NCBI RefSeq assembly: GCF_000633935.1 | Contig: NZ_KK214996.1 | Coordinates: 761,880-825,879, forward strand | Source of the DNA: Ectothiorhodospira haloalkaliphila ATCC 51935 | GTDB taxonomy: Bacteria > Pseudomonadota > Gammaproteobacteria > Ectothiorhodospirales > Ectothiorhodospiraceae | Reading direction: 5' to 3' | DNA: 64,000 nt | Shown here: one piece after another, positions 1-64,000 of the stretch | Position numbering within the stretch: the stretch's first letter is position 1 | Layout of the letters: the number at the start of each line of letters is the position of its first letter | Notes under the pieces: generated by a model | Seen by the model: the letters and a program-made list of their open reading frames with translations, nothing else | The model's database searches: none | What the model was told of the DNA's origin: nothing | Translations under genes and position numbers: made by a program

Positions 1-21
1 AAAACCGCGAGCTGACTGCCG

Positions 22-669
22 ATGGATCTCTCCAATAAATTCAGCCCCGCATTGATCGCCACTCGCCGAAACAACCTCAAGGGCTGGATTGACCCATACC
101 AAGTTATCTACACAAGGAAAAGCGCTGAATGGCCTTTTTATATCAGGCACTGGCCTTGGCTAGCATGCCCGGGTCAATGGGATCTTTGCGATTCGCCCAA
201 GGCCGCCTTCAGGGAAGCTGAATTGAGGGAGTTCTTACTGGAAAACGGAGATCATTCAAGAACTGCCAGCTACAAACGGCTAGTGAACGAGTTACAACGC
301 CATGGACGTACACGATTTCCAAGATGCGAATCAAAGGAGGAAATTGAGCTTTATTTTCAAGAAGTTAAAGCCCTCTTTTCAAGCATGCGGGAACATGGAT
401 ATCAACCAGCCCGGCATCATGAGGCAAATACCGACATCATGGTCCGGATTGACAGAGATGGCAGGCTCATCAAATGCGGCGAAGGCACCCACAGACTTGC
501 CATTGCCAGGATTCTAAACTTAAAGGCTGTCAAGGTTCAGATAGACCTTGTCCATAGTCGATGGGCACGACGTTGCGTCAATAGATATGACCTTCCCGTA
601 AAATCAGCCATCGCCAAATGGATGGATGAAATCACTATCCAGCAGCTAGCCAGGAATACCTCCTCCTGA
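22..669 (+). CDS. ParB/sulfiredoxin-like domain protein of the glycan island
   Basis: A 215-residue protein of unknown function. Around residues 140-180 it reads I.V..DG.L.K.GEGTHRLAIARIL, followed by hydrophobic strands. This resembles the G-x-HR-x-x-A core of the ParB/sulfiredoxin fold, so a nucleotide-binding or nuclease-like domain is possible; that is a motif impression only. No signal peptide or membrane segment is visible. The gene has lower GC than the rest of the window and lies among glycosyltransferases and sulfotransferases, suggesting a role in polysaccharide synthesis. A related but interrupted copy lies at 1638-2387. It ends five bases from the convergent glycosyltransferase gene. 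The ATG lies only 21 bases into the window, so the upstream context is missing. Confidence 0.7.
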   Translation: MDLSNKFSPALIATRRNNLKGWIDPYQVIYTRKSAEWPFYIRHWPWLACPGQWDLCDSPKAAFREAELREFLLENGDHSRTASYKRLVNELQRHGRTRFPRCESKEEIELYFQEVKALFSSMREHGYQPARHHEANTDIMVRIDRDGRLIKCGEGTHRLAIARILNLKAVKVQIDLVHSRWARRCVNRYDLPVKSAIAKWMDEITIQQLARNTSS

Positions 670-673
670 GAAA

Positions 674-1588
674 TCAGCGATGATGGTATTTTTTCAGGAG
701 ATCGCCCAGATAGTTGGCCACCCCTCTTGGCAATGCACGCAACCAGAGAAGTCGACGGGGAACCTCGCGCCATTGCTCATTCAAGGCACAACCGGCGTGC
801 AGTCCATACCGAATGAACTCCGCATAATGCCTGACCCGCTCAGACGTACTTAAGAAACACTGATGAAAACATACATCATCTCTCCAATAAGCCAGCAATC
901 CCTTCACATTGCGTAGACGTCGCCTCGAAGAGGTGGCAGTCAACCCATTTTTGGCAAAATCAACTATCTGAACCGGCTGATTGACGCAACGGAGGCTATA
1001 TCGATGTGCAATCTGCTTCCAGATGTAGCTAGGTCGAACATGAGTCTCACCAGCAAAAACCGGATAGGGATACTGCCTCAATACATCAACCCGCAAAGCG
1101 GATCGCTTTTCTCCACAAATGCCCTGCAAGCCACGCAGCTCAAGATAGTTCCCATCCCAGATATCGCGTGGATAAGCCGTCCCATGCAACCTACCTTCAC
1201 TGGTAACGCACAACCCTTCAACACCCGCGCATGTCAGTCGTTGCTCCGGAGATAAACTCAACCAGGCCTTGGCCAGTATACCCAAAGCACCCGGGGTCAA
1301 CCTGTCGTCTGAGTCCAGAACCATGAATAGCTCACCCTTTGCCGCCGAGACACCCCGATTATGAGCTACATGCTTCCCACCATTGGCCTGATAAATGTAG
1401 CGCACGCTTATACCATTTACTTTCGACCAACGGGCCACGACATCATCGGTGGCATCGGTTGAGCCATCATCGACAACGATAATCTCCCAGGAACTGCAGG
1501 ACTGAGCTGTTATACTATCAAGCGCACGAGCGATAACCTGCCCCCGGTTATAGGCTGGAATGAATATGGAAAACAATGGACTTGTCAT
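674..1588 (-). CDS. Family 2 glycosyltransferase
   Basis: A 304-residue GT-A fold glycosyltransferase. The N-terminus (FSIFIPAYNRGQVIARAL, about residues 6-23) is the family 2 nucleotide-sugar binding start. IIVVDDGSTD follows near residue 40, and the metal-binding DSDD near residue 93. It should move a sugar from a nucleotide-sugar donor onto a growing surface glycan on the cytoplasmic face. No transmembrane helix is evident. It is the only leftward gene in the 0-5 kb glycan island. GC content is below that of the downstream genes, consistent with acquisition by transfer. The acceptor and sugar cannot be told from sequence alone. Confidence 0.88.
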   Translation of the reverse strand: MTSPLFSIFIPAYNRGQVIARALDSITAQSCSSWEIIVVDDGSTDATDDVVARWSKVNGISVRYIYQANGGKHVAHNRGVSAAKGELFMVLDSDDRLTPGALGILAKAWLSLSPEQRLTCAGVEGLCVTSEGRLHGTAYPRDIWDGNYLELRGLQGICGEKRSALRVDVLRQYPYPVFAGETHVRPSYIWKQIAHRYSLRCVNQPVQIVDFAKNGLTATSSRRRLRNVKGLLAYWRDDVCFHQCFLSTSERVRHYAEFIRYGLHAGCALNEQWREVPRRLLWLRALPRGVANYLGDLLKKYHHR

Positions 1589-1637
1589 GTATTGAACCCA
1601 GAGTCACCAGCAGCCGGCTGTCACACCCTCTGCAAAT

Positions 1638-2387
1638 ATGAACATGAACCACACCAACACCCCCTCCATGACTAATACCAACATGACCGCGCGGGCAATA
1701 TGCGGAATCTGGCGACGCCTACCCGTAGGGGCTGGAAGACTACTGGAACCCTTGCAGGACCAAACCACAGTCATCCAGTCATTCCCGGGCGCCACGAGGA
1801 TTGCAATCAATCCTCACAGCATCAGGCAGCGCCTGAGCAAACCCGAAAAATCAAGTCGAGCCCGCAGAAGAAGATTCTTCCTGAAGGACGAGGGGGGCTG
1901 GCTGCAGACCGATTTCCGTAAATCATACCAATACCAGTTGATCCAAGACATCTAGAATCACCAGGACGATCTTACTACCAGTGCCACCTACCAGGATCTT
2001 TTGGCCGACATTCGTCGCGGAAAGGCCTTTAAGCGCAAGGGCAGGCGCCACATCCTGATCGATACGGAGACAAAGCTGCTCAACTACATGTCGCGGTATC
2101 TGGCCATCATGAAGGATATGCAAACCCACGGATACCGAGAGGATGCCGATCCGCATGAACTCGGCATTGCAGTTTCCGCCGCTGGCGAACTGCTCAAGAT
2201 ATCCAGCGGCAAACATCGATTGGCGATGGCCCAAGTGCTGGGCTTGACATCAGTACCCGTCAGAGTCCATCACATCAGTAGAGAGTGGTGGCGCATGCAG
2301 ACAAGCAACGCAAGAGAGCCCGTGGAGAAAGCCTTGGTACGCGTACTCCGACATCTTGGCAAAGACAACCTGGAGGCATCAGCATGA
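1638..2387 (+). pseudogene. Second ParB/Srx-like paralogue interrupted by an in-frame TAG
   Basis: One reading frame runs from 1638 to the TGA at 2385-2387, broken only by TAG at 1953-1955. The part after the stop (HGYREDADP, then KISSGKHRLAMAQVLGL and HHISREWW) matches the protein at 22-669. The match continues upstream across the stop: ATYQDLLADIRRG corresponds to ASYKRLVNELQRH. Counting from the conserved tryptophan to that tyrosine gives 30 residues here against 31 in the intact copy. The TAG falls where the intact copy has Leu, so TTG to TAG is a simple explanation. A TTG at 2001 could start a short 128-residue product, but homology begins before it. The true 5' end is uncertain; 1638 is the first ATG of the frame. 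The 3' end overlaps the sulfotransferase start by ATGA. Confidence 0.6.
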
Positions 2388-3133
2388 CTGACTGGTTCAA
2401 GGCCCTGAACCTTCGCTCCCGCCCATTCTACCGCCGTTTCAATGACATGCCTTTGCACGCGCTACCTCAACTGGATCAGCGCATCGCGGTAGACCGAACC
2501 AGAGGATTCATATATTTCCGCATCCCCAAAGCCGCCAATTCAACCGTAATCCGCCTCCTTACCAGCGAAAAGGACGTACGATACAACTCATATGAGGGCA
2601 AGAGGTCATTCATACGCCCGAGCAAGCTGCGAGCGCACGAGGTAAAGACACTGGACCGGCAGTTCTTCTTGTTCACCATCACGCGCGACCCCTACACAAG
2701 GGTACTCTCCGCATATCTTGACAAGATCGTCAAGGGCAAGCGTAAGGAGAGGGCGTGTCGTGCCCTCCAGAAACCGCTGGAGAGCGAGATCAGCTTCGGG
2801 GAATTCTGCAACTACCTGGATCATGGTGGGTTCAAGCATGATCCTCACTGGTATCCTCAGAACTGGTTCATCCCCCGCGATATCTGCACGATGGCGCACG
2901 TGGGGAAGATGGAAAGCCTGAATGACGAACTGGAAGTCATCATGAGTCGTATCGATAGCACACGAAAACTTGGAGATGCCGGCTCCCAACGCAGACATCG
3001 CACCGACGCCGATCAAAAACTCAAGGCTTATTATAGCCGCGACACGGCAGGGATTATTGCCCGGGTTTATCGGCAAGATTTCGAGCGTTTCGACTATTCT
3101 CAAAGCCCTGATTGGCTGAAGGACATCAAGTGA
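2384..3133 (+). CDS. Sulfotransferase family 2 protein
   Basis: A 249-residue carbohydrate-type sulfotransferase. FIYFRIPKAANSTVIRLL near residue 42 is the 5'-phosphosulfate loop that binds PAPS. FTITRDPYTRVLSAYLDKI near residue 95 supplies the 3'-phosphate-binding Arg and Ser. It should transfer sulfate from PAPS to a sugar hydroxyl. The ATG at 2384 is chosen because GGAGG lies just upstream and it forms an ATGA overlap with the preceding frame; the frame stays open further upstream, but without family similarity. Its stop overlaps the GTG of the next glycosyltransferase, so the two are probably translationally coupled. No signal peptide is seen, so it likely acts in the cytoplasm before glycan export. 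Confidence 0.82.
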   Translation: MTDWFKALNLRSRPFYRRFNDMPLHALPQLDQRIAVDRTRGFIYFRIPKAANSTVIRLLTSEKDVRYNSYEGKRSFIRPSKLRAHEVKTLDRQFFLFTITRDPYTRVLSAYLDKIVKGKRKERACRALQKPLESEISFGEFCNYLDHGGFKHDPHWYPQNWFIPRDICTMAHVGKMESLNDELEVIMSRIDSTRKLGDAGSQRRHRTDADQKLKAYYSRDTAGIIARVYRQDFERFDYSQSPDWLKDIK

Positions 3134-4245
3134 CCCCCCCCCACAGCCTGGCTATCCTCATCTCCCTTTCCGGCGAAGGCGGTGTCGAACGCATGGTCCT
3201 GAATCTGGTGCGTGCACTGGCGGAGATGGATCTGCGCATCGATCTTGTGCTGATCCGCGAGGAAAGTCGGCACCTGCAGGACCTGCACGAGAACGTCAAT
3301 GTCGTCCGCCTGGGCACTCGGCACAGCGCCCTGAGCGTTGCCCCTCTGGTCCGATATCTTCAGGAGCACCGCCCTACCCTCCTGCTGGCTGCCAAGGACC
3401 GGGCCGGGAGGGCTGCACTGAAGGCCCGACGGCGCGCGGGCGTGGACACCCGCGTCTTCATCCGCCTGGGCACCACCCTTTCCGAAGCACTCGAGGGGCG
3501 ATCGGGACTGCGCAAATGGCTACGCTACCGACCCATGCGACAACTCTACCCCCTGGCAGACGGGATCGTAGCAGTATCCCGAGGGGTTGCGGATGACGTA
3601 CGCCAGATTACAGGCCTGCCAGAAGACCGGGTGCACGTGGTACGCAACCCTGTGATCACGCCGGGGCTTGAGGCGCTGGCCGCCAAACCCGCTCCACACC
3701 CCTGGCTGGAAGATGGGGGTGACCCGGTCATCATCGGCATGGGGCGGCTGACCCGGCAAAAGGACTTTCCCACCTTGCTGAGAGCCTTTGCCGATATTCA
3801 GGTCCACCGGCCTGCGCGTTTGATCATTCTGGGAGAAGGCGGCGACCGCGAGGCCCTGGCCACCCTGACCCGGTCAATGGGTATGCAGGACAAGGTGTCG
3901 ATGCCCGGCTTCGCAGTCAATCCCTATGCCTGGCTGAGCCGGTCGCATCTGTTCGTGCTCTCCTCCGCCTGGGAAGGCTCCCCCAACGCCCTCACCGAAG
4001 CCATGGCACTTGGGGTGCCAGTGGTTTCCACGGACTGTCGCAGCGGCCCCCGGGAGATCCTTCAGGATGGGCGATATGGCCCGCTGGTACCCGTGGGCGA
4101 TGTGTCAGCACTGGGGAAGGCCATACTCGAAACCCTGGATACACCCTTACCATCCGATGACATACGAGCGGCGGTGAGCGAATACCACGCCGAAACCAGC
4201 GCCCGCCGCTACCTGGAAGTGATGGGCCTTGACGTCCCCGAATAA
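3130..4245 (+). CDS. Family 4 glycosyltransferase
   Basis: A 371-residue GT-B glycosyltransferase. The N-terminal domain holds the acceptor-side loop GEGGVERMVLNLVRAL. The C-terminal domain holds VIIGMGRLTRQKDFPTLLRAF and the donor-binding region SSAWEGSPNALTEAMALGVPVVSTDC with its ExxxxxxE pattern, as in capsular and LPS-core family 4 enzymes. The GTG at 3130 is preferred: it overlaps the previous stop (GTGA) and has AAGGAC upstream. A TTG at 3112 is an in-frame alternative. It probably adds one sugar to LPS core, capsule or exopolysaccharide in the cytoplasm. Its GC is higher than that of the two genes before it. Confidence 0.9.
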   Translation: MTPPHSLAILISLSGEGGVERMVLNLVRALAEMDLRIDLVLIREESRHLQDLHENVNVVRLGTRHSALSVAPLVRYLQEHRPTLLLAAKDRAGRAALKARRRAGVDTRVFIRLGTTLSEALEGRSGLRKWLRYRPMRQLYPLADGIVAVSRGVADDVRQITGLPEDRVHVVRNPVITPGLEALAAKPAPHPWLEDGGDPVIIGMGRLTRQKDFPTLLRAFADIQVHRPARLIILGEGGDREALATLTRSMGMQDKVSMPGFAVNPYAWLSRSHLFVLSSAWEGSPNALTEAMALGVPVVSTDCRSGPREILQDGRYGPLVPVGDVSALGKAILETLDTPLPSDDIRAAVSEYHAETSARRYLEVMGLDVPE

Positions 4246-4332
4246 ACACAAACGATGTGCGGTAAGACACCGGTAGACACCCACCCCCTGGGACCGGATA
4301 CTCTGCCCCACGCCGAAACCCGCTGATCCCCC

Positions 4333-4998
4333 ATGCTTCTCTCCCTCAAGCACAACTTCCTCTTCGTCCACATCGCCAAGACCGGCGGCACCAGCGTGCG
4401 GGCGGCGCTGTCCCGCTACCGTTACCGGGGGCCCTGGGGCGTGCCCCTGTTTCTGGCCGACAAGCTGGATCAGATCAGTGGGCACCGGATCGGTGCCAAG
4501 TTCCCCCGTCATGCCAAGGCCATTGCCGCCCGGGAGATGCTGCCGGCGGAGCTTTACGACAACCTCTTCAAGTTCGTGTTCGTGCGCAACCCCTGGGATC
4601 TTCAGGTGAGTTCCTTCTTCCATATCCGCAGGGAGCGGCCTCATGTGCTGGAGGGGGTGGAGAGCTTCGAGCAGTTCGTGAAGCTCAAGTTCGATCCCGA
4701 GCGGGAGTGGAACTACATGCTGGATACCTCGAAGGAGTTGCAACGGGACTACGTGACCGACATGAGCGGACGATGCATCGTCGACTTCATCGGCCACTAC
4801 GAAAGCCTGCAGGCGGATTTCGACACGGCCTGCGACCGCATCGGCATTCCCCGGATTGCCCTACCCCATCGGCGCAAGGCCGAGGGGCGGGACGATTACC
4901 GGCGCTACTACACGGACGAGACTGCCCGCATCGTGGAGGCCCATTACCGACCGGATATCGAGATGTTCGGTTACCGGTTCGACGCCCCTGCCCCTTGA
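4333..4998 (+). CDS. Sulfotransferase family 2 protein
   Basis: A 221-residue PAPS-dependent sulfotransferase, the second in the island. The N-terminus LFVHIAKTGGTSVRAALSRY is the 5'-phosphosulfate loop. FVFVRNPWDLQVSSFFH near residue 90 is the 3'-phosphate motif. Having two sulfotransferases with two glycosyltransferases suggests a sulfated surface polysaccharide or LPS core; the acceptor is unknown. A family 4 glycosyltransferase lies 87 bases upstream on the same strand. A GC-rich hairpin overlaps the stop codon at the convergent junction with the zinc-binding protein gene. Confidence 0.85.
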   Translation: MLLSLKHNFLFVHIAKTGGTSVRAALSRYRYRGPWGVPLFLADKLDQISGHRIGAKFPRHAKAIAAREMLPAELYDNLFKFVFVRNPWDLQVSSFFHIRRERPHVLEGVESFEQFVKLKFDPEREWNYMLDTSKELQRDYVTDMSGRCIVDFIGHYESLQADFDTACDRIGIPRIALPHRRKAEGRDDYRRYYTDETARIVEAHYRPDIEMFGYRFDAPAP

Positions 4999-5010
4999 GA
5001 GAGGCAGGGG
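4985..5010. terminator. Terminator-like hairpin at convergent gene ends
   Basis: CCCCTGCC at 4985-4992 pairs perfectly with GGCAGGGG at 5003-5010. The hairpin spans the stop codon of the sulfotransferase gene and faces the end of the leftward gene at 5033. There is no clear T-run, so termination is inferred from position and stem strength only. Confidence 0.35.
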
Positions 5011-5032
5011 GAAGCCGAAGGGATACCGACCG

Positions 5033-5251
5033 CTAGTCCTCCAGGGTGAACTCCGTGCTGCAATAGGGGCACAGGATCCGACCATCCTTGCTGTCTTCGA
5101 TGGGCAGAAACACCCTCGGGTGCGATGCCCACAGCGCTGTGCCCGGCATGGGGCAATGCAGGGGCAGATCCTTGCGGGTCACCCGGATGGCCGTCTGCTG
5201 GTTGGCCACCTGATACTCATCCTGATGCAGTGCGGTATTCGGATTGGGCAT
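5033..5251 (-). CDS. Zinc-finger domain-containing protein (zf-CHCC type)
   Basis: A 72-residue protein with LPLHCPMPGTALWASHPRVF followed by CPYC and an acidic end. This arrangement of one Cys, one His and a CxxC pair is typical of the small bacterial zf-CHCC proteins related to mitochondrial NDUFS6. It probably binds one zinc ion; its function in bacteria is not settled. It lies 22 bases after ilvE on the same strand, with AGGAG before the ATG, so it is probably the last gene of the glnE-ilvE transcript. The same order, followed by LPS-core genes, is common in gammaproteobacteria. Confidence 0.8.
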   Translation of the reverse strand: MPNPNTALHQDEYQVANQQTAIRVTRKDLPLHCPMPGTALWASHPRVFLPIEDSKDGRILCPYCSTEFTLED

Positions 5252-5273
5252 GGCGTCTCACTCCTGGGGCACG

Positions 5274-6197
5274 TCAGATATAGGTCAGCCACTCATCATG
5301 CTTGGGATGGCGGCCCTTGACCACATCAAAATACAACGTCTGCAGTTTCTCGGTGATGGACCCGCGACTGCCATTGCCGATGCTGCGGCCATCCAGTTCG
5401 CGGATGGGGGTCACTTCTGCGGCGGTGCCGGTGAAGAAGGCCTCGTCAGCCACATAGACCTCGTCCCGGGTGATGCGCTTCTCGCGCACCTCGATGCCGC
5501 ACTCATCGGCCAGGGTGATGATGGTGCGCCGGGTGATGCCATCCAGGGCCGAGGTGAGTTCGGGGGTGTAGATCACGCCGTCGTACACCATGAAGAAGTT
5601 CTCGCCACTGCCCTCGGCCACATAGCCCTCGGTATCCAGCAGCAGGGCCTCGTCGCAGCCGCAACCCTGGGCCTCCTGCAGTGCCATCATGGAGTTCATG
5701 TAGTTGCCGTTGGCCTTCGCCTTGCACATGGTCACGTTCACATGGTGACGGCTGTAGGAGGAGGTCTTCACGCGGATGCCGCGCTCCAGGCTCTCATCCC
5801 CCAGGTAGGCGCCCCACTCCCAGGCAGCCACGATGGCGTGCACTTTCAGGTTATCGGCCCGCAAACCCATGCCCTCGGCCCCGAAGAAGCACATGGGGCG
5901 CAGGTAGGCGCTGGTGAGCTTGTTATCGCGCACGGCGGCCACCTGGGCGGCATTGAGCTCGTCGGGTGTATAGGGAATGGTCATGCCCAGGATGTGGGCA
6001 GAGCGGAACAGACGACGGGTGTGGTCGCCCAGTCTGAAAATGGCCGGACCGCGGTCGGTCAGGTAGGCGCGTACGCCTTCGAACACCCCCATGCCATAGT
6101 GCAGGGTGTGGGTGAGCACATGGGTCTTGGCCTCGCGCCAGGGCACCATCTCACCGTCGTACCAGATCAGACCATCGCGATCGGCCATGATGGACAT
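5274..6197 (-). CDS. ilvE: Branched-chain amino acid aminotransferase
   Basis: A 307-residue fold-type IV PLP enzyme that interconverts valine, leucine and isoleucine with their 2-oxo acids, using glutamate/2-oxoglutarate. HYGMGVFEGVRAY near residue 38 and YLRPMCFFG and EGSGENFFMV further on are family signatures. The PLP lysine lies in the CKAKANGNYMNSMMA segment. Length matches the usual 300-310 residues. The ATG at 6197 (MSIMADRDGLIWYDGEMV) is chosen because GAGGAAG sits upstream, although the frame is open further upstream. It lies 74 bases after glnE. ilvD is also in this window (28.5-30.4 kb) but in a separate unit. Confidence 0.95.
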   Translation of the reverse strand: MSIMADRDGLIWYDGEMVPWREAKTHVLTHTLHYGMGVFEGVRAYLTDRGPAIFRLGDHTRRLFRSAHILGMTIPYTPDELNAAQVAAVRDNKLTSAYLRPMCFFGAEGMGLRADNLKVHAIVAAWEWGAYLGDESLERGIRVKTSSYSRHHVNVTMCKAKANGNYMNSMMALQEAQGCGCDEALLLDTEGYVAEGSGENFFMVYDGVIYTPELTSALDGITRRTIITLADECGIEVREKRITRDEVYVADEAFFTGTAAEVTPIRELDGRSIGNGSRGSITEKLQTLYFDVVKGRHPKHDEWLTYI

Positions 6198-6271
6198 GCA
6201 ATGCTTCCTCTTGAATATTCGGTCATCGGTCCCCCACCGGGGGATGGAACATCGCCGGTTGGGGCGATGGG

Positions 6272-9178
6272 TCAGGTCATCAATTGCCGCCAGTAAGCGC
6301 GCACCTGGTCCCGCTCCCGGGACCATTGGGTCGCATCCACCCGTGTCGTCTGATCCTGAAGCGTCAGTTCGTGGATGCGATCCCTGAAGGCCCGGTAGGT
6401 ATCCATCAGGAACACGGCGTCGTCCCTGGACATGAGATCGGTCTCGATCAGTGATTCCAGGATACGGATATTGTCCGGATAGGTGGACAACTCCGGATAC
6501 TTTCTGGCATGCGCCAAAACCAGATATTGCACCATAAATTCGATATCCGCGATACCGCCGGGGTCTCTCTTCAGGTCAAAGCGCGCTGGATCGCGGCTGG
6601 CGTGCTCCTTCCACATCTTCTCGCGCATCTCCCGCACCTGGCGCTTGAGCTCTTCAGGATCGCGTTCCCGCTCCATCACGCGCTGGCGCATGGCCTGGAA
6701 GGCCTCGGCGATGCGGGCATCCCCCGCCACCGGGCGGGCCCGTACCAGGGCCTGATGCTCCCAGGTCCAGGCGGAATTCATCTGATAGTCCTCAAAGGCC
6801 TCAAGGCCGATCACCAATAGCCCGGCAGCACCGCTGGGGCGCAGGCGCGTATCCACCTCGTAGAGCCGTCCGGCCCCGGTGAACACCCCCAGAAAATGCA
6901 GGATGCGCTGCCCCACCCGGGCAAAGAACTCGCTATTGTCCAGGGGGCGATCACCATCGGTCATGGCCTGCTCACCCCGGCTATCGTGCAGGAAGACGAT
7001 ATCCAGATCGGAACCGTAGCCCAGTTCCAGCCCGCCCATCTTGCCATACCCCACCACGGCGAAACCCGGCTCGTAGGGCTCGCCATCCATGATGCAGCGG
7101 GGGCGGCCATGCTTGGCGATGAGCTGCTCCAGCACCAGCGCCAGCACCTTCTCCAGCACCACCTCGGCGATCCAGGTGAGGTGATCGCTCACCTTCATTA
7201 CCGGCAACACATCCATGATGTCAGCCGCTGCCACCTTGAGCACCTGAACCTGCTTGAACATGCGCAGGCGGTCCATCACCTGTTCCAGGTCATCCAGGGG
7301 CACCTGCACCAGCTCATCTTCCAACGCCTGGCGCAACCCCTGACGATCCGGCGGAGCATACAGGCTGCGGGGATCCAGCAGTTCATCCAGCAACAAGGGG
7401 TAGCGCGTCAGGTGATCGGCGATCCAGGGGCTGGCCTCGCACAAACGCGCCAGCTGCGACAGGGCCAGGGGGTTTTCCACCAGCAGGGAGAGGTATACGG
7501 AGCGCCGAGCGATGGTCTGCACCAGCCGAACCAGCCGGATCAGGGTGGCATCCACTTCCTCCAGGCCATTCAATACGCTCAGCATCAGGGGCATCAGGCG
7601 GTCCAGACGCTCCCGCCCGGTGGAGGTGAGCGAACGGCAGGCGCTGCTTTCACGCAACTGTTCCACGGCGTTCAGGGCCGCCTCCGGGTCCTTCAGCCCC
7701 AATCCAACGAGCACGCTCAGGGAACGCTCCTGCCCCAGGCTGCCGGCCCACAGGGCCGCCAGATCACGCTGCGCCTCGGGCTGGGCGGCGGCCTCTTCTT
7801 CCTCGTCGGCGCGCTGGGGCGCGGCGAACACCTGTTCGAAGTGCCCGTGGATACGACGCATATGGCGCCCGAGGGCAGCCTCGAACTCCTCCCAGTCGGA
7901 AAAACCCATGGACAGGGCAAGGCGCAGCTGACCCGCACTGTCGGACGGCAGACAATGGGTCTGCTGATCCGCCACCATCTGCAAACGATTTTCCGTACGC
8001 CGCAAAAAGGCGTAGGCCTCCTTGAGTTGCTCCACGGCGTATTCCGGCATGACCTCCTGGCGAGCCAGCTGATCCAGCACCGGGCGAATACCGCGCAACT
8101 GCAGCGAGGGGTCACGGCCGGCACGGATGAGCTGGAAGGCCTGCCCTACGAACTCCACCTCGCGGATGCCTCCCTCGCCCAGCTTCACGTCCCGCTCCTT
8201 GCCCTTGCGCGCCGCCTCGCGGTTGATCATGGCCTTCATATCCCGCAGCGACGCGAAGGCCCCGTAATCAAGATAGCGGCGGTAGACGAAGGGCCTGAGC
8301 AGGGTATGCAATTGCTCGGCGCTCTCCCGATCTCCAGCCACGGCCCGGGCCTTGATCAGGGCATAGCGCTCCCATTCACGGCCATGGCTCTCGTAATAGT
8401 CCTCCAGGGCGTCAAAACTCATCACCAGGGGGCCGGCATCGCCAAAGGGCCGCAGGCGCATGTCCACGCGAAAGACAAAACCATCGGCGGTCTTCTCGTT
8501 GAGCACCTTGATCAGGCGCTGGCCCAGGCGAATGAAGAACTGCTGGTTCTCCAGGCAGCGCTCCCCATCGGTTTGCCCCGGCTGGGGGTAGGCGAAGATC
8601 AGGTCGATATCCGAGGAGAAGTTCAGCTCACGCCCCCCCAGCTTGCCCATGCCCAGCACCACCAGCCGCTGGGCATGGCCCTGGGCATCCCGGGGCTCGC
8701 CGTGCCGGCGTGCCAGTTCCCGATGCTGCCAGGTGAGGGCCTCGTCGATCAGATGCTCGGCCAGGCAGGTCAGATCCTCCAGGGCCTCATTCAGGTCGGA
8801 AAGGCCCGCCAGGTCACGCCAGGCAATGCGCACCATCTCCCGATTGCGCACCCGGCGCAGGGCACGCATCAGGGCCGGCTCGTCGGCGGCATCCTGCAGG
8901 GCATCCGCCACGTGACGGGTCATCTCACCGTCTTCATACACCCTCTCCAGGTCACCGGAGGTCACCAGGTCCACCAACAAGGCCGGCCGGCGCACGCAGG
9001 CCCGGGCGACGAAGTCACTGTAATACCAGATGGTCCCCGTGAACGCCGGCCAGGCATCCAGGGACAGCCCCTCACGCTCGCAGGCCTTGAGGAAGTCGTC
9101 AGCGAGATGGCTCACACTCGCGCGGGCCGCCTTGGGCACGGCATCCAATGGCAGATCTTCGGGGGCGGGCAGGGTCAT
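6272..9178 (-). CDS. glnE: Bifunctional glutamine synthetase adenylyltransferase/deadenylase
   Basis: A 968-residue protein, close to the 946 of E. coli GlnE. It adds or removes AMP on glutamine synthetase in response to PII (GlnB), setting nitrogen assimilation. Two nucleotidyltransferase domains are visible: GMGKLGGRELNFSSDIDLIF near residue 180 (deadenylylating half) and GYGKMGGLELGYGSDLDIVF near residue 705 (adenylylating half), each with the G-G...D-x-D metal site. The ATG at 9178 (MTLPAPEDLP) starts where homology begins. The frame stays open upstream over the end of the PilT-like gene, but that part looks non-coding. The gene follows the PilT-like gene by 31 bases. Confidence 0.95.
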   Translation of the reverse strand: MTLPAPEDLPLDAVPKAARASVSHLADDFLKACEREGLSLDAWPAFTGTIWYYSDFVARACVRRPALLVDLVTSGDLERVYEDGEMTRHVADALQDAADEPALMRALRRVRNREMVRIAWRDLAGLSDLNEALEDLTCLAEHLIDEALTWQHRELARRHGEPRDAQGHAQRLVVLGMGKLGGRELNFSSDIDLIFAYPQPGQTDGERCLENQQFFIRLGQRLIKVLNEKTADGFVFRVDMRLRPFGDAGPLVMSFDALEDYYESHGREWERYALIKARAVAGDRESAEQLHTLLRPFVYRRYLDYGAFASLRDMKAMINREAARKGKERDVKLGEGGIREVEFVGQAFQLIRAGRDPSLQLRGIRPVLDQLARQEVMPEYAVEQLKEAYAFLRRTENRLQMVADQQTHCLPSDSAGQLRLALSMGFSDWEEFEAALGRHMRRIHGHFEQVFAAPQRADEEEEAAAQPEAQRDLAALWAGSLGQERSLSVLVGLGLKDPEAALNAVEQLRESSACRSLTSTGRERLDRLMPLMLSVLNGLEEVDATLIRLVRLVQTIARRSVYLSLLVENPLALSQLARLCEASPWIADHLTRYPLLLDELLDPRSLYAPPDRQGLRQALEDELVQVPLDDLEQVMDRLRMFKQVQVLKVAAADIMDVLPVMKVSDHLTWIAEVVLEKVLALVLEQLIAKHGRPRCIMDGEPYEPGFAVVGYGKMGGLELGYGSDLDIVFLHDSRGEQAMTDGDRPLDNSEFFARVGQRILHFLGVFTGAGRLYEVDTRLRPSGAAGLLVIGLEAFEDYQMNSAWTWEHQALVRARPVAGDARIAEAFQAMRQRVMERERDPEELKRQVREMREKMWKEHASRDPARFDLKRDPGGIADIEFMVQYLVLAHARKYPELSTYPDNIRILESLIETDLMSRDDAVFLMDTYRAFRDRIHELTLQDQTTRVDATQWSRERDQVRAYWRQLMT

Positions 9179-9209
9179 CAGGGCAACTCGAGAGCGTGGG
9201 GTTTGGGTT

Positions 9210-10268
9210 TCAAGGCGGAGCACTGCCGCCAAAGTCGGACTTGTTGATCGCATGATGCCGGGCCTCCTCGGGGGTGGCCTGGCCTGAATCCACCAATCGC
9301 CGCAGGGCGGTATCCATGGTCTGCATGCCCACCAACGCACCGGACTGCATGGTGCCGGGCAACTGGTCAGTCTTGCCCTCGCGCACCAGATTGGCCACGG
9401 CGGGCGTATTGACCAGGATTTCCACCGCAGCCACTCGGCCACCGCCATCGGCCCGCCGCACCAGCTGCTGGGAGATCACCCCCCTGAGCGAGGTGGAGAG
9501 CATGGTGCGGATCTGCGCCTGCTTCATGGCCGGAAAGGCATTGATGACCCTGTCCACAGTGGCGGCGGCCCCGTTGGTGTGCAGGGTGCCCAGCACGAGG
9601 ATGCCCGTCTCGGCTGCCGTCACTGCCAGGGAAATGGTCTCCAGATCACGCATTTCCCCCACCAGAATGGCGTCGGGGTCCTCGCGCAGTGCCGAGCGCA
9701 GGGCGGCGGCAAAGCTGGGTGTGTGCAGGCCCAGCTGACGCTGGCTGATCAGACAGCGCTTGCGCTCATGGATGAACTCGATGGGGTCTTCAATGGTGAT
9801 GATATGACCACGACGGCGCTCGTTGATGTCATTCACCAGGGCTGCCAGGGTGGTGGACTTTCCCGAACCCGTCTTGCCGGTCACCAGGATCAGGCCGTGG
9901 CGCTGCATCCCCAGGCTGGCGATCACCGGCGGCATCTTCAGCTCGTCCAGGGACAGGGCCCGGGCGGGGATGGCACGAAAGACCACCGCCAGGCCGTTGA
10001 GATGGCGGGAGAGGTTCACACGAAAACGTGCCAGATCCTCAATGGCATAGGCGAAATCCGCGCCATCCTCCCGCTCGAAGGTCTGGCGCGCCGCATTGGG
10101 CAGGATCTCAGCCGTGAGGTCATTCACCGCCTGGGAGGTGAGGGCCTCCTCGGACAGATTTTCCAACTCACCGTTGATGCGCACACGCGGCGGGTCCCCG
10201 CCGATCAGGTGCAGGTCCGAGCCACCCCGCGCCATCAGCTCCCGCAGATAACCATCCACCTGATGCAT
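9210..10268 (-). CDS. PilT-family type IV pilus retraction ATPase
   Basis: A 352-residue secretion-superfamily ATPase. LVTGKTGSGKSTTLAALV is Walker A, TIEDPIEF the Asp box, ILVGEMRDLETI Walker B, and GTLHTNGAA the His box. The GMQTMD segment near the C-terminus is typical of PilT. It would form a hexamer at the inner-membrane base of type IV pili and power pilus disassembly. The ATG at 10268 is preferred because GGAGG lies 7 bases upstream; a GTG at 10271 is directly next to the previous stop. It pairs with a second PilT-like gene upstream. No pilin or assembly genes are in the window, so canonical pilT/pilU may lie elsewhere. Confidence 0.88.
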   Translation of the reverse strand: MHQVDGYLRELMARGGSDLHLIGGDPPRVRINGELENLSEEALTSQAVNDLTAEILPNAARQTFEREDGADFAYAIEDLARFRVNLSRHLNGLAVVFRAIPARALSLDELKMPPVIASLGMQRHGLILVTGKTGSGKSTTLAALVNDINERRRGHIITIEDPIEFIHERKRCLISQRQLGLHTPSFAAALRSALREDPDAILVGEMRDLETISLAVTAAETGILVLGTLHTNGAAATVDRVINAFPAMKQAQIRTMLSTSLRGVISQQLVRRADGGGRVAAVEILVNTPAVANLVREGKTDQLPGTMQSGALVGMQTMDTALRRLVDSGQATPEEARHHAINKSDFGGSAPP

Positions 10269-10271
10269 CAC

Positions 10272-11366
10272 TCACCCTCCCGCCAGGTTGATCCGGGGTA
10301 ACAGGCTGGAGTCGGTGACGAACCGCTGGAAGGCCTGCTTGTCGGTGGCGTACTGGTAGGCATCGTCGGGGTCCACTTCATTGCGCTGTATGGCCTCCAG
10401 CAAGGCCTGATCCAGGAGCTGCATGCCCTGATCCCGGCCCGTCTGCATTTGCGACGGGATCTGATGCACCTTGTCGGACATGACCATGCGTGCAATGGCC
10501 CGGTTCATGACCAGGCACTCCACAATGGCCCGCCGCCCCCGACCGTCGGCTGACTTGACCAGGTTCTGCGTGACCACGCCATGCAGGTTCTGGGAAAGGA
10601 AGGTCTTGCCCTGCTCGCGCTGCTCCAGTGGCAGGGCATCCAGGATGCGGTCGATGGTCTTGACCGCCGAAGTGGTGTGCAAGGTGCCCAGCACCAGGTG
10701 GCCCGTCTCGGCGGCCACCATGGACATGATGATGGAATCCACATCCCTGAGCTCCCCCACCAGGATCACGTCCGGGTCCTGGCGCAGGGCCGCCCGTAAG
10801 CCCTTGGCATAACTGGGCACGTGGGTACCCACCTCCCGCTGGATCACCTGGGCCCGCTTGCAGCGGTGCACGAACTCCACCGGATCTTCCAGACTGATGA
10901 TGTTCACCGCACGCCGGGTGTTGATGTAGTCGATGATGGCCGCCAGGGTGGTGGACTTGCCGGTACCCGTGGAGCCCGTCACCAGCACCATGCCCTGGTG
11001 ATGATCCACCATCCGGGTCACCACCGGCGGCAGGCCCAGGCTTTCCAGGGAAGGCACCTGGGCCGGGATGTGCCGGAAGGTGGCCCCCACCCCGGTGGCC
11101 TTGCGGAACAGGTTGGCCCGGAACCGGCCCACCTCGTCGTTCACATAGGAAAAATCCAGGTCGTCACCGTCTCGAAACCGCTCCTTCTGAGCCGGGGTGA
11201 GGATCTCCATCACATAGGCCTCCAGTTCCCGATCACCCAGGTCGCGAAACCGGATGGGCATCAGCTCGCCGTTCATGCGCAGCATGGGGGGCACCCCCAC
11301 GGCCAGGTGCAGATCGGAACACCCCTGTTCCCGGGCCAGCTTGAGAAAGGCGTCGATTCTGGGCAT
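10272..11366 (-). CDS. PilT/PilU-family type IV pilus ATPase
   Basis: A 364-residue paralogue of the next gene. GSTGTGKSTTLAAIIDYI is Walker A, SLEDPVEFVH the Asp box, ILVGELRDVDSI Walker B, and GTLHTTSAVKT the His box. The C-terminal tail (about 30 residues ending LPRINLAGG) is longer than in PilT and recalls PilU-type accessory motors. Its stop is directly adjacent to the start of the second ATPase, so the pair is co-translated. It lies 42 bases downstream of the HEAT-repeat kinase gene, a context suggesting pilus retraction is controlled by phosphorylation; that link is inference. Confidence 0.87.
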   Translation of the reverse strand: MPRIDAFLKLAREQGCSDLHLAVGVPPMLRMNGELMPIRFRDLGDRELEAYVMEILTPAQKERFRDGDDLDFSYVNDEVGRFRANLFRKATGVGATFRHIPAQVPSLESLGLPPVVTRMVDHHQGMVLVTGSTGTGKSTTLAAIIDYINTRRAVNIISLEDPVEFVHRCKRAQVIQREVGTHVPSYAKGLRAALRQDPDVILVGELRDVDSIIMSMVAAETGHLVLGTLHTTSAVKTIDRILDALPLEQREQGKTFLSQNLHGVVTQNLVKSADGRGRRAIVECLVMNRAIARMVMSDKVHQIPSQMQTGRDQGMQLLDQALLEAIQRNEVDPDDAYQYATDKQAFQRFVTDSSLLPRINLAGG

Positions 11367-11408
11367 GGCGAGGTCTCGTTCAGTCAGCCAATCCAGCCGC
11401 GCAGGCCA

Positions 11409-13841
11409 TCAGGCCCGCCGCTCTTGCTGGAACTCTAACAGAGTCTTGCGCACATCCTGCATGGTGGGGAAGCGATCCTCAGGGTTTACCGCCATCATCG
11501 ACATGACGATGGCGCTGAGCTCACGGTCGATTCCGGGGTTCACCTCATGGGGCGGTGTCGCCTGACCCTGCACATGCTGATACATGATGGCCATCTGGTC
11601 CTCGCCGCTGTAGGGCACCTGACCGGTGATCATCTCGTAAAGCATCACTCCCAAGGCATAAATGTCGGCACTGTGGGTGATCTTGCGACCGGTCACCTGC
11701 TCCGGGGCCATGTACTTGGGGGTGCCGATGAGGATACCGGTGCGGGTGAGGCGGGTATCCGCCGAACCGGTCACCGAGGCAATGCCGAAATCCACGATCT
11801 TGACCTGTTCCCGGTTGTTGATGAGCACATTGCCCGGCTTGAGATCCCGATGGATGACGCCCACCTCGTGGGCAGCACCGATGCCGGATGCAATGCAGGC
11901 GGCAAACCCCACGGCCCTGTCCTGGGGCATGGGGCGCTCCTGCTTGAGGACCACACCCAGGGTGGATGACGGGAAATACTCCATGGAGATGGCCAGCACC
12001 CCCTGCACCGTCAGGAAATCGTAGATGCGTATCACGTTCTCATGGGTGATCTTGCGGGACAGGCGCAGCTCTTGAACGAAGCGCTTGATCATCTCGTCAT
12101 CGGTGGCCAGCTGCGGATTCATCACCTTGAGAATGATGGTCTCGGAGATCATCACATCGTCCATGAGCAGCACGGTGCCAAAGGCCCCTTTGCCCACGCG
12201 GCGGATGAAGCGGTAGCGCTCGCCCAGCATTTCCCCCGGCCTGAGGGCCTCCAGGTTCAGACCGGCGCCGTGGGCACTGAAGCGACGGGTGCCTGCAGCG
12301 GTCTCGTCCGCCCCGCCCAGGGTCAGGGCGATCTGCCCTGTATCGCTATCCAGCATGGAAGTGGCTTCAGGCAGGGCCTGACCGGAGCCCCCCTGCCCAA
12401 GCGAAGAAATGGCAAACCTGGCCTCCAGCCGGGCACTGGCATCCCGCGCCATGTCCTGCAACTCCTCGTCGGCATCCGCCGTGTGTTGCTGGATGGCCCT
12501 GAGAACTTCGGGAGCCGTGCGGGCATCGGCCAGTTCCACCAAGGCATTCACCGCTTCCAGGCGCACCGAACGATCGTTGCCTGCCAGATGCCGCATCAAG
12601 GGTTCCACGGCCCGGTCATCCTGCAGACGGGCCAGGTTACGCACCACCACGGGGGCCGCATCGGCGTCCCGATCCAGCATCTTCAGCAAGGCCGGCACCG
12701 CCGAGGCATTGCCGATACTCCCCAGGGCATCCACGGCGCGCTCCCGCACCCACCAGTCCGAGTCCTCAAGGGCATCGATGAGATAGGTCAGGGCCGTCTC
12801 ATCACGAGTGGAGTTGAGGATCTCCACCGCCGAGCGGCGCACGAATTCATCCTCATCACGGATCAGCTCCACCACGGCCCGCACCACCCGGGGCCCACCG
12901 ATCTGCGCCAGGGCGTCGGCGGAACGGGCGCGCACCCACCAGTCCTCATCCTTGATGGAGACCAGCAGTTCCTTGATGTTGCTGGCGTTACCCACACCGT
13001 TGAGCACCTCCACGGCGGCCCGGCGTACATACTCCGACTCGTCCTGCAGCACCGGCAACAAGTGACGCATGATGTGGGGGTCGTCGAGCTGGATGATGGC
13101 GTCGATGGCCTTGTGCTGCACGTTGATGTCAGGATCATGCAGCAAGGTGCACAGGGAGCCGGCCTCCATGTCCACCGCGCCCATGGCCATCAGCGCCTCC
13201 AGGGCGGCGCCACGCACCCCCTTGTCCTCGTCGTTGAGCCGTTCCTGCAGGACGGCGCGCACCTGAGGGGTATCAAAGCGGCGCAGCACCTTGACCACCA
13301 TCCGCCGGATCACGGGATCCTTCCCGGAGGCACGGCTTACCAGGTCGGGCAGCACCGATTCGTCAGCCACCTCGTCCACCACACGGAACAGCGCATTGCG
13401 GTCCACCGGCTGCAAGTCATACGCCTCGCGCAACAGCAGGCTGGCATTGAGCCGGTGCCGGTGGGCATGCAGCACCCGCACCAGGGCCGACTTGGACACA
13501 GTGGGGTCCCGAAAGGCACGGGCCAGGGGGCTGGGGTCGAAACCACTGGCGCCCTCAAGCACCTGGGCAACCCGGTCCACCCGGGTCTGGTTGATGTCGG
13601 CCAGCGCCCGCAGGAACACCGGCAGGGTCGTATCGTTCACCAGCCGCCGCAACAGCTCCATGGTCCGGGGCAGACCGTCACCCGACGCATCGGCCAGCCC
13701 ATGCAGCAGGCGCCGCACGCCGGCTTCCCCCAGGGACCTCAGCTTGTTCAGGCGCTTTTGCGCTTCCGCTTCGTCCAGATCCGCTGCCTCCAACAGGCGC
13801 TGGATCTGGCGTTCGGCACGAAAATCGCTGAACACGCTCAT
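11409..13841 (-). CDS. HEAT-repeat protein fused to a Ser/Thr protein kinase
   Basis: An 810-residue two-part protein. Residues from about 150 to 490 carry HEAT/PBS-lyase-like repeats, with units such as SDWWVRERAVDALGSIG and DEFVRRSAVEILNS. From about 537 to the C-terminus runs a complete Hanks-type kinase: VGKGAFG glycine loop, a Lys in IILKVM, HRDLKPGN near residue 665, DFG, and GTPKYMAPEQ. All catalytic residues are present, so it should be active. No membrane segment or extracellular sensor is seen, so signals may arrive through the HEAT scaffold. GGGGAG precedes the ATG. It sits between a small conserved gene and two PilT-type ATPases on the same strand. Placing the kinase at the C-terminal end of the repeats is unusual. 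Confidence 0.9.
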   Translation of the reverse strand: MSVFSDFRAERQIQRLLEAADLDEAEAQKRLNKLRSLGEAGVRRLLHGLADASGDGLPRTMELLRRLVNDTTLPVFLRALADINQTRVDRVAQVLEGASGFDPSPLARAFRDPTVSKSALVRVLHAHRHRLNASLLLREAYDLQPVDRNALFRVVDEVADESVLPDLVSRASGKDPVIRRMVVKVLRRFDTPQVRAVLQERLNDEDKGVRGAALEALMAMGAVDMEAGSLCTLLHDPDINVQHKAIDAIIQLDDPHIMRHLLPVLQDESEYVRRAAVEVLNGVGNASNIKELLVSIKDEDWWVRARSADALAQIGGPRVVRAVVELIRDEDEFVRRSAVEILNSTRDETALTYLIDALEDSDWWVRERAVDALGSIGNASAVPALLKMLDRDADAAPVVVRNLARLQDDRAVEPLMRHLAGNDRSVRLEAVNALVELADARTAPEVLRAIQQHTADADEELQDMARDASARLEARFAISSLGQGGSGQALPEATSMLDSDTGQIALTLGGADETAAGTRRFSAHGAGLNLEALRPGEMLGERYRFIRRVGKGAFGTVLLMDDVMISETIILKVMNPQLATDDEMIKRFVQELRLSRKITHENVIRIYDFLTVQGVLAISMEYFPSSTLGVVLKQERPMPQDRAVGFAACIASGIGAAHEVGVIHRDLKPGNVLINNREQVKIVDFGIASVTGSADTRLTRTGILIGTPKYMAPEQVTGRKITHSADIYALGVMLYEMITGQVPYSGEDQMAIMYQHVQGQATPPHEVNPGIDRELSAIVMSMMAVNPEDRFPTMQDVRKTLLEFQQERRA

Positions 13842-13925
13842 GGGCAGCTCCCCGCAAAGCCCCCGGCGGGCAGGCGAAGGATGGCATCACCCCGTCTGCC
13901 GGGACGCCGCGGGGCACACAGACGC

Positions 13926-14402
13926 TCAGTCCCGGGGGCCATCATCGGGCGAGACACGCACGATGTAGGCCTTGTTCACCAGCGTGACTTCCGTGTCCGA
14001 CAGGAACAGGCGCACAAAGCGTTGATCGTGGATATTGATGTAGTCGTAGAGGCGGGCGTTTTGCGGATCCAGCAACTCCCGGATGGTGCCTGTCAGGTTC
14101 GAGCCGTCCATGAGATGCAGCCGCGCGCCCAGGCAGACGCCGCGCTCATCGGGCCCGGGAGCATCCACTTCGTGCTCCACCCGCACCACCGAGTGCTTGT
14201 TGTAGAACCGCGTCTCCTCCTCGCCGCACTGGATCACAAAGAACGGCTCGGCCCCGTTGAGAATCTCCGCCGGCGTCTCCTCGCCCGCATGCTGCGCACT
14301 CTGCAGATGCACGAACAGGGAGCCCACGACCAGGCCATCAGGATGCACCCAGACCTTGACCGGTTTGAGCTTCTTGGGAATCTTCAGCGCTTCTTTGTCC
14401 AC
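13926..14402 (-). CDS. Hypothetical protein of the kinase/PilT cluster
   Basis: A 158-residue soluble protein that I cannot assign. It begins at GTG 14402, with AGGGGG upstream. The sequence alternates beta-type segments (FFVIQCGEEETRFYNKHSVVRVEHEV, shown here as two strands around FYNKHS) and ends in VTLVNKAYIVRVS. This pattern suggests two small beta domains. No signal peptide, membrane helix or catalytic motif is visible. It is the first gene of the leftward kinase/PilT group, 84 bases before the kinase start, so it may be a partner or substrate of the kinase. It is divergently transcribed from the iron importer. Confidence 0.65.
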   Translation of the reverse strand: MDKEALKIPKKLKPVKVWVHPDGLVVGSLFVHLQSAQHAGEETPAEILNGAEPFFVIQCGEEETRFYNKHSVVRVEHEVDAPGPDERGVCLGARLHLMDGSNLTGTIRELLDPQNARLYDYINIHDQRFVRLFLSDTEVTLVNKAYIVRVSPDDGPRD

Positions 14403-14498
14403 GGGTGCCCCCTATGGAGGATCTGGCGATCATCGACGGATGACGGGACAGTATGCCGCAAACATCCTGCGCTGACGAAGACCGCCATGCGGATCTTG

Positions 14499-14537
14499 TT
14501 GACATGGACACGAAACAAAATAACAATCGTTCTTGTT
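14499..14537 (+). promoter_or_regulatory. Promoter with possible Fur-type operator before the iron importer
   Basis: TTGACA at 14499-14504 and TAACAAT at 14521-14527 form a sigma-70 promoter with 16-17 base spacing. An AT-rich inverted repeat (AACAA...TTGTT, 14522-14537) overlaps the -10 box. Fur repressors often bind AT-rich palindromes in this position, but the match to the 19-base Fur consensus is only partial. Role inferred from the downstream iron genes. Confidence 0.45.
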
Positions 14538-14590
14538 TAATTCGGCCACAGCCGAGTCCCGCACCTTCAAGATAGGGAGTGACCCCGTCC

Positions 14591-15628
14591 ATGATCAAAC
14601 GCCCCATCACCGCCCTGGCCAGCCTTGCCGTGGCCGCCGTGACCGCACTCACCCTGCCCCTGCCGGCCCTGGCCGACGGCGAGGTGAACGTCTACTCGGC
14701 CCGACAGGAAGCCCTGATCAAGCCCCTCATGGATGAATTTACCGAAAAGACCGGGATTCGCGTCAACATCGTCAGCGCCCGGGCCGACGCCCTGCTGCAG
14801 CGCCTGCGCAGCGAGGGCCGTAACACCCCCGCCGATGTCCTGATCACCGTGGATGCGGGCAACCTGCACAGCGCCAAGGAGGCCGGTGTGCTCCGTCCGA
14901 TCGAATCGGAGGTGCTCAAGGAGGCCATACCGGAGAGCTACCGTGACCCCGATGGCTACTGGTACGGATTGTCCATGCGCGCCCGGCCCATCATGTATGT
15001 GAAGGGCAAGGTGGACCCGGAGCAACTCTCCACCTACGAGGCCCTGGCGGACGAGCAGTGGCGCCGCAGCATCTGCGTACGCTCTTCCAGCAATGTGTAC
15101 AACCAGTCCATGGTGGCCTCCATGATCATCGCCCACGGTGAGGCCGAAACCGAGGAATGGGCACGGGGCCTGGTGGCCAACCTGGCCCAGCCACCCCGTG
15201 GCGGCGACCGGGATCAGATCCGCGCCGCAGCCGCCGGTGTCTGCGACATCGCCATCGCCAACACCTACTACCTGGGTCAGATGCTCAACTCCAGCGACGA
15301 TGCCGAGCGGGCCGCTGCCGAGGCCATCGGCGTGTTCTGGCCCAATCAGGAGGATCGGGGCACCCATGTGAACGTGAGTGGCGCGGGCCTGATCACCCAT
15401 ACCGAAAACGTGGACAACGCCATCAAGCTGATGGAGTTCATGGCCAGCGACCGGGCTCAGCAATGGTATGCCGAGGCCAACCAGGAATACCCGGTGAAAC
15501 CCGGCGTGGAATGGAGTGACACCCTCACCAGCCTGGGTGAATTTGAGGCTGACTCGGTCAACCTGGGTCGACTGGGTGAGTACAACGCCGAAGCCGTGCG
15601 TCTGATGGACCGGGTGAACTGGCGCTGA
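14591..15628 (+). CDS. fbpA: Ferric iron ABC transporter, periplasmic binding protein
   Basis: A 345-residue solute-binding protein. It has a classic signal peptide (MIKRPITALASLAVAAV, cleavage after LPALA-D near residue 29). The mature start GEVNVYSARQEALIKPLMDEF and the paired tyrosines in IANTYYLGQM, which coordinate iron in FbpA/FutA proteins, identify it as a ferric-iron binder. It acts in the periplasm and delivers Fe3+ to the permease encoded next. The ATG at 14591 is chosen with AGGGAG upstream; a GTG at 14579 overlaps that ribosome-binding site. The 276-base gap before the permease gene contains palindromic repeats that could lower downstream expression, as is common for binding-protein genes. 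Confidence 0.9.
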   Translation: MIKRPITALASLAVAAVTALTLPLPALADGEVNVYSARQEALIKPLMDEFTEKTGIRVNIVSARADALLQRLRSEGRNTPADVLITVDAGNLHSAKEAGVLRPIESEVLKEAIPESYRDPDGYWYGLSMRARPIMYVKGKVDPEQLSTYEALADEQWRRSICVRSSSNVYNQSMVASMIIAHGEAETEEWARGLVANLAQPPRGGDRDQIRAAAAGVCDIAIANTYYLGQMLNSSDDAERAAAEAIGVFWPNQEDRGTHVNVSGAGLITHTENVDNAIKLMEFMASDRAQQWYAEANQEYPVKPGVEWSDTLTSLGEFEADSVNLGRLGEYNAEAVRLMDRVNWR

Positions 15629-15652
15629 CTTTCAAGCACCACCCGTGACAAG

Positions 15653-15724
15653 CCCCTCTCCCCTGCGGGGAGAGGGGTTGGGGTGAGGGGTGAGTAGCCC
15701 ATCGCCGGCAGGCCGGCTCCCACA
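15653..15724. repeat. Intergenic palindromic repeats after fbpA
   Basis: Two elements lie in the fbpA-fbpB gap. CCCCTCTCCCCTGCGG with its complement (15653-15677) forms a long hairpin followed by GGTTGGGGTGAGGGG; the same type recurs at 45758 and 48763. A second palindrome, CGCCGGCAGGCCGGCTCCCA (15703-15722), matches the elements at 63782 and 63861. Both are REP-like. They may act as a transcript-stabilising or attenuating structure between the binding-protein and permease genes. Confidence 0.75.
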
Positions 15725-15904
15725 ATCATCCCTCTCCCGCACTTGTGATAGGGTCCATGGCCATCTCGATGGTTGGATGGCACCCCGCCCGCAAGCCCGC
15801 ATTCACCCCCGGACGCCGCACAACAGGCTGTCATCCGGGCCGCAACGCGTTAACATGTCGGGCTTTTAGCTTCACGTACCCATGACCCATCATCCAAGCG
15901 TTTC

Positions 15905-17596
15905 ATGAAATCGGCCCTGGCCACTCTCGGAGGGGCGCTGTCTGGTCCCCGCTGGCGGCGACCGGACGCCTGGAGCATTGGCACGCTGCTGATCGCGGCA
16001 GTGCTGGCCCTGCCGATCCTGGTGATCTTCGCCCACGTGTTCATACCCGCCTCGGAGGTATGGGAGCACCTGCGGCAGACCGTGCTGCAGGACTACGTGG
16101 TCAACTCCCTGATACTGATGCTCGGCGTGGGCGTGGGGGTGCTGCTCATCGGCGTGCCCACGGCCTGGCTGGTGAGCATGTGCGACTTCCCGGGCAGGCG
16201 CATCTTCGAATGGGCCCTGCTCCTGCCCCTGGCCATGCCCGCCTACATCATCGCCTACACCTACACCGGCATGCTGGACTTCGCCGGCCCGGTGCAGACG
16301 CAGATTCGCGAGCTCACCGGCTGGGGCTACGGCGATTACTGGTTCCCCGAGATCCGCTCCCTCTCGGGCGCCATCGCCATGCTCACGCTGGTGCTCTACC
16401 CCTATGTGTACCTGCTCAGCCGTGCCGCCTTCCTGGAGCAATCCATCTGCGTGCTGGAGGTCTCCCGCACCCTGGGCTCGAGCCCCTGGTCCGGATTTCG
16501 GCGCGTGGCCCTGCCGCTGGCGCGCCCAGCCATCATCACCGGCCTCACCCTGGCCCTGATGGAAACCCTGGCCGACTACGGCACCGTGGAATATTTCGGC
16601 ATCCCCACCTTCACCACCGGCATCTTCCGCACCTGGTTCGGCCTGGGCGACCCGGGGGCGGCGGCGCAACTGGCGGCGCTGATGATGACCTTCGTCCTGG
16701 TGCTCATCGTGCTCGAGCGCTATTCCCGGCGCCGGGCCCGCTTCCATCACACCAGTGCCCGTTATTCCCGCCTGCCCCGCTATCGCCTCACGGGCTGGGC
16801 CCGCATCGGTGCCCTGGTGGCCTGCCTGCTGCCCATCGTGCTGGGCTTTTTGGTGCCCTCCACGCAGCTGTTCCAGTGGGCCCTGAAGACCACCCACATG
16901 TGGATGCAGCCGCAGTTCCTGGGGCTGGTGTGGAACAGCGTGTCCCTGGCGGCCATCGCCGCGGTGCTGGCGGTGTTCCTGTCCCTGATCATGGCCTATG
17001 GCAAACGCCTGGGCCCCTCCCGCACCACCAACGCCGCCGTGCGCATCGCCAGCATGGGCTACGCCATCCCGGGCACGGTGATCGCCGTGGGGATCATGCT
17101 GCCCTTCGCCTGGATCGACAACACCATCGACAGCTTCATGCGCGAGGCCTTCGGCATCTCCACCGGACTGATCCTCTCCGGCACCCTGGTGGCCCTGGTG
17201 TTTGCCTATTGCGTGCGCTTCCTGGCCGTGTCGCTGAACACGGTCGAGGCGGGCCTGGCCAAGATCAAGCCCTCCATGGATGATGCCGCCCGCTCCCTGG
17301 GCTCGGGGCCGCGCACCGTGCTCAGGCGCGTGCACATGCCCATCATGCGCGGCAGCATCCTCACCGCCCTGCTGCTGGTGTTCGTGGATGTCTTGAAAGA
17401 ACTGCCCGCCACCCTGATACTGCGCCCCTTCAACTTCAACACCCTGGCGGTGCGCGCCTTCGAGCTGGCTTCCGATGAACGCCTGGCAGACTCGGCCAGC
17501 GCCGCGCTGGCCATCGTCCTGGTCGGGATCATCCCCGTGATCCTGATCAGCCGCACCATCAGCCGCTCAAGACCCGGACATGACACGCCTGCTTGA
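15905..17596 (+). CDS. fbpB: Ferric iron ABC transporter permease
   Basis: A 563-residue integral membrane protein made of two fused permease halves, as in FbpB/AfuB. About twelve hydrophobic helices are visible. Each half carries an ATPase-contact EAA loop: EVSRTLGSSPWSGFRRVALPLARP (first half, read as EVSRTLG...FRRVALP) and DAARSLGSGPRTVLRRVHMP (second half). It forms the inner-membrane channel for Fe3+ and dimerises with the ATPase encoded by the overlapping next gene. The ATG at 15905 follows the repeat-containing gap. GC content is high and even along the gene. Iron is the likeliest substrate because of the neighbouring binding protein. Confidence 0.92.
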   Translation: MKSALATLGGALSGPRWRRPDAWSIGTLLIAAVLALPILVIFAHVFIPASEVWEHLRQTVLQDYVVNSLILMLGVGVGVLLIGVPTAWLVSMCDFPGRRIFEWALLLPLAMPAYIIAYTYTGMLDFAGPVQTQIRELTGWGYGDYWFPEIRSLSGAIAMLTLVLYPYVYLLSRAAFLEQSICVLEVSRTLGSSPWSGFRRVALPLARPAIITGLTLALMETLADYGTVEYFGIPTFTTGIFRTWFGLGDPGAAAQLAALMMTFVLVLIVLERYSRRRARFHHTSARYSRLPRYRLTGWARIGALVACLLPIVLGFLVPSTQLFQWALKTTHMWMQPQFLGLVWNSVSLAAIAAVLAVFLSLIMAYGKRLGPSRTTNAAVRIASMGYAIPGTVIAVGIMLPFAWIDNTIDSFMREAFGISTGLILSGTLVALVFAYCVRFLAVSLNTVEAGLAKIKPSMDDAARSLGSGPRTVLRRVHMPIMRGSILTALLLVFVDVLKELPATLILRPFNFNTLAVRAFELASDERLADSASAALAIVLVGIIPVILISRTISRSRPGHDTPA

Positions 17597-18623
17597 GATC
17601 GACCACGTCAGCGTGGGCTACGACGGTACCAACGTCGTCCACGATGTCACCCTGAACCTGAACACCGGCGTCATTGGCTGCCTGCTGGGCCCCAGCGGCT
17701 GCGGCAAGACCACGCTGCTGCGCTCCATCGCCGGTTTCGAGCCCATCAGCGACGGACAGATCCGGCTTGAGGGCCAGGAGGTGAGTCGACCGGGCCGCAC
17801 CCAGCCGCCGGAACGTCGTCAGGTGGGCATGGTCTTCCAGGATTTTGCCCTGTTCCCGCACCTCACCGTGGCCGAGAACATCGCCTTTGGAATCCGCAGT
17901 CAAACGGCGGCTCGGCGCCGTCAGCGGGTCAAGGAGCTCCTGGGCCTGATCTCCATGGATGGCTATGGTGAGGCCTACCCCCATGCCCTTTCCGGCGGGC
18001 AGCAGCAGCGCATCGCCGTGGCCCGGGCCATGGCACCCCGCCCCCGGGTGCTGCTGCTGGATGAACCCTTCTCCAACATGGACGTGGAACTGCGCGAGGG
18101 CCTGGCCCGGGAGGTCAGGGCCATCCTCAAGCAGGAGGAAATCACCGCCATGCTGGTCACTCATGACCAGAACGAGGCCTTTGCCTTCGCCGACCGCATC
18201 GCCGTGATCCATGCCGGCCGGGTACTGCAGTGGGATACCGCCTACAACCTCTATCACAAACCTCGTGACCGCTTCGTGGCCGACTTCATCGGTCAGGGCC
18301 GCATGCTTCCCGGCCAGGTGCTCAGCGAGCACGAGGTGAAGACGGAATTGGGCACCATCACCGGCAATGTCCCCCAGGACTGCAGCCCCGGGGCCCCGGT
18401 GGATGTCCTGGTCAGGCCCGACGACATCATGCCCGACGACGACAGCGAGATCTTCGGGGAAGTGATGGACAAGGCCTTCCGTGGCGCCAGCTTTTTGTAC
18501 AACCTGCAGCTGGGCAGCGGCACCCGGGTGCTGTGCCTGACCCCCTCCCATTACAACTTTGCCCTGGGGGAACGCATCCCCCTCAAACTGGGCTTCAATC
18601 ATCTGGTCATCTTCCCCCGCTGA
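17580..18623 (+). CDS. fbpC: Ferric iron ABC transporter ATPase
   Basis: A 347-residue ABC ATPase. GPSGCGKTTLLRSIAGFEP is Walker A, LSGGQQQRIAVARAMAP the signature, VLLLDEPFSNMD Walker B, and LVTHDQNEAFAF the switch His. After about residue 240 comes a C-terminal regulatory (TOBE-like) domain with VLVRPDDIMPDDD, usual for iron and putrescine importers. The start overlaps the permease end by 17 bases, so the two are translationally coupled. The 3' end overlaps the convergent vgrG gene by 17 bases (18607-18623), which is unusual and may cause transcriptional interference. Confidence 0.93.
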   Translation: MTRLLEIDHVSVGYDGTNVVHDVTLNLNTGVIGCLLGPSGCGKTTLLRSIAGFEPISDGQIRLEGQEVSRPGRTQPPERRQVGMVFQDFALFPHLTVAENIAFGIRSQTAARRRQRVKELLGLISMDGYGEAYPHALSGGQQQRIAVARAMAPRPRVLLLDEPFSNMDVELREGLAREVRAILKQEEITAMLVTHDQNEAFAFADRIAVIHAGRVLQWDTAYNLYHKPRDRFVADFIGQGRMLPGQVLSEHEVKTELGTITGNVPQDCSPGAPVDVLVRPDDIMPDDDSEIFGEVMDKAFRGASFLYNLQLGSGTRVLCLTPSHYNFALGERIPLKLGFNHLVIFPR

Positions 18624-20715
18624 GGTGATGCTCCACCCGGCCCCGCAGCTGCACGGCGCTGCCCGCCAGATGGATGGCTCGCCCATGGAGGATCACCACA
18701 CCACGGGCCGGCAGCAGGGTGATCCCCGCCTCGGGGGTGCCGATGACGATGGGGCGCCCACGCCGGGATCGGATATGCAGATCCCGGTTTGCCCACAGGT
18801 ACACATCCCCTTGCACCTGCCAGCGACCATCCCCCGCGACCACCTCCAGGCCCACCCGATCACCGCTGGCGAGGTTCAGTTCGCGGGCGGCCGTCACCTG
18901 CAGCCCCCCTTCAGTCACCATGGCCACGTGGCGGCGAGCGCGCCCACACCAGTCAGCCGCAGCCCCATGGAGACATTGCCCCATAACCTGAACCGAGGCT
19001 TCGCCTGCCACACGCTCATGCCGATCCCCCCCGGCCCGCGCCTCCAGATCGCCACCGCACCGAATGTGCAGGCAACCACCGGTGGTGGCAATCAGCGCCC
19101 CCTGCCGGCAGATCAGGGACAGCATGGCCGCATCCGCGTGGGAATCCAGGGCCAGCAAATGCTGCTCATTGCGGGTGAACAACCTCAGCAGCGCCCGCCC
19201 CTCCCGATCGTCCATCAGCAGGGTGTGACCGCTGGCGCTGCGGTAGCGGTTCGTCGTGTCATCCGGGCCGTTCACCGGATTGGCATGGGCCCCATCGAAG
19301 CCGGCGCCGGCGATCACCGCAAAGCCATCCGGATCACCGCCCAGAATCAGCAGGCTCACGGGTTGACCAGGATGCAGCGGCGCATGCCAGCCACTGGCCC
19401 GGCCATCCTGCCCAGGTGGAGCGACGTAAGGGGTCAGGCGCCCCCAGCGGCCCCTCCTGTCGGGCTCCACGAGGCCCGCATCCTCGAACAGCCCGCGGGC
19501 CCGCTGGCGCCCGGCCTCATCCAGGTCCGGGACGTTCAATCCCTGAATCCGGGCTTGCAGCATATCCGGCAACGACCCGTGACGACGGGGCTCGTCGGGT
19601 CGATAGGGAATATCCCCGGGGCACAGCCGTACCCGATTGCAATAAGCCCATCGACCCGACGCATCGGAGCGCGCCCGATGCAGCACGGATTCCACACGCC
19701 AAACCCCCGGGGGGACTGAGGGGTGGTCCGGGGCCGATATCCGCACCCGGTCTCCGGGCTGCAGATCCTGCACCGTGGTCTCCAGCAACACGGTACGAGC
19801 CCGACAGGCCTCTCGCTGGGCCAGGATACGTGCACGCCATTCCAGGCTTTGGCTGTCATGCAGCCCCCAGCCCGGATGGTCCTGAATCCCTTCGCCATGC
19901 CCGGTATCCGCCAGGGCCTCGCAGGGCCGGCCATCTGCCAGCCGACCCCGAACCCGTACCTGCCGGCAGACCTGGCGATGATGCTCCCGGACGCTGAAAA
20001 CCCCCGGGGCTCGATCCCCCCACCCCCCGGGTGATCCCAGCCAGTCCAGCACCCGTGGCGGGTTCGCATCCAGGCCGTCTGCCAGTCGCAACGTCTCCAT
20101 TCCCTGGACCACGGCCAGCCGCGTGTGAATACCGGCCCGGGCCAGCACCCGAAACAGCAGATCGGCGTCGCTCTCGTCCGCCTGCAGGATGGCCCCGCGA
20201 CGCGGGTGATCCAGGGTGAGGTACCGGGCATCCACCGCCACCCCCAGCGGATCCAGCAGTTCACGGGCGAGGTCCACCGCATCCAGACCGGCGAACAGGC
20301 GGGTGTGGCGATGCAGGGTCAGTCCCGCCAGGCGGCTGCGCAGGGTGAGGCGCCAGCGCCGCCCCACGTCCCCAGCCAGACCACTGGGGCGACAGGCCAT
20401 CAGAATGCCCTGCCATTCACGCACAGAGCCGGGGGCGGCAGACAGCGTCAAACGGGCCGACGCCCCCAGACGCTCCAGACATGCCGATCCGGCATGGATC
20501 ACCTCCACCTCCATGCGGGTGATACGGGACAACCCCTCGCGCAGCCGAAGGGCCACGACGGGCAGATCCAGGCCGCCCAGGGTCAGGCGCAAGGTCGAAT
20601 CCGGGACAACCCGGGATAAAGGGGTGTGATGGGGCTGTCTGGCAGGCACATCCATGGGCATCGAAGGACTTCCCTGGTCCGTGGGAGGAGGCATGAACAT
20701 ATCACCGCCGGGCAT
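18607..20715 (-). CDS. vgrG: VgrG/TssI-like spike protein
   Basis: A 702-residue protein like the type VI secretion spike. The first 350 residues resemble phage gpD/gp27 base-plate folds (SRITRMEVEVIHAG, DADLLFRVLARAGI). The middle contains an OB-like region with HPGQPVSLLILGGDPDG and NRYRSASGHTLLMDD, typical of VgrG gp5. The C-terminus is a run of short beta-strands like the gp5 needle. No catalytic extension or PAAR domain is visible. No other type VI genes occur in the window, so it is an orphan spike or part of a contractile device encoded elsewhere. The start is uncertain: ATG at 20715, 20700 or 20694. Its 3' end overlaps fbpC. Confidence 0.75.
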   Translation of the reverse strand: MPGGDMFMPPPTDQGSPSMPMDVPARQPHHTPLSRVVPDSTLRLTLGGLDLPVVALRLREGLSRITRMEVEVIHAGSACLERLGASARLTLSAAPGSVREWQGILMACRPSGLAGDVGRRWRLTLRSRLAGLTLHRHTRLFAGLDAVDLARELLDPLGVAVDARYLTLDHPRRGAILQADESDADLLFRVLARAGIHTRLAVVQGMETLRLADGLDANPPRVLDWLGSPGGWGDRAPGVFSVREHHRQVCRQVRVRGRLADGRPCEALADTGHGEGIQDHPGWGLHDSQSLEWRARILAQREACRARTVLLETTVQDLQPGDRVRISAPDHPSVPPGVWRVESVLHRARSDASGRWAYCNRVRLCPGDIPYRPDEPRRHGSLPDMLQARIQGLNVPDLDEAGRQRARGLFEDAGLVEPDRRGRWGRLTPYVAPPGQDGRASGWHAPLHPGQPVSLLILGGDPDGFAVIAGAGFDGAHANPVNGPDDTTNRYRSASGHTLLMDDREGRALLRLFTRNEQHLLALDSHADAAMLSLICRQGALIATTGGCLHIRCGGDLEARAGGDRHERVAGEASVQVMGQCLHGAAADWCGRARRHVAMVTEGGLQVTAARELNLASGDRVGLEVVAGDGRWQVQGDVYLWANRDLHIRSRRGRPIVIGTPEAGITLLPARGVVILHGRAIHLAGSAVQLRGRVEHHLSGGR

Positions 20716-21213
20716 GGCTTTGAAGGGCAGACCAATGGCATGAAAAAAGCCCTTTAAAACCCTTCAAAAATGCGTCCCGAAGCGTTATGGTGGCGCCCGT
20801 TCCCGGAGGGATGCGAACCCTGGCCCCTGGCCACCCCGTCCGCATCCCCGTGCAGGTTGAAAACCCTGCCCGGGGGCCTTTGTGAGGCAATAGAGGATTC
20901 ACCTCTCGTATGGACAGTTGCAGTACAAACGGCACACGCGCGGCGGCCCTTCCGGCCTTGCCCAGGATGGTGTGCAGCGTCCATCGGGACGAGCGCCCCG
21001 CAATGGTCATCTGACCTTCCCGGGCCCTCCCCCAGGCGCCGCCATCCGGCACGCACGGGAGAGCCCGACACCCGACTTCGCGTCCCCACGCCCGGCCCGG
21101 CCGGTCCCGTGGGGGTACGGCATTGATGTCGGGATCATCTCTCCCCACCCTCCGCCCGTTGCCATATCCGCCAGACCGCGCAGCACGCCCCCGGGCAAGA
21201 AGGAAACGATGAG
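20716..21213. other. Long intergenic region between divergent vgrG and a small unknown gene
   Basis: 498 bases without a convincing gene. It must contain the promoters of the two divergent genes, but no clear -35/-10 pair was recognised. Read leftward, 20788-20840 resembles the end of a tRNA: a GGTTCGCATCC hairpin, then GCGCCACCA, with GGTGGC/GCCACC able to pair around it. A full cloverleaf could not be built, so it is not called as tRNA. Short open frames here look like non-coding GC-rich sequence. Confidence 0.5.
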
Positions 21214-21606
21214 ATGACCGAGATGATGACCAAGGCCAATGACCACTTCGAAACCAGCCGCAACCAGGCCATCCACTGGATTGATGAGCGCCAGGACCCC
21301 GCACTGCAGACTGTGGACCGGGCCGTTAGACAAGGGCATTACCAGACTGCCCGTACCCGGTTTCTGAAACTGGCCGAGTCATCCCAGATCGGTGTTCTCC
21401 AGCACATCCCCCAGCAGGATGCCGTTCGCCTGGCAGGCGGCTTGCCCACCTACACCGTCGCCCGCCTGTTCGAGCGCCTGCCCCGTCATCTGGGTCGTGC
21501 CATCGTGCAGTCCCTGCCCGAGGGCAAACGCCAGGGCGTGGTGGTCATCCTCAACCATCGCCGTCACGACCCCCGCAACCTGCAGAGACGCCAGCTACAG
21601 GGCTGA
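21214..21606 (+). CDS. Small hypothetical protein, helical
   Basis: A 130-residue protein with no recognised family. It appears entirely alpha-helical. The C-terminal half (VARLFERLPRHLGRAIVQSLP) has the leucine/proline spacing seen in the helical N-terminal domain of MgtE-type proteins, which is a weak resemblance. There is no signal peptide or membrane segment. AAGGAAACG lies upstream of the ATG. It lies 170 bases before tamA on the same strand, but a shared transcript is not certain. Codon use matches the surrounding genes, supporting a real gene. Confidence 0.55.
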   Translation: MTEMMTKANDHFETSRNQAIHWIDERQDPALQTVDRAVRQGHYQTARTRFLKLAESSQIGVLQHIPQQDAVRLAGGLPTYTVARLFERLPRHLGRAIVQSLPEGKRQGVVVILNHRRHDPRNLQRRQLQG

Positions 21607-21775
21607 AGCCCCTGCCCCCTGCGAGGCCAGCGCGGTAAACCCCGAGTGGCCCCGCAGGAGGCATACCCCATGCCCATGGGTTATCCTTGGCATCATCACC
21701 AAGGACCCGGCCCCGCTTCCACGTGAACCAAGCGACCCTCCCGGTGTCCGATGGAAAAGGATCCTCAATCGCCCC

Positions 21776-23557
21776 ATGACACCCGCCCTCATCCCTGAAG
21801 TCTCCATCCATCCCTCGCGACGGCCACGCCCCAGGACCCGGCTGACGTCGGCGTTCGCGGCCGTGTTACTGCTGGTGATGGCGTCGAGTGCCTGGGGCAG
21901 CCCCAGGGTGGAGATCTCCGGCGGCGACAGTGAAATTCGGGATAACATTCGCGCCCACCTGGGTCTTGCCCGCGAGGGATGCGACCTGCCCCCCTGGCGG
22001 GAACGCCCGCTGGTGCGGGCGGCCCGGGAGGATGCCCGCAACGCCTTGCGAGCCCTGGGGTATTACAGCCCGGAGATCGACATTGATTTCCAACGCATCG
22101 ACGACTGCTGGCGACTGAACGTCCGGGTGGACCCGGGTCCGCCGGTACGCATCCGTTCCATGGATGTGGCATTGACCGGTGCCGCCAGTGAGGATTCGGC
22201 CTTCCAAGAGTTCCTGGGCAACCTGCCCCTGCGCGAAGGCCAGCGCCTGCGCCACAACCAGTACGAGCAGATCAAGAGTGGCCTCAACCGGCTGGCATCC
22301 TCCCGTGGCTATTTCTATGCCCGGTTCACCACCACCCAGATCCGGGTTCAGGTCAGCGAGCAGGCCGCCGATGTGGTGGTGCACATGGACAGCGGCCCCC
22401 GTTACCGCTTTGGCCCAGTCAGCGTGGAGCAGGACATCCTCCACGATGAACTGGTCCAGAAGTTCGTACCCTTCCAGCAGGGCAGCGACTTTGAGAGTCG
22501 ACGCCTGATCCAGCTGCAGCAGGCCTTCATCGACAGCGGTTATTTCTCCGATGTGCGCGTGGATACCCACCCGGAGGATGCCGAAGATCTGGAAATCCCC
22601 ATCACGGCCACCCTGGGCGCCCGCAACAAATGGTCCTATCTGGCTGGCGTGGGGGTGAGCACGGACATCGGCCCCCGGCTGCGCCTCGGCCTGGAAAACC
22701 ACCGAGCCAATCTGTCCGGACACCGCTATGGTGCAGACCTGGAACTGTCACCGGTGCGCTCCAGTATCGGCCTCAACTATCAGATCCCCCTGGGGGACCC
22801 GGCCCGGGAACGACTGGATCTCACCGCGGGCTTTCAGACCGAAAGTACCGACACCGCCGACGGTGACCTGTTCACCCTGGGGGTCGCCCACATCCGGCAA
22901 AGACCCTCGGGCTGGACCCATACCCGCTTCCTGCGCTACGAGCACGAGGACTACAAGATCTCCGACACCCGGGGCACCTCAAGGCTATTGACCCCCGGTC
23001 TGGAATGGTCACGCATCCAGGCGGATCACCCCATCTTCCCGCGCCAGGGCTGGCGCCTGAGCGCCAACGTGCGTGGCGCATCCGAAGACCTGCTCTCCAC
23101 CGTCACCTTCGGCCAGGCCACGGGCCGGGCCAAGTTGATCACTCCCCTGGGCCAGGGACGCCTGCTCACCCGGGCAGATGCCGGCACCACGGCAGTGGAT
23201 GAATTTGCCGAGCTGCCCAGTTCCGTGCGGTTCTTCGCCGGCGGCGACAACAGCGTGCGCGGCTACGGTTACCAAAAGCTGGGGCCCACCAATGATGACG
23301 GCGAGGTGATCGGTGGACGGCATTTCTTCACCGCCAGCGTGGAGGCCGAATATCCCATCGTCGGTCAATGGAGTGCCGCCGTGTTCGTGGACGGAGGTAA
23401 CGCCTTCGAGCGCCTGGACGACTACAACGCCAAGTACGGCGTCGGGGCCGGTGTACGCTGGCGCTCGCCCATCGGGCCGATTCGTGTGGATATCGCCCAT
23501 CCCACCGATGGCGATGACAACTTCCGGCTGCACCTGACCATGGGAATGGATCTGTGA
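21776..23557 (+). CDS. tamA: Translocation and assembly module outer-membrane protein TamA
   Basis: A 593-residue Omp85-family protein, close to the 577 of E. coli TamA. The N-terminal part has a signal peptide (AFAAVLLLVMASSAWG). POTRA domains follow (residues about 40-270, for example GYYSPEIDIDF and SGYFSDVRVDTHPED). The C-terminal half is the beta-barrel, with VRFFAGGDNSVRGYGYQKLGP as the conserved barrel segment. It inserts and assembles outer-membrane and autotransporter proteins together with TamB. The ATG at 21776 is chosen because it precedes the signal peptide; upstream in-frame sequence looks non-coding. Its stop overlaps the GTG of tamB. Confidence 0.94.
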   Translation: MTPALIPEVSIHPSRRPRPRTRLTSAFAAVLLLVMASSAWGSPRVEISGGDSEIRDNIRAHLGLAREGCDLPPWRERPLVRAAREDARNALRALGYYSPEIDIDFQRIDDCWRLNVRVDPGPPVRIRSMDVALTGAASEDSAFQEFLGNLPLREGQRLRHNQYEQIKSGLNRLASSRGYFYARFTTTQIRVQVSEQAADVVVHMDSGPRYRFGPVSVEQDILHDELVQKFVPFQQGSDFESRRLIQLQQAFIDSGYFSDVRVDTHPEDAEDLEIPITATLGARNKWSYLAGVGVSTDIGPRLRLGLENHRANLSGHRYGADLELSPVRSSIGLNYQIPLGDPARERLDLTAGFQTESTDTADGDLFTLGVAHIRQRPSGWTHTRFLRYEHEDYKISDTRGTSRLLTPGLEWSRIQADHPIFPRQGWRLSANVRGASEDLLSTVTFGQATGRAKLITPLGQGRLLTRADAGTTAVDEFAELPSSVRFFAGGDNSVRGYGYQKLGPTNDDGEVIGGRHFFTASVEAEYPIVGQWSAAVFVDGGNAFERLDDYNAKYGVGAGVRWRSPIGPIRVDIAHPTDGDDNFRLHLTMGMDL

Positions 23558-26500
23558 TACGACGCGCCCTGATCAGCTTCGTCGTGGTGCTGTTGCTGCT
23601 GGTGGCCCTGATCACCGGCCTGGTGACGGCCCTGGTGGCCACCGAACCCGGCGCCCGCCTGGTGGTCAAGCAGGGCGTGGGCTTCGTGCCGGGGGAACTG
23701 CGCATCGAACAGGTGAGCGGCACCCTGCTCACCGGCCTGCGGGCCGAGGGGGTGGTCTACACCCACGAGGCCCTGAACGCGTCCCTGGAAAGCCTCGACC
23801 TGCAGATGGAACTGCTGCCCCTGACCGGTCTGGCAGTGCATATCAATGCACTGGATGCCCAGGGCCTGGAGCTCACTCTCACACCGGATCCCGACGCGCC
23901 ACCGCCGGACCCGGATGCGCCCTTCACCCTGCCCGATGCCATCCCCATGCCGGTCACGGTGGATCTGACCCAAGGGGTGATTCAGAACATCCGCTTTCGC
24001 ACCCAGGAGCAGGCCGAACCGATCCTCGTGGATGAGGTGCGCCTGACCCTGCACCTGGATGCCGAGCGTGCCCTCATCCGTGATCTGAACGCCCAGACGC
24101 CCGACATTCAGGCCAGGGCCTCCGGTCGCGCGGCCCTGGCCCAACCTTACCCCCTTGCCCTGTCGCTGGACTGGCAACTGGATCTGCCCGAGGCCGCCCG
24201 GGAGCTCTTGCCGGACGAACCCGCCCGCGGGCGACTGGCCCTGGAGGGAGATCTGGACAGCCTGACAATCCATCATCGGTTGCTGGGTCCGTTGTCCCTG
24301 GTCAGCGCGGGTCGCATCAATCAACCGATCACCGATCTCAATCTTGACCTGACCCACCAGTGGGAACCCTTCGAGCTGGATCTGGCACCCGAACAGCGCC
24401 TGTCCGTGGCCTCGGGCACCCTCACCACGCGAGGTGGTCTGGAGGCTTATGAACTGGGTCTGAGCGCGGCCCTGCAGGTCACCGACCTGCCCGCTGCAAA
24501 CCTGGCCCTCGCCGCCGATGGGAACCTGGAATCCCTGAATCTGGCCCCCCTGTCCGTGACCAGTCCGGCCGGCAACCTGGAAGTGGCCGGTCGCCTGGGC
24601 TGGGTCGACGCCCCGGACTGGGCACTACAAGTTCGTGGACGGGACCTGAATCCCGCTGAGTTCGTGGCGGACCTGACCGGCCGCCTCAACCTGGACCTGC
24701 ACACCCGGGGGCGCCTGGATCCGGAACAGGGGGTGGTGGCGCAGGTGGACCTGCAGCGTCTGGCGGGTCAACTGCGTGACTATCCCGTGACGGGCCAGGG
24801 GCAGGTAGCCATCGAAGGCACTACCCTCAACACCCCCGGCTTGAGACTGGGCGTGGGCGAGAACCGCCTGAGCACCCGCGGTCGGGTGAGCGACACCCTG
24901 GCACTGGACTTTGATCTCAATGCCCCGGACCTGCCTGCTCTGTGGCCGGGACTGGAAGGTCGGGTGAACGCCAGCGGACAGGTGAGCGGCCCCCTGGAGG
25001 CCCCGGTGGTCTCCACCCGGGCAGACATCCGCGACCTGGGCCTGGGGGATCTCTCCCTGGCTCGACTGGATCTGGACCTGGAGGCCGGGGTGAGTCCCGA
25101 CAGCCCCCTGCGCCTGGACCTGGAGGCTCGCGACCTGCGGCTTGGGCAGGACCTGGAACTGAGCAGCCTCAGCCTGCAGGGCAGTGGCACCGCGCAGGCC
25201 CATGAGATCAACCTGGACCTGGAGGCGGATCAGGGCCAACTGGGGCTCACCCTGGAAGGCGCCCTGGACGAGGGCCCCGCCTGGGCGGGCCAGCTCACCC
25301 GCCTGGATCTGGATCAGCCCCAGGCAGGTGCCTGGCAGCTGCAAACCGCCGTAGGCCTCCATGCCTCTCCCCATGCGGCAGGCCTGGAGGACAGCCTCTG
25401 CCTGGCACAGAACGAGGGTCGCCTGTGTCTGGACGGCCACTGGTCCGCCGAGGCGGGGGCCGCAGCCGACCTGCAACTGACCGAGCTCTCCCTGCAGATT
25501 CTGACCCCCTTCCTGCCCCCCAACCTGCGGATTGACGGCTCGCTGGGTGCCACGGCGAGCCTGCGCCTGGACGATCAGCTATGGCTCGAGGCACGGGTGG
25601 AGCCCAGCGCCGGAGAGCTGCGTCTGCGGGACCTGGACGACGAGGAACACATCATCCCCTACCAGGACGGCCAGGTGGATCTGCTCGTTGAGGACCGGGA
25701 CATCACCGCGCGCCTGGCACTGGGCTTTCTGGAGGGCGGACAGGTTGACGGCCGACTGGACGCCCGTCAACGGGACGACGGCGACCTGGACCTGGACGGC
25801 GACGTCCAGGTGGCCCTGGACGAATTCCGCTGGCTGATGCCGCTGGTTCCCCAGGTGACAGACCCCGGTGGGCGCCTGCGTGTGGACCTGACCGTGGGCG
25901 GCACCACGGCGGATCCCCGCATCGAGGGCCTGCTGACCCTCACCGAGGGCACGGCCTTCATCACCGAGGCGGGCATCACCGTGGAGGCCCTGAATCTGGA
26001 GCTGCGCAACGAGGGCCTGGAACGCCTGGTGTTCGCGGGTGACATGCGCTCCGGCCCCGGCGCCCTGGAGGTGGATGGCGAGGTGCAGCTGGCCGACGGG
26101 GACATGCCCATCATCATCAACGTGCGCGGGGATCGTTTCCAGGCCGCGCGTCGCCCCGATGTGCAGGCCCTGGTCAGCCCGGATCTGCGCATCACCCTCA
26201 TCGGCCAGCGGGCCATCGTCACCGGTCAGGTGGAGATTCCCGAAGCACGAGTGGAACTGGTGGAACTGCCGCCCCAGGCGGTGTCCGTCTCCCGGGACGA
26301 GCTGATCCTGGATGACGAGGAAGAGGCGGGTGAGGCGCTGGTGGTGATCGCCCGGGTGCGGGTCATCCTGGGAGATGACGTGCGCATCAGCGGCTATGGC
26401 CTGGAGGCCCGCCTGACCGGCGACATCGCCGTGCAGGACTCGCCGGGAAGGCCCACCAGACTGGTGGGCGAAGTGCGCGTGGCTGAGGGCCGCTACAAGG

Positions 26501-27051
26501 CCTACGGACAGGACCTGACCGTGGAACGGGGCATCATCGTATTCCAGGGTCCGCCGGAGAACCCGGGGCTGAACATCCGGGCGTCCAGAAGTGTGCCCGC
26601 CTACGACGTGGTCGTGGGGCTGGAGATCGGTGGCACCCTGGAAGAGCCCCGCTCACGGGTCTTCTCGGAGCCCCCCATGGAGGACAGCGATGCCCTGGCC
26701 TTTCTGGTGACGGGGCGCCCCCTGTCGGGCGCAGGCGAGGGAGAGGCCACCGACATCGTGTCGGCGGTGGCCATGTTCGGCATCGAAAGAGGTGGCTTCA
26801 TCACCGACCGCATCGGTCAGGAGGTGGGCCTGGACGAGTTCACCGTGGACACGGGCACAGAACTGGAGGATTCGGCCCTGATGATGGGCAAGTATCTCTC
26901 GCCGCGCCTGTTCCTGCGCTACAGCGTGGGCCTGTTCGATCGGGTGAATACCGTCATGCTGCGTTACCAGCTCACCCGTACCCTGAGCCTTGAAACCCGC
27001 TCCAGCAGCGAGGCCCAGAGCATGGACCTGCTCTACCGGCGCGAGCGTTGA
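23554..27051 (+). CDS. tamB: Translocation and assembly module inner-membrane protein TamB
   Basis: A 1165-residue AsmA-like protein anchored by one N-terminal helix (LISFVVVLLLLVALITGLV). A long periplasmic stretch of repeating beta-segments follows, forming the hydrophobic groove that spans the periplasm. The C-terminal 250 residues match the conserved TamB (DUF490) domain, including YKAYGQDLTVERG and ILNIRAS-like segments. It works with TamA and probably carries phospholipids or beta-barrel precursors to the outer membrane. The GTG start at 23554 overlaps the tamA stop (GTGA), as is common for this pair. Length fits the family (about 1100-1300). Confidence 0.93.
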   Translation: MIRRALISFVVVLLLLVALITGLVTALVATEPGARLVVKQGVGFVPGELRIEQVSGTLLTGLRAEGVVYTHEALNASLESLDLQMELLPLTGLAVHINALDAQGLELTLTPDPDAPPPDPDAPFTLPDAIPMPVTVDLTQGVIQNIRFRTQEQAEPILVDEVRLTLHLDAERALIRDLNAQTPDIQARASGRAALAQPYPLALSLDWQLDLPEAARELLPDEPARGRLALEGDLDSLTIHHRLLGPLSLVSAGRINQPITDLNLDLTHQWEPFELDLAPEQRLSVASGTLTTRGGLEAYELGLSAALQVTDLPAANLALAADGNLESLNLAPLSVTSPAGNLEVAGRLGWVDAPDWALQVRGRDLNPAEFVADLTGRLNLDLHTRGRLDPEQGVVAQVDLQRLAGQLRDYPVTGQGQVAIEGTTLNTPGLRLGVGENRLSTRGRVSDTLALDFDLNAPDLPALWPGLEGRVNASGQVSGPLEAPVVSTRADIRDLGLGDLSLARLDLDLEAGVSPDSPLRLDLEARDLRLGQDLELSSLSLQGSGTAQAHEINLDLEADQGQLGLTLEGALDEGPAWAGQLTRLDLDQPQAGAWQLQTAVGLHASPHAAGLEDSLCLAQNEGRLCLDGHWSAEAGAAADLQLTELSLQILTPFLPPNLRIDGSLGATASLRLDDQLWLEARVEPSAGELRLRDLDDEEHIIPYQDGQVDLLVEDRDITARLALGFLEGGQVDGRLDARQRDDGDLDLDGDVQVALDEFRWLMPLVPQVTDPGGRLRVDLTVGGTTADPRIEGLLTLTEGTAFITEAGITVEALNLELRNEGLERLVFAGDMRSGPGALEVDGEVQLADGDMPIIINVRGDRFQAARRPDVQALVSPDLRITLIGQRAIVTGQVEIPEARVELVELPPQAVSVSRDELILDDEEEAGEALVVIARVRVILGDDVRISGYGLEARLTGDIAVQDSPGRPTRLVGEVRVAEGRYKAYGQDLTVERGIIVFQGPPENPGLNIRASRSVPAYDVVVGLEIGGTLEEPRSRVFSEPPMEDSDALAFLVTGRPLSGAGEGEATDIVSAVAMFGIERGGFITDRIGQEVGLDEFTVDTGTELEDSALMMGKYLSPRLFLRYSVGLFDRVNTVMLRYQLTRTLSLETRSSSEAQSMDLLYRRER

Positions 27052-27120
27052 CCCAGGCCCCTGTTACCCCGCGCTGAGCGGGAGTAGGCTGGGTGCAAGC
27101 CCATCGATCAAGGCCCTGCC

Positions 27121-28521
27121 ATGGCCCAGCTCACCTTCCTGGGCGCCACCGGCGAAGTCACCGGCTCGCGCTACCTCATCGAGACCGAAACCACCCGTCT
27201 GCTGCTGGAGTGTGGCCTGCAGCAGGGCGGACGCCAGGCCGGCGAGGCCAACCAGGCCTCCCTCAAGGCATTGGCCGACAGCGTGGATGCGGTCGTCCTC
27301 TCCCATGGCCACCTGGACCACGCCGGCCTCCTGCCCAAGCTGGTGAGGGATGGTTACCGGGGCCCCATTTACTGCACCACCGGCACCCGGGACCTGTTGC
27401 ACATCATGCTGCGGGACTCCGCGCATGTCATGTCCAAGGATGTGGAATGGGAGAACAAATGGCGCCAACGCGCCGGCAAGGATCTGATCGAACCGCTTTA
27501 CAACATGGACGATGTGGAAGCCGCCCTGGACCAGTGTTGCGCCGTGGACTATGGCCACCTGCAGGCGGTGGGCAAGAACATCCAGCTCAAGTTCCACGAT
27601 GCCGGACATATCCTGGGTTCGGCCATCGTCGAGATGGTCCTCCAGGACGGCGGGCGCTCCCGTCATCTTGTCTTCTCCGGAGACCTGGGCAATCCGGACT
27701 CGGTGCTCATGAACACGCCGGCCCGGCTCACCCATGCCGACCTGGTGATGCTGGAGAGCACCTACGGCAACCGGGATCACCGCCCTCTTGAAGAGACCAT
27801 CGAAGAACTGGCCGGCATCCTGAAAGAGGCCCATGAGGCCGGCGGTAACGTGCTCATCCCCGCCTTCGCCGTAGGTCGCACCCAGGAGGTGCTCTACCAC
27901 CTGGGCCGACTGCATCATCAAGGGCGCCTGCCTCAGCAGAAGGTCTTTCTGGACAGCCCGATGGGCATCCAGGTCACGGAGCTTTACGCCAGACGCCGCA
28001 AACTGCTCAATGGCGCCGACATGGATGAACTGGACCGGGCATCAGGGGGCGATCTCCAGCGTTATCTGCCCCAGTTGCAGTTCACCCGACGGGTGGAAGA
28101 ATCCATGGCCATCAACCAGATCACGGGGGGCGCCATCATCATAGCCGGTGCCGGCATGTGCAATGGCGGACGCATCACCCACCACTTCAAGTACAACCTG
28201 TGGCGCCGCCAGACACACCTGGTCATCGTCGGCTTTCAGGCACAAGGCACGCTGGGACGAAAACTGGTGGACGGAGCCAAAAGGATCAAGGTGCTCGGCA
28301 ACGAGTTGGCGGTGGCCGCCAAGGTCCACACCCTGGGGGGGCTGTCCGCCCATGCCGGGCAGTCGGCTCTGCTGGACTGGGCCGGGGCCTTCAAGAACCA
28401 GCCGGTGTTCCACATGGTGCACGGGGAACCCGAGGCCCGGGAGGCGCTTGCGGAGGCCCTGCGCACCCGGGCCAAACGCGATGCCCGGGTGCCGGAGTTG
28501 GGACAGACCGTGGAGATCTGA
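27121..28521 (+). CDS. Beta-CASP metallo-beta-lactamase RNA exonuclease-like protein
   Basis: A 466-residue MBL-fold nuclease. HGHLDHAG near residue 62 is the HxHxDH zinc site. HDAGHILGSA and FSGDLGN supply further metal ligands. The beta-CASP insert contains PAFAVGRTQEVLYHL, and the C-terminal RMMBL region has GLSAHAGQSALLDW. This matches the CPSF/YSH1-like bacterial RNA-processing exonuclease group. It probably cleaves or trims RNA in the cytoplasm. It is a single gene 69 bases after tamB. Its stop is two bases from the end of convergent ilvD, leaving no room for a dedicated terminator. Confidence 0.88.
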   Translation: MAQLTFLGATGEVTGSRYLIETETTRLLLECGLQQGGRQAGEANQASLKALADSVDAVVLSHGHLDHAGLLPKLVRDGYRGPIYCTTGTRDLLHIMLRDSAHVMSKDVEWENKWRQRAGKDLIEPLYNMDDVEAALDQCCAVDYGHLQAVGKNIQLKFHDAGHILGSAIVEMVLQDGGRSRHLVFSGDLGNPDSVLMNTPARLTHADLVMLESTYGNRDHRPLEETIEELAGILKEAHEAGGNVLIPAFAVGRTQEVLYHLGRLHHQGRLPQQKVFLDSPMGIQVTELYARRRKLLNGADMDELDRASGGDLQRYLPQLQFTRRVEESMAINQITGGAIIIAGAGMCNGGRITHHFKYNLWRRQTHLVIVGFQAQGTLGRKLVDGAKRIKVLGNELAVAAKVHTLGGLSAHAGQSALLDWAGAFKNQPVFHMVHGEPEAREALAEALRTRAKRDARVPELGQTVEI

Positions 28522-28523
28522 CC

Positions 28524-30386
28524 TCAGCGCTTGAGCTTCAACTGGGAAAGATCACGCACTGCGCCCTGTGAGGCCGAGGTGGCCATCAGGGCATAGGCCT
28601 GCAGGGCCTGGCTCACCACCCGCTGGCGGCTCACCGGCTGCCAGGCCCGCTCCTCGCCCAGGGCCTCCATGGCCTGGCGCCGGCGATCCAGCTCCGCATC
28701 CTCCACGGCCACGCGGATGCTGCGTGCCGGGATATCGATCTCGATGGTATCCCCCTCTTCCACCAGACCGATTGCACCCCCCTCGGCTGCCTCCGGAGAC
28801 ACATGGCCGATGGACAGTCCCGAGGTGCCACCAGAGAAGCGGCCATCGGTGATCAGGGCACAGGCCTTGCCCAGTCCCTTTGATTTCAGGTAACTGGTGG
28901 GATAGAGCATCTCCTGCATCCCTGGGCCACCCTTGGGGCCCTCATAGCGGATGATCACCACATCCCCTGCCTTGATCTGATCCGCAAGGATGGCCTCGAC
29001 CGCCGTATCCTGACTCTCGAACACCCGCGCCGGACCGGAGAATTTCAGGATGCTCTCGTCCACACCCGCGGTCTTGACGATGCAGCCGTCCAAGGCCAGA
29101 TTACCCGCCAGTACCGCCAGCCCCCCGTCCCGGGAATAGGCGTGGGCCACATTGCGGATGCAACCCTGTTCGCGATCCAGATCCAGGTCGTCCCAGCGTT
29201 TCGACTGGGAGAAGGCCTCCTGGGTGGGCACCCCGCCCGGGGCCGCCAGGTAACGCTCCCGGGCCACTTCCGATCGGGTGGTGCGTGCCACATCCCACTC
29301 ATCCAGGGCCTGTCCCATACTGGGACTGTGCACCGTGGGCACCTCCGTGTGGAGCAGACCACCTCGCTCCAGTTCGCCCAGGATGGCCATGACCCCGCCC
29401 GCCCGGTGCACATCCTCCATGTGGTACTTCTGGGTGGCCGGGGCCACTTTGCAGACATTGGGCACCTTGCGTGAGAGCCGGTCGATGTCCTCCATGGTGA
29501 AGGGCACCTCTCCTTCCCGGGCCGCCGCCAGCAGGTGCAGGACCGTGTTGGTGGAACCGCCCATGGCGATATCCAGGCTCATGGCATTCTCGAAGGCCTT
29601 CATGCTGGCGATGGAGCGGGGCAGCACGGAGTCATCGTCACCTTCGTAGTAGCGCCGCGCCAGATCCACCACCTGACGACCGGCCTGCAGGAACAGATCC
29701 CGACGACCCGAATGGGTGGCCAGCAGGGAGCCATTGCCCGGGAGCGACAGGCCCAGGGCCTCGGTCAGGCAATTCATGGAATTGGCGGTGAACATGCCCG
29801 AGCAGGAGCCGCAGGTGGGGCAGGCGGAGCGCTCATATTCCATCACGCTCTCATCGCTCTCCCCAGGCGTGGCCGCTGCCACCATGGCATCCACCAGGTC
29901 CAGGCTGATCACCTGCTCGCCGCGGCGCACCTTGCCCGCCTCCATGGGGCCGCCGGAGACGAACACCACAGGAATGTTCAGACGCATGGCGGCATTGAGC
30001 ATCCCCGGGGTGATCTTGTCGCAATTGGAGATGCACACCAGGGCATCCGCGCAGTGGGCATTCACCATGTACTCCACCGCGTCGGCGATCACCTCCCGGG
30101 AGGGCAGGGAATAAAGCATGCCGCTGTGGCCCATGGCGATGCCATCGTCCACCGCAATGGTGTTGAATTCCTTGGCCACGCCACCGGCCTTCTCGATCTC
30201 CCGCGCCACCAGTTGTCCCAGGTCCTTGAGGTGGACGTGCCCGGGCACGAATTGGGTAAACGAGTTGGCGATGGCGATGATCGGCTTGTCGAAGTCCCCG
30301 TCCTTCATGCCGGTGGCGCGCCACAGGGCGCGGGCCCCGGCCATGTTGCGTCCGTGGGTGGTGGTGCGAGATCTGTACTGGGGCAT
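28524..30386 (-). CDS. ilvD: Dihydroxy-acid dehydratase
   Basis: A 620-residue iron-sulfur enzyme of valine and isoleucine synthesis that dehydrates 2,3-dihydroxy acids to 2-oxo acids. The N-terminus [19 protein letters not shown] matches IlvD exactly in type. [12 protein letters not shown] near residue 120 and [19 protein letters not shown] near 195 hold the cluster cysteines. [17 protein letters not shown] is the C-terminal signature. Length fits E. coli IlvD (616). The ATG at 30386 is chosen by homology; the frame runs on upstream as non-coding. It is transcribed as a single gene from the AT-rich region before the sigma-54 activator. Confidence 0.96.
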
Positions 30387-30628
30387 GGGGTGATTCCGAA
30401 GATTGTTGCTGATGGCGCACAGTCTACACCGGCACCCGACCCGTTCCGAGTATCTGCAACGGTAACAAGGTCGGATCGCCCCGTGGAGCCTTCGCCGGGA
30501 GAAGCCTGAAAGGCCGGGGCTGATCATGCCGGCAGCAATGGCTGAATCGTCAAAATTCTTTACAGCACACGCCAGGATGCATACCCAAAAAACGCTCAAC
30601 ACTCTGATTTCATTAGCAACTCAGTTTA

Positions 30629-30644
30629 CGGCACGAGATATGCT
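30629..30644 (+). promoter_or_regulatory. Sigma-54 (-24/-12) promoter-like site before the activator gene
   Basis: CGGCACGAGATATGCT gives GGCACG, four spacer bases, then ATGC. GG and GC are separated by exactly 10 bases, as sigma-54 requires. It departs from the consensus TGGCACG-N4-TTGCW at two positions. Transcription would begin near 30655, about 28 bases before the GTG of the activator, so autoregulation is possible. The surrounding 296-base gap is AT-rich and also carries the ilvD promoter region. Confidence 0.5.
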
Positions 30645-30682
30645 GATCAAGTTAAGGATAAGCGGATTGCAGGCAATCAGGC

Positions 30683-32053
30683 GTGGACTCAGGTGCGATA
30701 AAAGCACACCGACTTCTTTGGGTGGACCTCTCGGAACACACAGAGCCACCTGATCTGACGAATTCCTGGGAGATCCTGGTGGTCCCCTGCCTCGCCGAGG
30801 CGGAAGCAATCCTCAGGGACCCCAGCGTGATGATAGGGGTATTCCCGCTCAGGCAGGATTTGCTGAACCAGTTGCCCGCCCTCGAGCGTTTCCTGCAACA
30901 GCATGGTACCCGGGAGTGGATTGCACTGGTGGAACCAGACCTGCTCTGGGACCCGCGTGTTCGCGAGATCCTGCGCCACTGGTGCTATGACTTCCACTCC
31001 CTCCCGGTGGATACCTATCGCCTGGAGGTGGTGCTGGGGCATGCCTTCGGCATGGCTGAGCTGCTCATGCACTCCGACGTGCACTGCAACTCCCTTGATC
31101 AGAAGGACCCTCTCACCGGCGAGAGTCCACCCATGGATCAGATCCGCCGCACCATCTCCAAGGTGGCCCGCGTCGCCGCCCCGGTGCTGATCACCGGTGA
31201 GAGCGGCACTGGCAAGGAGCTGGCGGCCCGCGCCGTGCACGAGGCCTCCCCCCGGGCAGGCCGCCCCTTCGAGGCCATCAACTGCGCCGCGGTGCCGGCC
31301 TCGCTCATTCAGTCGGAGCTGTTTGGGCACGAGCGCGGGGCCTTCACGGGCGCCCATCGCACCCGAGGTGGCCGGGTGCAGTCTGCCCATGGTGGAACCC
31401 TGTTCCTGGATGAGATCGGTGACCTGCCCCTGGAGGTACAGGCCTCATTGCTCAGATTCCTGCAGAACCAGACAGTGCAGAAGGTGGGTAGCGATCATGA
31501 AGAGAAGGTCGATGTGCGCGTCGTGGCTGCGACCCATGTCAACCTGACGGAGGCAGTGAAGGAAGGGCGATTCCGGGAGGACCTGTTCTATCGCCTGGAC
31601 GTCCTGCACTTCGAGATGCCACCCCTGCGGGAACGGGACGGGGATGGCGTATTGCTGGCTCATCACTTCTTTCAGGCCTTCGCACGCGACCGCAACGCCC
31701 GCGTGAAGGGTTTCAGCGCGTCCGCCCTGGAAGCCATCCGCCAGCACCACTGGCCCGGCAATGTCCGGGAACTGATCAATCGCGTGCGGCGCGCCATGGT
31801 GCTGTGCGAGAACCGCTTCATCCAGCCCGAGGATCTGGGGCTCGAGGACGCACTGGAGAACACCCTGCCCCAGGCCTCTCTGGAGGAGGTGCGGGCAGAG
31901 GCGGAACGCGCCGCCATTGTCCGCGCCCTGCGGGCCTGCGAGGGCAACGTCTCGGCGGCTGCCCGTCGCCTGAACGTCTCGCGCATCACACTCTACCGTC
32001 TGGCTCGACGTCACGAAATCTCCCTGCAGGGGCAAGCGGCAATCAAGAGCTAG
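30683..32053 (+). CDS. Sigma-54-dependent transcriptional activator, VpsR-like
   Basis: A 456-residue enhancer-binding protein. Residues about 10-135 resemble a response-regulator receiver but lack a clear phosphorylatable Asp pocket. The AAA+ domain (about 145-375) has [15 protein letters not shown] (Walker A), the complete GAFTGA sigma-54 contact loop, and [15 protein letters not shown] (Walker B). A Fis-type helix-turn-helix ([22 protein letters not shown]) ends the protein. The degenerate receiver recalls VpsR/FleQ-type regulators of biofilm genes, some of which bind c-di-GMP; that ligand is a guess. It sits next to the FapF-like gene. The best sigma-54 promoter of the region lies before the repeat-protein gene at 36.2 kb. 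Start GTG at 30683. Confidence 0.88.
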
Positions 32054-32145
32054 AGACCCGAACGGCAAGGCAAACACGGCATCGCTCAACGTGCCCGCTC
32101 AATAACTGCCGCACTGAAGCATCCATACAAGGGAGCCCATAGGTC

Positions 32146-33201
32146 ATGAGATTCACCCGCAAACGCCTGGCAATTGCCTGCTCCACTTTGCCACTGCTGC
32201 TGACTCAAGCAGCCTGGGCCCAGGGACAGCCGCCAGAAGAGGTGGGTGAGAGGCCGCCCCAGGAAGAGGCCCAGCCGGACGTGGCGGCGGTGTTCCAGGA
32301 GCGCGGTCTGCTCACCCCCAAGGGGGGCTGGGTGGTGGAGCCATCGCTGCAGTACGTGCACAGTTCATCCACCACGGTGGCCATCGACGGGTTCACCATC
32401 CTGCCGGCCATTGCCATCGGCCTGATCGACCTGACCGAAGTCCAAAGGGACACGCTCACCGCAGCGCTTTCCTTCCGCTATGGCCTGTCCAATCGCATGG
32501 AAGTGGGTATTCGCATACCTTACGTCTGGCGGGATGAATCGCTGCGTCGGCGGGAAGTCCTGGTGGGCACCTCTGCCGAACAGGTCACGGGTTCCGATGG
32601 CCATGGCCTTGGGGACGTGGAACTGGCCCTGCACTACCAATTCAACCGGGCCGTGACGGGCAAGCCGTTCTTCATCGGCAACCTGCGCGTCAAAGCCCCC
32701 ACGGGCACCTCCCCGTTCGATGTGGAACGCGAGCTCATCCTCGACGATGATGGGCGCCCCATCACGGAAATCTTCATCGAACAGCCCACCGGCTCGGGTT
32801 TCTGGGCCGTCCAGCCGAGCCTGACCATGACCTACCCCACCGATCCGGCCGTGATCTACGGCAACATCAGTTACCTGTGGAACGTTGAGCGCGACGTGGG
32901 CAACGATCTGGGCAAAATCAACCCGGGGGATGCCCTGGGAATGAGCATGGGCGTGGGTATCGCCCTGAACAACCGGACTTCCATCAGCCTCGGCTACGAT
33001 CACAGCATGGTCTTCAAGACCCGGTATGAAAATGCACCACCGCTGGACCCGGCCTTCGACCGCATACAGGTGGGGACCTTCCTCTGGGGTTTGTCACACA
33101 GAGTGTCCGACCGCACCAGCATGAACCTGTCGGTGGGCATAGGAGCTACCTCGGCTGCGCCCGATACCCAGATTACACTTCGCTTGCCCATGCGTTTCTG
33201 A
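32146..33201 (+). CDS. FapF-like outer-membrane beta-barrel transporter
   Basis: A 351-residue exported protein with a signal peptide (LAIACSTLPLLLTQAAWA-Q, cleavage near residue 25). A Pro/Glu-rich stretch follows, then GLLTPKGGWVVEPSLQYVHSS. That opening and the many alternating beta-strands up to the terminal aromatic RLPMRF match the transporter family containing FapF, the amyloid-secreting porin of Pseudomonas. It probably forms an outer-membrane pore exporting fibre subunits. It follows the sigma-54 activator by 92 bases and converges on the C39 peptidase cluster, with 14 bases between the gene ends. An N-terminal coiled coil as in FapF is not obvious. Confidence 0.75.
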   Translation: MRFTRKRLAIACSTLPLLLTQAAWAQGQPPEEVGERPPQEEAQPDVAAVFQERGLLTPKGGWVVEPSLQYVHSSSTTVAIDGFTILPAIAIGLIDLTEVQRDTLTAALSFRYGLSNRMEVGIRIPYVWRDESLRRREVLVGTSAEQVTGSDGHGLGDVELALHYQFNRAVTGKPFFIGNLRVKAPTGTSPFDVERELILDDDGRPITEIFIEQPTGSGFWAVQPSLTMTYPTDPAVIYGNISYLWNVERDVGNDLGKINPGDALGMSMGVGIALNNRTSISLGYDHSMVFKTRYENAPPLDPAFDRIQVGTFLWGLSHRVSDRTSMNLSVGIGATSAAPDTQITLRLPMRF

Positions 33202-33215
33202 GGGTTTGAATCGGC

Positions 33216-33776
33216 TCAGTAGCCCCTCAGCCCCTGGATCATCTGGGCGTCCAGCATGCGGCGCATCTCCATGCGGTTGAAGTTCACGCCTGCCATGTCC
33301 ACGTTCAGGATGGTCTGGTTGCTGATCACCTGGTGGTTCAATTGATTCTGGACGACGGTATTCCAGCCTGGACCCGACAGGGCATGAACCGACACCCCAT
33401 CCAGGGTGTTGCGGATACGCAGGCTACCCGGAGCCGCATTCATCCCGGTTCCAGAGGGATCCATGAGTACCGTGCGTGCCACAACCTCCCCATTGATCGC
33501 CGTGGTGCGCTCGATACCCAAGGCCAATTCAAAACCACCGCGCTGAATCAGCCCACCCCGCTGATCCGCCAGTTCATGATCCGGCACGACCGCCCAGGCC
33601 ATCATCTCCAAAGGGTCACCCGTGCCGGCAGGGTCCGAAGGATAAGACCATTCACCCTGAGCCATCGAGAGGGTCGGCAGCACGCTGCCCATCACAAGGC
33701 TCAGACACAAAAAACGCATCCAGAGCCCCGAAGCACGAGGCGGTGTATCGACCCGCTCGAAAGATAGCGCTTCCAT
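33216..33776 (-). CDS. Exported protein of the Fap-like locus
   Basis: A 186-residue protein with a hydrophobic signal segment (MRFLCLSLVMGSVLPTLSMA) beginning at residue 20. The start is either ATG 33776, with GAGGT upstream, or ATG 33719, which would give a standard signal peptide. The C-terminal part reads NTVVQNQLNHQVISNQTILN. This resembles the endings of the other two exported proteins of the locus (VIQNSGHNVIIQDSTVIN and VAQNSGTNSLVQQQVSV). It lacks cysteine pairs. By position it could be a FapE-like accessory or minor fibre subunit; function unknown. It is the last gene of the leftward group. Confidence 0.65.
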   Translation of the reverse strand: MEALSFERVDTPPRASGLWMRFLCLSLVMGSVLPTLSMAQGEWSYPSDPAGTGDPLEMMAWAVVPDHELADQRGGLIQRGGFELALGIERTTAINGEVVARTVLMDPSGTGMNAAPGSLRIRNTLDGVSVHALSGPGWNTVVQNQLNHQVISNQTILNVDMAGVNFNRMEMRRMLDAQMIQGLRGY

Positions 33777-33794
33777 ATCTGCCTGTACCTCGGC

Positions 33795-34511
33795 CTACCA
33801 GTCGGAGTGACGTGGCAATGCCAGGATAAAATCCGCCAACCCATTACGTGCCAGGGCGGTACCATAGGGGGGTGCCGCCAAGGATTCCCAGGCCACCGGG
33901 GCGTTGAAATTCGCCCGCCCCAGGTCCAGCTGGTCACGAATCAGAAACAGAATGTCGTTACTGCGAATGGCCTCGAATTCGGCGCGACTGTAATCGGTCA
34001 CACCCAGTGCGGGGTCGCCCACCAGAACACGGTCCCCCTTGATCCCCTTGACCACGACGAAATGACGGTAGCCCTCGATGTCCACCAAGGCGATGGCCGG
34101 CACACCCACTTCCTCCAGCGTTTCCAGAGGAAGCCGAAAGCCATCTGAAGCGATTCCCAGGCCCGCCAGATAGCGCTTCATGTCCAGCATGGAGAAACCC
34201 TGCTCACGAATCCGGGCCTGATCCCCCATTTCATACATGGCCTCGAAAGTGTCACGCTCCTGGGTGGGACGGTCGTAATGGTAGGTCAGCAGGGTCGCCA
34301 GGGCTGCCGAGCCGCAGCTGAAGTCATACTGCTGGCGCACCACCGTCTTGAAACGCATCCCCTGCAAGCTGGTCACGGTCATCTCGTGACTGCCCATGGC
34401 GCCCGGAACATGCACCATGCCCGTGGCATGACCGTGCGACGGGGCCATCAGCGCCCATCCACCCCAGACCAGGGCCACCACACCGATGATGCTCGATCCA
34501 CGCGACGACAT
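33795..34511 (-). CDS. C39-family cysteine peptidase (FapD-like)
   Basis: A 238-residue peptidase with an N-terminal signal or anchor helix (IIGVVALVWGGWALMA). The catalytic triad is visible: Cys66 in QYDFSCGSAALATLL, His150 in GYRHFVVVKG, and Asp166 in VGDPALGV. The family normally cleaves leader or export substrates. Unlike bacteriocin exporters it has no ABC transporter domains, matching FapD of the Pseudomonas amyloid operon. It is probably periplasmic and processes or licenses the repeat protein and its partners. The start lies 7 bases after the preceding stop, and the ribosome-binding site is weak, so translational coupling is likely. Confidence 0.85.
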   Translation of the reverse strand: MSSRGSSIIGVVALVWGGWALMAPSHGHATGMVHVPGAMGSHEMTVTSLQGMRFKTVVRQQYDFSCGSAALATLLTYHYDRPTQERDTFEAMYEMGDQARIREQGFSMLDMKRYLAGLGIASDGFRLPLETLEEVGVPAIALVDIEGYRHFVVVKGIKGDRVLVGDPALGVTDYSRAEFEAIRSNDILFLIRDQLDLGRANFNAPVAWESLAAPPYGTALARNGLADFILALPRHSDW

Positions 34512-34518
34512 GACGGAG

Positions 34519-34884
34519 TCACGGCGCCATGTTGAGGTTGATGACGGTTGAATCCTGGATGATCACGTTATGACCAGAGTTCTGGATCACCGTGCTGATA
34601 CCCTGGGCATGCGCCAGTGCGCCCGGAGCCAGGATGTTGTCGCCGCTGACTCCCCGCTCGATGTAAGTATTGGACATGTAGGCATTGGAGGTCACCCGGG
34701 TCATCTGCAGGGTACCCACATCACTCATCGCGCGCTCCCCTTCCAGTTCCGCATCCGACAGCGCTCCCTCAAGTGCAGCGAAGTCCCCGGCAGCTGGCAG
34801 CGCGATCACGCAAAGCCAGGTGCCGACCACGAGGCAGGCACCCAGACGCATTGAATATCGCCCAAGAACGGATTGACTGCTCAT
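34519..34884 (-). CDS. Small exported protein of the Fap-like locus
   Basis: A 121-residue protein with a signal peptide (LGACLVVGTWLCVIALPAAG, cleavage near residue 33). The C-terminal half reads ISTVIQNSGHNVIIQDSTVI. It shares the QNSGxN motif with the large repeat protein and resembles the end of the protein at 33216. Start ATG 34884 has AGGGG upstream; a GTG sits directly before it. It may be a minor subunit or nucleator comparable with FapB or FapE, but the similarity is short. The gene follows the repeat-protein gene across a strong hairpin and overlaps no other gene. Confidence 0.7.
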   Translation of the reverse strand: MSSQSVLGRYSMRLGACLVVGTWLCVIALPAAGDFAALEGALSDAELEGERAMSDVGTLQMTRVTSNAYMSNTYIERGVSGDNILAPGALAHAQGISTVIQNSGHNVIIQDSTVINLNMAP

Positions 34885-34916
34885 CACGCGTTCACCCCTG
34901 TAACTCGGTGGACGAT

Positions 34917-34947
34917 GACGGCGGCGGGCAACACGCCCGCCGCCGTC
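34917..34947. terminator. Strong 13-bp hairpin between repeat protein and accessory genes
   Basis: GACGGCGGCGGGC (34917-34929) pairs perfectly with GCCCGCCGCCGTC (34935-34947) around a five-base loop. It lies 32 bases after the repeat-protein stop codon. No T-run follows on the leftward strand, so it may be a leaky terminator or an mRNA-stabilising element. Either would make the major subunit more abundant than the downstream accessory proteins. Confidence 0.6.
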
Positions 34948-34978
34948 CCCAACACACGGTCAGCCTAACCGTGGTTCA

Positions 34979-36250
34979 TCAGTTGCCATTGCCGTTGCCC
35001 AGGCCCAGATGCGCCTGCACGGAGACCTGCTGCTGAACCAGACTATTGGTACCACTGTTTTGGGCCACCTGCGTGACACCCGCCGAGTTACTCACGCCAC
35101 CCTCGCCGATGTAGTTGTACGCCGTGTAGGTGGTCTCGGCATCGATATTGAGCCCGGTGAAGCTCACGCTGCCACTCAGGTCATTCTCGGACACCACCAT
35201 GGTCTCGACGTTGAATGAATCCGTCACACTGTTGTCGATGTTGTTGGTGGTGTTGGTGGTGGTGTGCTGGCTGTTGTCCGAATTATCATCATTCGAATCC
35301 GTCCAGCTCATGTTTGTATTGAACGAATCATTGTTGCTGTAATCGGAATTGTCATCGTTTGAATCGGTCCAACTCATGTTCGTATTGAACGAGTCATTCT
35401 TACTGCTGTCGGAATTGTCCGCATAATTATGGGAATCCGACGTATTGTATGAATCGTTGGTGCTGTTATTGGAGTTATCATCCTTCTCCATACTGCTGCT
35501 CCAGTTGCTCTCGCTGGTGCTGCTGTAGTTCTGGGAGTCGTTGATGCTGTTATTGGAGTTATCGTCCTTCTCCATACTACTGCTCCAGTTGCTCTCACTG
35601 GTGCTGCTGTAGTTCTGGGAGTCGTTGATGCTGTTGTTGGAGTTATCATCCTTGTTAAAGGAATCGTTCACGCTGTTATTGGAATTGTCGTCCTTCTCCC
35701 AGTTGCTGGTCCAGCTGCTCTCGCTGGAGCTGCTGGAGTTGTAGGAGTCGGCCATCGCCTTGTTGAACGAATCGTTGGTGCTGTGATTGGAGTTATCATC
35801 CTTCTCCATACTGCTGGTCCAGCTGCTCTCACTGGTGCTGCTGGAGTTATTGGAATCGGTCCAGGACTTATTGCCCGAATCAGAAATATCGGAGCTCCAG
35901 CTACTTTCCGAAGAAGCATTCCAGCTGCTCTCCTTGTTCGTATTATGAGAATCGCTGTAACTGGTATTACCGGAGTCAGCCACAGAGGAACTCCAACTGC
36001 TTTCCTTGTTGGTATTATTGGAATCCGCATAGCTCGTGTTTTTGGAATCGGCATAGCTAGCGTTGCCCGAGTCTGCGGTGGAACTGTTAAAGGACGAATC
36101 CAGCCCACTGTAGGCACTCTGTCCACCGAATTCCCCTTCGCCCGCGTTACTGGCGCCCCCCGGAATACCATCTTCAGCCCAGGCAGGCGCAGCCACACCC
36201 AATGTCATGGCAACAGCAGCGCAGATTGCAGTCTTCTTGAAGTTCAACAT
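34979..36250 (-). CDS. Exported Ser/Asn/Asp-rich repeat protein, candidate amyloid fibre subunit
   Basis: A 423-residue low-complexity protein. It begins with a clear signal peptide (MLNFKKTAICAAVAMTLGV..., cleavage after APAWA near residue 25). Residues about 50-340 consist almost only of Ser, Asn, Asp, Thr, Glu, Lys, Trp and Tyr in repeats such as DDNSNNSINDSQNYSSTSES with regularly placed Trp. A 28-residue unit is tandemly duplicated. The last 90 residues are non-repetitive (SVSFTGLNIDAETTYTAYNY) and end with GVTQVAQNSGTNSLVQQQVS. The start ATG 36250 has GAGGAGGAAG upstream; the frame continues further upstream as non-coding. A sigma-54 promoter lies 78 bases upstream. With the FapF-like pore and C39 peptidase nearby, a secreted biofilm fibre or surface-layer protein is the best reading. 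No known family is certain. Confidence 0.8.
   Translation of the reverse strand: MLNFKKTAICAAVAMTLGVAAPAWAEDGIPGGASNAGEGEFGGQSAYSGLDSSFNSSTADSGNASYADSKNTSYADSNNTNKESSWSSSVADSGNTSYSDSHNTNKESSWNASSESSWSSDISDSGNKSWTDSNNSSSTSESSWTSSMEKDDNSNHSTNDSFNKAMADSYNSSSSSESSWTSNWEKDDNSNNSVNDSFNKDDNSNNSINDSQNYSSTSESNWSSSMEKDDNSNNSINDSQNYSSTSESNWSSSMEKDDNSNNSTNDSYNTSDSHNYADNSDSSKNDSFNTNMSWTDSNDDNSDYSNNDSFNTNMSWTDSNDDNSDNSQHTTTNTTNNIDNSVTDSFNVETMVVSENDLSGSVSFTGLNIDAETTYTAYNYIGEGGVSNSAGVTQVAQNSGTNSLVQQQVSVQAHLGLGNGNGN
35471..35660. repeat. 84-bp tandem repeat inside the repeat-protein gene
   Basis: GGAGTTATC begins at 35471, 35555 and 35639, giving an exact 84-base (28-codon) period. Two full copies differ at only a few positions, and a third starts. 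Slippage or recombination would add or remove 28 residues without shifting the frame. Confidence 0.85.
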
Positions 36251-36326
36251 CGATTCTTCCTCCTCAACGTATCGACGGTCCCCCTGCGGGTATCCCATGA
36301 ACCCCGGGTCCGCGATGAAGAGCAAT

Positions 36327-36343
36327 TGCAACCATCGAGCCAA
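36327..36343 (-). promoter_or_regulatory. Sigma-54 promoter of the repeat-protein gene
   Basis: On the minus strand the sequence is TTGGCTCGATGGTTGCA. This matches the sigma-54 consensus TGGCACG-N4-TTGCW, with intact TGGC and TTGC elements at exact spacing; only the AC of GGCAC differs. The -12 GC is 78 bases before the ATG at 36250, predicting a 5' leader of about 65 bases. The activator gene with a complete GAFTGA loop lies in the same locus. Confidence 0.75.
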
Positions 36344-36384
36344 CAACAAAAAACCCCGCAAGATCTGCAGGTTGGGACACATGA

Positions 36385-36431
36385 CACATTTCTGATGTGG
36401 GCTGCGATACACTTCGAGTAACCAAAAGTGT
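36385..36431. promoter_or_regulatory. Inverted repeats upstream of the sigma-54 promoter, candidate enhancer sites
   Basis: CACAT-N5-ATGTG lies at 36385-36399. ACACTT-N11-AAGTGT lies at 36409-36431. They are about 45-100 bases upstream of the -24/-12 element, where enhancer-binding proteins with Fis-type helix-turn-helix domains normally bind. Assignment to the neighbouring activator is inference. Confidence 0.4.
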
Positions 36432-36607
36432 TTCGAGCCTGATACATTCAACAACATATAAAGCTCATTTCAGGCCGCGGATGCGCAAGGGCACTGACCT
36501 TGGGCTATGCGGAGCCGGGTGTATCAATATGGAAACACGCTGCACACGAACCCACACCTGATTCATTGCTAGACCCCCTCCCCAAAGGCCCTTTACCGGA
36601 GCCCACC

Positions 36608-37759
36608 ATGTCACACACTTCGCTAAACCACATGCTCAAGCGCCTCATCGAAATCCCCTCGGTGAGCAGCGTCTCGCCGAGCCACGACATGGGGAACCGT
36701 CCGCTGATCGACGAGCTGGCCGGCTGGTGCGAGGCGGGAGGCTTTCGAGTGGAGGTCAGGCCCCTGGAAGGCGTGGCCGACAAGGCCAACCTGGTGGCCA
36801 GCCTGGGCAAAGGGCCTGGCGGGTTGGTATTGGCAGGGCACACCGATACCGTGCCCTGCGATCCTCACCTGTGGTCCCAGGATCCCTTCCAGGGGGTCTT
36901 CCGTGACGACCGCCTGTACGGCCTGGGCAGCTGCGACATGAAGAGTTTCCTGGCCCTGGCCCTGGAGGCTGCAGCTGGTTTTGACCCAAAAGATTTCCGA
37001 CACCCGCTGGTGATCCTGGCCACGGCGGACGAGGAAAGCTCCATGCGCGGGGCCCGGGCCATTGCTGAAGCCGGACAACCCCTGGGGCGCCAGGCGGTGA
37101 TCGGCGAACCCACCAACCTGCGGCCCGTGCGCATGCACAAGGGCATTCTCATGGAAGGCATCCGGGTGACGGGGCAGGCCGGGCATTCCAGCGACCCCAG
37201 CCTGGGTAACAGCGCCCTGGAAGGCATGCATCGGGTGATGGGCGAGGTCCTGGCCTGGCGGGACGAACTCCAGGCCCGGCATCGCAACCCGCAGTTCCAG
37301 GTGGCGGTACCCACCCTGAACCTGGGTCACATACACGGCGGTGATAACCCCAACCGCATCTGCGGCCAATGCGAGCTGCATATCGACCTGCGCCCCCTGC
37401 CCGGCATGGAGCCCGACGCACTGCGCCAAACCCTGACCGAGCGCGTGGACAAGGCCCTGCAGGATACGGGCCTGGATCACGAGGTCTTCCGCCTGATTCC
37501 GGGCGTTCCCCCCATGGAAACGCCCGCCGACAGTGAACTGGTGAGGGTCACCGAGGAGCTCACCGGCCATGCCGCCGAGGCGGTCGCCTTCGGCACGGAA
37601 GGCCCCTTCCTGCGCCAGATGGACATGGACGTGGTGATCCTGGGCCCCGGCGACATCCGGCAGGCGCATCAACCGGATGAATACCTGGCCCTGGACCGCA
37701 TCGAACCGATGCTGAAGATCCTGCGCGGCCTGATCCAGCGATTCTGCATCCATGCGTGA
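36608..37759 (+). CDS. argE: Acetylornithine deacetylase
   Basis: A 383-residue M20-family metallohydrolase, the same length as E. coli ArgE. It removes the acetyl group from N-acetylornithine in arginine synthesis. VLAGHTDTVPCD near residue 75 and DDRLYGLGSCDMKSFLA near 100 supply zinc ligands. ATADEESSMRGA holds the catalytic Glu pair, and GEPTNLRPVRMHKG and FGTEGPFL complete the site. The ATG at 36608 (MSHTSLNHML) has GGAG upstream and matches family starts; the frame is open for 36 codons before it. It is followed after 121 bases by argA, so the two arginine genes form a likely unit. Confidence 0.94.
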   Translation: MSHTSLNHMLKRLIEIPSVSSVSPSHDMGNRPLIDELAGWCEAGGFRVEVRPLEGVADKANLVASLGKGPGGLVLAGHTDTVPCDPHLWSQDPFQGVFRDDRLYGLGSCDMKSFLALALEAAAGFDPKDFRHPLVILATADEESSMRGARAIAEAGQPLGRQAVIGEPTNLRPVRMHKGILMEGIRVTGQAGHSSDPSLGNSALEGMHRVMGEVLAWRDELQARHRNPQFQVAVPTLNLGHIHGGDNPNRICGQCELHIDLRPLPGMEPDALRQTLTERVDKALQDTGLDHEVFRLIPGVPPMETPADSELVRVTEELTGHAAEAVAFGTEGPFLRQMDMDVVILGPGDIRQAHQPDEYLALDRIEPMLKILRGLIQRFCIHA

Positions 37760-37880
37760 CTTCCGCCGAACAGCGCGTTGACTCATCGGTTGCCCGCAGG
37801 CGGATCGCGCCGGTATTTGGCAGCGGGGCGGGCAATTGCTTATGATCGTGCCGCATACGCTCGCACCGCCTAAGGACCTG

Positions 37881-39236
37881 ATGGCCTTGAAGAAAAACCC
37901 CACATCCCCCCATGTCGCCTGGTTCAGGGACGCCGCCCCCTATATCAACGCCCACCGGGAACGCACCTTCGTCATCTGTTTTGGTGGCGAGGCAGCCCTG
38001 CAACCGGGCTTTGCCGCCCTGTTGCACGATATCGCCATCCTGCAGACCCTGGGCGTGCGACTGGTCCTGGTGCACGGGGCGCGCCCGCAGATCGAGGAAC
38101 GGCTGCGGGCGCGGGGGGCACAGATACAGTACGTGAACGGCCTGAGGCTCACCGACGATTCCGCCCTGCAGGCGGTCAAGGAGGCAGCCGGCTCGCTGCG
38201 CGCAGAGATCGAGGCGCTGTTGTCCATGGGGCTGGCCAACACCCCCATGTCCGGCGTGCGGGTGCGGGTATCATCCGGGAACTTCGTCACGGCGCGCCCG
38301 CTGGGCGTGCGTGATGGTGTGGACTATCAGCACACGGGCGAAGTCCGGCGGGTGGATACCGAGGGCATGAAACACCACCTGCAAGCCGGCGACATGGTCC
38401 TGCTGCCGCCCATGGGCTATTCCCCCACGGGCGAGATCTTCAACCTCACCGCCGAGGACGTGGCCACCGCCGCCGCCGCCGCCCTGGGGGCCGACAAGCT
38501 CATCTTCTTCAGCGACACCTCTGCTCTGCGCAACGCCAGCCGGCGTCCCATCACCCAGATGACCGCTGACCAGGCCCAGGCGCTCCTGAACGGTCGTCGT
38601 CGCCTGCCCGAGGAACTGGCCCTGCACCTGAAATGCGCCATCAGCGCCTCGCGGCAATCGGTGGAACGGGTGCACCTGGTGGATCGGAACCGGGACGGCG
38701 CATTGCTCATGGAACTCTACACCCGCGAGGGGGCAGGCACCCTGATCACCGGGGAGAACTACGAACGCCTGCGCCAGGCCACCATCGAGGATGTGGGCGG
38801 CATCCTGGAACTCATCCAGCCCCTGGAGGTGGAGGGCATCCTGGTGCGCCGCTCCCGGGAGCAACTGGAGCTGGAGATCGAGCGGTTTTACGTCATCGAG
38901 CGGGACGGCATGATCCTGGCGTGTGCCGCCCTGTACCCGTCCACGGAAGAGGCCGTGGCGGAAGTGGCCTGCGTGGCCGTGCACCCCGAACATCGGGGCG
39001 GTGGTCGCGCCGACATGCTGGTGGAACACCTGGAGGCCCAGGCCCGCCACCTGGGCATCACCCGGCTGTTCGTGCTCACCACCCGCACCGCCCACTGGTT
39101 CCGGGAGCGGGGGTTCGAGCCCGGGGAGATCCAGTCCCTGCCCATCAGCCGGCAGCAGATGTACAACATCCAGCGAAATTCAAAGATCTTCATCAAGCCA
39201 CTGCAGCCCCGACACACGCGTCGCAAGCTCGCCTGA
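37881..39236 (+). CDS. argA: N-acetylglutamate synthase
   Basis: A 451-residue enzyme with an N-terminal amino-acid-kinase-like domain (ICFGGEAALQPGFAALLHD, LVLVHGARPQIEERL), which normally senses arginine. A C-terminal GNAT acetyltransferase domain (VACVAVHPEHRGGGRADMLVE, about residues 365-395) follows. It acetylates glutamate with acetyl-CoA, the first step of arginine synthesis. Length fits classical ArgA (443). The ATG at 37881 has AAGGA four bases upstream; an ATG at 37836 also lies in frame but precedes the homologous part. It lies directly after argE. Confidence 0.94.
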   Translation: MALKKNPTSPHVAWFRDAAPYINAHRERTFVICFGGEAALQPGFAALLHDIAILQTLGVRLVLVHGARPQIEERLRARGAQIQYVNGLRLTDDSALQAVKEAAGSLRAEIEALLSMGLANTPMSGVRVRVSSGNFVTARPLGVRDGVDYQHTGEVRRVDTEGMKHHLQAGDMVLLPPMGYSPTGEIFNLTAEDVATAAAAALGADKLIFFSDTSALRNASRRPITQMTADQAQALLNGRRRLPEELALHLKCAISASRQSVERVHLVDRNRDGALLMELYTREGAGTLITGENYERLRQATIEDVGGILELIQPLEVEGILVRRSREQLELEIERFYVIERDGMILACAALYPSTEEAVAEVACVAVHPEHRGGGRADMLVEHLEAQARHLGITRLFVLTTRTAHWFRERGFEPGEIQSLPISRQQMYNIQRNSKIFIKPLQPRHTRRKLA

Positions 39237-39243
39237 GACAATC

Positions 39244-39906
39244 TCAGCGCTTGCGGGCCAGGGTGAGGCCGTCGCCGATGGGCACCAGACTCACCGTCAC
39301 GCCCGGGTCCTCGTGGGCCAGGGCGTTGAAGGCGCGAATGGACTCTGTATCGGGTTCGTGGTCGTTCGGGTCGGCCACCCGGCCACCCCACAGAGTGTTG
39401 TCCAGGCAGACCACTCCGCCCGGGCGCATCAGGCGCAGACAGCGCCGATAGTAATTCACGTAATTGGCCTTGTCGGCGTCAATGAAGCACAGGTCGAACC
39501 GACCCGCCTGACCGTCCGCCAAGAGCCCATCCAGGGTGTCCAGAGCCGGCGCCAGGCGCAGGTCAATGCGGTCGGCCAACCCTGCCTCGGCCCAGTAACG
39601 ACGGGCGATGGCCGTCCACTCCTCGCTGATGTCGCAGCAGACCAGCTGACCATCCTCCGGCATGGCCCCCGCCATCCACAGAGCGCTGTAACCGGTGAAG
39701 GTACCGATCTCCAGGATGCGCCGCGCCCCCAGCAACTCCACCAGCAGGCCCAGAAACTGGCCCTGCTCGGGCGCCACCTGCAGGTTGTGTTCGGGCATAT
39801 GGGCGGTTTCCTCCCGCAGGCACCGATACAAGGCGGGCTCCCGCAGGGAGACCGAGCGCATGTAGGCCTGCAGGCGCTCGTCCATGGGCGTGGTCAGGTT
39901 GGACAT
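39244..39906 (-). CDS. SAM-dependent O-methyltransferase (CCoAMT family)
   Basis: A 220-residue class I methyltransferase. RILEIGTFTGYSALWMAGAM near residue 62 is the SAM-binding motif. DLCFIDADKANYVNYYRR near 140 and VVCLDNTLWGGRV near 165 provide the metal-binding acidic residues of the caffeoyl-CoA/catechol methyltransferase type. The natural substrate in bacteria of this family is usually unknown. AAGGAG precedes the ATG. The gene converges with argA, with 7 bases between stops, and is transcribed alone. Confidence 0.88.
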   Translation of the reverse strand: MSNLTTPMDERLQAYMRSVSLREPALYRCLREETAHMPEHNLQVAPEQGQFLGLLVELLGARRILEIGTFTGYSALWMAGAMPEDGQLVCCDISEEWTAIARRYWAEAGLADRIDLRLAPALDTLDGLLADGQAGRFDLCFIDADKANYVNYYRRCLRLMRPGGVVCLDNTLWGGRVADPNDHEPDTESIRAFNALAHEDPGVTVSLVPIGDGLTLARKR

Positions 39907-40067
39907 CAGGTGACTCCTTGGCGTGCTGTGTCGTCGGGCCGTGACGGTTCCGTCAGAGCTTTGTCAGAGAATTCGGTTATACTTCGCCCATCCGGAGACA
40001 GGATGATGTCTTTTTATACACTTTCTGTCTGGAAAATGCCTTATCCCGGCTCACGGAGGTAGTCATC

Positions 40068-40874
40068 ATGAGCGATATGGGCGCGCACGTCTCACCACTG
40101 CGAATCCTTCAGATCACCGATCTCCACCTATGCCCGCAACCGGGAGATGTCATGGGGTCGGGCATCAACACCGATGATAGCCTCCAGCGTGTGCTCGCGC
40201 AGGTCAAGCGACAGGAGCCACACCTGGACCGGGCGCTGGTGACGGGGGATCTGGTTCACGATCCGGTGCCCGAGGCCTACCAGCGGGCGAGCAAACAGCT
40301 GAACGCCCTGCCCTGCCCGGTGCATTGCCTGCCCGGCAACCATGATGATGCCGACCTCATGGAGGATACCCTTGCAGGCAGCAACCTGCATTGCGGCAAG
40401 ATTCTGAGTCTGGATGACTGGCTTGTCGTCCTGCTCAACAGTGCGGTACCGGAAGGGAGTCACGGCAGACTGGAAGACACCGAGTTGGACCTGCTGGAGG
40501 AAAGCCTGTCCCGACACCCGGCAAGGCATGCACTGATCTGCCTGCATCATCCGGTGATCCCCGTGGGCACCCCCTGGATGGATCGCATCGGCCTGCGCAA
40601 CGCCGATGACTTCTGGGGAGTCATCGATCAGCACGACAAGGTGCGCGGCGTGCTCTTCGGTCACGCCCATCAGGCAGTGGACCAGACCCGCAACGGCGTG
40701 CGCCTGCTGTGCGCGCCTTCCACCGGTGCACAGTTTGCACCCGGGAGTCAGACCGTGCGTCTGGATGACCTGCCACCCGGTTACCGGCGTCTGGACCTGT
40801 TCCCGGATGGCCGTATCCACACCCGGGTGGAATACCTGCCCCAAGCCCCCGCATGGCGGCTGTGTGGATCCTGA
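40068..40874 (+). CDS. cpdA: 3',5'-cyclic-AMP phosphodiesterase
   Basis: A 268-residue calcineurin-like metallophosphatase. The metal-binding motifs are in order: ITDLHL (D-x-H), VTGDLVHD (GDxxD), LPGNHDD (GNHD), LICLHHP and FGHAHQ (GHxH). This arrangement and length match CpdA, which hydrolyses cAMP and so tunes Crp-dependent genes. GGAGG lies well placed before the ATG. The 161-base upstream gap is AT-rich with a TATACT segment at 39978-39983. A -35 partner is not clear. A REP element follows the gene. Confidence 0.88.
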   Translation: MSDMGAHVSPLRILQITDLHLCPQPGDVMGSGINTDDSLQRVLAQVKRQEPHLDRALVTGDLVHDPVPEAYQRASKQLNALPCPVHCLPGNHDDADLMEDTLAGSNLHCGKILSLDDWLVVLLNSAVPEGSHGRLEDTELDLLEESLSRHPARHALICLHHPVIPVGTPWMDRIGLRNADDFWGVIDQHDKVRGVLFGHAHQAVDQTRNGVRLLCAPSTGAQFAPGSQTVRLDDLPPGYRRLDLFPDGRIHTRVEYLPQAPAWRLCGS

Positions 40875-40912
40875 GGCAGACCCAGGCATCCACTCCTTCG
40901 GCAACGCCGCCA

Positions 40913-40940
40913 TTCGCGGCCAAGGGCCGCTCCCACGGGG
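40913..40940. repeat. REP-like palindrome after cpdA
   Basis: TTCGCGGCCAAGGGCCGCTC followed by CCACGGGG. GCGGCC and GGCCGC pair around a short loop. The same core occurs at 53889, and reversed inside coding sequence at 58838, 60585 and 60927. Confidence 0.8.
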
Positions 40941-41027
40941 GCATGACCATTCCAGGTACCACTGATTCGTGTACCCGCTTCCCTGTGGCAGCGGGCCGGT
41001 CTGCGAACGGGAGGCACCCACTGCGAC

Positions 41028-43190
41028 TCATTCGATGCCATTGCTGGTACGCGGCACGGGTCGGCTGGCATTGATCATCAGCACCAGGGAGCGCCCCTGC
41101 AGCGGGTAGACCTCGTGGCTGTGGAACTTGCGATGGTCCGGACGGGGTCCGCGGGGGTAGACCGTATCCAGGAGCACATCCCAACGGGTACGCTCCGGTT
41201 GGGCGGGCAGCCGAAAGGAGATGGCCTCGTGATTCGAATTCATCAACAGCAGCATGTCGGTGTCCCGCACCCGGCGGCCGCGCTCGTCATACTCCTCGAA
41301 CAGGTCACCAGCGATGAACATGCCCAGGCTGCGGGCGAAACCCTGCTGCCAGTCCTCGTCGTCCATTTCCTCGCCATCGGGTCGGATCCAGGCCAGATCC
41401 TTCACGCCAGCCCCCATGATGGGGCGCCCCTGAAAGAAATGCCGCCGCTTCAGCGCGGGGTGCTCGCGTCGCAGGGTGATCAGGTATTGCACGAAGGGCA
41501 ACAGGTCACGGCCATATTCGTCCAGGGCCCAGTCCATCCAGGAAATCTCGTTGTCCTGGCAATAAGCGTTGTTGTTGCCTTGCTGACTGCGACCGCGCTC
41601 ATCCCCGGCCAACAGCATGGGGATGCCCTGGGAGAGGAACAGGGTGGACAGGAAATTGCGCTTCTGCCGCGCCCGAAGGTCCATGATGTGCTTGTTGCGG
41701 GTGGCCCCTTCCTCGCCACAGTTCCAGGAAAGGTTGTGGCTCTCGCCGTCCCGGCCTTCCTCACCATTGGCCTCGTTGTGCTTTTCGTTGAAGCTCACCA
41801 GGTCATCCAGGGTGAAGCCATCGTGACAGGTCACGAAGTTGATGCTGGCATAGGGCCTGCGACCGCTGGATTCGTACAGATCCGATGAACCGGTGAGACG
41901 ATAGGCCATATCGCCGATCAGCCCGTCCTCGCCTTTCCAATAGGCCCGCACCGTATCCCGGTACCGTCCGTTCCATTCGGTCCAGCCCACCGGGAAGTTG
42001 CCCACCTGATAGCCCCCCTCGCCCAGATCCCAGGGTTCGGCGATCAGTTTCACCTGGGACAACACCGGATCCTGATGGATGATGTCGAAGAAGGCCCCCA
42101 GGCGATCCACTTCGTGCAGCTCACGCGCCAGCGCCGAGGCCAGGTCGAAACGGAAGCCGTCCACGTGCATCTCCTGCACCCAATAGCGCAGAGAGTCCAT
42201 GATCAACTGCAGCACCCGGGGGTGCTGCATGTTCAGGGTGTTGCCGCAGCCGGTGTAATCCATGTAATAACGCTGATCATCGTGCACCAGCCGGTAATAG
42301 GCCCGGTTATCGATACCGCGAAACGACAGGGTGGGCCCCAGGTGACTGCCCTCGGCCGTGTGGTTGTACACCACGTCCAGGATGACCTCGATCCCCGCCG
42401 AATGCAGCGTCTTCACCATGGTCTTGAACTCGTTCACATGCCCCGATGCGCTGTAACGCATGTCCGGCGCGAAGAAGGACATGGAATTGTAGCCCCAGTA
42501 ATTGCGCAGCCCCTTCTCCACCAGGTGCCTGTCATCCAGAAAGGCATGCACCGGCATCAACTCCACCGCCGTCACGCCCAGGCGCTGCAGATAGGAGACC
42601 ACCGGCGCCGTGGCCAACCCGGCGTAGGTACCGCGCAGCTCCGGGTGCACCCTGGGATGCTGGGCGGTGAATCCCTTCACATGCAGCTCGTAGATGACCG
42701 TCTCGTGCCAGGGGGTCTTCGGCGGCTTGTCATCCCCCCAGGTGAAGGCCGTGTCAATCACCTGCCCCTTGGGCATGCCGGGGGCTGAATCCCGCTTGTC
42801 CATGACCAGATCCGCCTCTTCGGCGCCGATGTGGTAACCAAACAGCGCATCGTTCCATTTCACCTGACCATGCAGGGCCTTGGCGTAGGGGTCGATGAGC
42901 AGCTTGTTGGGATTGAACCGATGCCCGGCGGCCGGATCGTGAGGCCCATGCACCCGGTAGCCATAGAGCAGCCCCGGGCGCGCCTCCGGCAGGTAACAAT
43001 GAAAGACCTGATCGGTATGCCAGCGCATCTCGATGCGCTCCAGTTCCCGCCGGCCACTTTCGCTGAACAGGCACAGCTCCACCCGCTCGGCATGCTCGGA
43101 AAACAGCGCGAAATTCACCCCTTCACCATCCCAGGTGGAACCCAGGGGATAGGGACTGCCGGGCCAGATGGCCCAGTTCGGTTGGCTCAT
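41028..43190 (-). CDS. glgX: Glycogen debranching enzyme
   Basis: A 720-residue GH13 enzyme with an N-terminal CBM48-like domain ([23 protein letters not shown], start at residue 9 shown in part). The catalytic barrel contains [10 protein letters not shown], the nucleophile Asp in DGFRFDLAS near residue 370, the acid Glu in IAEPWD, and [13 protein letters not shown]. It cleaves alpha-1,6 branches of glycogen or limit dextrin in the cytoplasm. Length and motifs fit GlgX/isoamylase. GAAGG precedes the ATG. No other glycogen genes lie nearby, and the gene is transcribed alone between cpdA and the divergent amgK. Confidence 0.93.
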
Positions 43191-43370
43191 GCGGATAACC
43201 TTCTGCGCCTGTGGGCGCCCATGGAAAACACGCGGCCGCTACGACCACTCGTACTATGATCACCCGACCATCACCCTGTCGGTCAATGGCCACCGGGGCA
43301 TTGGCTGAGGCTGCGGGCGTGTAATAATGACACGGCGCAAGAAACACCGCTCCGGAGAGCCTCGCCCCCC

Positions 43371-45118
<1,748 letters not shown>

Positions 45119-45212
45119 TCCCACCGCCCGGCTTGGGACAAAACCCAATCCCCGCTAGACTTACCCCAAGGATTCAAGGCCAAACCGACCTTCTCGACAG
45201 GTACCCAACACC

Positions 45213-45737
45213 ATGCAACTGCCCAAACCACCCGTCCTGCTCCCCCTCGGCGTCGCCCTGCGACTGCTGCCCGACGCCGTTCATACACGCCTCTTCTCGG
45301 CCCTGGTCAATCACCTGCTCAAGGGACAACCGGCCGCGGAAGAGCTGGGCCCACTGGAAGGCAAGCGCATCTGCCTATCGGTCACGGATCACCATGGGGG
45401 CGTCTGCTTTCTGGTGAAGGAAGGCGGCGTCACCCCCTGGGACTGCAAGGCCGACGACGACTGGGACGTGCGCATCCGCGGCCGCCTCGAAGACTTCTGG
45501 CGCCTGGCTGCCCGCGCCGAGGACCCGGACACCCTGTTCTTCAGCCGCCGCCTGGACCTGGAAGGCGAGACCGAGGCCGGCCTGTACCTGAAAAACCTTC
45601 TGGACACCGCCGAGCCCGACTGGGAAAGCCACATCCACGCGGTGCTGGGAGAACGCGCCGGGTCCAAGGCCGTCAGCATGCTCAATCAGCTGGGCCTGGG
45701 CAAGCTGCTGCCGGGGGGGCTGCACCCTACCCAGTAG
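45213..45737 (+). CDS. ubiT: Anaerobic ubiquinone biosynthesis accessory factor UbiT
   Basis: A 174-residue SCP2-domain protein, the same length as E. coli YhbT/UbiT. DWDVRIRGRLEDFWRLA and TLFFSRRLDLEGETEAGLYL (about residues 90-130) are the lipid-binding core signatures of the family. It is thought to bind ubiquinone intermediates for oxygen-independent hydroxylation with UbiU and UbiV, which are not in this window. The hydrophobic N-terminus (LLPLGVALRLLP) may touch the membrane. It lies 94 bases after murU on the same strand, but no functional link is obvious. Confidence 0.82.
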   Translation: MQLPKPPVLLPLGVALRLLPDAVHTRLFSALVNHLLKGQPAAEELGPLEGKRICLSVTDHHGGVCFLVKEGGVTPWDCKADDDWDVRIRGRLEDFWRLAARAEDPDTLFFSRRLDLEGETEAGLYLKNLLDTAEPDWESHIHAVLGERAGSKAVSMLNQLGLGKLLPGGLHPTQ

Positions 45738-45757
45738 ACATACTCCCCGCATCAGAG

Positions 45758-45798
45758 GCCCCTCTCCCGCCTGCGGGTGAGGGGTTGCGGTGAGGGCC
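45758..45798. repeat. Palindromic repeat between ubiT and convergent rimO
   Basis: CCCCTCTCCCGCCTGCGG then GTGAGGGGTTGCGGTGAGGG: the same family as 15653 and 48763. It can fold into a GC-rich hairpin and probably terminates transcription from both sides. Confidence 0.7.
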
Positions 45799-45865
45799 GT
45801 CGTCAGCACCATACCCACCGCCCCCCTCTTCCCCAGTTCTTCACCCCCAAGGCGAGAAGAGAGAT

Positions 45866-47173
45866 TCAGGTGCGCCTGCCAAACAAGTCGTGCTCGGAGG
45901 CCGCTTCCACCTCCACCTCCGCAAACTCACCCACAGCCAGCCCCGCACCGTCCTCCACGAACACCAGACCATCCACCTCCGGCGCGTCTGCCGCCGAACG
46001 CGCAATCGCCGTCCCCTCGGCATCGATCTCATCCACCAGCACAGTCAACGTCTGCCCCACGCGACGGCCCAGGCGGGCCTGACTGATCTCCGCCTGCACT
46101 TCCATGAAACGCGCCAGACGCTCCTCCTTCACCGCTTCGGGCACCGCGTCGGGCAAGGCATTGGCCGGCGCGCCCTCCACTGCCGAATAGGTAAAGCAAC
46201 CCACCCGATCCAGCTGCGCTTCCTGAATGAAATCCAGCAACTGCTGAAAATCCGACTCCGTCTCCCCGGGGAAGCCGACGATGAAGGTGCTGCGCAGGGT
46301 CAGATCCGGACAGATCTCGCGCCAGCGATGAATCCGCTCCAGCACCCGCTCCGTGGCCGCTGGCCGGCGCATGGCCTTGAGCACCCGTGTGCTGCCATGC
46401 TGCAGGGGCACATCCAGATAGGGCAGGACGCGACCCTCGGCCATCAGCGGGATCAGATCATCCACGTGGGGATAGGGATACACATAGTGCAGGCGTACCC
46501 ACACGCCCAGGCTGCCCAGGGCCTCGGCCAGGTTCTGCACATGGGTACGCAGCGGCCTGCCACCCCAGAAACCCGTGCGGTATTTCACATCCACCCCGTA
46601 AGCACTGGTGTCCTGGGAGATGACCAACAACTCGCGCACCCCGGCCTCCACCAAGCGCTCTGCCTCGGCCATCACCTCGCCCACCGGGCGACTCACCAGA
46701 TCGCCCCGAAAATGCGGGATCACACAGAAACTGCAGCGATGGTTGCAGCCTTCGGAGATCTTCAGGTAGGCGTAGTGGCGCGGGGTCAGACGCACGCCCT
46801 GCGGCGGCACCAGGCTCTGATAGGGGTCGTGCGGGGCTGGCAGATGCGCGTGCACCGCGCCCATCACCGCCTCGAAGGCATGGGGACCGGAGACCGCCAG
46901 CACCCCCGGGTGCGCAGCCCGCACCTTATCCGCATCCGCACCCAGACACCCGGTGACGATCACCCGCCCGTTCTCCGCCATGGCCTCGCCAATGGCCTCC
47001 AGAGACTCGGTGACCGCCGCATCGATGAATCCGCAGGTGTTCACCACCACCAGGTCGGCGTCCTGATAAGTGCCGGTGATGCCATAGCCCTCCGCCCGCA
47101 ATCGGGTGAGGATATGCTCGGAGTCCGACAACGCCTTGGGGCAGCCCAGGCTGACGAAACCCACCTGGGGCAT
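45866..47173 (-). CDS. rimO: Ribosomal protein S12 methylthiotransferase RimO
   Basis: A 435-residue radical-SAM enzyme that adds a methylthio group to an Asp of ribosomal protein S12. The N-terminal UPF0004 domain has [18 protein letters not shown] and VTGCLG with three cluster cysteines. [20 protein letters not shown] (residues about 135-155) is the CxxxCxxC radical-SAM site. The C-terminal TRAM domain is present ([19 protein letters not shown]). Length fits E. coli RimO (441). The ATG at 47173 has an excellent AGGAGGTG directly upstream; the frame remains open for 21 more codons. Confidence 0.95.
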
Positions 47174-47638
47174 CACCTCCTGCGGGCCGCTCACGATGCC
47201 CGCCCGGTACGGATGTCCGCCAGAAGGGGCGGGCATTTATGCACACCGGGGATCAAGGGCGTCGCAGTGCATACACGCTTATCTCCCAGACCGCAACAGG
47301 TCGTGTTGAACAAATTTAACTCCAATAAAAACAGACGGTTGAAAACATGTACAAAAAATGACCGATTTGACTCGAGCCGTGTCGGCACGCGCCCTGGAGG
47401 CACTTTACCCCAATTCATCCACATAGTTATCCACAGGTTTTGTGGAAAACAGGAGAAAATGAAGTGCCGGGGAGGATTTAGCTGCAAAGACTCAAGTCAC
47501 GTTTGGAAAAAAGCGGGTAAACCGAGCGACCGATCTTCCGGGCTCATCGCCTGGCCCGGGCCGGGCCTTGCCACCCGAAGCGGGGTCCAGTATATTACTC
47601 GTCTTTTTTCAGCGCTACAGGCTTTCGAGGGTGCTTGC
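47174..47638. other. AT-rich intergenic region with a DnaA-box cluster
   Basis: 465 bases without a gene between divergent rimO and rpmE. About 47306-47372 is strikingly AT-rich for this genome. Next to it are three DnaA-box-like 9-mers within 35 bases: TCATCCACA (47415-47423), the perfect TTATCCACA (47427-47435), and TGTGGAAAA, the reverse of TTTTCCACA (47441-47449). Such a combination could be an origin-like or DnaA-titration site, or a DnaA-regulated promoter. The rpmE promoter lies at the right end. Confidence 0.5.
47568..47596 (+). promoter_or_regulatory. Sigma-70 promoter of rpmE
   Basis: TTGCCA at 47568-47573 and TATATT at 47591-47596 with the ideal 17-base spacer. The predicted start of transcription lies about 35 bases before the rpmE ATG at 47639. 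Confidence 0.65.
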
Positions 47639-47842
47639 ATGAAGCCGGAAATCCATCCTGATTACCATGAAGTGAACGTGACCTGCAGTTGCGGGAATGC
47701 GTTCCAGACCCGCTCGACTCACAAAGGCGACGCCCTGAACGTGGAAGTCTGCTCTGCATGCCATCCGTTCTACACCGGCAAGCAGAAGATTCTCGACACG
47801 GCCGGGCAGGTGGACAAGTTCCGTCGCCGCTACGGTATGTAA
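47639..47842 (+). CDS. rpmE: 50S ribosomal protein L31, zinc-binding form
   Basis: A 67-residue ribosomal protein. [20 protein letters not shown] and [13 protein letters not shown] identify bL31. Cys16, Cys18, Cys38 and Cys41 give the zinc-binding (C+) form, not the zinc-free paralogue made in zinc starvation. It sits on the large subunit near the central protuberance. The ATG is preceded by GAGGG. The stop overlaps a possible ATG of the secreted nuclease gene, so the two may be co-transcribed. Confidence 0.95.
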
Positions 47843-47859
47843 TGCCGGGGGCATGCCCC

Positions 47860-48660
47860 ATGGCAAGAAGGTTCGAATGGGGCACAAGGGCGCCGTGGAT
47901 CGGCGCCCTTGTTGCGTTATGCCTGGGCACTGCCCAGGCGGCCGACCTGCCCGACAGTTGTGGCGGACCGCAGGGTCGCACCAGCCAGGGTCAGGTGGAC
48001 CACGTCTATGACGGCGACACCGTACGCCTGACCAATGGCACGCGGGTGCGCCTCATCGGCCTGGACACGCCCGAGATCTTCTGGCGTGAACAGACCGCCG
48101 AGCCTTACGGCCACGAGGCCCGGGATGCTCTCGTGGAGTTACTGAGGGAGCACGACAACCAGGTGCTCCTGGTGCACGATGCGGAACGCAAGGACCGTTA
48201 TCAACGCACCCTGGCCCACCTGTTCACACCTGACGGCCAGCCCATCACCGCCCTGATGCTGCGCCAGGGCCTGGCCACGGCCCTGACCATCCCCCCCAAC
48301 GACTGGCATGTGGAGTGCTACCGGGACACCGAGGCACTCGCCCGTGGCGAGGCCCTGAGGATCTGGTCGCTGGAGCACCTGGAAGCCTTCGAGGCAGAGG
48401 AACTGCCCCGTGATGCCGAGGGCTTCCGGATCGTCACAGGAGAAGTGGTGCGCATAGGGCTGAGCCAGCGCGCCCACTGGATCAATCTTGAGGGCAATGT
48501 CGCCTTTCGCATCGACCGGGAAGACATGCAGTACTTCCCCGACCTGGATATCGACGCCCTGCGTGGCGAACAGGTGGAGGGTCGCGGCTTCGTCTACACC
48601 CACCGAGGCCAACCCCGAATCCGCATCCGGCACCCAGCGGATCTGCGCATCCTGGACTGA
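47860..48660 (+). CDS. Secreted thermonuclease-family nuclease
   Basis: A 266-residue staphylococcal-nuclease-like protein. A signal peptide (APWIGALVALCLGTAQA-A) is visible. The SNase core follows: VYDGDTVRLTNGTRVRLIGLDTPE with the catalytic Asp and Arg (GDTVRL and RLIGLDTPE), then KDRYQRTLAHLF with the second Arg. It should cleave DNA or RNA in the periplasm or outside. After about residue 170 a C-terminal extension (TGEVVRIGLSQRAHWINLEG) resembles an OB-like domain. Start ATG 47860 is preferred; ATG 47842 overlaps the rpmE stop. Confidence 0.82.
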   Translation: MARRFEWGTRAPWIGALVALCLGTAQAADLPDSCGGPQGRTSQGQVDHVYDGDTVRLTNGTRVRLIGLDTPEIFWREQTAEPYGHEARDALVELLREHDNQVLLVHDAERKDRYQRTLAHLFTPDGQPITALMLRQGLATALTIPPNDWHVECYRDTEALARGEALRIWSLEHLEAFEAEELPRDAEGFRIVTGEVVRIGLSQRAHWINLEGNVAFRIDREDMQYFPDLDIDALRGEQVEGRGFVYTHRGQPRIRIRHPADLRILD

Positions 48661-48762
48661 ACCTTAACGTGAAAGCACCCAGGTTCAGCTACGGAAGCTC
48701 CCTATCCCCCATGGGGGACAAGGGCTGGGGATGAGGGGGTGGGGGAGGCACTGTGCCGGCCC

Positions 48763-48803
48763 TCGCCCCTCACCCCAACCCCTCTCCCCTCAGGGGAGAG
48801 GGG
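48763..48803. repeat. Palindromic repeat between the nuclease gene and mdh
   Basis: CCTCACCCCAACCCC then CTCTCCCCTCAGGGGAGAG: the inverted form of the 15653 element. It sits in the gap between convergent genes and can form a strong hairpin, so it may serve as a two-way terminator. Confidence 0.75.
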
Positions 48804-48847
48804 CTCAATATGGGGGAAAGAGGGGCGGGTCTGCCCCCCGTTTCTGA

Positions 48848-49828
48848 TCAGGGCAGCAGGTGTGCCACCCCGTCACGCTCCTCGCGCAGTTCCTGCTCCG
48901 TGACCTGCATGCGCTCACGACTGAAATCATCGACCTCCAGCCCCTGCACGATGCTGTAGTCCCCGCCCTTGCAGGTGACCGGGAAGGAATAGATCAGACC
49001 CTTCTCGATGCCATAGCTGCCATCGGAGGGCACAGCCATGCTCACCCAGTCACCGTCCGGCGTGCCCATCACCCAGTCGCGGATGTGATCCACAGCGGAA
49101 CTGCCGGCGGAAGCGGCGCTGGAGGCACCACGGGCCTTGATGATGGCGGCGCCACGCTGCTGCACGGTGGGAATGAAGTCAGACTCGTACCAGTCCCGCG
49201 GCACCAGACCGGACGCGGCATCGCCCTTCACCATGGCCTGACTGATATCCGGGTACTGGGTGGCAGAATGGTTGCCCCAGATGATCATCTTCTTGATGTC
49301 CGTCGTGGAAGCACCGGTCTTGCCCGCCAACTGCGCCAGGGCACGGTTGTGATCCAGACGGGTCATGGCAGTGAAATTGCGCGGGTTCAGGTCCGGGGCA
49401 TTGCGCTGGGCGATCAGGGAATTGGTATTGGCAGGGTTACCCACCACCAGCACCTTCACGTCGCGACTGGCCACAGCATTCAGCGCCTTGCCCTGCTCGG
49501 AGAAGATGGCCGCATTGGCCTCCAGCAGATCCTTGCGCTCCATCCCCGGGCCACGTGGGCGAGCACCCACCAGCAGGGCCACGTCTGCCTTGTCGAAGGC
49601 CACTTCCGGCTTGTCGGAGGTGGTGATCCCCGCCACCAGCGGGAACGCGCAGTCTTCCAGTTCCATGACCACACCGCGCAGCGCGTCCATGGCCGGAGTG
49701 ATTTCCAGCAACTGCAGGATCACCGGTTGGTCCTTGCCCAGCATGTCGCCCGAGGCGATGCGGAACAGCAGGCTGTAGGAGATCTGGCCAGCAGCGCCGG
49801 TAACGGCGACGCGCATGGGGTTCTTCAT
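48848..49828 (-). CDS. mdh: Malate dehydrogenase
   Basis: A 326-residue NAD-dependent enzyme oxidising malate to oxaloacetate in the TCA cycle. [19 protein letters not shown] near the N-terminus is the dinucleotide fold. [17 protein letters not shown] holds the substrate-binding arginines, MTRLDHNRA the catalytic Asp region, and [13 protein letters not shown] the catalytic His. It belongs to the cytosolic-type MDH group of 326-329 residues, not the 312-residue E. coli type. GGAGGTAG lies before the ATG at 49828; upstream in-frame sequence is non-coding. It is transcribed alone. Confidence 0.96.
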
Positions 49829-49989
49829 GAAGCTACCTCCAGTAAAGTCTTTAATAGGGTGTAAATGCTCGATTCCGGGCGCCGCACCCTGGGGCCAGCG
49901 GCTCGGAAACGGACAAAGGATACACCTCCACCCCTTGGTTTTCCGCATGGCCTCCGATCGTGAGCCGATGCCCGGCCCATCGTGGGGGC

Positions 49990-50244
49990 CTATTTTTTGT
50001 TGTCGTCCTTGCTGCCACTCTGGGTAAAGGCCTGCCAGAACAGCTTCTGCATGGCATCCATGTTGGCCACGCCGCTCTGCATCAGCGGCTGCATCATGGC
50101 CAGGGATTCGTAACCCTGCTGCCCCTCGCGCATGCGCTTGGCGACATCCTCCATCATTTCCTTCTGAAGAGGAGCCACATCGGGCAGGCCCAGAAAGGCG
50201 CGGATTTCTTCGGGGGTGGCATCCACCTCCACATTGATCTTCAT
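49990..50244 (-). CDS. Small protein, DUF6489-like
   Basis: An 84-residue soluble protein. [20 protein letters not shown] begins a short strand and a helix; methionine- and glutamine-rich helices ([25 protein letters not shown]) follow. This matches a small family annotated as DUF6489, of unknown function, found near housekeeping genes. The ATG at 50244 has AAGGAG upstream; longer in-frame starts lack family similarity. The phasin-like helical composition suggests a possible scaffold role, but nothing specific can be said. Confidence 0.72.
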
Positions 50245-50414
50245 GGAAACTCCTTCGCCTGTCAGTTGTTGCAATGCTGTGACCGGGGAGGACAAAAGTA
50301 AAGTCGCACGGCGTGTTGCCCCACCCCATGCGCACACGTTACCAAAACCTGCCCAACCGCGCAGGGGTGCCTTCAGGATGGCCCTGCTGCATCGCGGCAG
50401 GTAAACTGCGACCG

Positions 50415-51293
50415 GTGAACACACCCACCTACCTGATCGACTCCAGCATCTTCGTCTTTCGCGCCTGGTTCGCCCTGCCCGAGACCATCACCTGCCGCGA
50501 CGGCCACCCGGCCAATGCAGCCCATGGCTTCGTGCGCTTCGTGCACACCCTGCTGCAAAGCGAACGACCGGCCCGTATCGCCTTTGCATTCGATGAAAGC
50601 CGGGGCACCTCCTATCGCCATGCCCTCTACCCCGCCTACAAGGCCAACCGCCCACCGGCCCCCGAAGAACTCAAGCGCCAGTTCGGCTGGTGCCGGGAAT
50701 TCGTGAATGCCCTGGGTCTGGCCCACGTATCCAGCCCCACCTTCGAAGCCGATGACCTCATTGGCACACTCGCCGCCAGGGAACGCCAGGAAGGTCGCGC
50801 GGTCGTATTGGTCACCGGCGACAAGGACCTCTCCCAGCTCGTTCATGAGGACGACCTTTGGTGGGACCCGCACCGCAGTCAGCGGCTCAACCCCCAGGGT
50901 ATTGAAAAGCGCCTGGGGGTGCGCCCCGACCAGGTGGCGGATCAGTTGGCCCTGGCCGGAGACAAGGTGGACAACATCCCGGGCATCCCCGGTGTGGGCA
51001 TGGCCACCGCGGCCCGCCTGCTGCGCCGTACCGACACCCTGGAGGCCCTGCTGGAGGACATCCCGGCCATTGCCCACATGCCCATACGCGGTGCCAAACG
51101 GCTCATGGGCCTGGTGGACACCCACCGCGACACGGTGCAACTGGCTCGTCAGCTCACAGGCATCCACTGTGAGGCCGATCTGCCGGCAGGGTTGAACCTG
51201 GAGCGCCGGCGTCCGGATGGGGCTCGACTGGGAGACCTGATGGACCAACTGGCCCTGCCCCCGTCCCGGCGATTTGACTGGGACAGGATCTAG
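50415..51293 (+). CDS. 5'-3' exonuclease with H3TH domain
   Basis: A 292-residue FEN-type nuclease like the N-terminal domain of DNA polymerase I or ExoIX (Xni). Motifs in order are IDSSIFVFRAW, FAFDESRGTSYR, FEADDLIGTLA, VTGDKDLSQLV, and GDKVDNIPGIPGVGMATAAR, which is the helix-hairpin element binding DNA. The acidic metal ligands appear complete. It should remove 5' flaps or RNA primers. The GTG start at 50415 (NTPTYLID) is used because homology begins there. It is divergent from the DUF6489-like gene. Confidence 0.87.
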   Translation: MNTPTYLIDSSIFVFRAWFALPETITCRDGHPANAAHGFVRFVHTLLQSERPARIAFAFDESRGTSYRHALYPAYKANRPPAPEELKRQFGWCREFVNALGLAHVSSPTFEADDLIGTLAARERQEGRAVVLVTGDKDLSQLVHEDDLWWDPHRSQRLNPQGIEKRLGVRPDQVADQLALAGDKVDNIPGIPGVGMATAARLLRRTDTLEALLEDIPAIAHMPIRGAKRLMGLVDTHRDTVQLARQLTGIHCEADLPAGLNLERRRPDGARLGDLMDQLALPPSRRFDWDRI

Positions 51294-51421
51294 ACAGGCG
51301 CCCCACCCGGAGCGGGAGCCCGTCCCTTCGGCACCCAAAGGCACGGCCCGGCAGGGGAGCCGTTCAAGGCGCCCCTTGGGTTTTGGCACAATACAGCCCC
51401 TCGTCGTCACGCGTGGAGACC

Positions 51422-52108
51422 ATGGACCTACACACCCATACCGCCAGCACCGGACAATGCACACGCCCCCTTCGCCGGGCAGTGGCGCTCGCCCTGCTGC
51501 TCACCCTGCTCTGGGCAGCCCCGGCCCACAGCCACCCCCATGCCTGGATCGACCTGCAGGTCAGCGCCGTCTTCAATGACGAGGGCCACATCACCCAACT
51601 GCGCCAGGCCTGGCTCATGGACCCCTTCTACAGCACCTTCCTGCTGGACGACATGGCCCAGGACGCCAGCGGCGACACCCAGGAAGAACAACTGGACAGC
51701 ATCGCCCGGCAGATCATCAAGAACCTGAGGGATTACCACTACTTCACCGAGATTCATCATGGCGACACCGCCATCCAGGACGCCAGGGCGGAAAACCCCC
51801 GACTGGTTCAGAAACAGCGGCGCCTGGAACTGAGCTTCACGCTCAGCTTCGAGCAACCGCTGGACCCCGCCGATGCCCCCCTGAAGTACGCGGTGTTTGA
51901 TCCCACCTACTTCATCGAGATCCTGCATGCCGAGAGCGGCGGCATCCACCTGGAGGGCGGCTCCGAGCGCTGTGACATGGACCTGCGCATCCCCCGCCCC
52001 GACCCTGCCATGGTGGCCCGGGCCGCCATGCTGGACTTCGACCAGCAGGGCGACCCCAACATGGGTAAACACTTCGCCGAACGGGTGACCATCGAATGTT
52101 CCCGCTGA
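51422..52108 (+). CDS. DUF1007 family periplasmic protein
   Basis: A 228-residue protein with a signal peptide (VALALLLTLLWAAPAHS, cleavage near residue 39). The mature start HPHAWIDLQVSAVFNDEGHI is the DUF1007 signature; the two His after cleavage could bind metal. RQAWLMDPFYSTFLL and FDPTYFIEILHA are further conserved pieces. The family nearly always sits next to NicO-type nickel/cobalt transporters, as here: the next gene overlaps by 13 bases. It probably helps deliver metal in the periplasm. GGAG precedes the ATG. Confidence 0.87.
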   Translation: MDLHTHTASTGQCTRPLRRAVALALLLTLLWAAPAHSHPHAWIDLQVSAVFNDEGHITQLRQAWLMDPFYSTFLLDDMAQDASGDTQEEQLDSIARQIIKNLRDYHYFTEIHHGDTAIQDARAENPRLVQKQRRLELSFTLSFEQPLDPADAPLKYAVFDPTYFIEILHAESGGIHLEGGSERCDMDLRIPRPDPAMVARAAMLDFDQQGDPNMGKHFAERVTIECSR

Positions 52109-53217
52109 TCATCCTCCTCATCGCCGCCCTGCTCATCCCCGGGCCTGCCTCAGCCTCCCCACTGACCGGCGGCGACCCGGACCAGGAAAGCACAGAGCAG
52201 CAGGAAGCCCCGGCAGAGGCCACGGGAACCGACAGTCTCCTGGACCGCTTCGTCGCCTGGACCATCACCCAGCAACGGGCCCTGCATCGCCAGCTGGCCG
52301 ACGGCATGGAGGCCCTGCAGGATGCCCCCACGGCGGCCAATGCCGGCGCCTTGATCCTCATCAGCTTTCTCTACGGCATCTTTCACGCCGCCGGGCCCGG
52401 CCATGGCAAGGCGGTGATCACCACCTACCTGCTCACCCATCGGCAGCACATGCGCAGAGCGCTGACCCTGTCCTTCGCCGCCGCCCTGATGCAGGGGCTT
52501 ACCGCCATCATCGCCGTGGCCACCGTGCTGTTCGTCATCGGCCGCACGGCCCGGGATGCCATGGGGCAGGCACCGGCGCTGGAACAGGCCAGTTTTGCCC
52601 TGGTGGCCCTGCTGGGGGCCTGGCTCATGCTGCGGGCACTCCGACAGTTGATCCGCATCGCCCGGGAGCGACGCCGTCGCCGTGCGCCCACGCTTTCCCC
52701 CGCGGCGGGCGCCGCGCCGGTGTTCATGGCGGGGCCGTCACAGTCAGGGACGCCCGCCCCCCTCGCTCCGTCCATGAACGGCCCGTCCATGAACGGCCAT
52801 GCAGCCCATCATGAACACGGCCCCCATTGCGGCTGCGCCCATCACGTGGACCCGGCCCAGGCTGCCCGTGCCGACAGCGTCTGGGCCATGCTGGCCACGG
52901 TGACAGCCGTGGGCATCCGTCCCTGTACCGGGGCCATCCTGGTCCTGGTCGTGGCCCATATCATGGGCCTGTGGACTGCCGGGATCGCTGCGGTGCTGGC
53001 CATGTCCATCGGCACGGCCATCACCGTATCCATCCTGGCCATCATGGCCGTGCAGGCCCGCACCCTGGCCACGCGACTCTCCGGCGGGCTGGGCGTCAAG
53101 ACGCAGGTCGCCGCCCACGGCGTGGGCCTGCTGGGCGGGATGCTCATCCTGGGCATGGGACTGATCCTGCTCCTGGGCAGCTTCACCACCCGCGTGCCCC
53201 ACCCCATGGGACTCTAG
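52096..53217 (+). CDS. NicO-family nickel/cobalt transporter
   Basis: A 373-residue membrane protein with a signal-like N-terminus and about six further helices. [22 protein letters not shown] is the NicO/RcnA signature (HAAGPGHGK). [17 protein letters not shown] is the second conserved motif. A His-rich cytoplasmic loop ([16 protein letters not shown], about residues 235-250) is expected to bind metal. It likely exports Ni2+ or Co2+; import cannot be ruled out. The start overlaps the DUF1007 gene, so the pair is coupled. rluE begins three bases after its stop. Confidence 0.88.
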
Positions 53218-53219
53218 CC

Positions 53220-53804
53220 ATGACCCGCTCCCGACATAAACCTCAGGACTCAGGCAAGGAGCCGACCCGCATCATCCTGTTCAACAAGCCCTTTGACGTG
53301 CTCACCCAGTTCACTGACAAGGAGGGTCGCAAAACCCTGGCCGACTTCATCCCGGTGCCCGGCGTGTATGCCGCCGGTCGCCTGGACCGGGACAGTGAGG
53401 GCCTGTTGGTGCTTACCGACAACGGTCAGCTTCAGGCGCGCATCAGCCACCCGGATCACGCCATGAGCAAGACCTACTGGGCCCAGGTGGAGGGCATCCC
53501 GGACGACGCAGCCCTCAAGGCCCTGTGCGACGGCGTGGAATTGCGTGACGGCCTGACCCAGCCCGCCCGCGCGCGACTGATGGAAGAACCCGCCAGCCTC
53601 TGGCCCCGTGACCCACCGATCCGCGAGCGTCGTCAAATCCCCACCGCCTGGGTGGAACTCACCCTGTCGGAGGGCCGCAACCGTCAGGTCCGGCGCATGA
53701 CCGCCGCCGTGGGCCATCCGACCCTGAGACTGATCCGTTACCGCGTGGGCTCATGGACGCTCGACGGCCTGGTGCCTGGGGCATGGTATGCCCTGCACCC
53801 TTGA
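53220..53804 (+). CDS. rluE: 23S rRNA pseudouridine(2457) synthase
   Basis: A 194-residue RsuA-type pseudouridine synthase without an S4 domain, typical of Rlu[16 protein letters not shown] and [17 protein letters not shown] (catalytic Asp in the GRLDxxSEG loop near residue 60) identify the family. [20 protein letters not shown] is the C-terminal signature. It converts a uridine of 23S rRNA helix 89 to pseudouridine. It starts two bases after the NicO stop. The N-terminal 15 residues are basic and disordered. Confidence 0.9.
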
Positions 53805-53888
53805 TCCGGCATCACCCGTGGTATCGCAGCCTCCCCCCTGTGGGACCGGGCCTGCCCACGCATGCGAAGGCATCCCAAGACACCGGCA

Positions 53889-53916
53889 TTCGCGGCCAAG
53901 GGCCGCTCCCACGGGG
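53889..53916. repeat. REP-like palindrome before slt
   Basis: TTCGCGGCCAAGGGCCGCTC followed by CCACGGGG, identical in core to 40913-40940. It lies in the 225-base gap between rluE and slt. Confidence 0.8.
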
Positions 53917-54029
53917 CCTCGTCATTCCAGAGGCCGCTTCCACAGTGATGTCCCTTGCAGGAACCTGCGTCACGGTCTTAGAGTCGGTCATTGAAGTGAA
54001 CCGGGCACCTACCCGGAAGGGGTTTATTG

Positions 54030-56072
54030 ATGTCATCGATCCGACTGGCCGGCCTGCTCATTCCGGTCCTGCTCTTGCTGCCGGGAATGGCAGCGGCCCT
54101 CATCTCCGAGACCACCGCCGAGCGCGCCGCCTTCGAGCGCGCCGAATCGGCCCTGAACCGCGGCGATCGCCAGGCCTTCCAGAGTGGCGTCAAGGCCCTC
54201 CAGGATTACCCCCTGCTGCCCTACCTGCTGCATGCCGATCTGAACAAACGCTTCTCGCAGCTTCGCCCCGGCGAGGTGGAGCAGTTCCTGGAGCGCTGGG
54301 GCGATACCCCCCCGGGGCGCCGCCTGCAGATCCGCTGGCTCACCCAACTGGCCCAGGATGAAGACTGGACGACCTATCGGGAACACTATCGTGAGGGGCT
54401 GGGCACCACCCTCACCTGCCACCATCACACGGCCCTGCTCAGGACAGGGCAGCGCCAGCGCGCCTTGGAGGGCGTGGAGGAACTCTGGCTGGTGGGCCGT
54501 TCCCAGCCCGATGCCTGCGACCCCATCTTCAATGCCTGGCGGGATGCAGGCCGCCTCACCCCTGAACTGGCCTGGGGCCGCTTCAGCCTGGCCATGGAGG
54601 CAGGCCAACCCGGCCTGGCCCGGTACCTGCGCCGCTACATGCCCGAAGAGGACCGGACCTGGGCCAACCGCTGGGTCTACCTCCACGAAGACCCGAAACG
54701 CATCAGTGACATCAACTGGCGGGCCGATACCCATCCCCGCGCCAGCGAAATCATCACCCATGCGTTCAATCGCCTCACCCGCCGGGATCCGCGCGAGGCC
54801 CTGGAGATCTGGGAAAGCTCGGATTCCGACTGGGGCCTGAGCCGCCAGGACGCCCTGGACACCCAGCGCTTCATCGCCCTGCGTCTGGCCGTGCGGGAAC
54901 GCCAGGATGCCCTGCCCCACCTGGCATCCCTTTCCCATGCGGTTTTTGACGACACACTCCGGCAATGGCAGGCCCGCGCCGCCTTGGCGGGTCAGGACTG
55001 GGAGGCCGTGGCCCGGACCATCACCCACATGTCGGCCGACAGCCGCGAAGAGGATGTCTGGCGCTACTGGCATGCCCGTGCGCTGGAACAGATGGGCGAC
55101 GACAGGAGTGCCCGTGCCCTATACGCGCAGGTGGCCGAGAGCCGCAACTTCTATGGCTTTCTTGCCGCCGACCGCATCAATGCCCCGTATCGCATCGGCC
55201 ACCGCCCGCTGGACGTGGAATCCGGTCGTCTGCAGGACGTCGCCCGGAACGACACCCTGCGTCGCGCCATGGAACTGCGCGCCCTGGGGCGCCATATCGA
55301 CGCTCGCCGGGAGTGGTTCCACCTGCAGAACCAACTGGAAGGCGACGACCTGGCCGCCGCTGCCATCCTGGCTCGCAGCGTGGGCTGGCACGACCGGGCC
55401 ATCTTTGCCGCGGCCCGGGCCCAGCGGTTCGACGACATCGACCTGCGCTTCCCTCTCGCGCACGCCCGACTGATCACCGAAAAGGCCTCCGCACAGGGCA
55501 TCAACCCCGCCTGGGCCATGGCCGTGGCCCGTCAGGAAAGTGCCTTCATGGAAGACGCCCGCTCCCACGCCGGCGCCCTGGGACTGATGCAGATCATGCC
55601 CGCCACCGGTCGTTCCATGGCCCCCAACGTGGGCCTGAGCATCAATCACAACCTGCAGTTGCTGGATCCCGAAGTGAACGTGAGCATCGGAACCTATTAC
55701 CTCAAGCGCAATCTGGAGGGTTTTGGCGGCCATCCCATGTTGTCCACCGCCGCCTACAACGCGGGGGCGGGCCGGGTGCGCAGCTGGCTGCCCGAGGATG
55801 CCGTGCCCGCGGATGTGTGGGCCGAGTTGATTCCCTTCCGCGAGACCCGCGACTATGTGCGCCGGGTGCTGGCCTACCAGGTGATCTACGAGGTGCGCAT
55901 GGGCCTGACCCCCACCACCCTGAGCAGCCTGCTGCCCCCGGTGACGCCCCGCTCCCGCCTGAGCCAGTCGCAGATCCTGCATCAGACCCGCTGGTCCGGC
56001 GACGACAACCTGAGCCAGCCGCTGACGCAGATCTGTGATGCGCCGGGGTATACCGAGAACCCCTGTCTGTAA
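54030..56072 (+). CDS. slt: Soluble lytic murein transglycosylase
   Basis: A 680-residue periplasmic enzyme that cleaves the MurNAc-GlcNAc bond with formation of 1,6-anhydroMurNAc. Signal peptide: LAGLLIPVLLLLPGMAAA. A long superhelical domain of about 450 residues follows. The catalytic SLT domain carries Glu503 in ARQESAFMEDARSHAGALG and GLMQIMPATG; YNAGAGRVRSWL is the third motif. Length fits E. coli Slt70. The ATG at 54030 follows GGAAGG; a TTG directly precedes it. Products feed the AmgK-MurU type of recycling. Confidence 0.94.
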   Translation: MSSIRLAGLLIPVLLLLPGMAAALISETTAERAAFERAESALNRGDRQAFQSGVKALQDYPLLPYLLHADLNKRFSQLRPGEVEQFLERWGDTPPGRRLQIRWLTQLAQDEDWTTYREHYREGLGTTLTCHHHTALLRTGQRQRALEGVEELWLVGRSQPDACDPIFNAWRDAGRLTPELAWGRFSLAMEAGQPGLARYLRRYMPEEDRTWANRWVYLHEDPKRISDINWRADTHPRASEIITHAFNRLTRRDPREALEIWESSDSDWGLSRQDALDTQRFIALRLAVRERQDALPHLASLSHAVFDDTLRQWQARAALAGQDWEAVARTITHMSADSREEDVWRYWHARALEQMGDDRSARALYAQVAESRNFYGFLAADRINAPYRIGHRPLDVESGRLQDVARNDTLRRAMELRALGRHIDARREWFHLQNQLEGDDLAAAAILARSVGWHDRAIFAAARAQRFDDIDLRFPLAHARLITEKASAQGINPAWAMAVARQESAFMEDARSHAGALGLMQIMPATGRSMAPNVGLSINHNLQLLDPEVNVSIGTYYLKRNLEGFGGHPMLSTAAYNAGAGRVRSWLPEDAVPADVWAELIPFRETRDYVRRVLAYQVIYEVRMGLTPTTLSSLLPPVTPRSRLSQSQILHQTRWSGDDNLSQPLTQICDAPGYTENPCL

Positions 56073-56084
56073 GCAAGGTAGACC

Positions 56085-56969
56085 ATGACCCTCTGGCAAA
56101 ACCTCTCCAACCAGATCACTCAAGCCAGCGGCGAGTGCTTCACCCTCAAGAACTACCGGGGGGCCGGCGGCGGCTGCATCAACGAGGCAGCCGTGCTGGA
56201 AGGCAAGGACGGGCGCAGCTTCTTCGTCAAGCTCAACCGCCCGGACCTGAAGGACATGTTCGCCGCCGAGGCCGAAGGCCTGCAGGCCCTGGGAGAACCA
56301 GGAGAGATCCGCGTTCCCACGCCCCTGTGTCATGGCATCACCGATGGACGCAGCTATCTCATCATGGAGCACATCCCCCTGGGCGGGCCGCGCAACTCAC
56401 GAGCCTTCGGCGAGCAACTGGCCCGGTTGCACCAGCACACCCAGCCCCGCCATGGCTGGCACCGGGACAACACCATCGGCAGCACGCCGCAGATCAACAC
56501 CTGGAGCGACGATTGGGTGCATTTCTGGCGTGAGCACCGCCTGGGCTATCAGTTGGGCCGTGCGCACGACCAGGGCGCCGGTCGGACCCTGGTGGAAGCC
56601 GTGGAACAGTTGATGGCATCCCTGCCGGCCTTCTTCACGAACTATCGGCCACAAGCCTCGGTGCTGCACGGTGACCTGTGGGGCGGGAATCACGACTCGG
56701 ACGCCCAGGGGAACCCGGTGATCTTCGATCCCGCGGTGTACTACGGGGACCGGGAGACGGACGTGGCCATGACGGAACTGTTTGGTGGCTGTGACCGGGA
56801 TTTCTACGCCGCCTATGACGCCACGTGGCCGCGCGATCCGGGCTATGGGGTTCGCAAGGACCTGTACAACCTGTACCACCTGCTGAACCACTTCAACCTG
56901 TTTGGCGGTGGCTATGCGGGTCAGTCGGAGCGGTTGGCACGGCGGTTGCTGGCGGAGGTCAAGGGATAA
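56085..56969 (+). CDS. Fructosamine kinase family protein
   Basis: A 294-residue kinase of the FN3K group. GAGGGCINEAAVLEGKDGRS and FFVKLNRPD give the nucleotide-binding lobe. VLHGDLWGGNH near residue 195 holds the catalytic Asp and Asn, and DPAVYYGDRETDVAMTELFG the metal Asp. It phosphorylates sugars bound to protein or free amino groups, allowing deglycation. It follows slt by 12 bases on the same strand. The 3' end overlaps convergent rsmD by 11 bases. Confidence 0.9.
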   Translation: MTLWQNLSNQITQASGECFTLKNYRGAGGGCINEAAVLEGKDGRSFFVKLNRPDLKDMFAAEAEGLQALGEPGEIRVPTPLCHGITDGRSYLIMEHIPLGGPRNSRAFGEQLARLHQHTQPRHGWHRDNTIGSTPQINTWSDDWVHFWREHRLGYQLGRAHDQGAGRTLVEAVEQLMASLPAFFTNYRPQASVLHGDLWGGNHDSDAQGNPVIFDPAVYYGDRETDVAMTELFGGCDRDFYAAYDATWPRDPGYGVRKDLYNLYHLLNHFNLFGGGYAGQSERLARRLLAEVKG

Positions 56970-57534
56970 GAACCAACACCCCCCTCACATCCCCCGCCCG
57001 GGTCTCCCGCAGCACCTCCCAGCCCTCGGGCAATTTTGGTGCGAACGCATCCGACTCGTGCTCCAGATACACCCGCGCCCCCGGGCGCAACAGCCCGGGG
57101 CGCTCCAGGCATTCGATGGCGTCCACGAGCAGGCCCTGCCGGTAGGGCGGATCCAGAAACACCAGATCAAAGCCCTCCTCGCACTGCCGCAGATACCCCA
57201 GTCCATCCCGCGCCTGAACCTCCATCTGTTCAGCGCCCAGGGCTGCCACCTGCTCCCGCAGGTGGGCCTCCAGCCGGGGATCGCGTTCCACCACCACCAC
57301 CCTGGCAGCCCCCCGGGACGCCGCCTCAAACCCCAGCGCCCCGGATCCGGCGAACAGATCCAGGCATCGGGCCCCGGGCAGCACCGGCTGCAGCCAGTTG
57401 AACAGGGTCTCCCGCACCCGATCCGGAGTGGGCCTCAGGCCCGGCGCATGGGGCACCGGCAGGCGACGGCTGCGCCACTGTCCGCCGATGATCCGCAGCC
57501 GCCCGGGGGCGCCCCGGCGCGGCGCGCCCCTCAA
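56959..57534 (-). CDS. rsmD: 16S rRNA (guanine(966)-N2)-methyltransferase
   Basis: A 191-residue methyltransferase. LRIIGGQWRSRRLPVP is the RsmD start, CLDLFAGSGALGFEAASRGA the SAM site, and FDLVFLDPPYRQGLL the catalytic DPPY motif. It methylates G966 of 16S rRNA. The start is TTG at 57534, with GGAGGCGAGGG before it, and overlaps the stop of the upstream M16 gene by four bases. The neighbourhood with M16 peptidases and ftsY is common in gammaproteobacteria. Confidence 0.92.
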   Translation of the reverse strand: MRGAPRRGAPGRLRIIGGQWRSRRLPVPHAPGLRPTPDRVRETLFNWLQPVLPGARCLDLFAGSGALGFEAASRGAARVVVVERDPRLEAHLREQVAALGAEQMEVQARDGLGYLRQCEEGFDLVFLDPPYRQGLLVDAIECLERPGLLRPGARVYLEHESDAFAPKLPEGWEVLRETRAGDVRGVLVLIP

Positions 57535-58910
57535 CCCTCGCCTCCGACGATCACCGTGACCAGGCGCTCCGGATCCACCCGGCGGGCAAAGGCCTCGTTC
57601 ACCTGTTCCGGCGTGAGGGCCTCCACCTCATCGGTAAAGGTGTCCAGGAAATCCAGGGGCAGGCCATAAAAGCCCATCATGGCCACATGATCCAGGATCC
57701 CGGAATTGCTGGCCGTGCGCAGCGGGAATCCACCCACGATATTGCGCACGCTGGCGTTGAGCTCATCCTCGTCCAGGCCCTGGGCCACGAAGTTTTCCAG
57801 AGTGTCGCGCATCACGCCGATGGCCTCATCCGCCTGATTCACCTGGGTCTGCACCCCCATGAGGAAGGGCCCGCTCCGGGACATGGGTGAGAAATAACTG
57901 AACACGCTGTAGGCCAGCCCCCGCTGGGTGCGCACCTCATCCATCAACCGGGAAGTGAACCCGCTGCCCCCCAGGCGGTGATTGCCCACATAAAGGGGAA
58001 AGTAGTCCGCATCCCCACGGGCCATGCCGGGCTGCCCCATGAACACATGCACCTGCTCGGACGGGAAGGACACCCGCACCGTCTCGGCGGATTCCAGGGG
58101 TTCCACCTCCGGCAGTGCCGGTGCCGCTTCCCCCTCGGGCAGGGCCTCGGACACCCGCTGGGCCAGGGCCTCGGCCTGCTCGCGATCCAGACCGCCCACC
58201 AGGGCCAGCACGCCGTTACGGGCCACGTAGTAGCGCTCGTGGAAGGCCTTCAGGTCATCCGTGGTCACGGATTCAAGCCCCTCCTGGGTGCCGATGGGCA
58301 TGCGCGCATAGGGATGATCGCCGTATACCGTTTCGAAGAAGGTGCGCCTGGCAATGGCACCCGGGTTCTGCTCCTGGGCCTGCAGGGCCACCAGGGCCTG
58401 ACGTCGGGCCCGGTCCAGCCCGCGCTGCTCGAAACGGGGCTGACTCACGGTGGTCACGAAGGTCTCGACCGCCGTCTCCATCCAGTCTGCCTCGGTCAGG
58501 GTCCGCAGCGAGGCCATGGCCATGTCCCGTTGCGAATTGCTGCTGAACTGGGCACCCACGCCCTCGAATCGCTCGGCGATGGTATCCGCATCCCAGTCCG
58601 CGGCCCCATCGGAGAGCAGGCTGTTGGTGAGTCGTGCCAGGCCGGGCTGATCTCCATCCCGGGCACTGCCGCCATGGAAGACCAGTCGCATATCCACCAT
58701 GGGGAGGGCCGGCGCGGGCACGAAATACACCTTCAGCCCGTTGTCGGTCTCCCAGTGCTGGATATCACCCTCACCGGCTGTGGCACCCATTGGGACCCCA
58801 AGCGCCAGGGCCAGCGCCACAACCAAGCCTTTCCACCCGTGGGAGCGGCCCTCGGCCGCGAATATCGAAGTCACCGTACGATCCTCCTCAGCAATCCGGA
58901 TTCCAGTCAT
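57531..58910 (-). CDS. M16 peptidase family protein, non-catalytic partner
   Basis: A 459-residue M16 protein without the HxxEH zinc motif. It is therefore the non-catalytic half of a pair, providing substrate-binding residues (GLAYSVFSYFSPMSRSGPF). The ATG at 58910 has GGAGG upstream. The N-terminus before the hydrophobic signal helix (LVVALALALGVPMGATA) is about 30 residues long and includes FAAEGRSHG, encoded by a REP palindrome (58838-58862). This makes an unusually long or possibly disturbed signal region. It overlaps or touches both neighbours, so it is co-translated with them. Confidence 0.86.
   Translation of the reverse strand: MTGIRIAEEDRTVTSIFAAEGRSHGWKGLVVALALALGVPMGATAGEGDIQHWETDNGLKVYFVPAPALPMVDMRLVFHGGSARDGDQPGLARLTNSLLSDGAADWDADTIAERFEGVGAQFSSNSQRDMAMASLRTLTEADWMETAVETFVTTVSQPRFEQRGLDRARRQALVALQAQEQNPGAIARRTFFETVYGDHPYARMPIGTQEGLESVTTDDLKAFHERYYVARNGVLALVGGLDREQAEALAQRVSEALPEGEAAPALPEVEPLESAETVRVSFPSEQVHVFMGQPGMARGDADYFPLYVGNHRLGGSGFTSRLMDEVRTQRGLAYSVFSYFSPMSRSGPFLMGVQTQVNQADEAIGVMRDTLENFVAQGLDEDELNASVRNIVGGFPLRTASNSGILDHVAMMGFYGLPLDFLDTFTDEVEALTPEQVNEAFARRVDPERLVTVIVGGEG
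58838..58862. repeat. REP-like palindrome inside the M16 signal-peptide region
   Basis: CGTGGGAGCGGCCCTCGGCC then GCGAA: the same element as 40913 and 53889 but inside an open frame, just before the hydrophobic signal segment. Confidence 0.75.
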
Positions 58911-58921
58911 GATCCACCTCC

Positions 58922-60298
58922 TCACCGCAGATGGCCTTCGAAGTAGGTCGGCGGATCATCCGGATCGATGGGCTGGGGATCCAGCCAGGCCACGGTACGC
59001 TGATCCGGGTCGAAATAACGCCGCGCCACTTCCTGTACCTGCTCCGCCGTGACCGCACGCACCCGCTCGGCAAAGCGTTCGCCTTCCTCCCATGACAACC
59101 CCACGCTCTCCAGCATCCCCAGTTGCATGGCCTGCCCCTGGATGGAGTCCCGGCGGTACACGTCCCGGGCCACCACCTGCGCCTTCACCCGCTCCAGTTC
59201 CGACTCTCTGATGGGTTCATCCTTGAGCCGCTCCAGTGCCTCGATCAAGGCCTGCTCCACCTGGTCACGATCCGCGTCGGCAGAGGGCGTGGCACGCACC
59301 ATGAACAGGTTGTCCAGACGCGAGAACGGTGTGTAGCTCACCCCCGCCGAGGCCACCAGTTCCCGCTCCCGCTCCAGTTCCCGGGGGATGCGGGCGCTCT
59401 CGCCGCCATCCAGCACTCCGGCGGCCACCAGCAGGGCATAGGGCTCCCAGGACTCCTCAGCCGTAAGCAGTACCGGCACCTTGTAGCCCATGAGCAACTG
59501 CGGCACCCGGGCCGGGGCCTTCACGGTGATGCGCCGCTCACCCAGCTGACGGGTCTCGGTGCGGGACTTCACCTGGGGCAGATCCCGGGCCGGGATGTCG
59601 CCGAAACGGGCCCTGGCCATCTCATGCACCTCATCGGGGTCGACATCCCCCACCACCACCAGAATGGCGTTATTGGGGGCATACCAGCGGTCATACCAGT
59701 CGCGCAGGTCGGCCACGGTGTATTCGTCGATATCCACCATCCAGCCGATCACCGGGATGCCATAGGGGCTGTTGAGCCAGGCCGTGGCATTGAAGTGTTC
59801 CCGGGTCAGGGCATTGGGGTTGTCCTCGGTGCGCAGCCGGCGCTCCTCACGCACCACCCGCATCTCCTGGATGAATTCATCCTCGGGGAGTGCCAGGTTC
59901 TGCATCCGGTCGGCTTCCAGCTCCAGCGCCCGGTCCAGATGCCTGGCGGCCAGTTGCTGGAAGTAGGCCGTGTAATCGCGGCTGGTAAAGGCGTTCTCGC
60001 GCCCGCCCAGTTCGGCGATGATCCGCGAGAACTCCCCGGCAGGATATTCCTCGGTACCCTTGAACATCATGTGCTCCAGGGCATGGGAGATCCCGGTGAT
60101 GCCCCCATGTTCATGACTGGAACCCACCCGGTACCAGACCATGGACGAGACCACCGGCGCCCGGGTGTCGGGTCGCACCAGCACCTTCATGCCGTTGTCG
60201 AGTTCGAATTCGTGGACCTCACTCCCTGGCCCGGCCAGCGCGGGGCCATTGCCGAACAGGAGCAGTGCAAAGCAAAGCAGCAGGGCCTTCTGTTTCAT
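58922..60298 (-). CDS. M16 family zinc metallopeptidase, catalytic
   Basis: A 458-residue peptidase with a signal peptide (ALLLCFALLLFGNGPALA-G). The inverted zinc motif HALEH (HxxEH, near residue 72) with the downstream Glu in ALELEADRMQNL is complete, so it should be active. It is periplasmic and probably works as a heterodimer with the M16 protein encoded next, whose start lies 12 bases after its stop. The natural substrate is unknown; small peptides or misfolded proteins are likely. It is divergent from ftsY, which starts 63 bases away. Confidence 0.92.
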   Translation of the reverse strand: MKQKALLLCFALLLFGNGPALAGPGSEVHEFELDNGMKVLVRPDTRAPVVSSMVWYRVGSSHEHGGITGISHALEHMMFKGTEEYPAGEFSRIIAELGGRENAFTSRDYTAYFQQLAARHLDRALELEADRMQNLALPEDEFIQEMRVVREERRLRTEDNPNALTREHFNATAWLNSPYGIPVIGWMVDIDEYTVADLRDWYDRWYAPNNAILVVVGDVDPDEVHEMARARFGDIPARDLPQVKSRTETRQLGERRITVKAPARVPQLLMGYKVPVLLTAEESWEPYALLVAAGVLDGGESARIPRELERERELVASAGVSYTPFSRLDNLFMVRATPSADADRDQVEQALIEALERLKDEPIRESELERVKAQVVARDVYRRDSIQGQAMQLGMLESVGLSWEEGERFAERVRAVTAEQVQEVARRYFDPDQRTVAWLDPQPIDPDDPPTYFEGHLR

Positions 60299-60360
60299 TT
60301 CGGCAGACGTTCCTCAGTGGTAGGATGTGGCAACTCGATCACCGTAGACCTTCTCAACCC

Positions 60361-62034
60361 ATGTTCGGTTTCCGAAAAAAGAAAAAGCCCGCAGAGCCCA
60401 CCCAGGCTCCGAAACCTTCCGAGGCCCCCAAGTCCTCCGAGGGAGGCGAGAGCTTCGAGGCCCTGGAGATCATCGAGGCCCCCGAGAGTATCAGGTCTCC
60501 CCGAAGGGACAAGGCCGACCCCGCCCCGAAGGAGGCCCCCGCACCCCAGGCCCGCACCGAGGCCCCCGAGCCCGCAGAAAAACCGTGGGAGCGGCCCCCG
60601 GCCGCGAAGCCGGAACCCGAGAAGGCCCCTGCACCCACGGCTCAGCCCCCTCGGCCCGCAGCGCCCCCGAAGACGCCGACGGAGCCCTCCCCGGTGGCGA
60701 AAGCGCCCCCTGCCCGGCATCCCGAGCCCGGCAAGGCCCCGGCGAGCGCCCCCCCTGCCGCCGAGCCCGCAAGGCAGACGCCCCCAAAGACCCCGACACC
60801 CGAAGCCCGGGCCACCCAGCCGCCCCCGGCACCGGCACCGTCCCCCGATCAGGCCCGCAAACCCGAGCCCTCCCGGACTCAGCCCCCCCAGGCCCGCACC
60901 GAGGCCCCCAAGCCCCCGGAAAAACCGTGGGAGCGGCCCCCGGCCGCGAAGCCGGAGCCCAGCAAGGCCACCACAGCCGAAGCCCCGTCGCCCCAGCCCA
61001 CCAAGGCCCCCGAACCCAAGTCCGCGGAGCCCAAGCCTGCAGAGCCCAAGGCCGAGGCACCCAAGCCCTCCGCCCCCACGCAAGAAGCCCCCACCAGCAA
61101 GTCCGGCCTCTTCTCCCGGCTGCGCAAGGGCCTGTCCAAGACCTCCTCCACCCTCACCGAGGGCATGTCTGGTCTGGTCATGGGCAAGAAAGCCATCGAC
61201 GATGAGCTTCTGGAGGAACTGGAAACCCGTCTGCTGATGGCCGATGTGGGCATCGAGGCCACCGAGGAGATCCTCGATAACCTCACCACCCGCGTCGCAC
61301 GCAAGGAACTGAAGGACGCCGAAGCCCTGGTCAAGGCCCTGGAAGCGGCCATGGTGGATGTGCTCGAGCCGGTACAGGCGCCCCTGAAGATCGACCGTGA
61401 CCACAAGCCCTACGTCATCCTGGTGCTGGGCATCAACGGCTCGGGCAAGACCACCACTATCGGCAAGCTCACCCACCGCCTGCGGTCCCAGGGCTTGTCG
61501 GTGATGCTGGCCGCCGGCGACACCTTCCGTGCCGCCGCCGTGGAACAGCTGCAGACCTGGGGCGAGCGCAACCAGGCCCCGGTGATCTCCCAGGGCAAGG
61601 GGGCCGACTCCGCCTCGGTGATCTACGATGGCCTGCAGGCCGCCAAATCCCGCGGCATGGACGTGCTCATCGCCGACACCGCCGGCCGTCTGCACACCCA
61701 GACCAATCTCATGGACGAACTCAAGAAGGTCAAACGGGTGGTACAGCGCCTGGAACCGGACGCCCCCCATGAAATCCTCCTGGTGGTGGACGGCGGCACC
61801 GGCCAGAACGCCCTCAACCAGGCCCAGGACTTCGACCTGGCCATGGGCGTGACCGGCATCGCCGTCACCAAGCTGGACGGCACCGCCAAGGGCGGCATCC
61901 TGTTTGCCATGGCCCAGAAGGTGGGCATCCCGGTGCGTTTCATCGGCGTGGGGGAAAGCATCGAGGATCTGCGCGAGTTCGACGCCAAGGACTTTGCCCG
62001 GGCATTGCTGTCGGATGGCGCTCAAAAGGAGTGA
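60361..62034 (+). CDS. ftsY: Signal recognition particle receptor FtsY
   Basis: A 557-residue GTPase that docks SRP-ribosome complexes at the membrane. Residues about 1-250 are a Pro/Ala/Glu/Lys-rich linker. It holds two near-identical 27-residue blocks (QARTEAPEPAEKPWERPPAA and QARTEAPKPPEKPWERPPAA at their starts). The NG domain follows: GLFSRLRKGLSKT, GINGSGKTTTIGKL (G1), DTFRAAAVEQL (G2), DTAGRL (G3) and TKLDGTAKGG (G4). The linker is longer than usual, and its PWERPPAAKPEP blocks are encoded by a REP-like palindrome. The ATG at 60361 begins the typical MFGFRKKKK N-terminus. Confidence 0.95.
   Translation: MFGFRKKKKPAEPTQAPKPSEAPKSSEGGESFEALEIIEAPESIRSPRRDKADPAPKEAPAPQARTEAPEPAEKPWERPPAAKPEPEKAPAPTAQPPRPAAPPKTPTEPSPVAKAPPARHPEPGKAPASAPPAAEPARQTPPKTPTPEARATQPPPAPAPSPDQARKPEPSRTQPPQARTEAPKPPEKPWERPPAAKPEPSKATTAEAPSPQPTKAPEPKSAEPKPAEPKAEAPKPSAPTQEAPTSKSGLFSRLRKGLSKTSSTLTEGMSGLVMGKKAIDDELLEELETRLLMADVGIEATEEILDNLTTRVARKELKDAEALVKALEAAMVDVLEPVQAPLKIDRDHKPYVILVLGINGSGKTTTIGKLTHRLRSQGLSVMLAAGDTFRAAAVEQLQTWGERNQAPVISQGKGADSASVIYDGLQAAKSRGMDVLIADTAGRLHTQTNLMDELKKVKRVVQRLEPDAPHEILLVVDGGTGQNALNQAQDFDLAMGVTGIAVTKLDGTAKGGILFAMAQKVGIPVRFIGVGESIEDLREFDAKDFARALLSDGAQKE
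60547..60969. repeat. 81-bp direct repeats within the ftsY linker, with REP core
   Basis: 60547-60627 and 60889-60969 are nearly identical 81-base copies spaced 342 bases apart (114 codons, in frame). Each contains GTGGGAGCGGCC...GGCCGCGAA, the REP core found between genes elsewhere in the window. Confidence 0.85.
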
Positions 62035-62061
62035 CGGCGCCCCTGGCGCCATCCCCAATCC

Positions 62062-62736
62062 ATGATCCACCTGAAGAACGTCACCAAGCGCTACCCCACC
62101 GGCCATGAGGCCCTGTCCCGCATCAATCTCAAGCTGGACAAGGGCGCCATGGCCTTTCTCACCGGCCATTCCGGGGCCGGCAAGAGCACCCTGCTCAAGC
62201 TGATCGCCCTGATCGAGCGGCCCACCCGTGGGCGTCTCATCGTCAATGATCAGGACCTGGCCGGGCTCGCCCCCCGGCAGGTCCCCTACTTTCGTCGTCA
62301 GATCGGCATCATCTTCCAGGATCACCACCTGCTGCATGACCGCAGCGTCTTCGACAACGTGGCCCTGCCCCTGGTGATCCAGGGCTACCGGCAGCACGAG
62401 ATCGCTCGCCGGGCCCGCGCCGCCCTGGACCGGGTGGGCCTGCTGCACAAGGAAGGCGCTGCCCCCATCACCCTATCCAGCGGCGAACAACAGCGGGTGG
62501 GCATCGCCCGGGCGGTGGTGCACAAACCGGCCATCCTCCTGGCCGACGAGCCCACCGGCAATCTGGACCCGGATCTGTCCCGGGAGATCATGGAACTGTT
62601 CATCCGTTTCAACCAGGTGGGCACCACGGTGATGATCGCCAGCCACGACCTGGAACTCATCTCCAGCCTGGGCAAGCCCATGGTGCGCCTGCACGAGGGA
62701 CGCCTGCAGCGCGAAGCCCAGCCGGAGCCCGCATGA
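62062..62736 (+). CDS. ftsE: Cell division ATP-binding protein FtsE
   Basis: A 224-residue ABC ATPase. GHSGAGKSTLLKLIALIERP is Walker A, LSSGEQQRVGIARAVVHKP the signature, ILLADEPTGNLD Walker B, and IASHDLELI the switch His. With FtsX it forms the divisome complex that activates periplasmic amidases. It follows ftsY by 27 bases. Its stop overlaps the ftsX start (ATGA). Confidence 0.95.
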   Translation: MIHLKNVTKRYPTGHEALSRINLKLDKGAMAFLTGHSGAGKSTLLKLIALIERPTRGRLIVNDQDLAGLAPRQVPYFRRQIGIIFQDHHLLHDRSVFDNVALPLVIQGYRQHEIARRARAALDRVGLLHKEGAAPITLSSGEQQRVGIARAVVHKPAILLADEPTGNLDPDLSREIMELFIRFNQVGTTVMIASHDLELISSLGKPMVRLHEGRLQREAQPEPA

Positions 62737-63698
62737 GTTCCAGGTCACGCCGGCGGCTCAACCGTCCCACCACCCATGCCCGCTTCCAGGCCTACGGGAT
62801 CAATCATCTGCGGGCCCTGGTGTTCAGCCTGGGCAAGCTCTATCGGGCCCCCTTCTCCAGCCTGCTCACCCTGCTGGTGATCGCCATCGCGCTCACCCTG
62901 CCCAGCATCCTGTACCTCATCCTGGTCAATCTGCAGCAGGTCACGCCCCAGTGGGACCGCACCGCGCAGATCTCCGTCTTCCTGGCGTCTTCCGTGGCGG
63001 ATGACGATGTCCCGGCCCTGGCCACCCGCCTGGCCCAGCGCGCCGACGTGGCCACCACCGAAGGGATCACCCGGGATCAGGCCCTGGAGGAGTTTCGCAC
63101 CCATTCCGGGTTCGGTGACGCCGTGGATGCCCTGGGGGAGAATCCGTTACCGGCCGTCATCCTGGTCACTCCGGCCCTGGACACCCAGACCCCGGCCAAC
63201 CTGGAGGCCCTGGTGGCCTCCCTGAATGAACTTGCGGAGGTGGACAGCGCCAGCCTGGACATGCAATGGGTGCAGCGCCTCTACGCCATCATGGACACCC
63301 TGGAGCGCACCACCCTGATCCTAGCGCTGCTGCTGGGGCTGGGGGTGATCCTGGTGGTGGGCAACACCATCCGTCTGGACGTCCAGAACCGCCGCGAGGA
63401 GATCGAGGTAGCCAAGCTGGTGGGCGCCACCGACGCCTTCATCCGCCGCCCCTTCCTCTACGGCGGCCTCTGGCTGGGCCTGGGCGGCGCCCTCATCGCC
63501 CTGCTCATCGTCGCCACCACCCGCATCCTGCTGACCTACCCGGTACAGGATCTGGCCGCCCTCTACGGCGGCCAGTACGGCATCCGCGGCCTCACCCCCA
63601 CCGACAGCCTCACCCTCCTGGCCACCGGAGCCCTCCTCGGCCTCGCCGGCTCCTGGATCACCGTAGGCCGCCACCTCAAGCACATCGAACCCTCCTGA
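62733..63698 (+). CDS. ftsX: Cell division protein FtsX
   Basis: A 321-residue membrane protein with four helices. A first helix near residue 45 (LLTLLVIAIALTLPSILYL) precedes a periplasmic domain that binds murein-hydrolase activators. A three-helix C-terminal part follows, with RREEIEVAKLVGATDAFIRR, the FtsX contact motif (about residues 215-235). Its ATG overlaps the ftsE stop, so the two are coupled. In relatives rpoH often follows; here the window ends with repeats after this gene. Confidence 0.93.
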   Translation: MSSRSRRRLNRPTTHARFQAYGINHLRALVFSLGKLYRAPFSSLLTLLVIAIALTLPSILYLILVNLQQVTPQWDRTAQISVFLASSVADDDVPALATRLAQRADVATTEGITRDQALEEFRTHSGFGDAVDALGENPLPAVILVTPALDTQTPANLEALVASLNELAEVDSASLDMQWVQRLYAIMDTLERTTLILALLLGLGVILVVGNTIRLDVQNRREEIEVAKLVGATDAFIRRPFLYGGLWLGLGGALIALLIVATTRILLTYPVQDLAALYGGQYGIRGLTPTDSLTLLATGALLGLAGSWITVGRHLKHIEPS

Positions 63699-63726
63699 CC
63701 CCCTCAGAGGATAGACACCTTTTCTA

Positions 63727-63884
63727 AATGGGACGCTGAATGGGGACAGGCACCTTGTCTACCTTCTTGTTGGCGCCTCCCTGTGGGAGCCGGCCTGCCG
63801 GCGAGAATGGGACGCTGAATGGGGACAGGCATCTTGTCTACCTTCTTGTTGGCGCCTCCCTGTGGGAGCCGGCCTGCCGGCGAT
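63727..63884. repeat. Two tandem 79-bp repeats after ftsX
   Basis: AATGGGACGCTGAATGGGGA begins at 63727 and again at 63806. The copies differ at about one position (CACCTTGTCT against CATCTTGTCT) and each ends with the palindrome TGTGGGAGCCGGCCTGCCGG. The GGGGACAGGCAC-type motif is often associated with REP-associated transposases. No gene is seen between 63699 and 64000. Confidence 0.85.
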
Positions 63885-63927
63885 GCGCTGCGCCAGCAGC
63901 GCCCGGGCCAGGCCATCTACCCGCCGC

Positions 63928-63953
63928 TTTCGCGGGCAAGGCCCGCTCCCACA
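63928..63953. repeat. REP-like palindrome at the window end
   Basis: TTTCGCGGGCAAGGCCCGCT followed by CCCACA, a variant of the window's REP core with GCGGGC/GCCCGC arms. Confidence 0.75.
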
Positions 63954-64000
63954 AGCAAAAAAGCAAGAAAGGGAACAGCCCCCCTTTTTGGACCCTACAA

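Follow-up and report, generated by a model that had tools for sequence, protein, structure and literature searches.

In the 64,000-nucleotide stretch of DNA analysed here (the window), from the purple sulfur bacterium Ectothiorhodospira haloalkaliphila ATCC 51935, a four-gene operon headed by a secreted repeat protein is, with high confidence, predicted to be transcribed from a sigma-54 promoter that the neighbouring BrfA-type activator drives through two upstream palindromes. The kind of circuit is already known, since control of fapA-E by RpoN and BrfA has been published (PMC9207406), and by its sequence features the circuit of the window is a distant relative of that RpoN-BrfA biofilm control circuit. 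What the evidence points to as new is a divergent member of the kind with an unrelated fibre candidate, together with a cis-code that spans the Proteobacteria. The elements concerned are the following.

36327..36343, minus strand: -24/-12 sigma-54 promoter TTGGCTCGATGGTTGCA, one mismatch to consensus, conserved in orthologous loci
36355..36371, minus strand: terminator-like hairpin with a T-tract, next to the -24 box on its upstream side
36429..36446, no strand assigned: UAS1, TGTATC-N6-GAAACA, 103 bp upstream of the -24 box
36520..36537, no strand assigned: UAS2, TGTTTC-N6-GATACA, 194 bp upstream of the -24 box
34979..36250, minus strand: secreted Asn/Ser/Asp-rich repeat protein of 423 aa, candidate fibre subunit, with the conserved C-terminal motif QNSGTNSLVQQQVSVQAHL
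34519..34887, minus strand: small secreted protein of about 122 aa, candidate minor subunit, similar at its C-terminus to the repeat protein
33795..34511, minus strand: C39 peptidase, FapD-like (NF058616)
33216..33776, minus strand: FapE-like secreted protein, by profile match to FapE
32146..33201, plus strand: FapF-like outer-membrane barrel (NF058560), convergent with the operon
30683..32053, plus strand: sigma-54 activator of BrfA type (P0005), with a VpsR N-domain, an AAA+ domain carrying GAFTGA and a Fis-type HTH
30628..30644, plus strand: second -24/-12-like site ACGGCACGAGATATGCT, 55 bp before the activator gene

The original prediction of a near-consensus sigma-54 site before the repeat-protein gene was right in sequence, strand and coordinates: TTGGCTCGATGGTTGCA departs from the consensus TTGGCACGNNNNTTGCW by a single A-to-T mismatch and keeps GG and GC at -24/-12, 10 bases apart. 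Its distance of 78 bases to the start codon holds when counted from the -12 C (36328) to the A of that codon (36250), with 76 nt between the 3' edge of the site and the codon, and the arithmetic that places the predicted transcription start at about 36316 is correct as well. Sites with at most one mismatch number two in the window against 0.16 expected, and when the 372 bp ahead of the repeat-protein gene are shuffled, 0.1% of the shuffled sequences carry such a site on the gene's strand. The motif by itself is nevertheless weak evidence, because the window's only perfect consensus (56934-56950, plus strand) falls inside a fructosamine kinase gene, at its 3' end, and a looser pattern finds 74 matches across the genome. 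Behind that perfect consensus no recognised gene follows on the same strand. The genome encodes RpoN (498 bits), and a consensus scan of 36200-36640 found no sigma-70-like promoter. The hairpin at 36355-36371 may prevent read-through, and a T-tract recurs at its position in several Ectothiorhodospira loci.

What makes the site convincing is that all 16 orthologous promoters compared have it at a conserved position. The comparison set comprised 16 syntenic loci, namely the window and 15 relatives from Ectothiorhodospira (including E. marina, E. shaposhnikovii and E. mobilis, of the same genus) and from the more distant Thioalkalivibrio, related at family level. Six genes are syntenic in all 15 relatives: those for the repeat protein, the small protein, the C39 peptidase and the FapE-like protein, and those for the convergent FapF-like barrel and the activator. 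In every locus the start codon follows the best upstream -24/-12 site by 91-105 bp. Under a weight scheme made by hand, with a threshold of 14, all 16 loci carry a site, against an average of 0.86 loci and a maximum of 4 in shuffled sequence; the loci share ancestry, and are not 16 independent events. The upstream neighbour varies (in the window an M20 peptidase gene, in E. shaposhnikovii an unrelated reading frame, in Thioalkalivibrio yet another), while the promoter layout is kept; the promoter region therefore moves with the operon.

Upstream of the promoter stand two activator-type palindromes of the general form TGTWTC-N6-GAWACA, both of which the earlier reader had overlooked. The distance between the -24 box and the near one is 102-103 bp in Ectothiorhodospira and 81-82 bp in Thioalkalivibrio, a shift of 21 bp, i.e., two helical turns. 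The far one lies at 194-197 bp in Ectothiorhodospira and at 171-172 bp in Thioalkalivibrio, where it is clear only in four loci (L038, L042, L043, and L045). Strong matches with a spacer of 6 occur in 12 of the 16 loci, other spacers giving 0-1, and 14 of the 15 strong matches in 349 kb are at the repeat-protein promoter. Across the 3.45-Mb genome the strict palindrome has five matches, two of them at this promoter (control, 0). A wider palindrome regulon was considered and dropped: the other three matches lie within or overlap open reading frames, so no regulon beyond the repeat-protein operon is claimed. An IHF-type site was sought between the palindromes and the promoter, and none was found at one mismatch or fewer.

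The activator encoded in the locus is well suited to such a promoter. It combines an N-terminal VpsR domain (PF20161) with a sigma-54 interaction domain, an AAA lid and a Fis-type HTH, and its Walker A and Walker B motifs are intact, as is the complete GAFTGA loop that had been noted from the sequence. The N-domain is predicted with good confidence to adopt a receiver-like fold, and the protein matches VpsR structures in sequence; the AAA+ part of the structure model was poor and was not used, and fold matches served only as a check. Its best NCBIfam match is PrsR, below the cut-off. The LFRS motif, which is the c-di-GMP motif of FleQ, is absent from it. In a maximum-likelihood tree, 43 fap-linked activators form one group (support 99/89), with ten other activators of the genome outside it, and the group takes in those that occupy the place of brfA in Pseudomonas-type fap loci. 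Through these brfA-position proteins, the activator of the window is likely to be a distant orthologue of Pseudomonas BrfA.

The activator gene has a -24/-12-like site of its own, and similar sites precede it in 7 of 8 Ectothiorhodospira loci (shuffles, mean 0.22 and at most 2); none was seen in Thioalkalivibrio, and no UAS palindrome precedes the activator gene. The site at 30628-30644 is named as a candidate sigma-54 promoter of the unit formed by the activator and fapF-like genes, and it would leave room for autoregulatory feedback or for control by another activator, both of which are possible.

Beyond the family, 80 FapD-like loci were taken from named genomes, of which six duplicated the Ectothiorhodospira set and nine were truncated, leaving 65 for testing. 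The composite sought in them, a site scoring at least 14.5 with a palindrome 70-140 bp upstream, was present in 40 of the 65; its rate in shuffles was 0.15%, and the opposite strand yielded it in none of the 65. It was found in 21 of 22 loci with a linked activator (five of these 22 being Thioalkalivibrio loci already in the 16-locus set) versus 19 of 43 without (Fisher p 3e-5, uncorrected for relatedness). For some of those 19, an activator is in fact present but was lost to the automatic filter on length or distance. In Cupriavidus the site occurs without a linked activator, and the genomes tested hold full-length relatives of the activator elsewhere; in Cupriavidus and relatives (L087, L100, L103, L106, L108-L110, L124, L125, L128, L132, and L133) the palindromes sit at a fixed -136 and at about -258. 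The Pseudoxanthomonas loci are without the composite, and their genomes show only generic activators. In eight Pseudomonas-type loci, recognised by a peptidase above the curated FapD cut-off, an activator occupies the brfA position, and all eight carry a -24/-12-like site and palindromes upstream of the operon, e.g., TGTTTCATCACTGATACA and TGTTTCAGGGTTGAAACA.

Linkage alone is no proof of sigma-54 activation everywhere, because in Marinobacter (L089, L093, L113, L120, and L134) the linked activator reads GAFTHA and has lost Walker B to degeneration; it is apparently ATPase-dead at a sigma-54-type promoter. The operons of these same loci retain GG-N10-GC and the palindrome. Other loop variants seen in the survey are GAFTNA (L130 and L078) and GAFTDA (L049).

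As for what the operon makes, the repeat protein is a candidate fibre subunit on account of its FapD-, FapE- and FapF-like neighbours. The C39 peptidase matches NF058616 at 4.7e-41 and 140 bits (curated cut-off, 330), the barrel matches NF058560 at 3e-43 and 148 bits (curated cut-off, 700), and the FapE-like protein has a weak match to FapE by hhalign (81%, E 1.2e-5, 48 columns). The repeat protein has no Pfam or NCBIfam match, and its structure model is uninformative (pLDDT 41). A C-terminal CxxC is a feature of the fibre subunits FapC and FapB. The only Cys of the repeat protein lies in the signal peptide, so it has no such motif, and its hhalign probability against both FapC and FapB is below 1%, which lends no support to assigning it as FapC. 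With FapD and FapF matches under the curated cut-offs and a FapC not found, the locus is not filed as a Fap system, though it would seem to work like one. Elsewhere in the same genome, a second C39 peptidase has as its neighbour a protein resembling an outer-membrane barrel of FapF/Fil type (L027, G000:C2:207003-210506), apparently a separate secretion locus. The top matches of a literature search included no paper on a functional amyloid of the haloalkaliphilic sulfur bacteria Ectothiorhodospira and Thioalkalivibrio.

Taken together, these features suggest the following course of events. RNA polymerase with sigma-54 would transcribe the four-gene operon of repeat protein, small protein, FapD-like peptidase and FapE-like protein, while the activator and the FapF-like secretion barrel would form a separate, convergent unit. 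Activator dimers would bind UAS1 and UAS2, the TGTWTC-N6-GAWACA palindromes at 103 and 194 bp from the -24 box, and loop to the closed complex, which the GAFTGA loop would remodel at the expense of ATP; such looping and ATP-driven remodelling through GAFTGA are general sigma-54 biology. The switch would probably be thrown by c-di-GMP, as published for BrfA, which is described as a direct c-di-GMP sensor in an account that cites Guo et al. 2024 (PMC13101488); for the window, c-di-GMP is the probable signal by virtue of the BrfA orthology and the VpsR domain. Comparison of sequences establishes the site, the palindromes and their phasing, the synteny, the activator clade and the code common to the window and the Pseudomonas-type fap loci; from these we infer the binding of the activator to the palindromes, the RpoN-dependent transcription, the c-di-GMP signal and the fibre product. 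That the promoter pairs with the linked activator, among the 12 strong sigma-54 activators (Sigma54_activat) of the genome, is strongly indicated.

It is unlikely that the operon has a sigma-54 promoter driven mainly by another of these genomic activators, with the linked one serving its own unit or some other target. In favour of this reading, the genome has 12 strong Sigma54_activat proteins, and in Marinobacter the promoter persists beside a linked activator that looks ATPase-dead. The palindrome, however, tracks the linked activator (21/22 loci, against 19/43 with none nearby), Cupriavidus, which has the site and no linked activator, keeps full-length relatives of it elsewhere in the genome, the fap-linked activators fall into one group, and the strict palindrome is nearly confined in the genome to the repeat-protein promoter.

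We consider it very improbable that the -24/-12 match arose by chance and that the operon relies on an ordinary sigma-70 promoter. Perfect consensus sequences do arise by chance inside genes, as at 56934-56950, but the position is conserved in 16/16 loci, the palindromes are in helical phase, and 36200-36640 holds no sigma-70-like promoter. Nor is there much to be said, with odds about as long, for an activator that acts without RpoN in the manner of Vibrio cholerae VpsR, the -24/-12 site being a relic. The VpsR-type N-domain and the sequence match to VpsR structures would fit that idea, and VpsR is indeed independent of RpoN (PMC5552954); against it, the activator of the window retains GAFTGA and Walker B, the -24/-12 site is conserved, and BrfA, the likely orthologue, works with RpoN (PMC9207406). 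The reading in which the linked activator drives a sigma-54 promoter remains by far the preferred one, and the proposed tie between activator and fibre-candidate gene held in each respect that sequence can check, namely the promoter's conserved position, the phased palindromes, rpoN, the intact activator, its linkage, the clade and the Pseudomonas-type layout.

On a broader scale, we lean slightly towards the view that the VpsR-domain activator, the palindromes and the -24/-12 site make up an old, Proteobacteria-wide switch of FapD/FapF-type loci, which would have persisted as an unrelated sequence took the place of the fibre subunit, with Marinobacter drifting to a form without the ATPase and the sigma-54 loop. 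With the present analysis a guess about one site becomes a testable operator-activator pair, and the motif provides a handle for finding RpoN-controlled (and probably c-di-GMP-controlled) amyloid-type loci whose fibre protein is unrecognisable. The analysis also suggests that the control of such fibres is more conserved than the fibres themselves.

Several known systems resemble the circuit in part. The PrsK-PrsR/RpoN system of PEP-CTERM genes (PMC9850573) likewise places a sigma-54 promoter and an upstream enhancer before a surface-protein gene; in contrast to that system, no protein of the window's operon matches PEP-CTERM, and none of the syntenic genes was seen to encode a kinase. BerB of Burkholderia cenocepacia is a GAFTGA activator that works with RpoN and is linked to c-di-GMP and the biofilm matrix, but it lacks the N-terminal domain and controls berA and exopolysaccharide rather than a fibre operon (PMC5552954). 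V. cholerae VpsR shares the N-terminal VpsR domain (PF20161), the AAA+ domain and the HTH, as well as a role in biofilm matrix control; VpsR works without RpoN, whereas the activator of the window has an intact GAFTGA and a target of sigma-54 type.

The closest parallel in layout is the fapA-E operon of Pseudomonas fluorescens PF07, whose -24/-12 promoter, mapped by 5' RACE, depends on RpoN and whose expression requires brfA, the adjacent activator gene in reverse orientation (PMC9207406). Both loci place fapD/fapE-type genes behind a -24/-12 promoter, with a reverse-oriented activator gene downstream. In the window the fapF-like gene is convergent and lies within the activator's unit, unlike in the fapA-E system; fapF is not induced with fapA-E in PF07, and in the window it stands outside the operon. 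For the fibre candidate, no relation to FapC or FapB could be detected. The activators of Pseudomonas-type fap loci are 47-50% identical to that of the window and form one clade with it, and those loci carry the same type of palindrome upstream, at about 80 and 138-178 bp from the -24 box versus 103 and 194 bp in the window.
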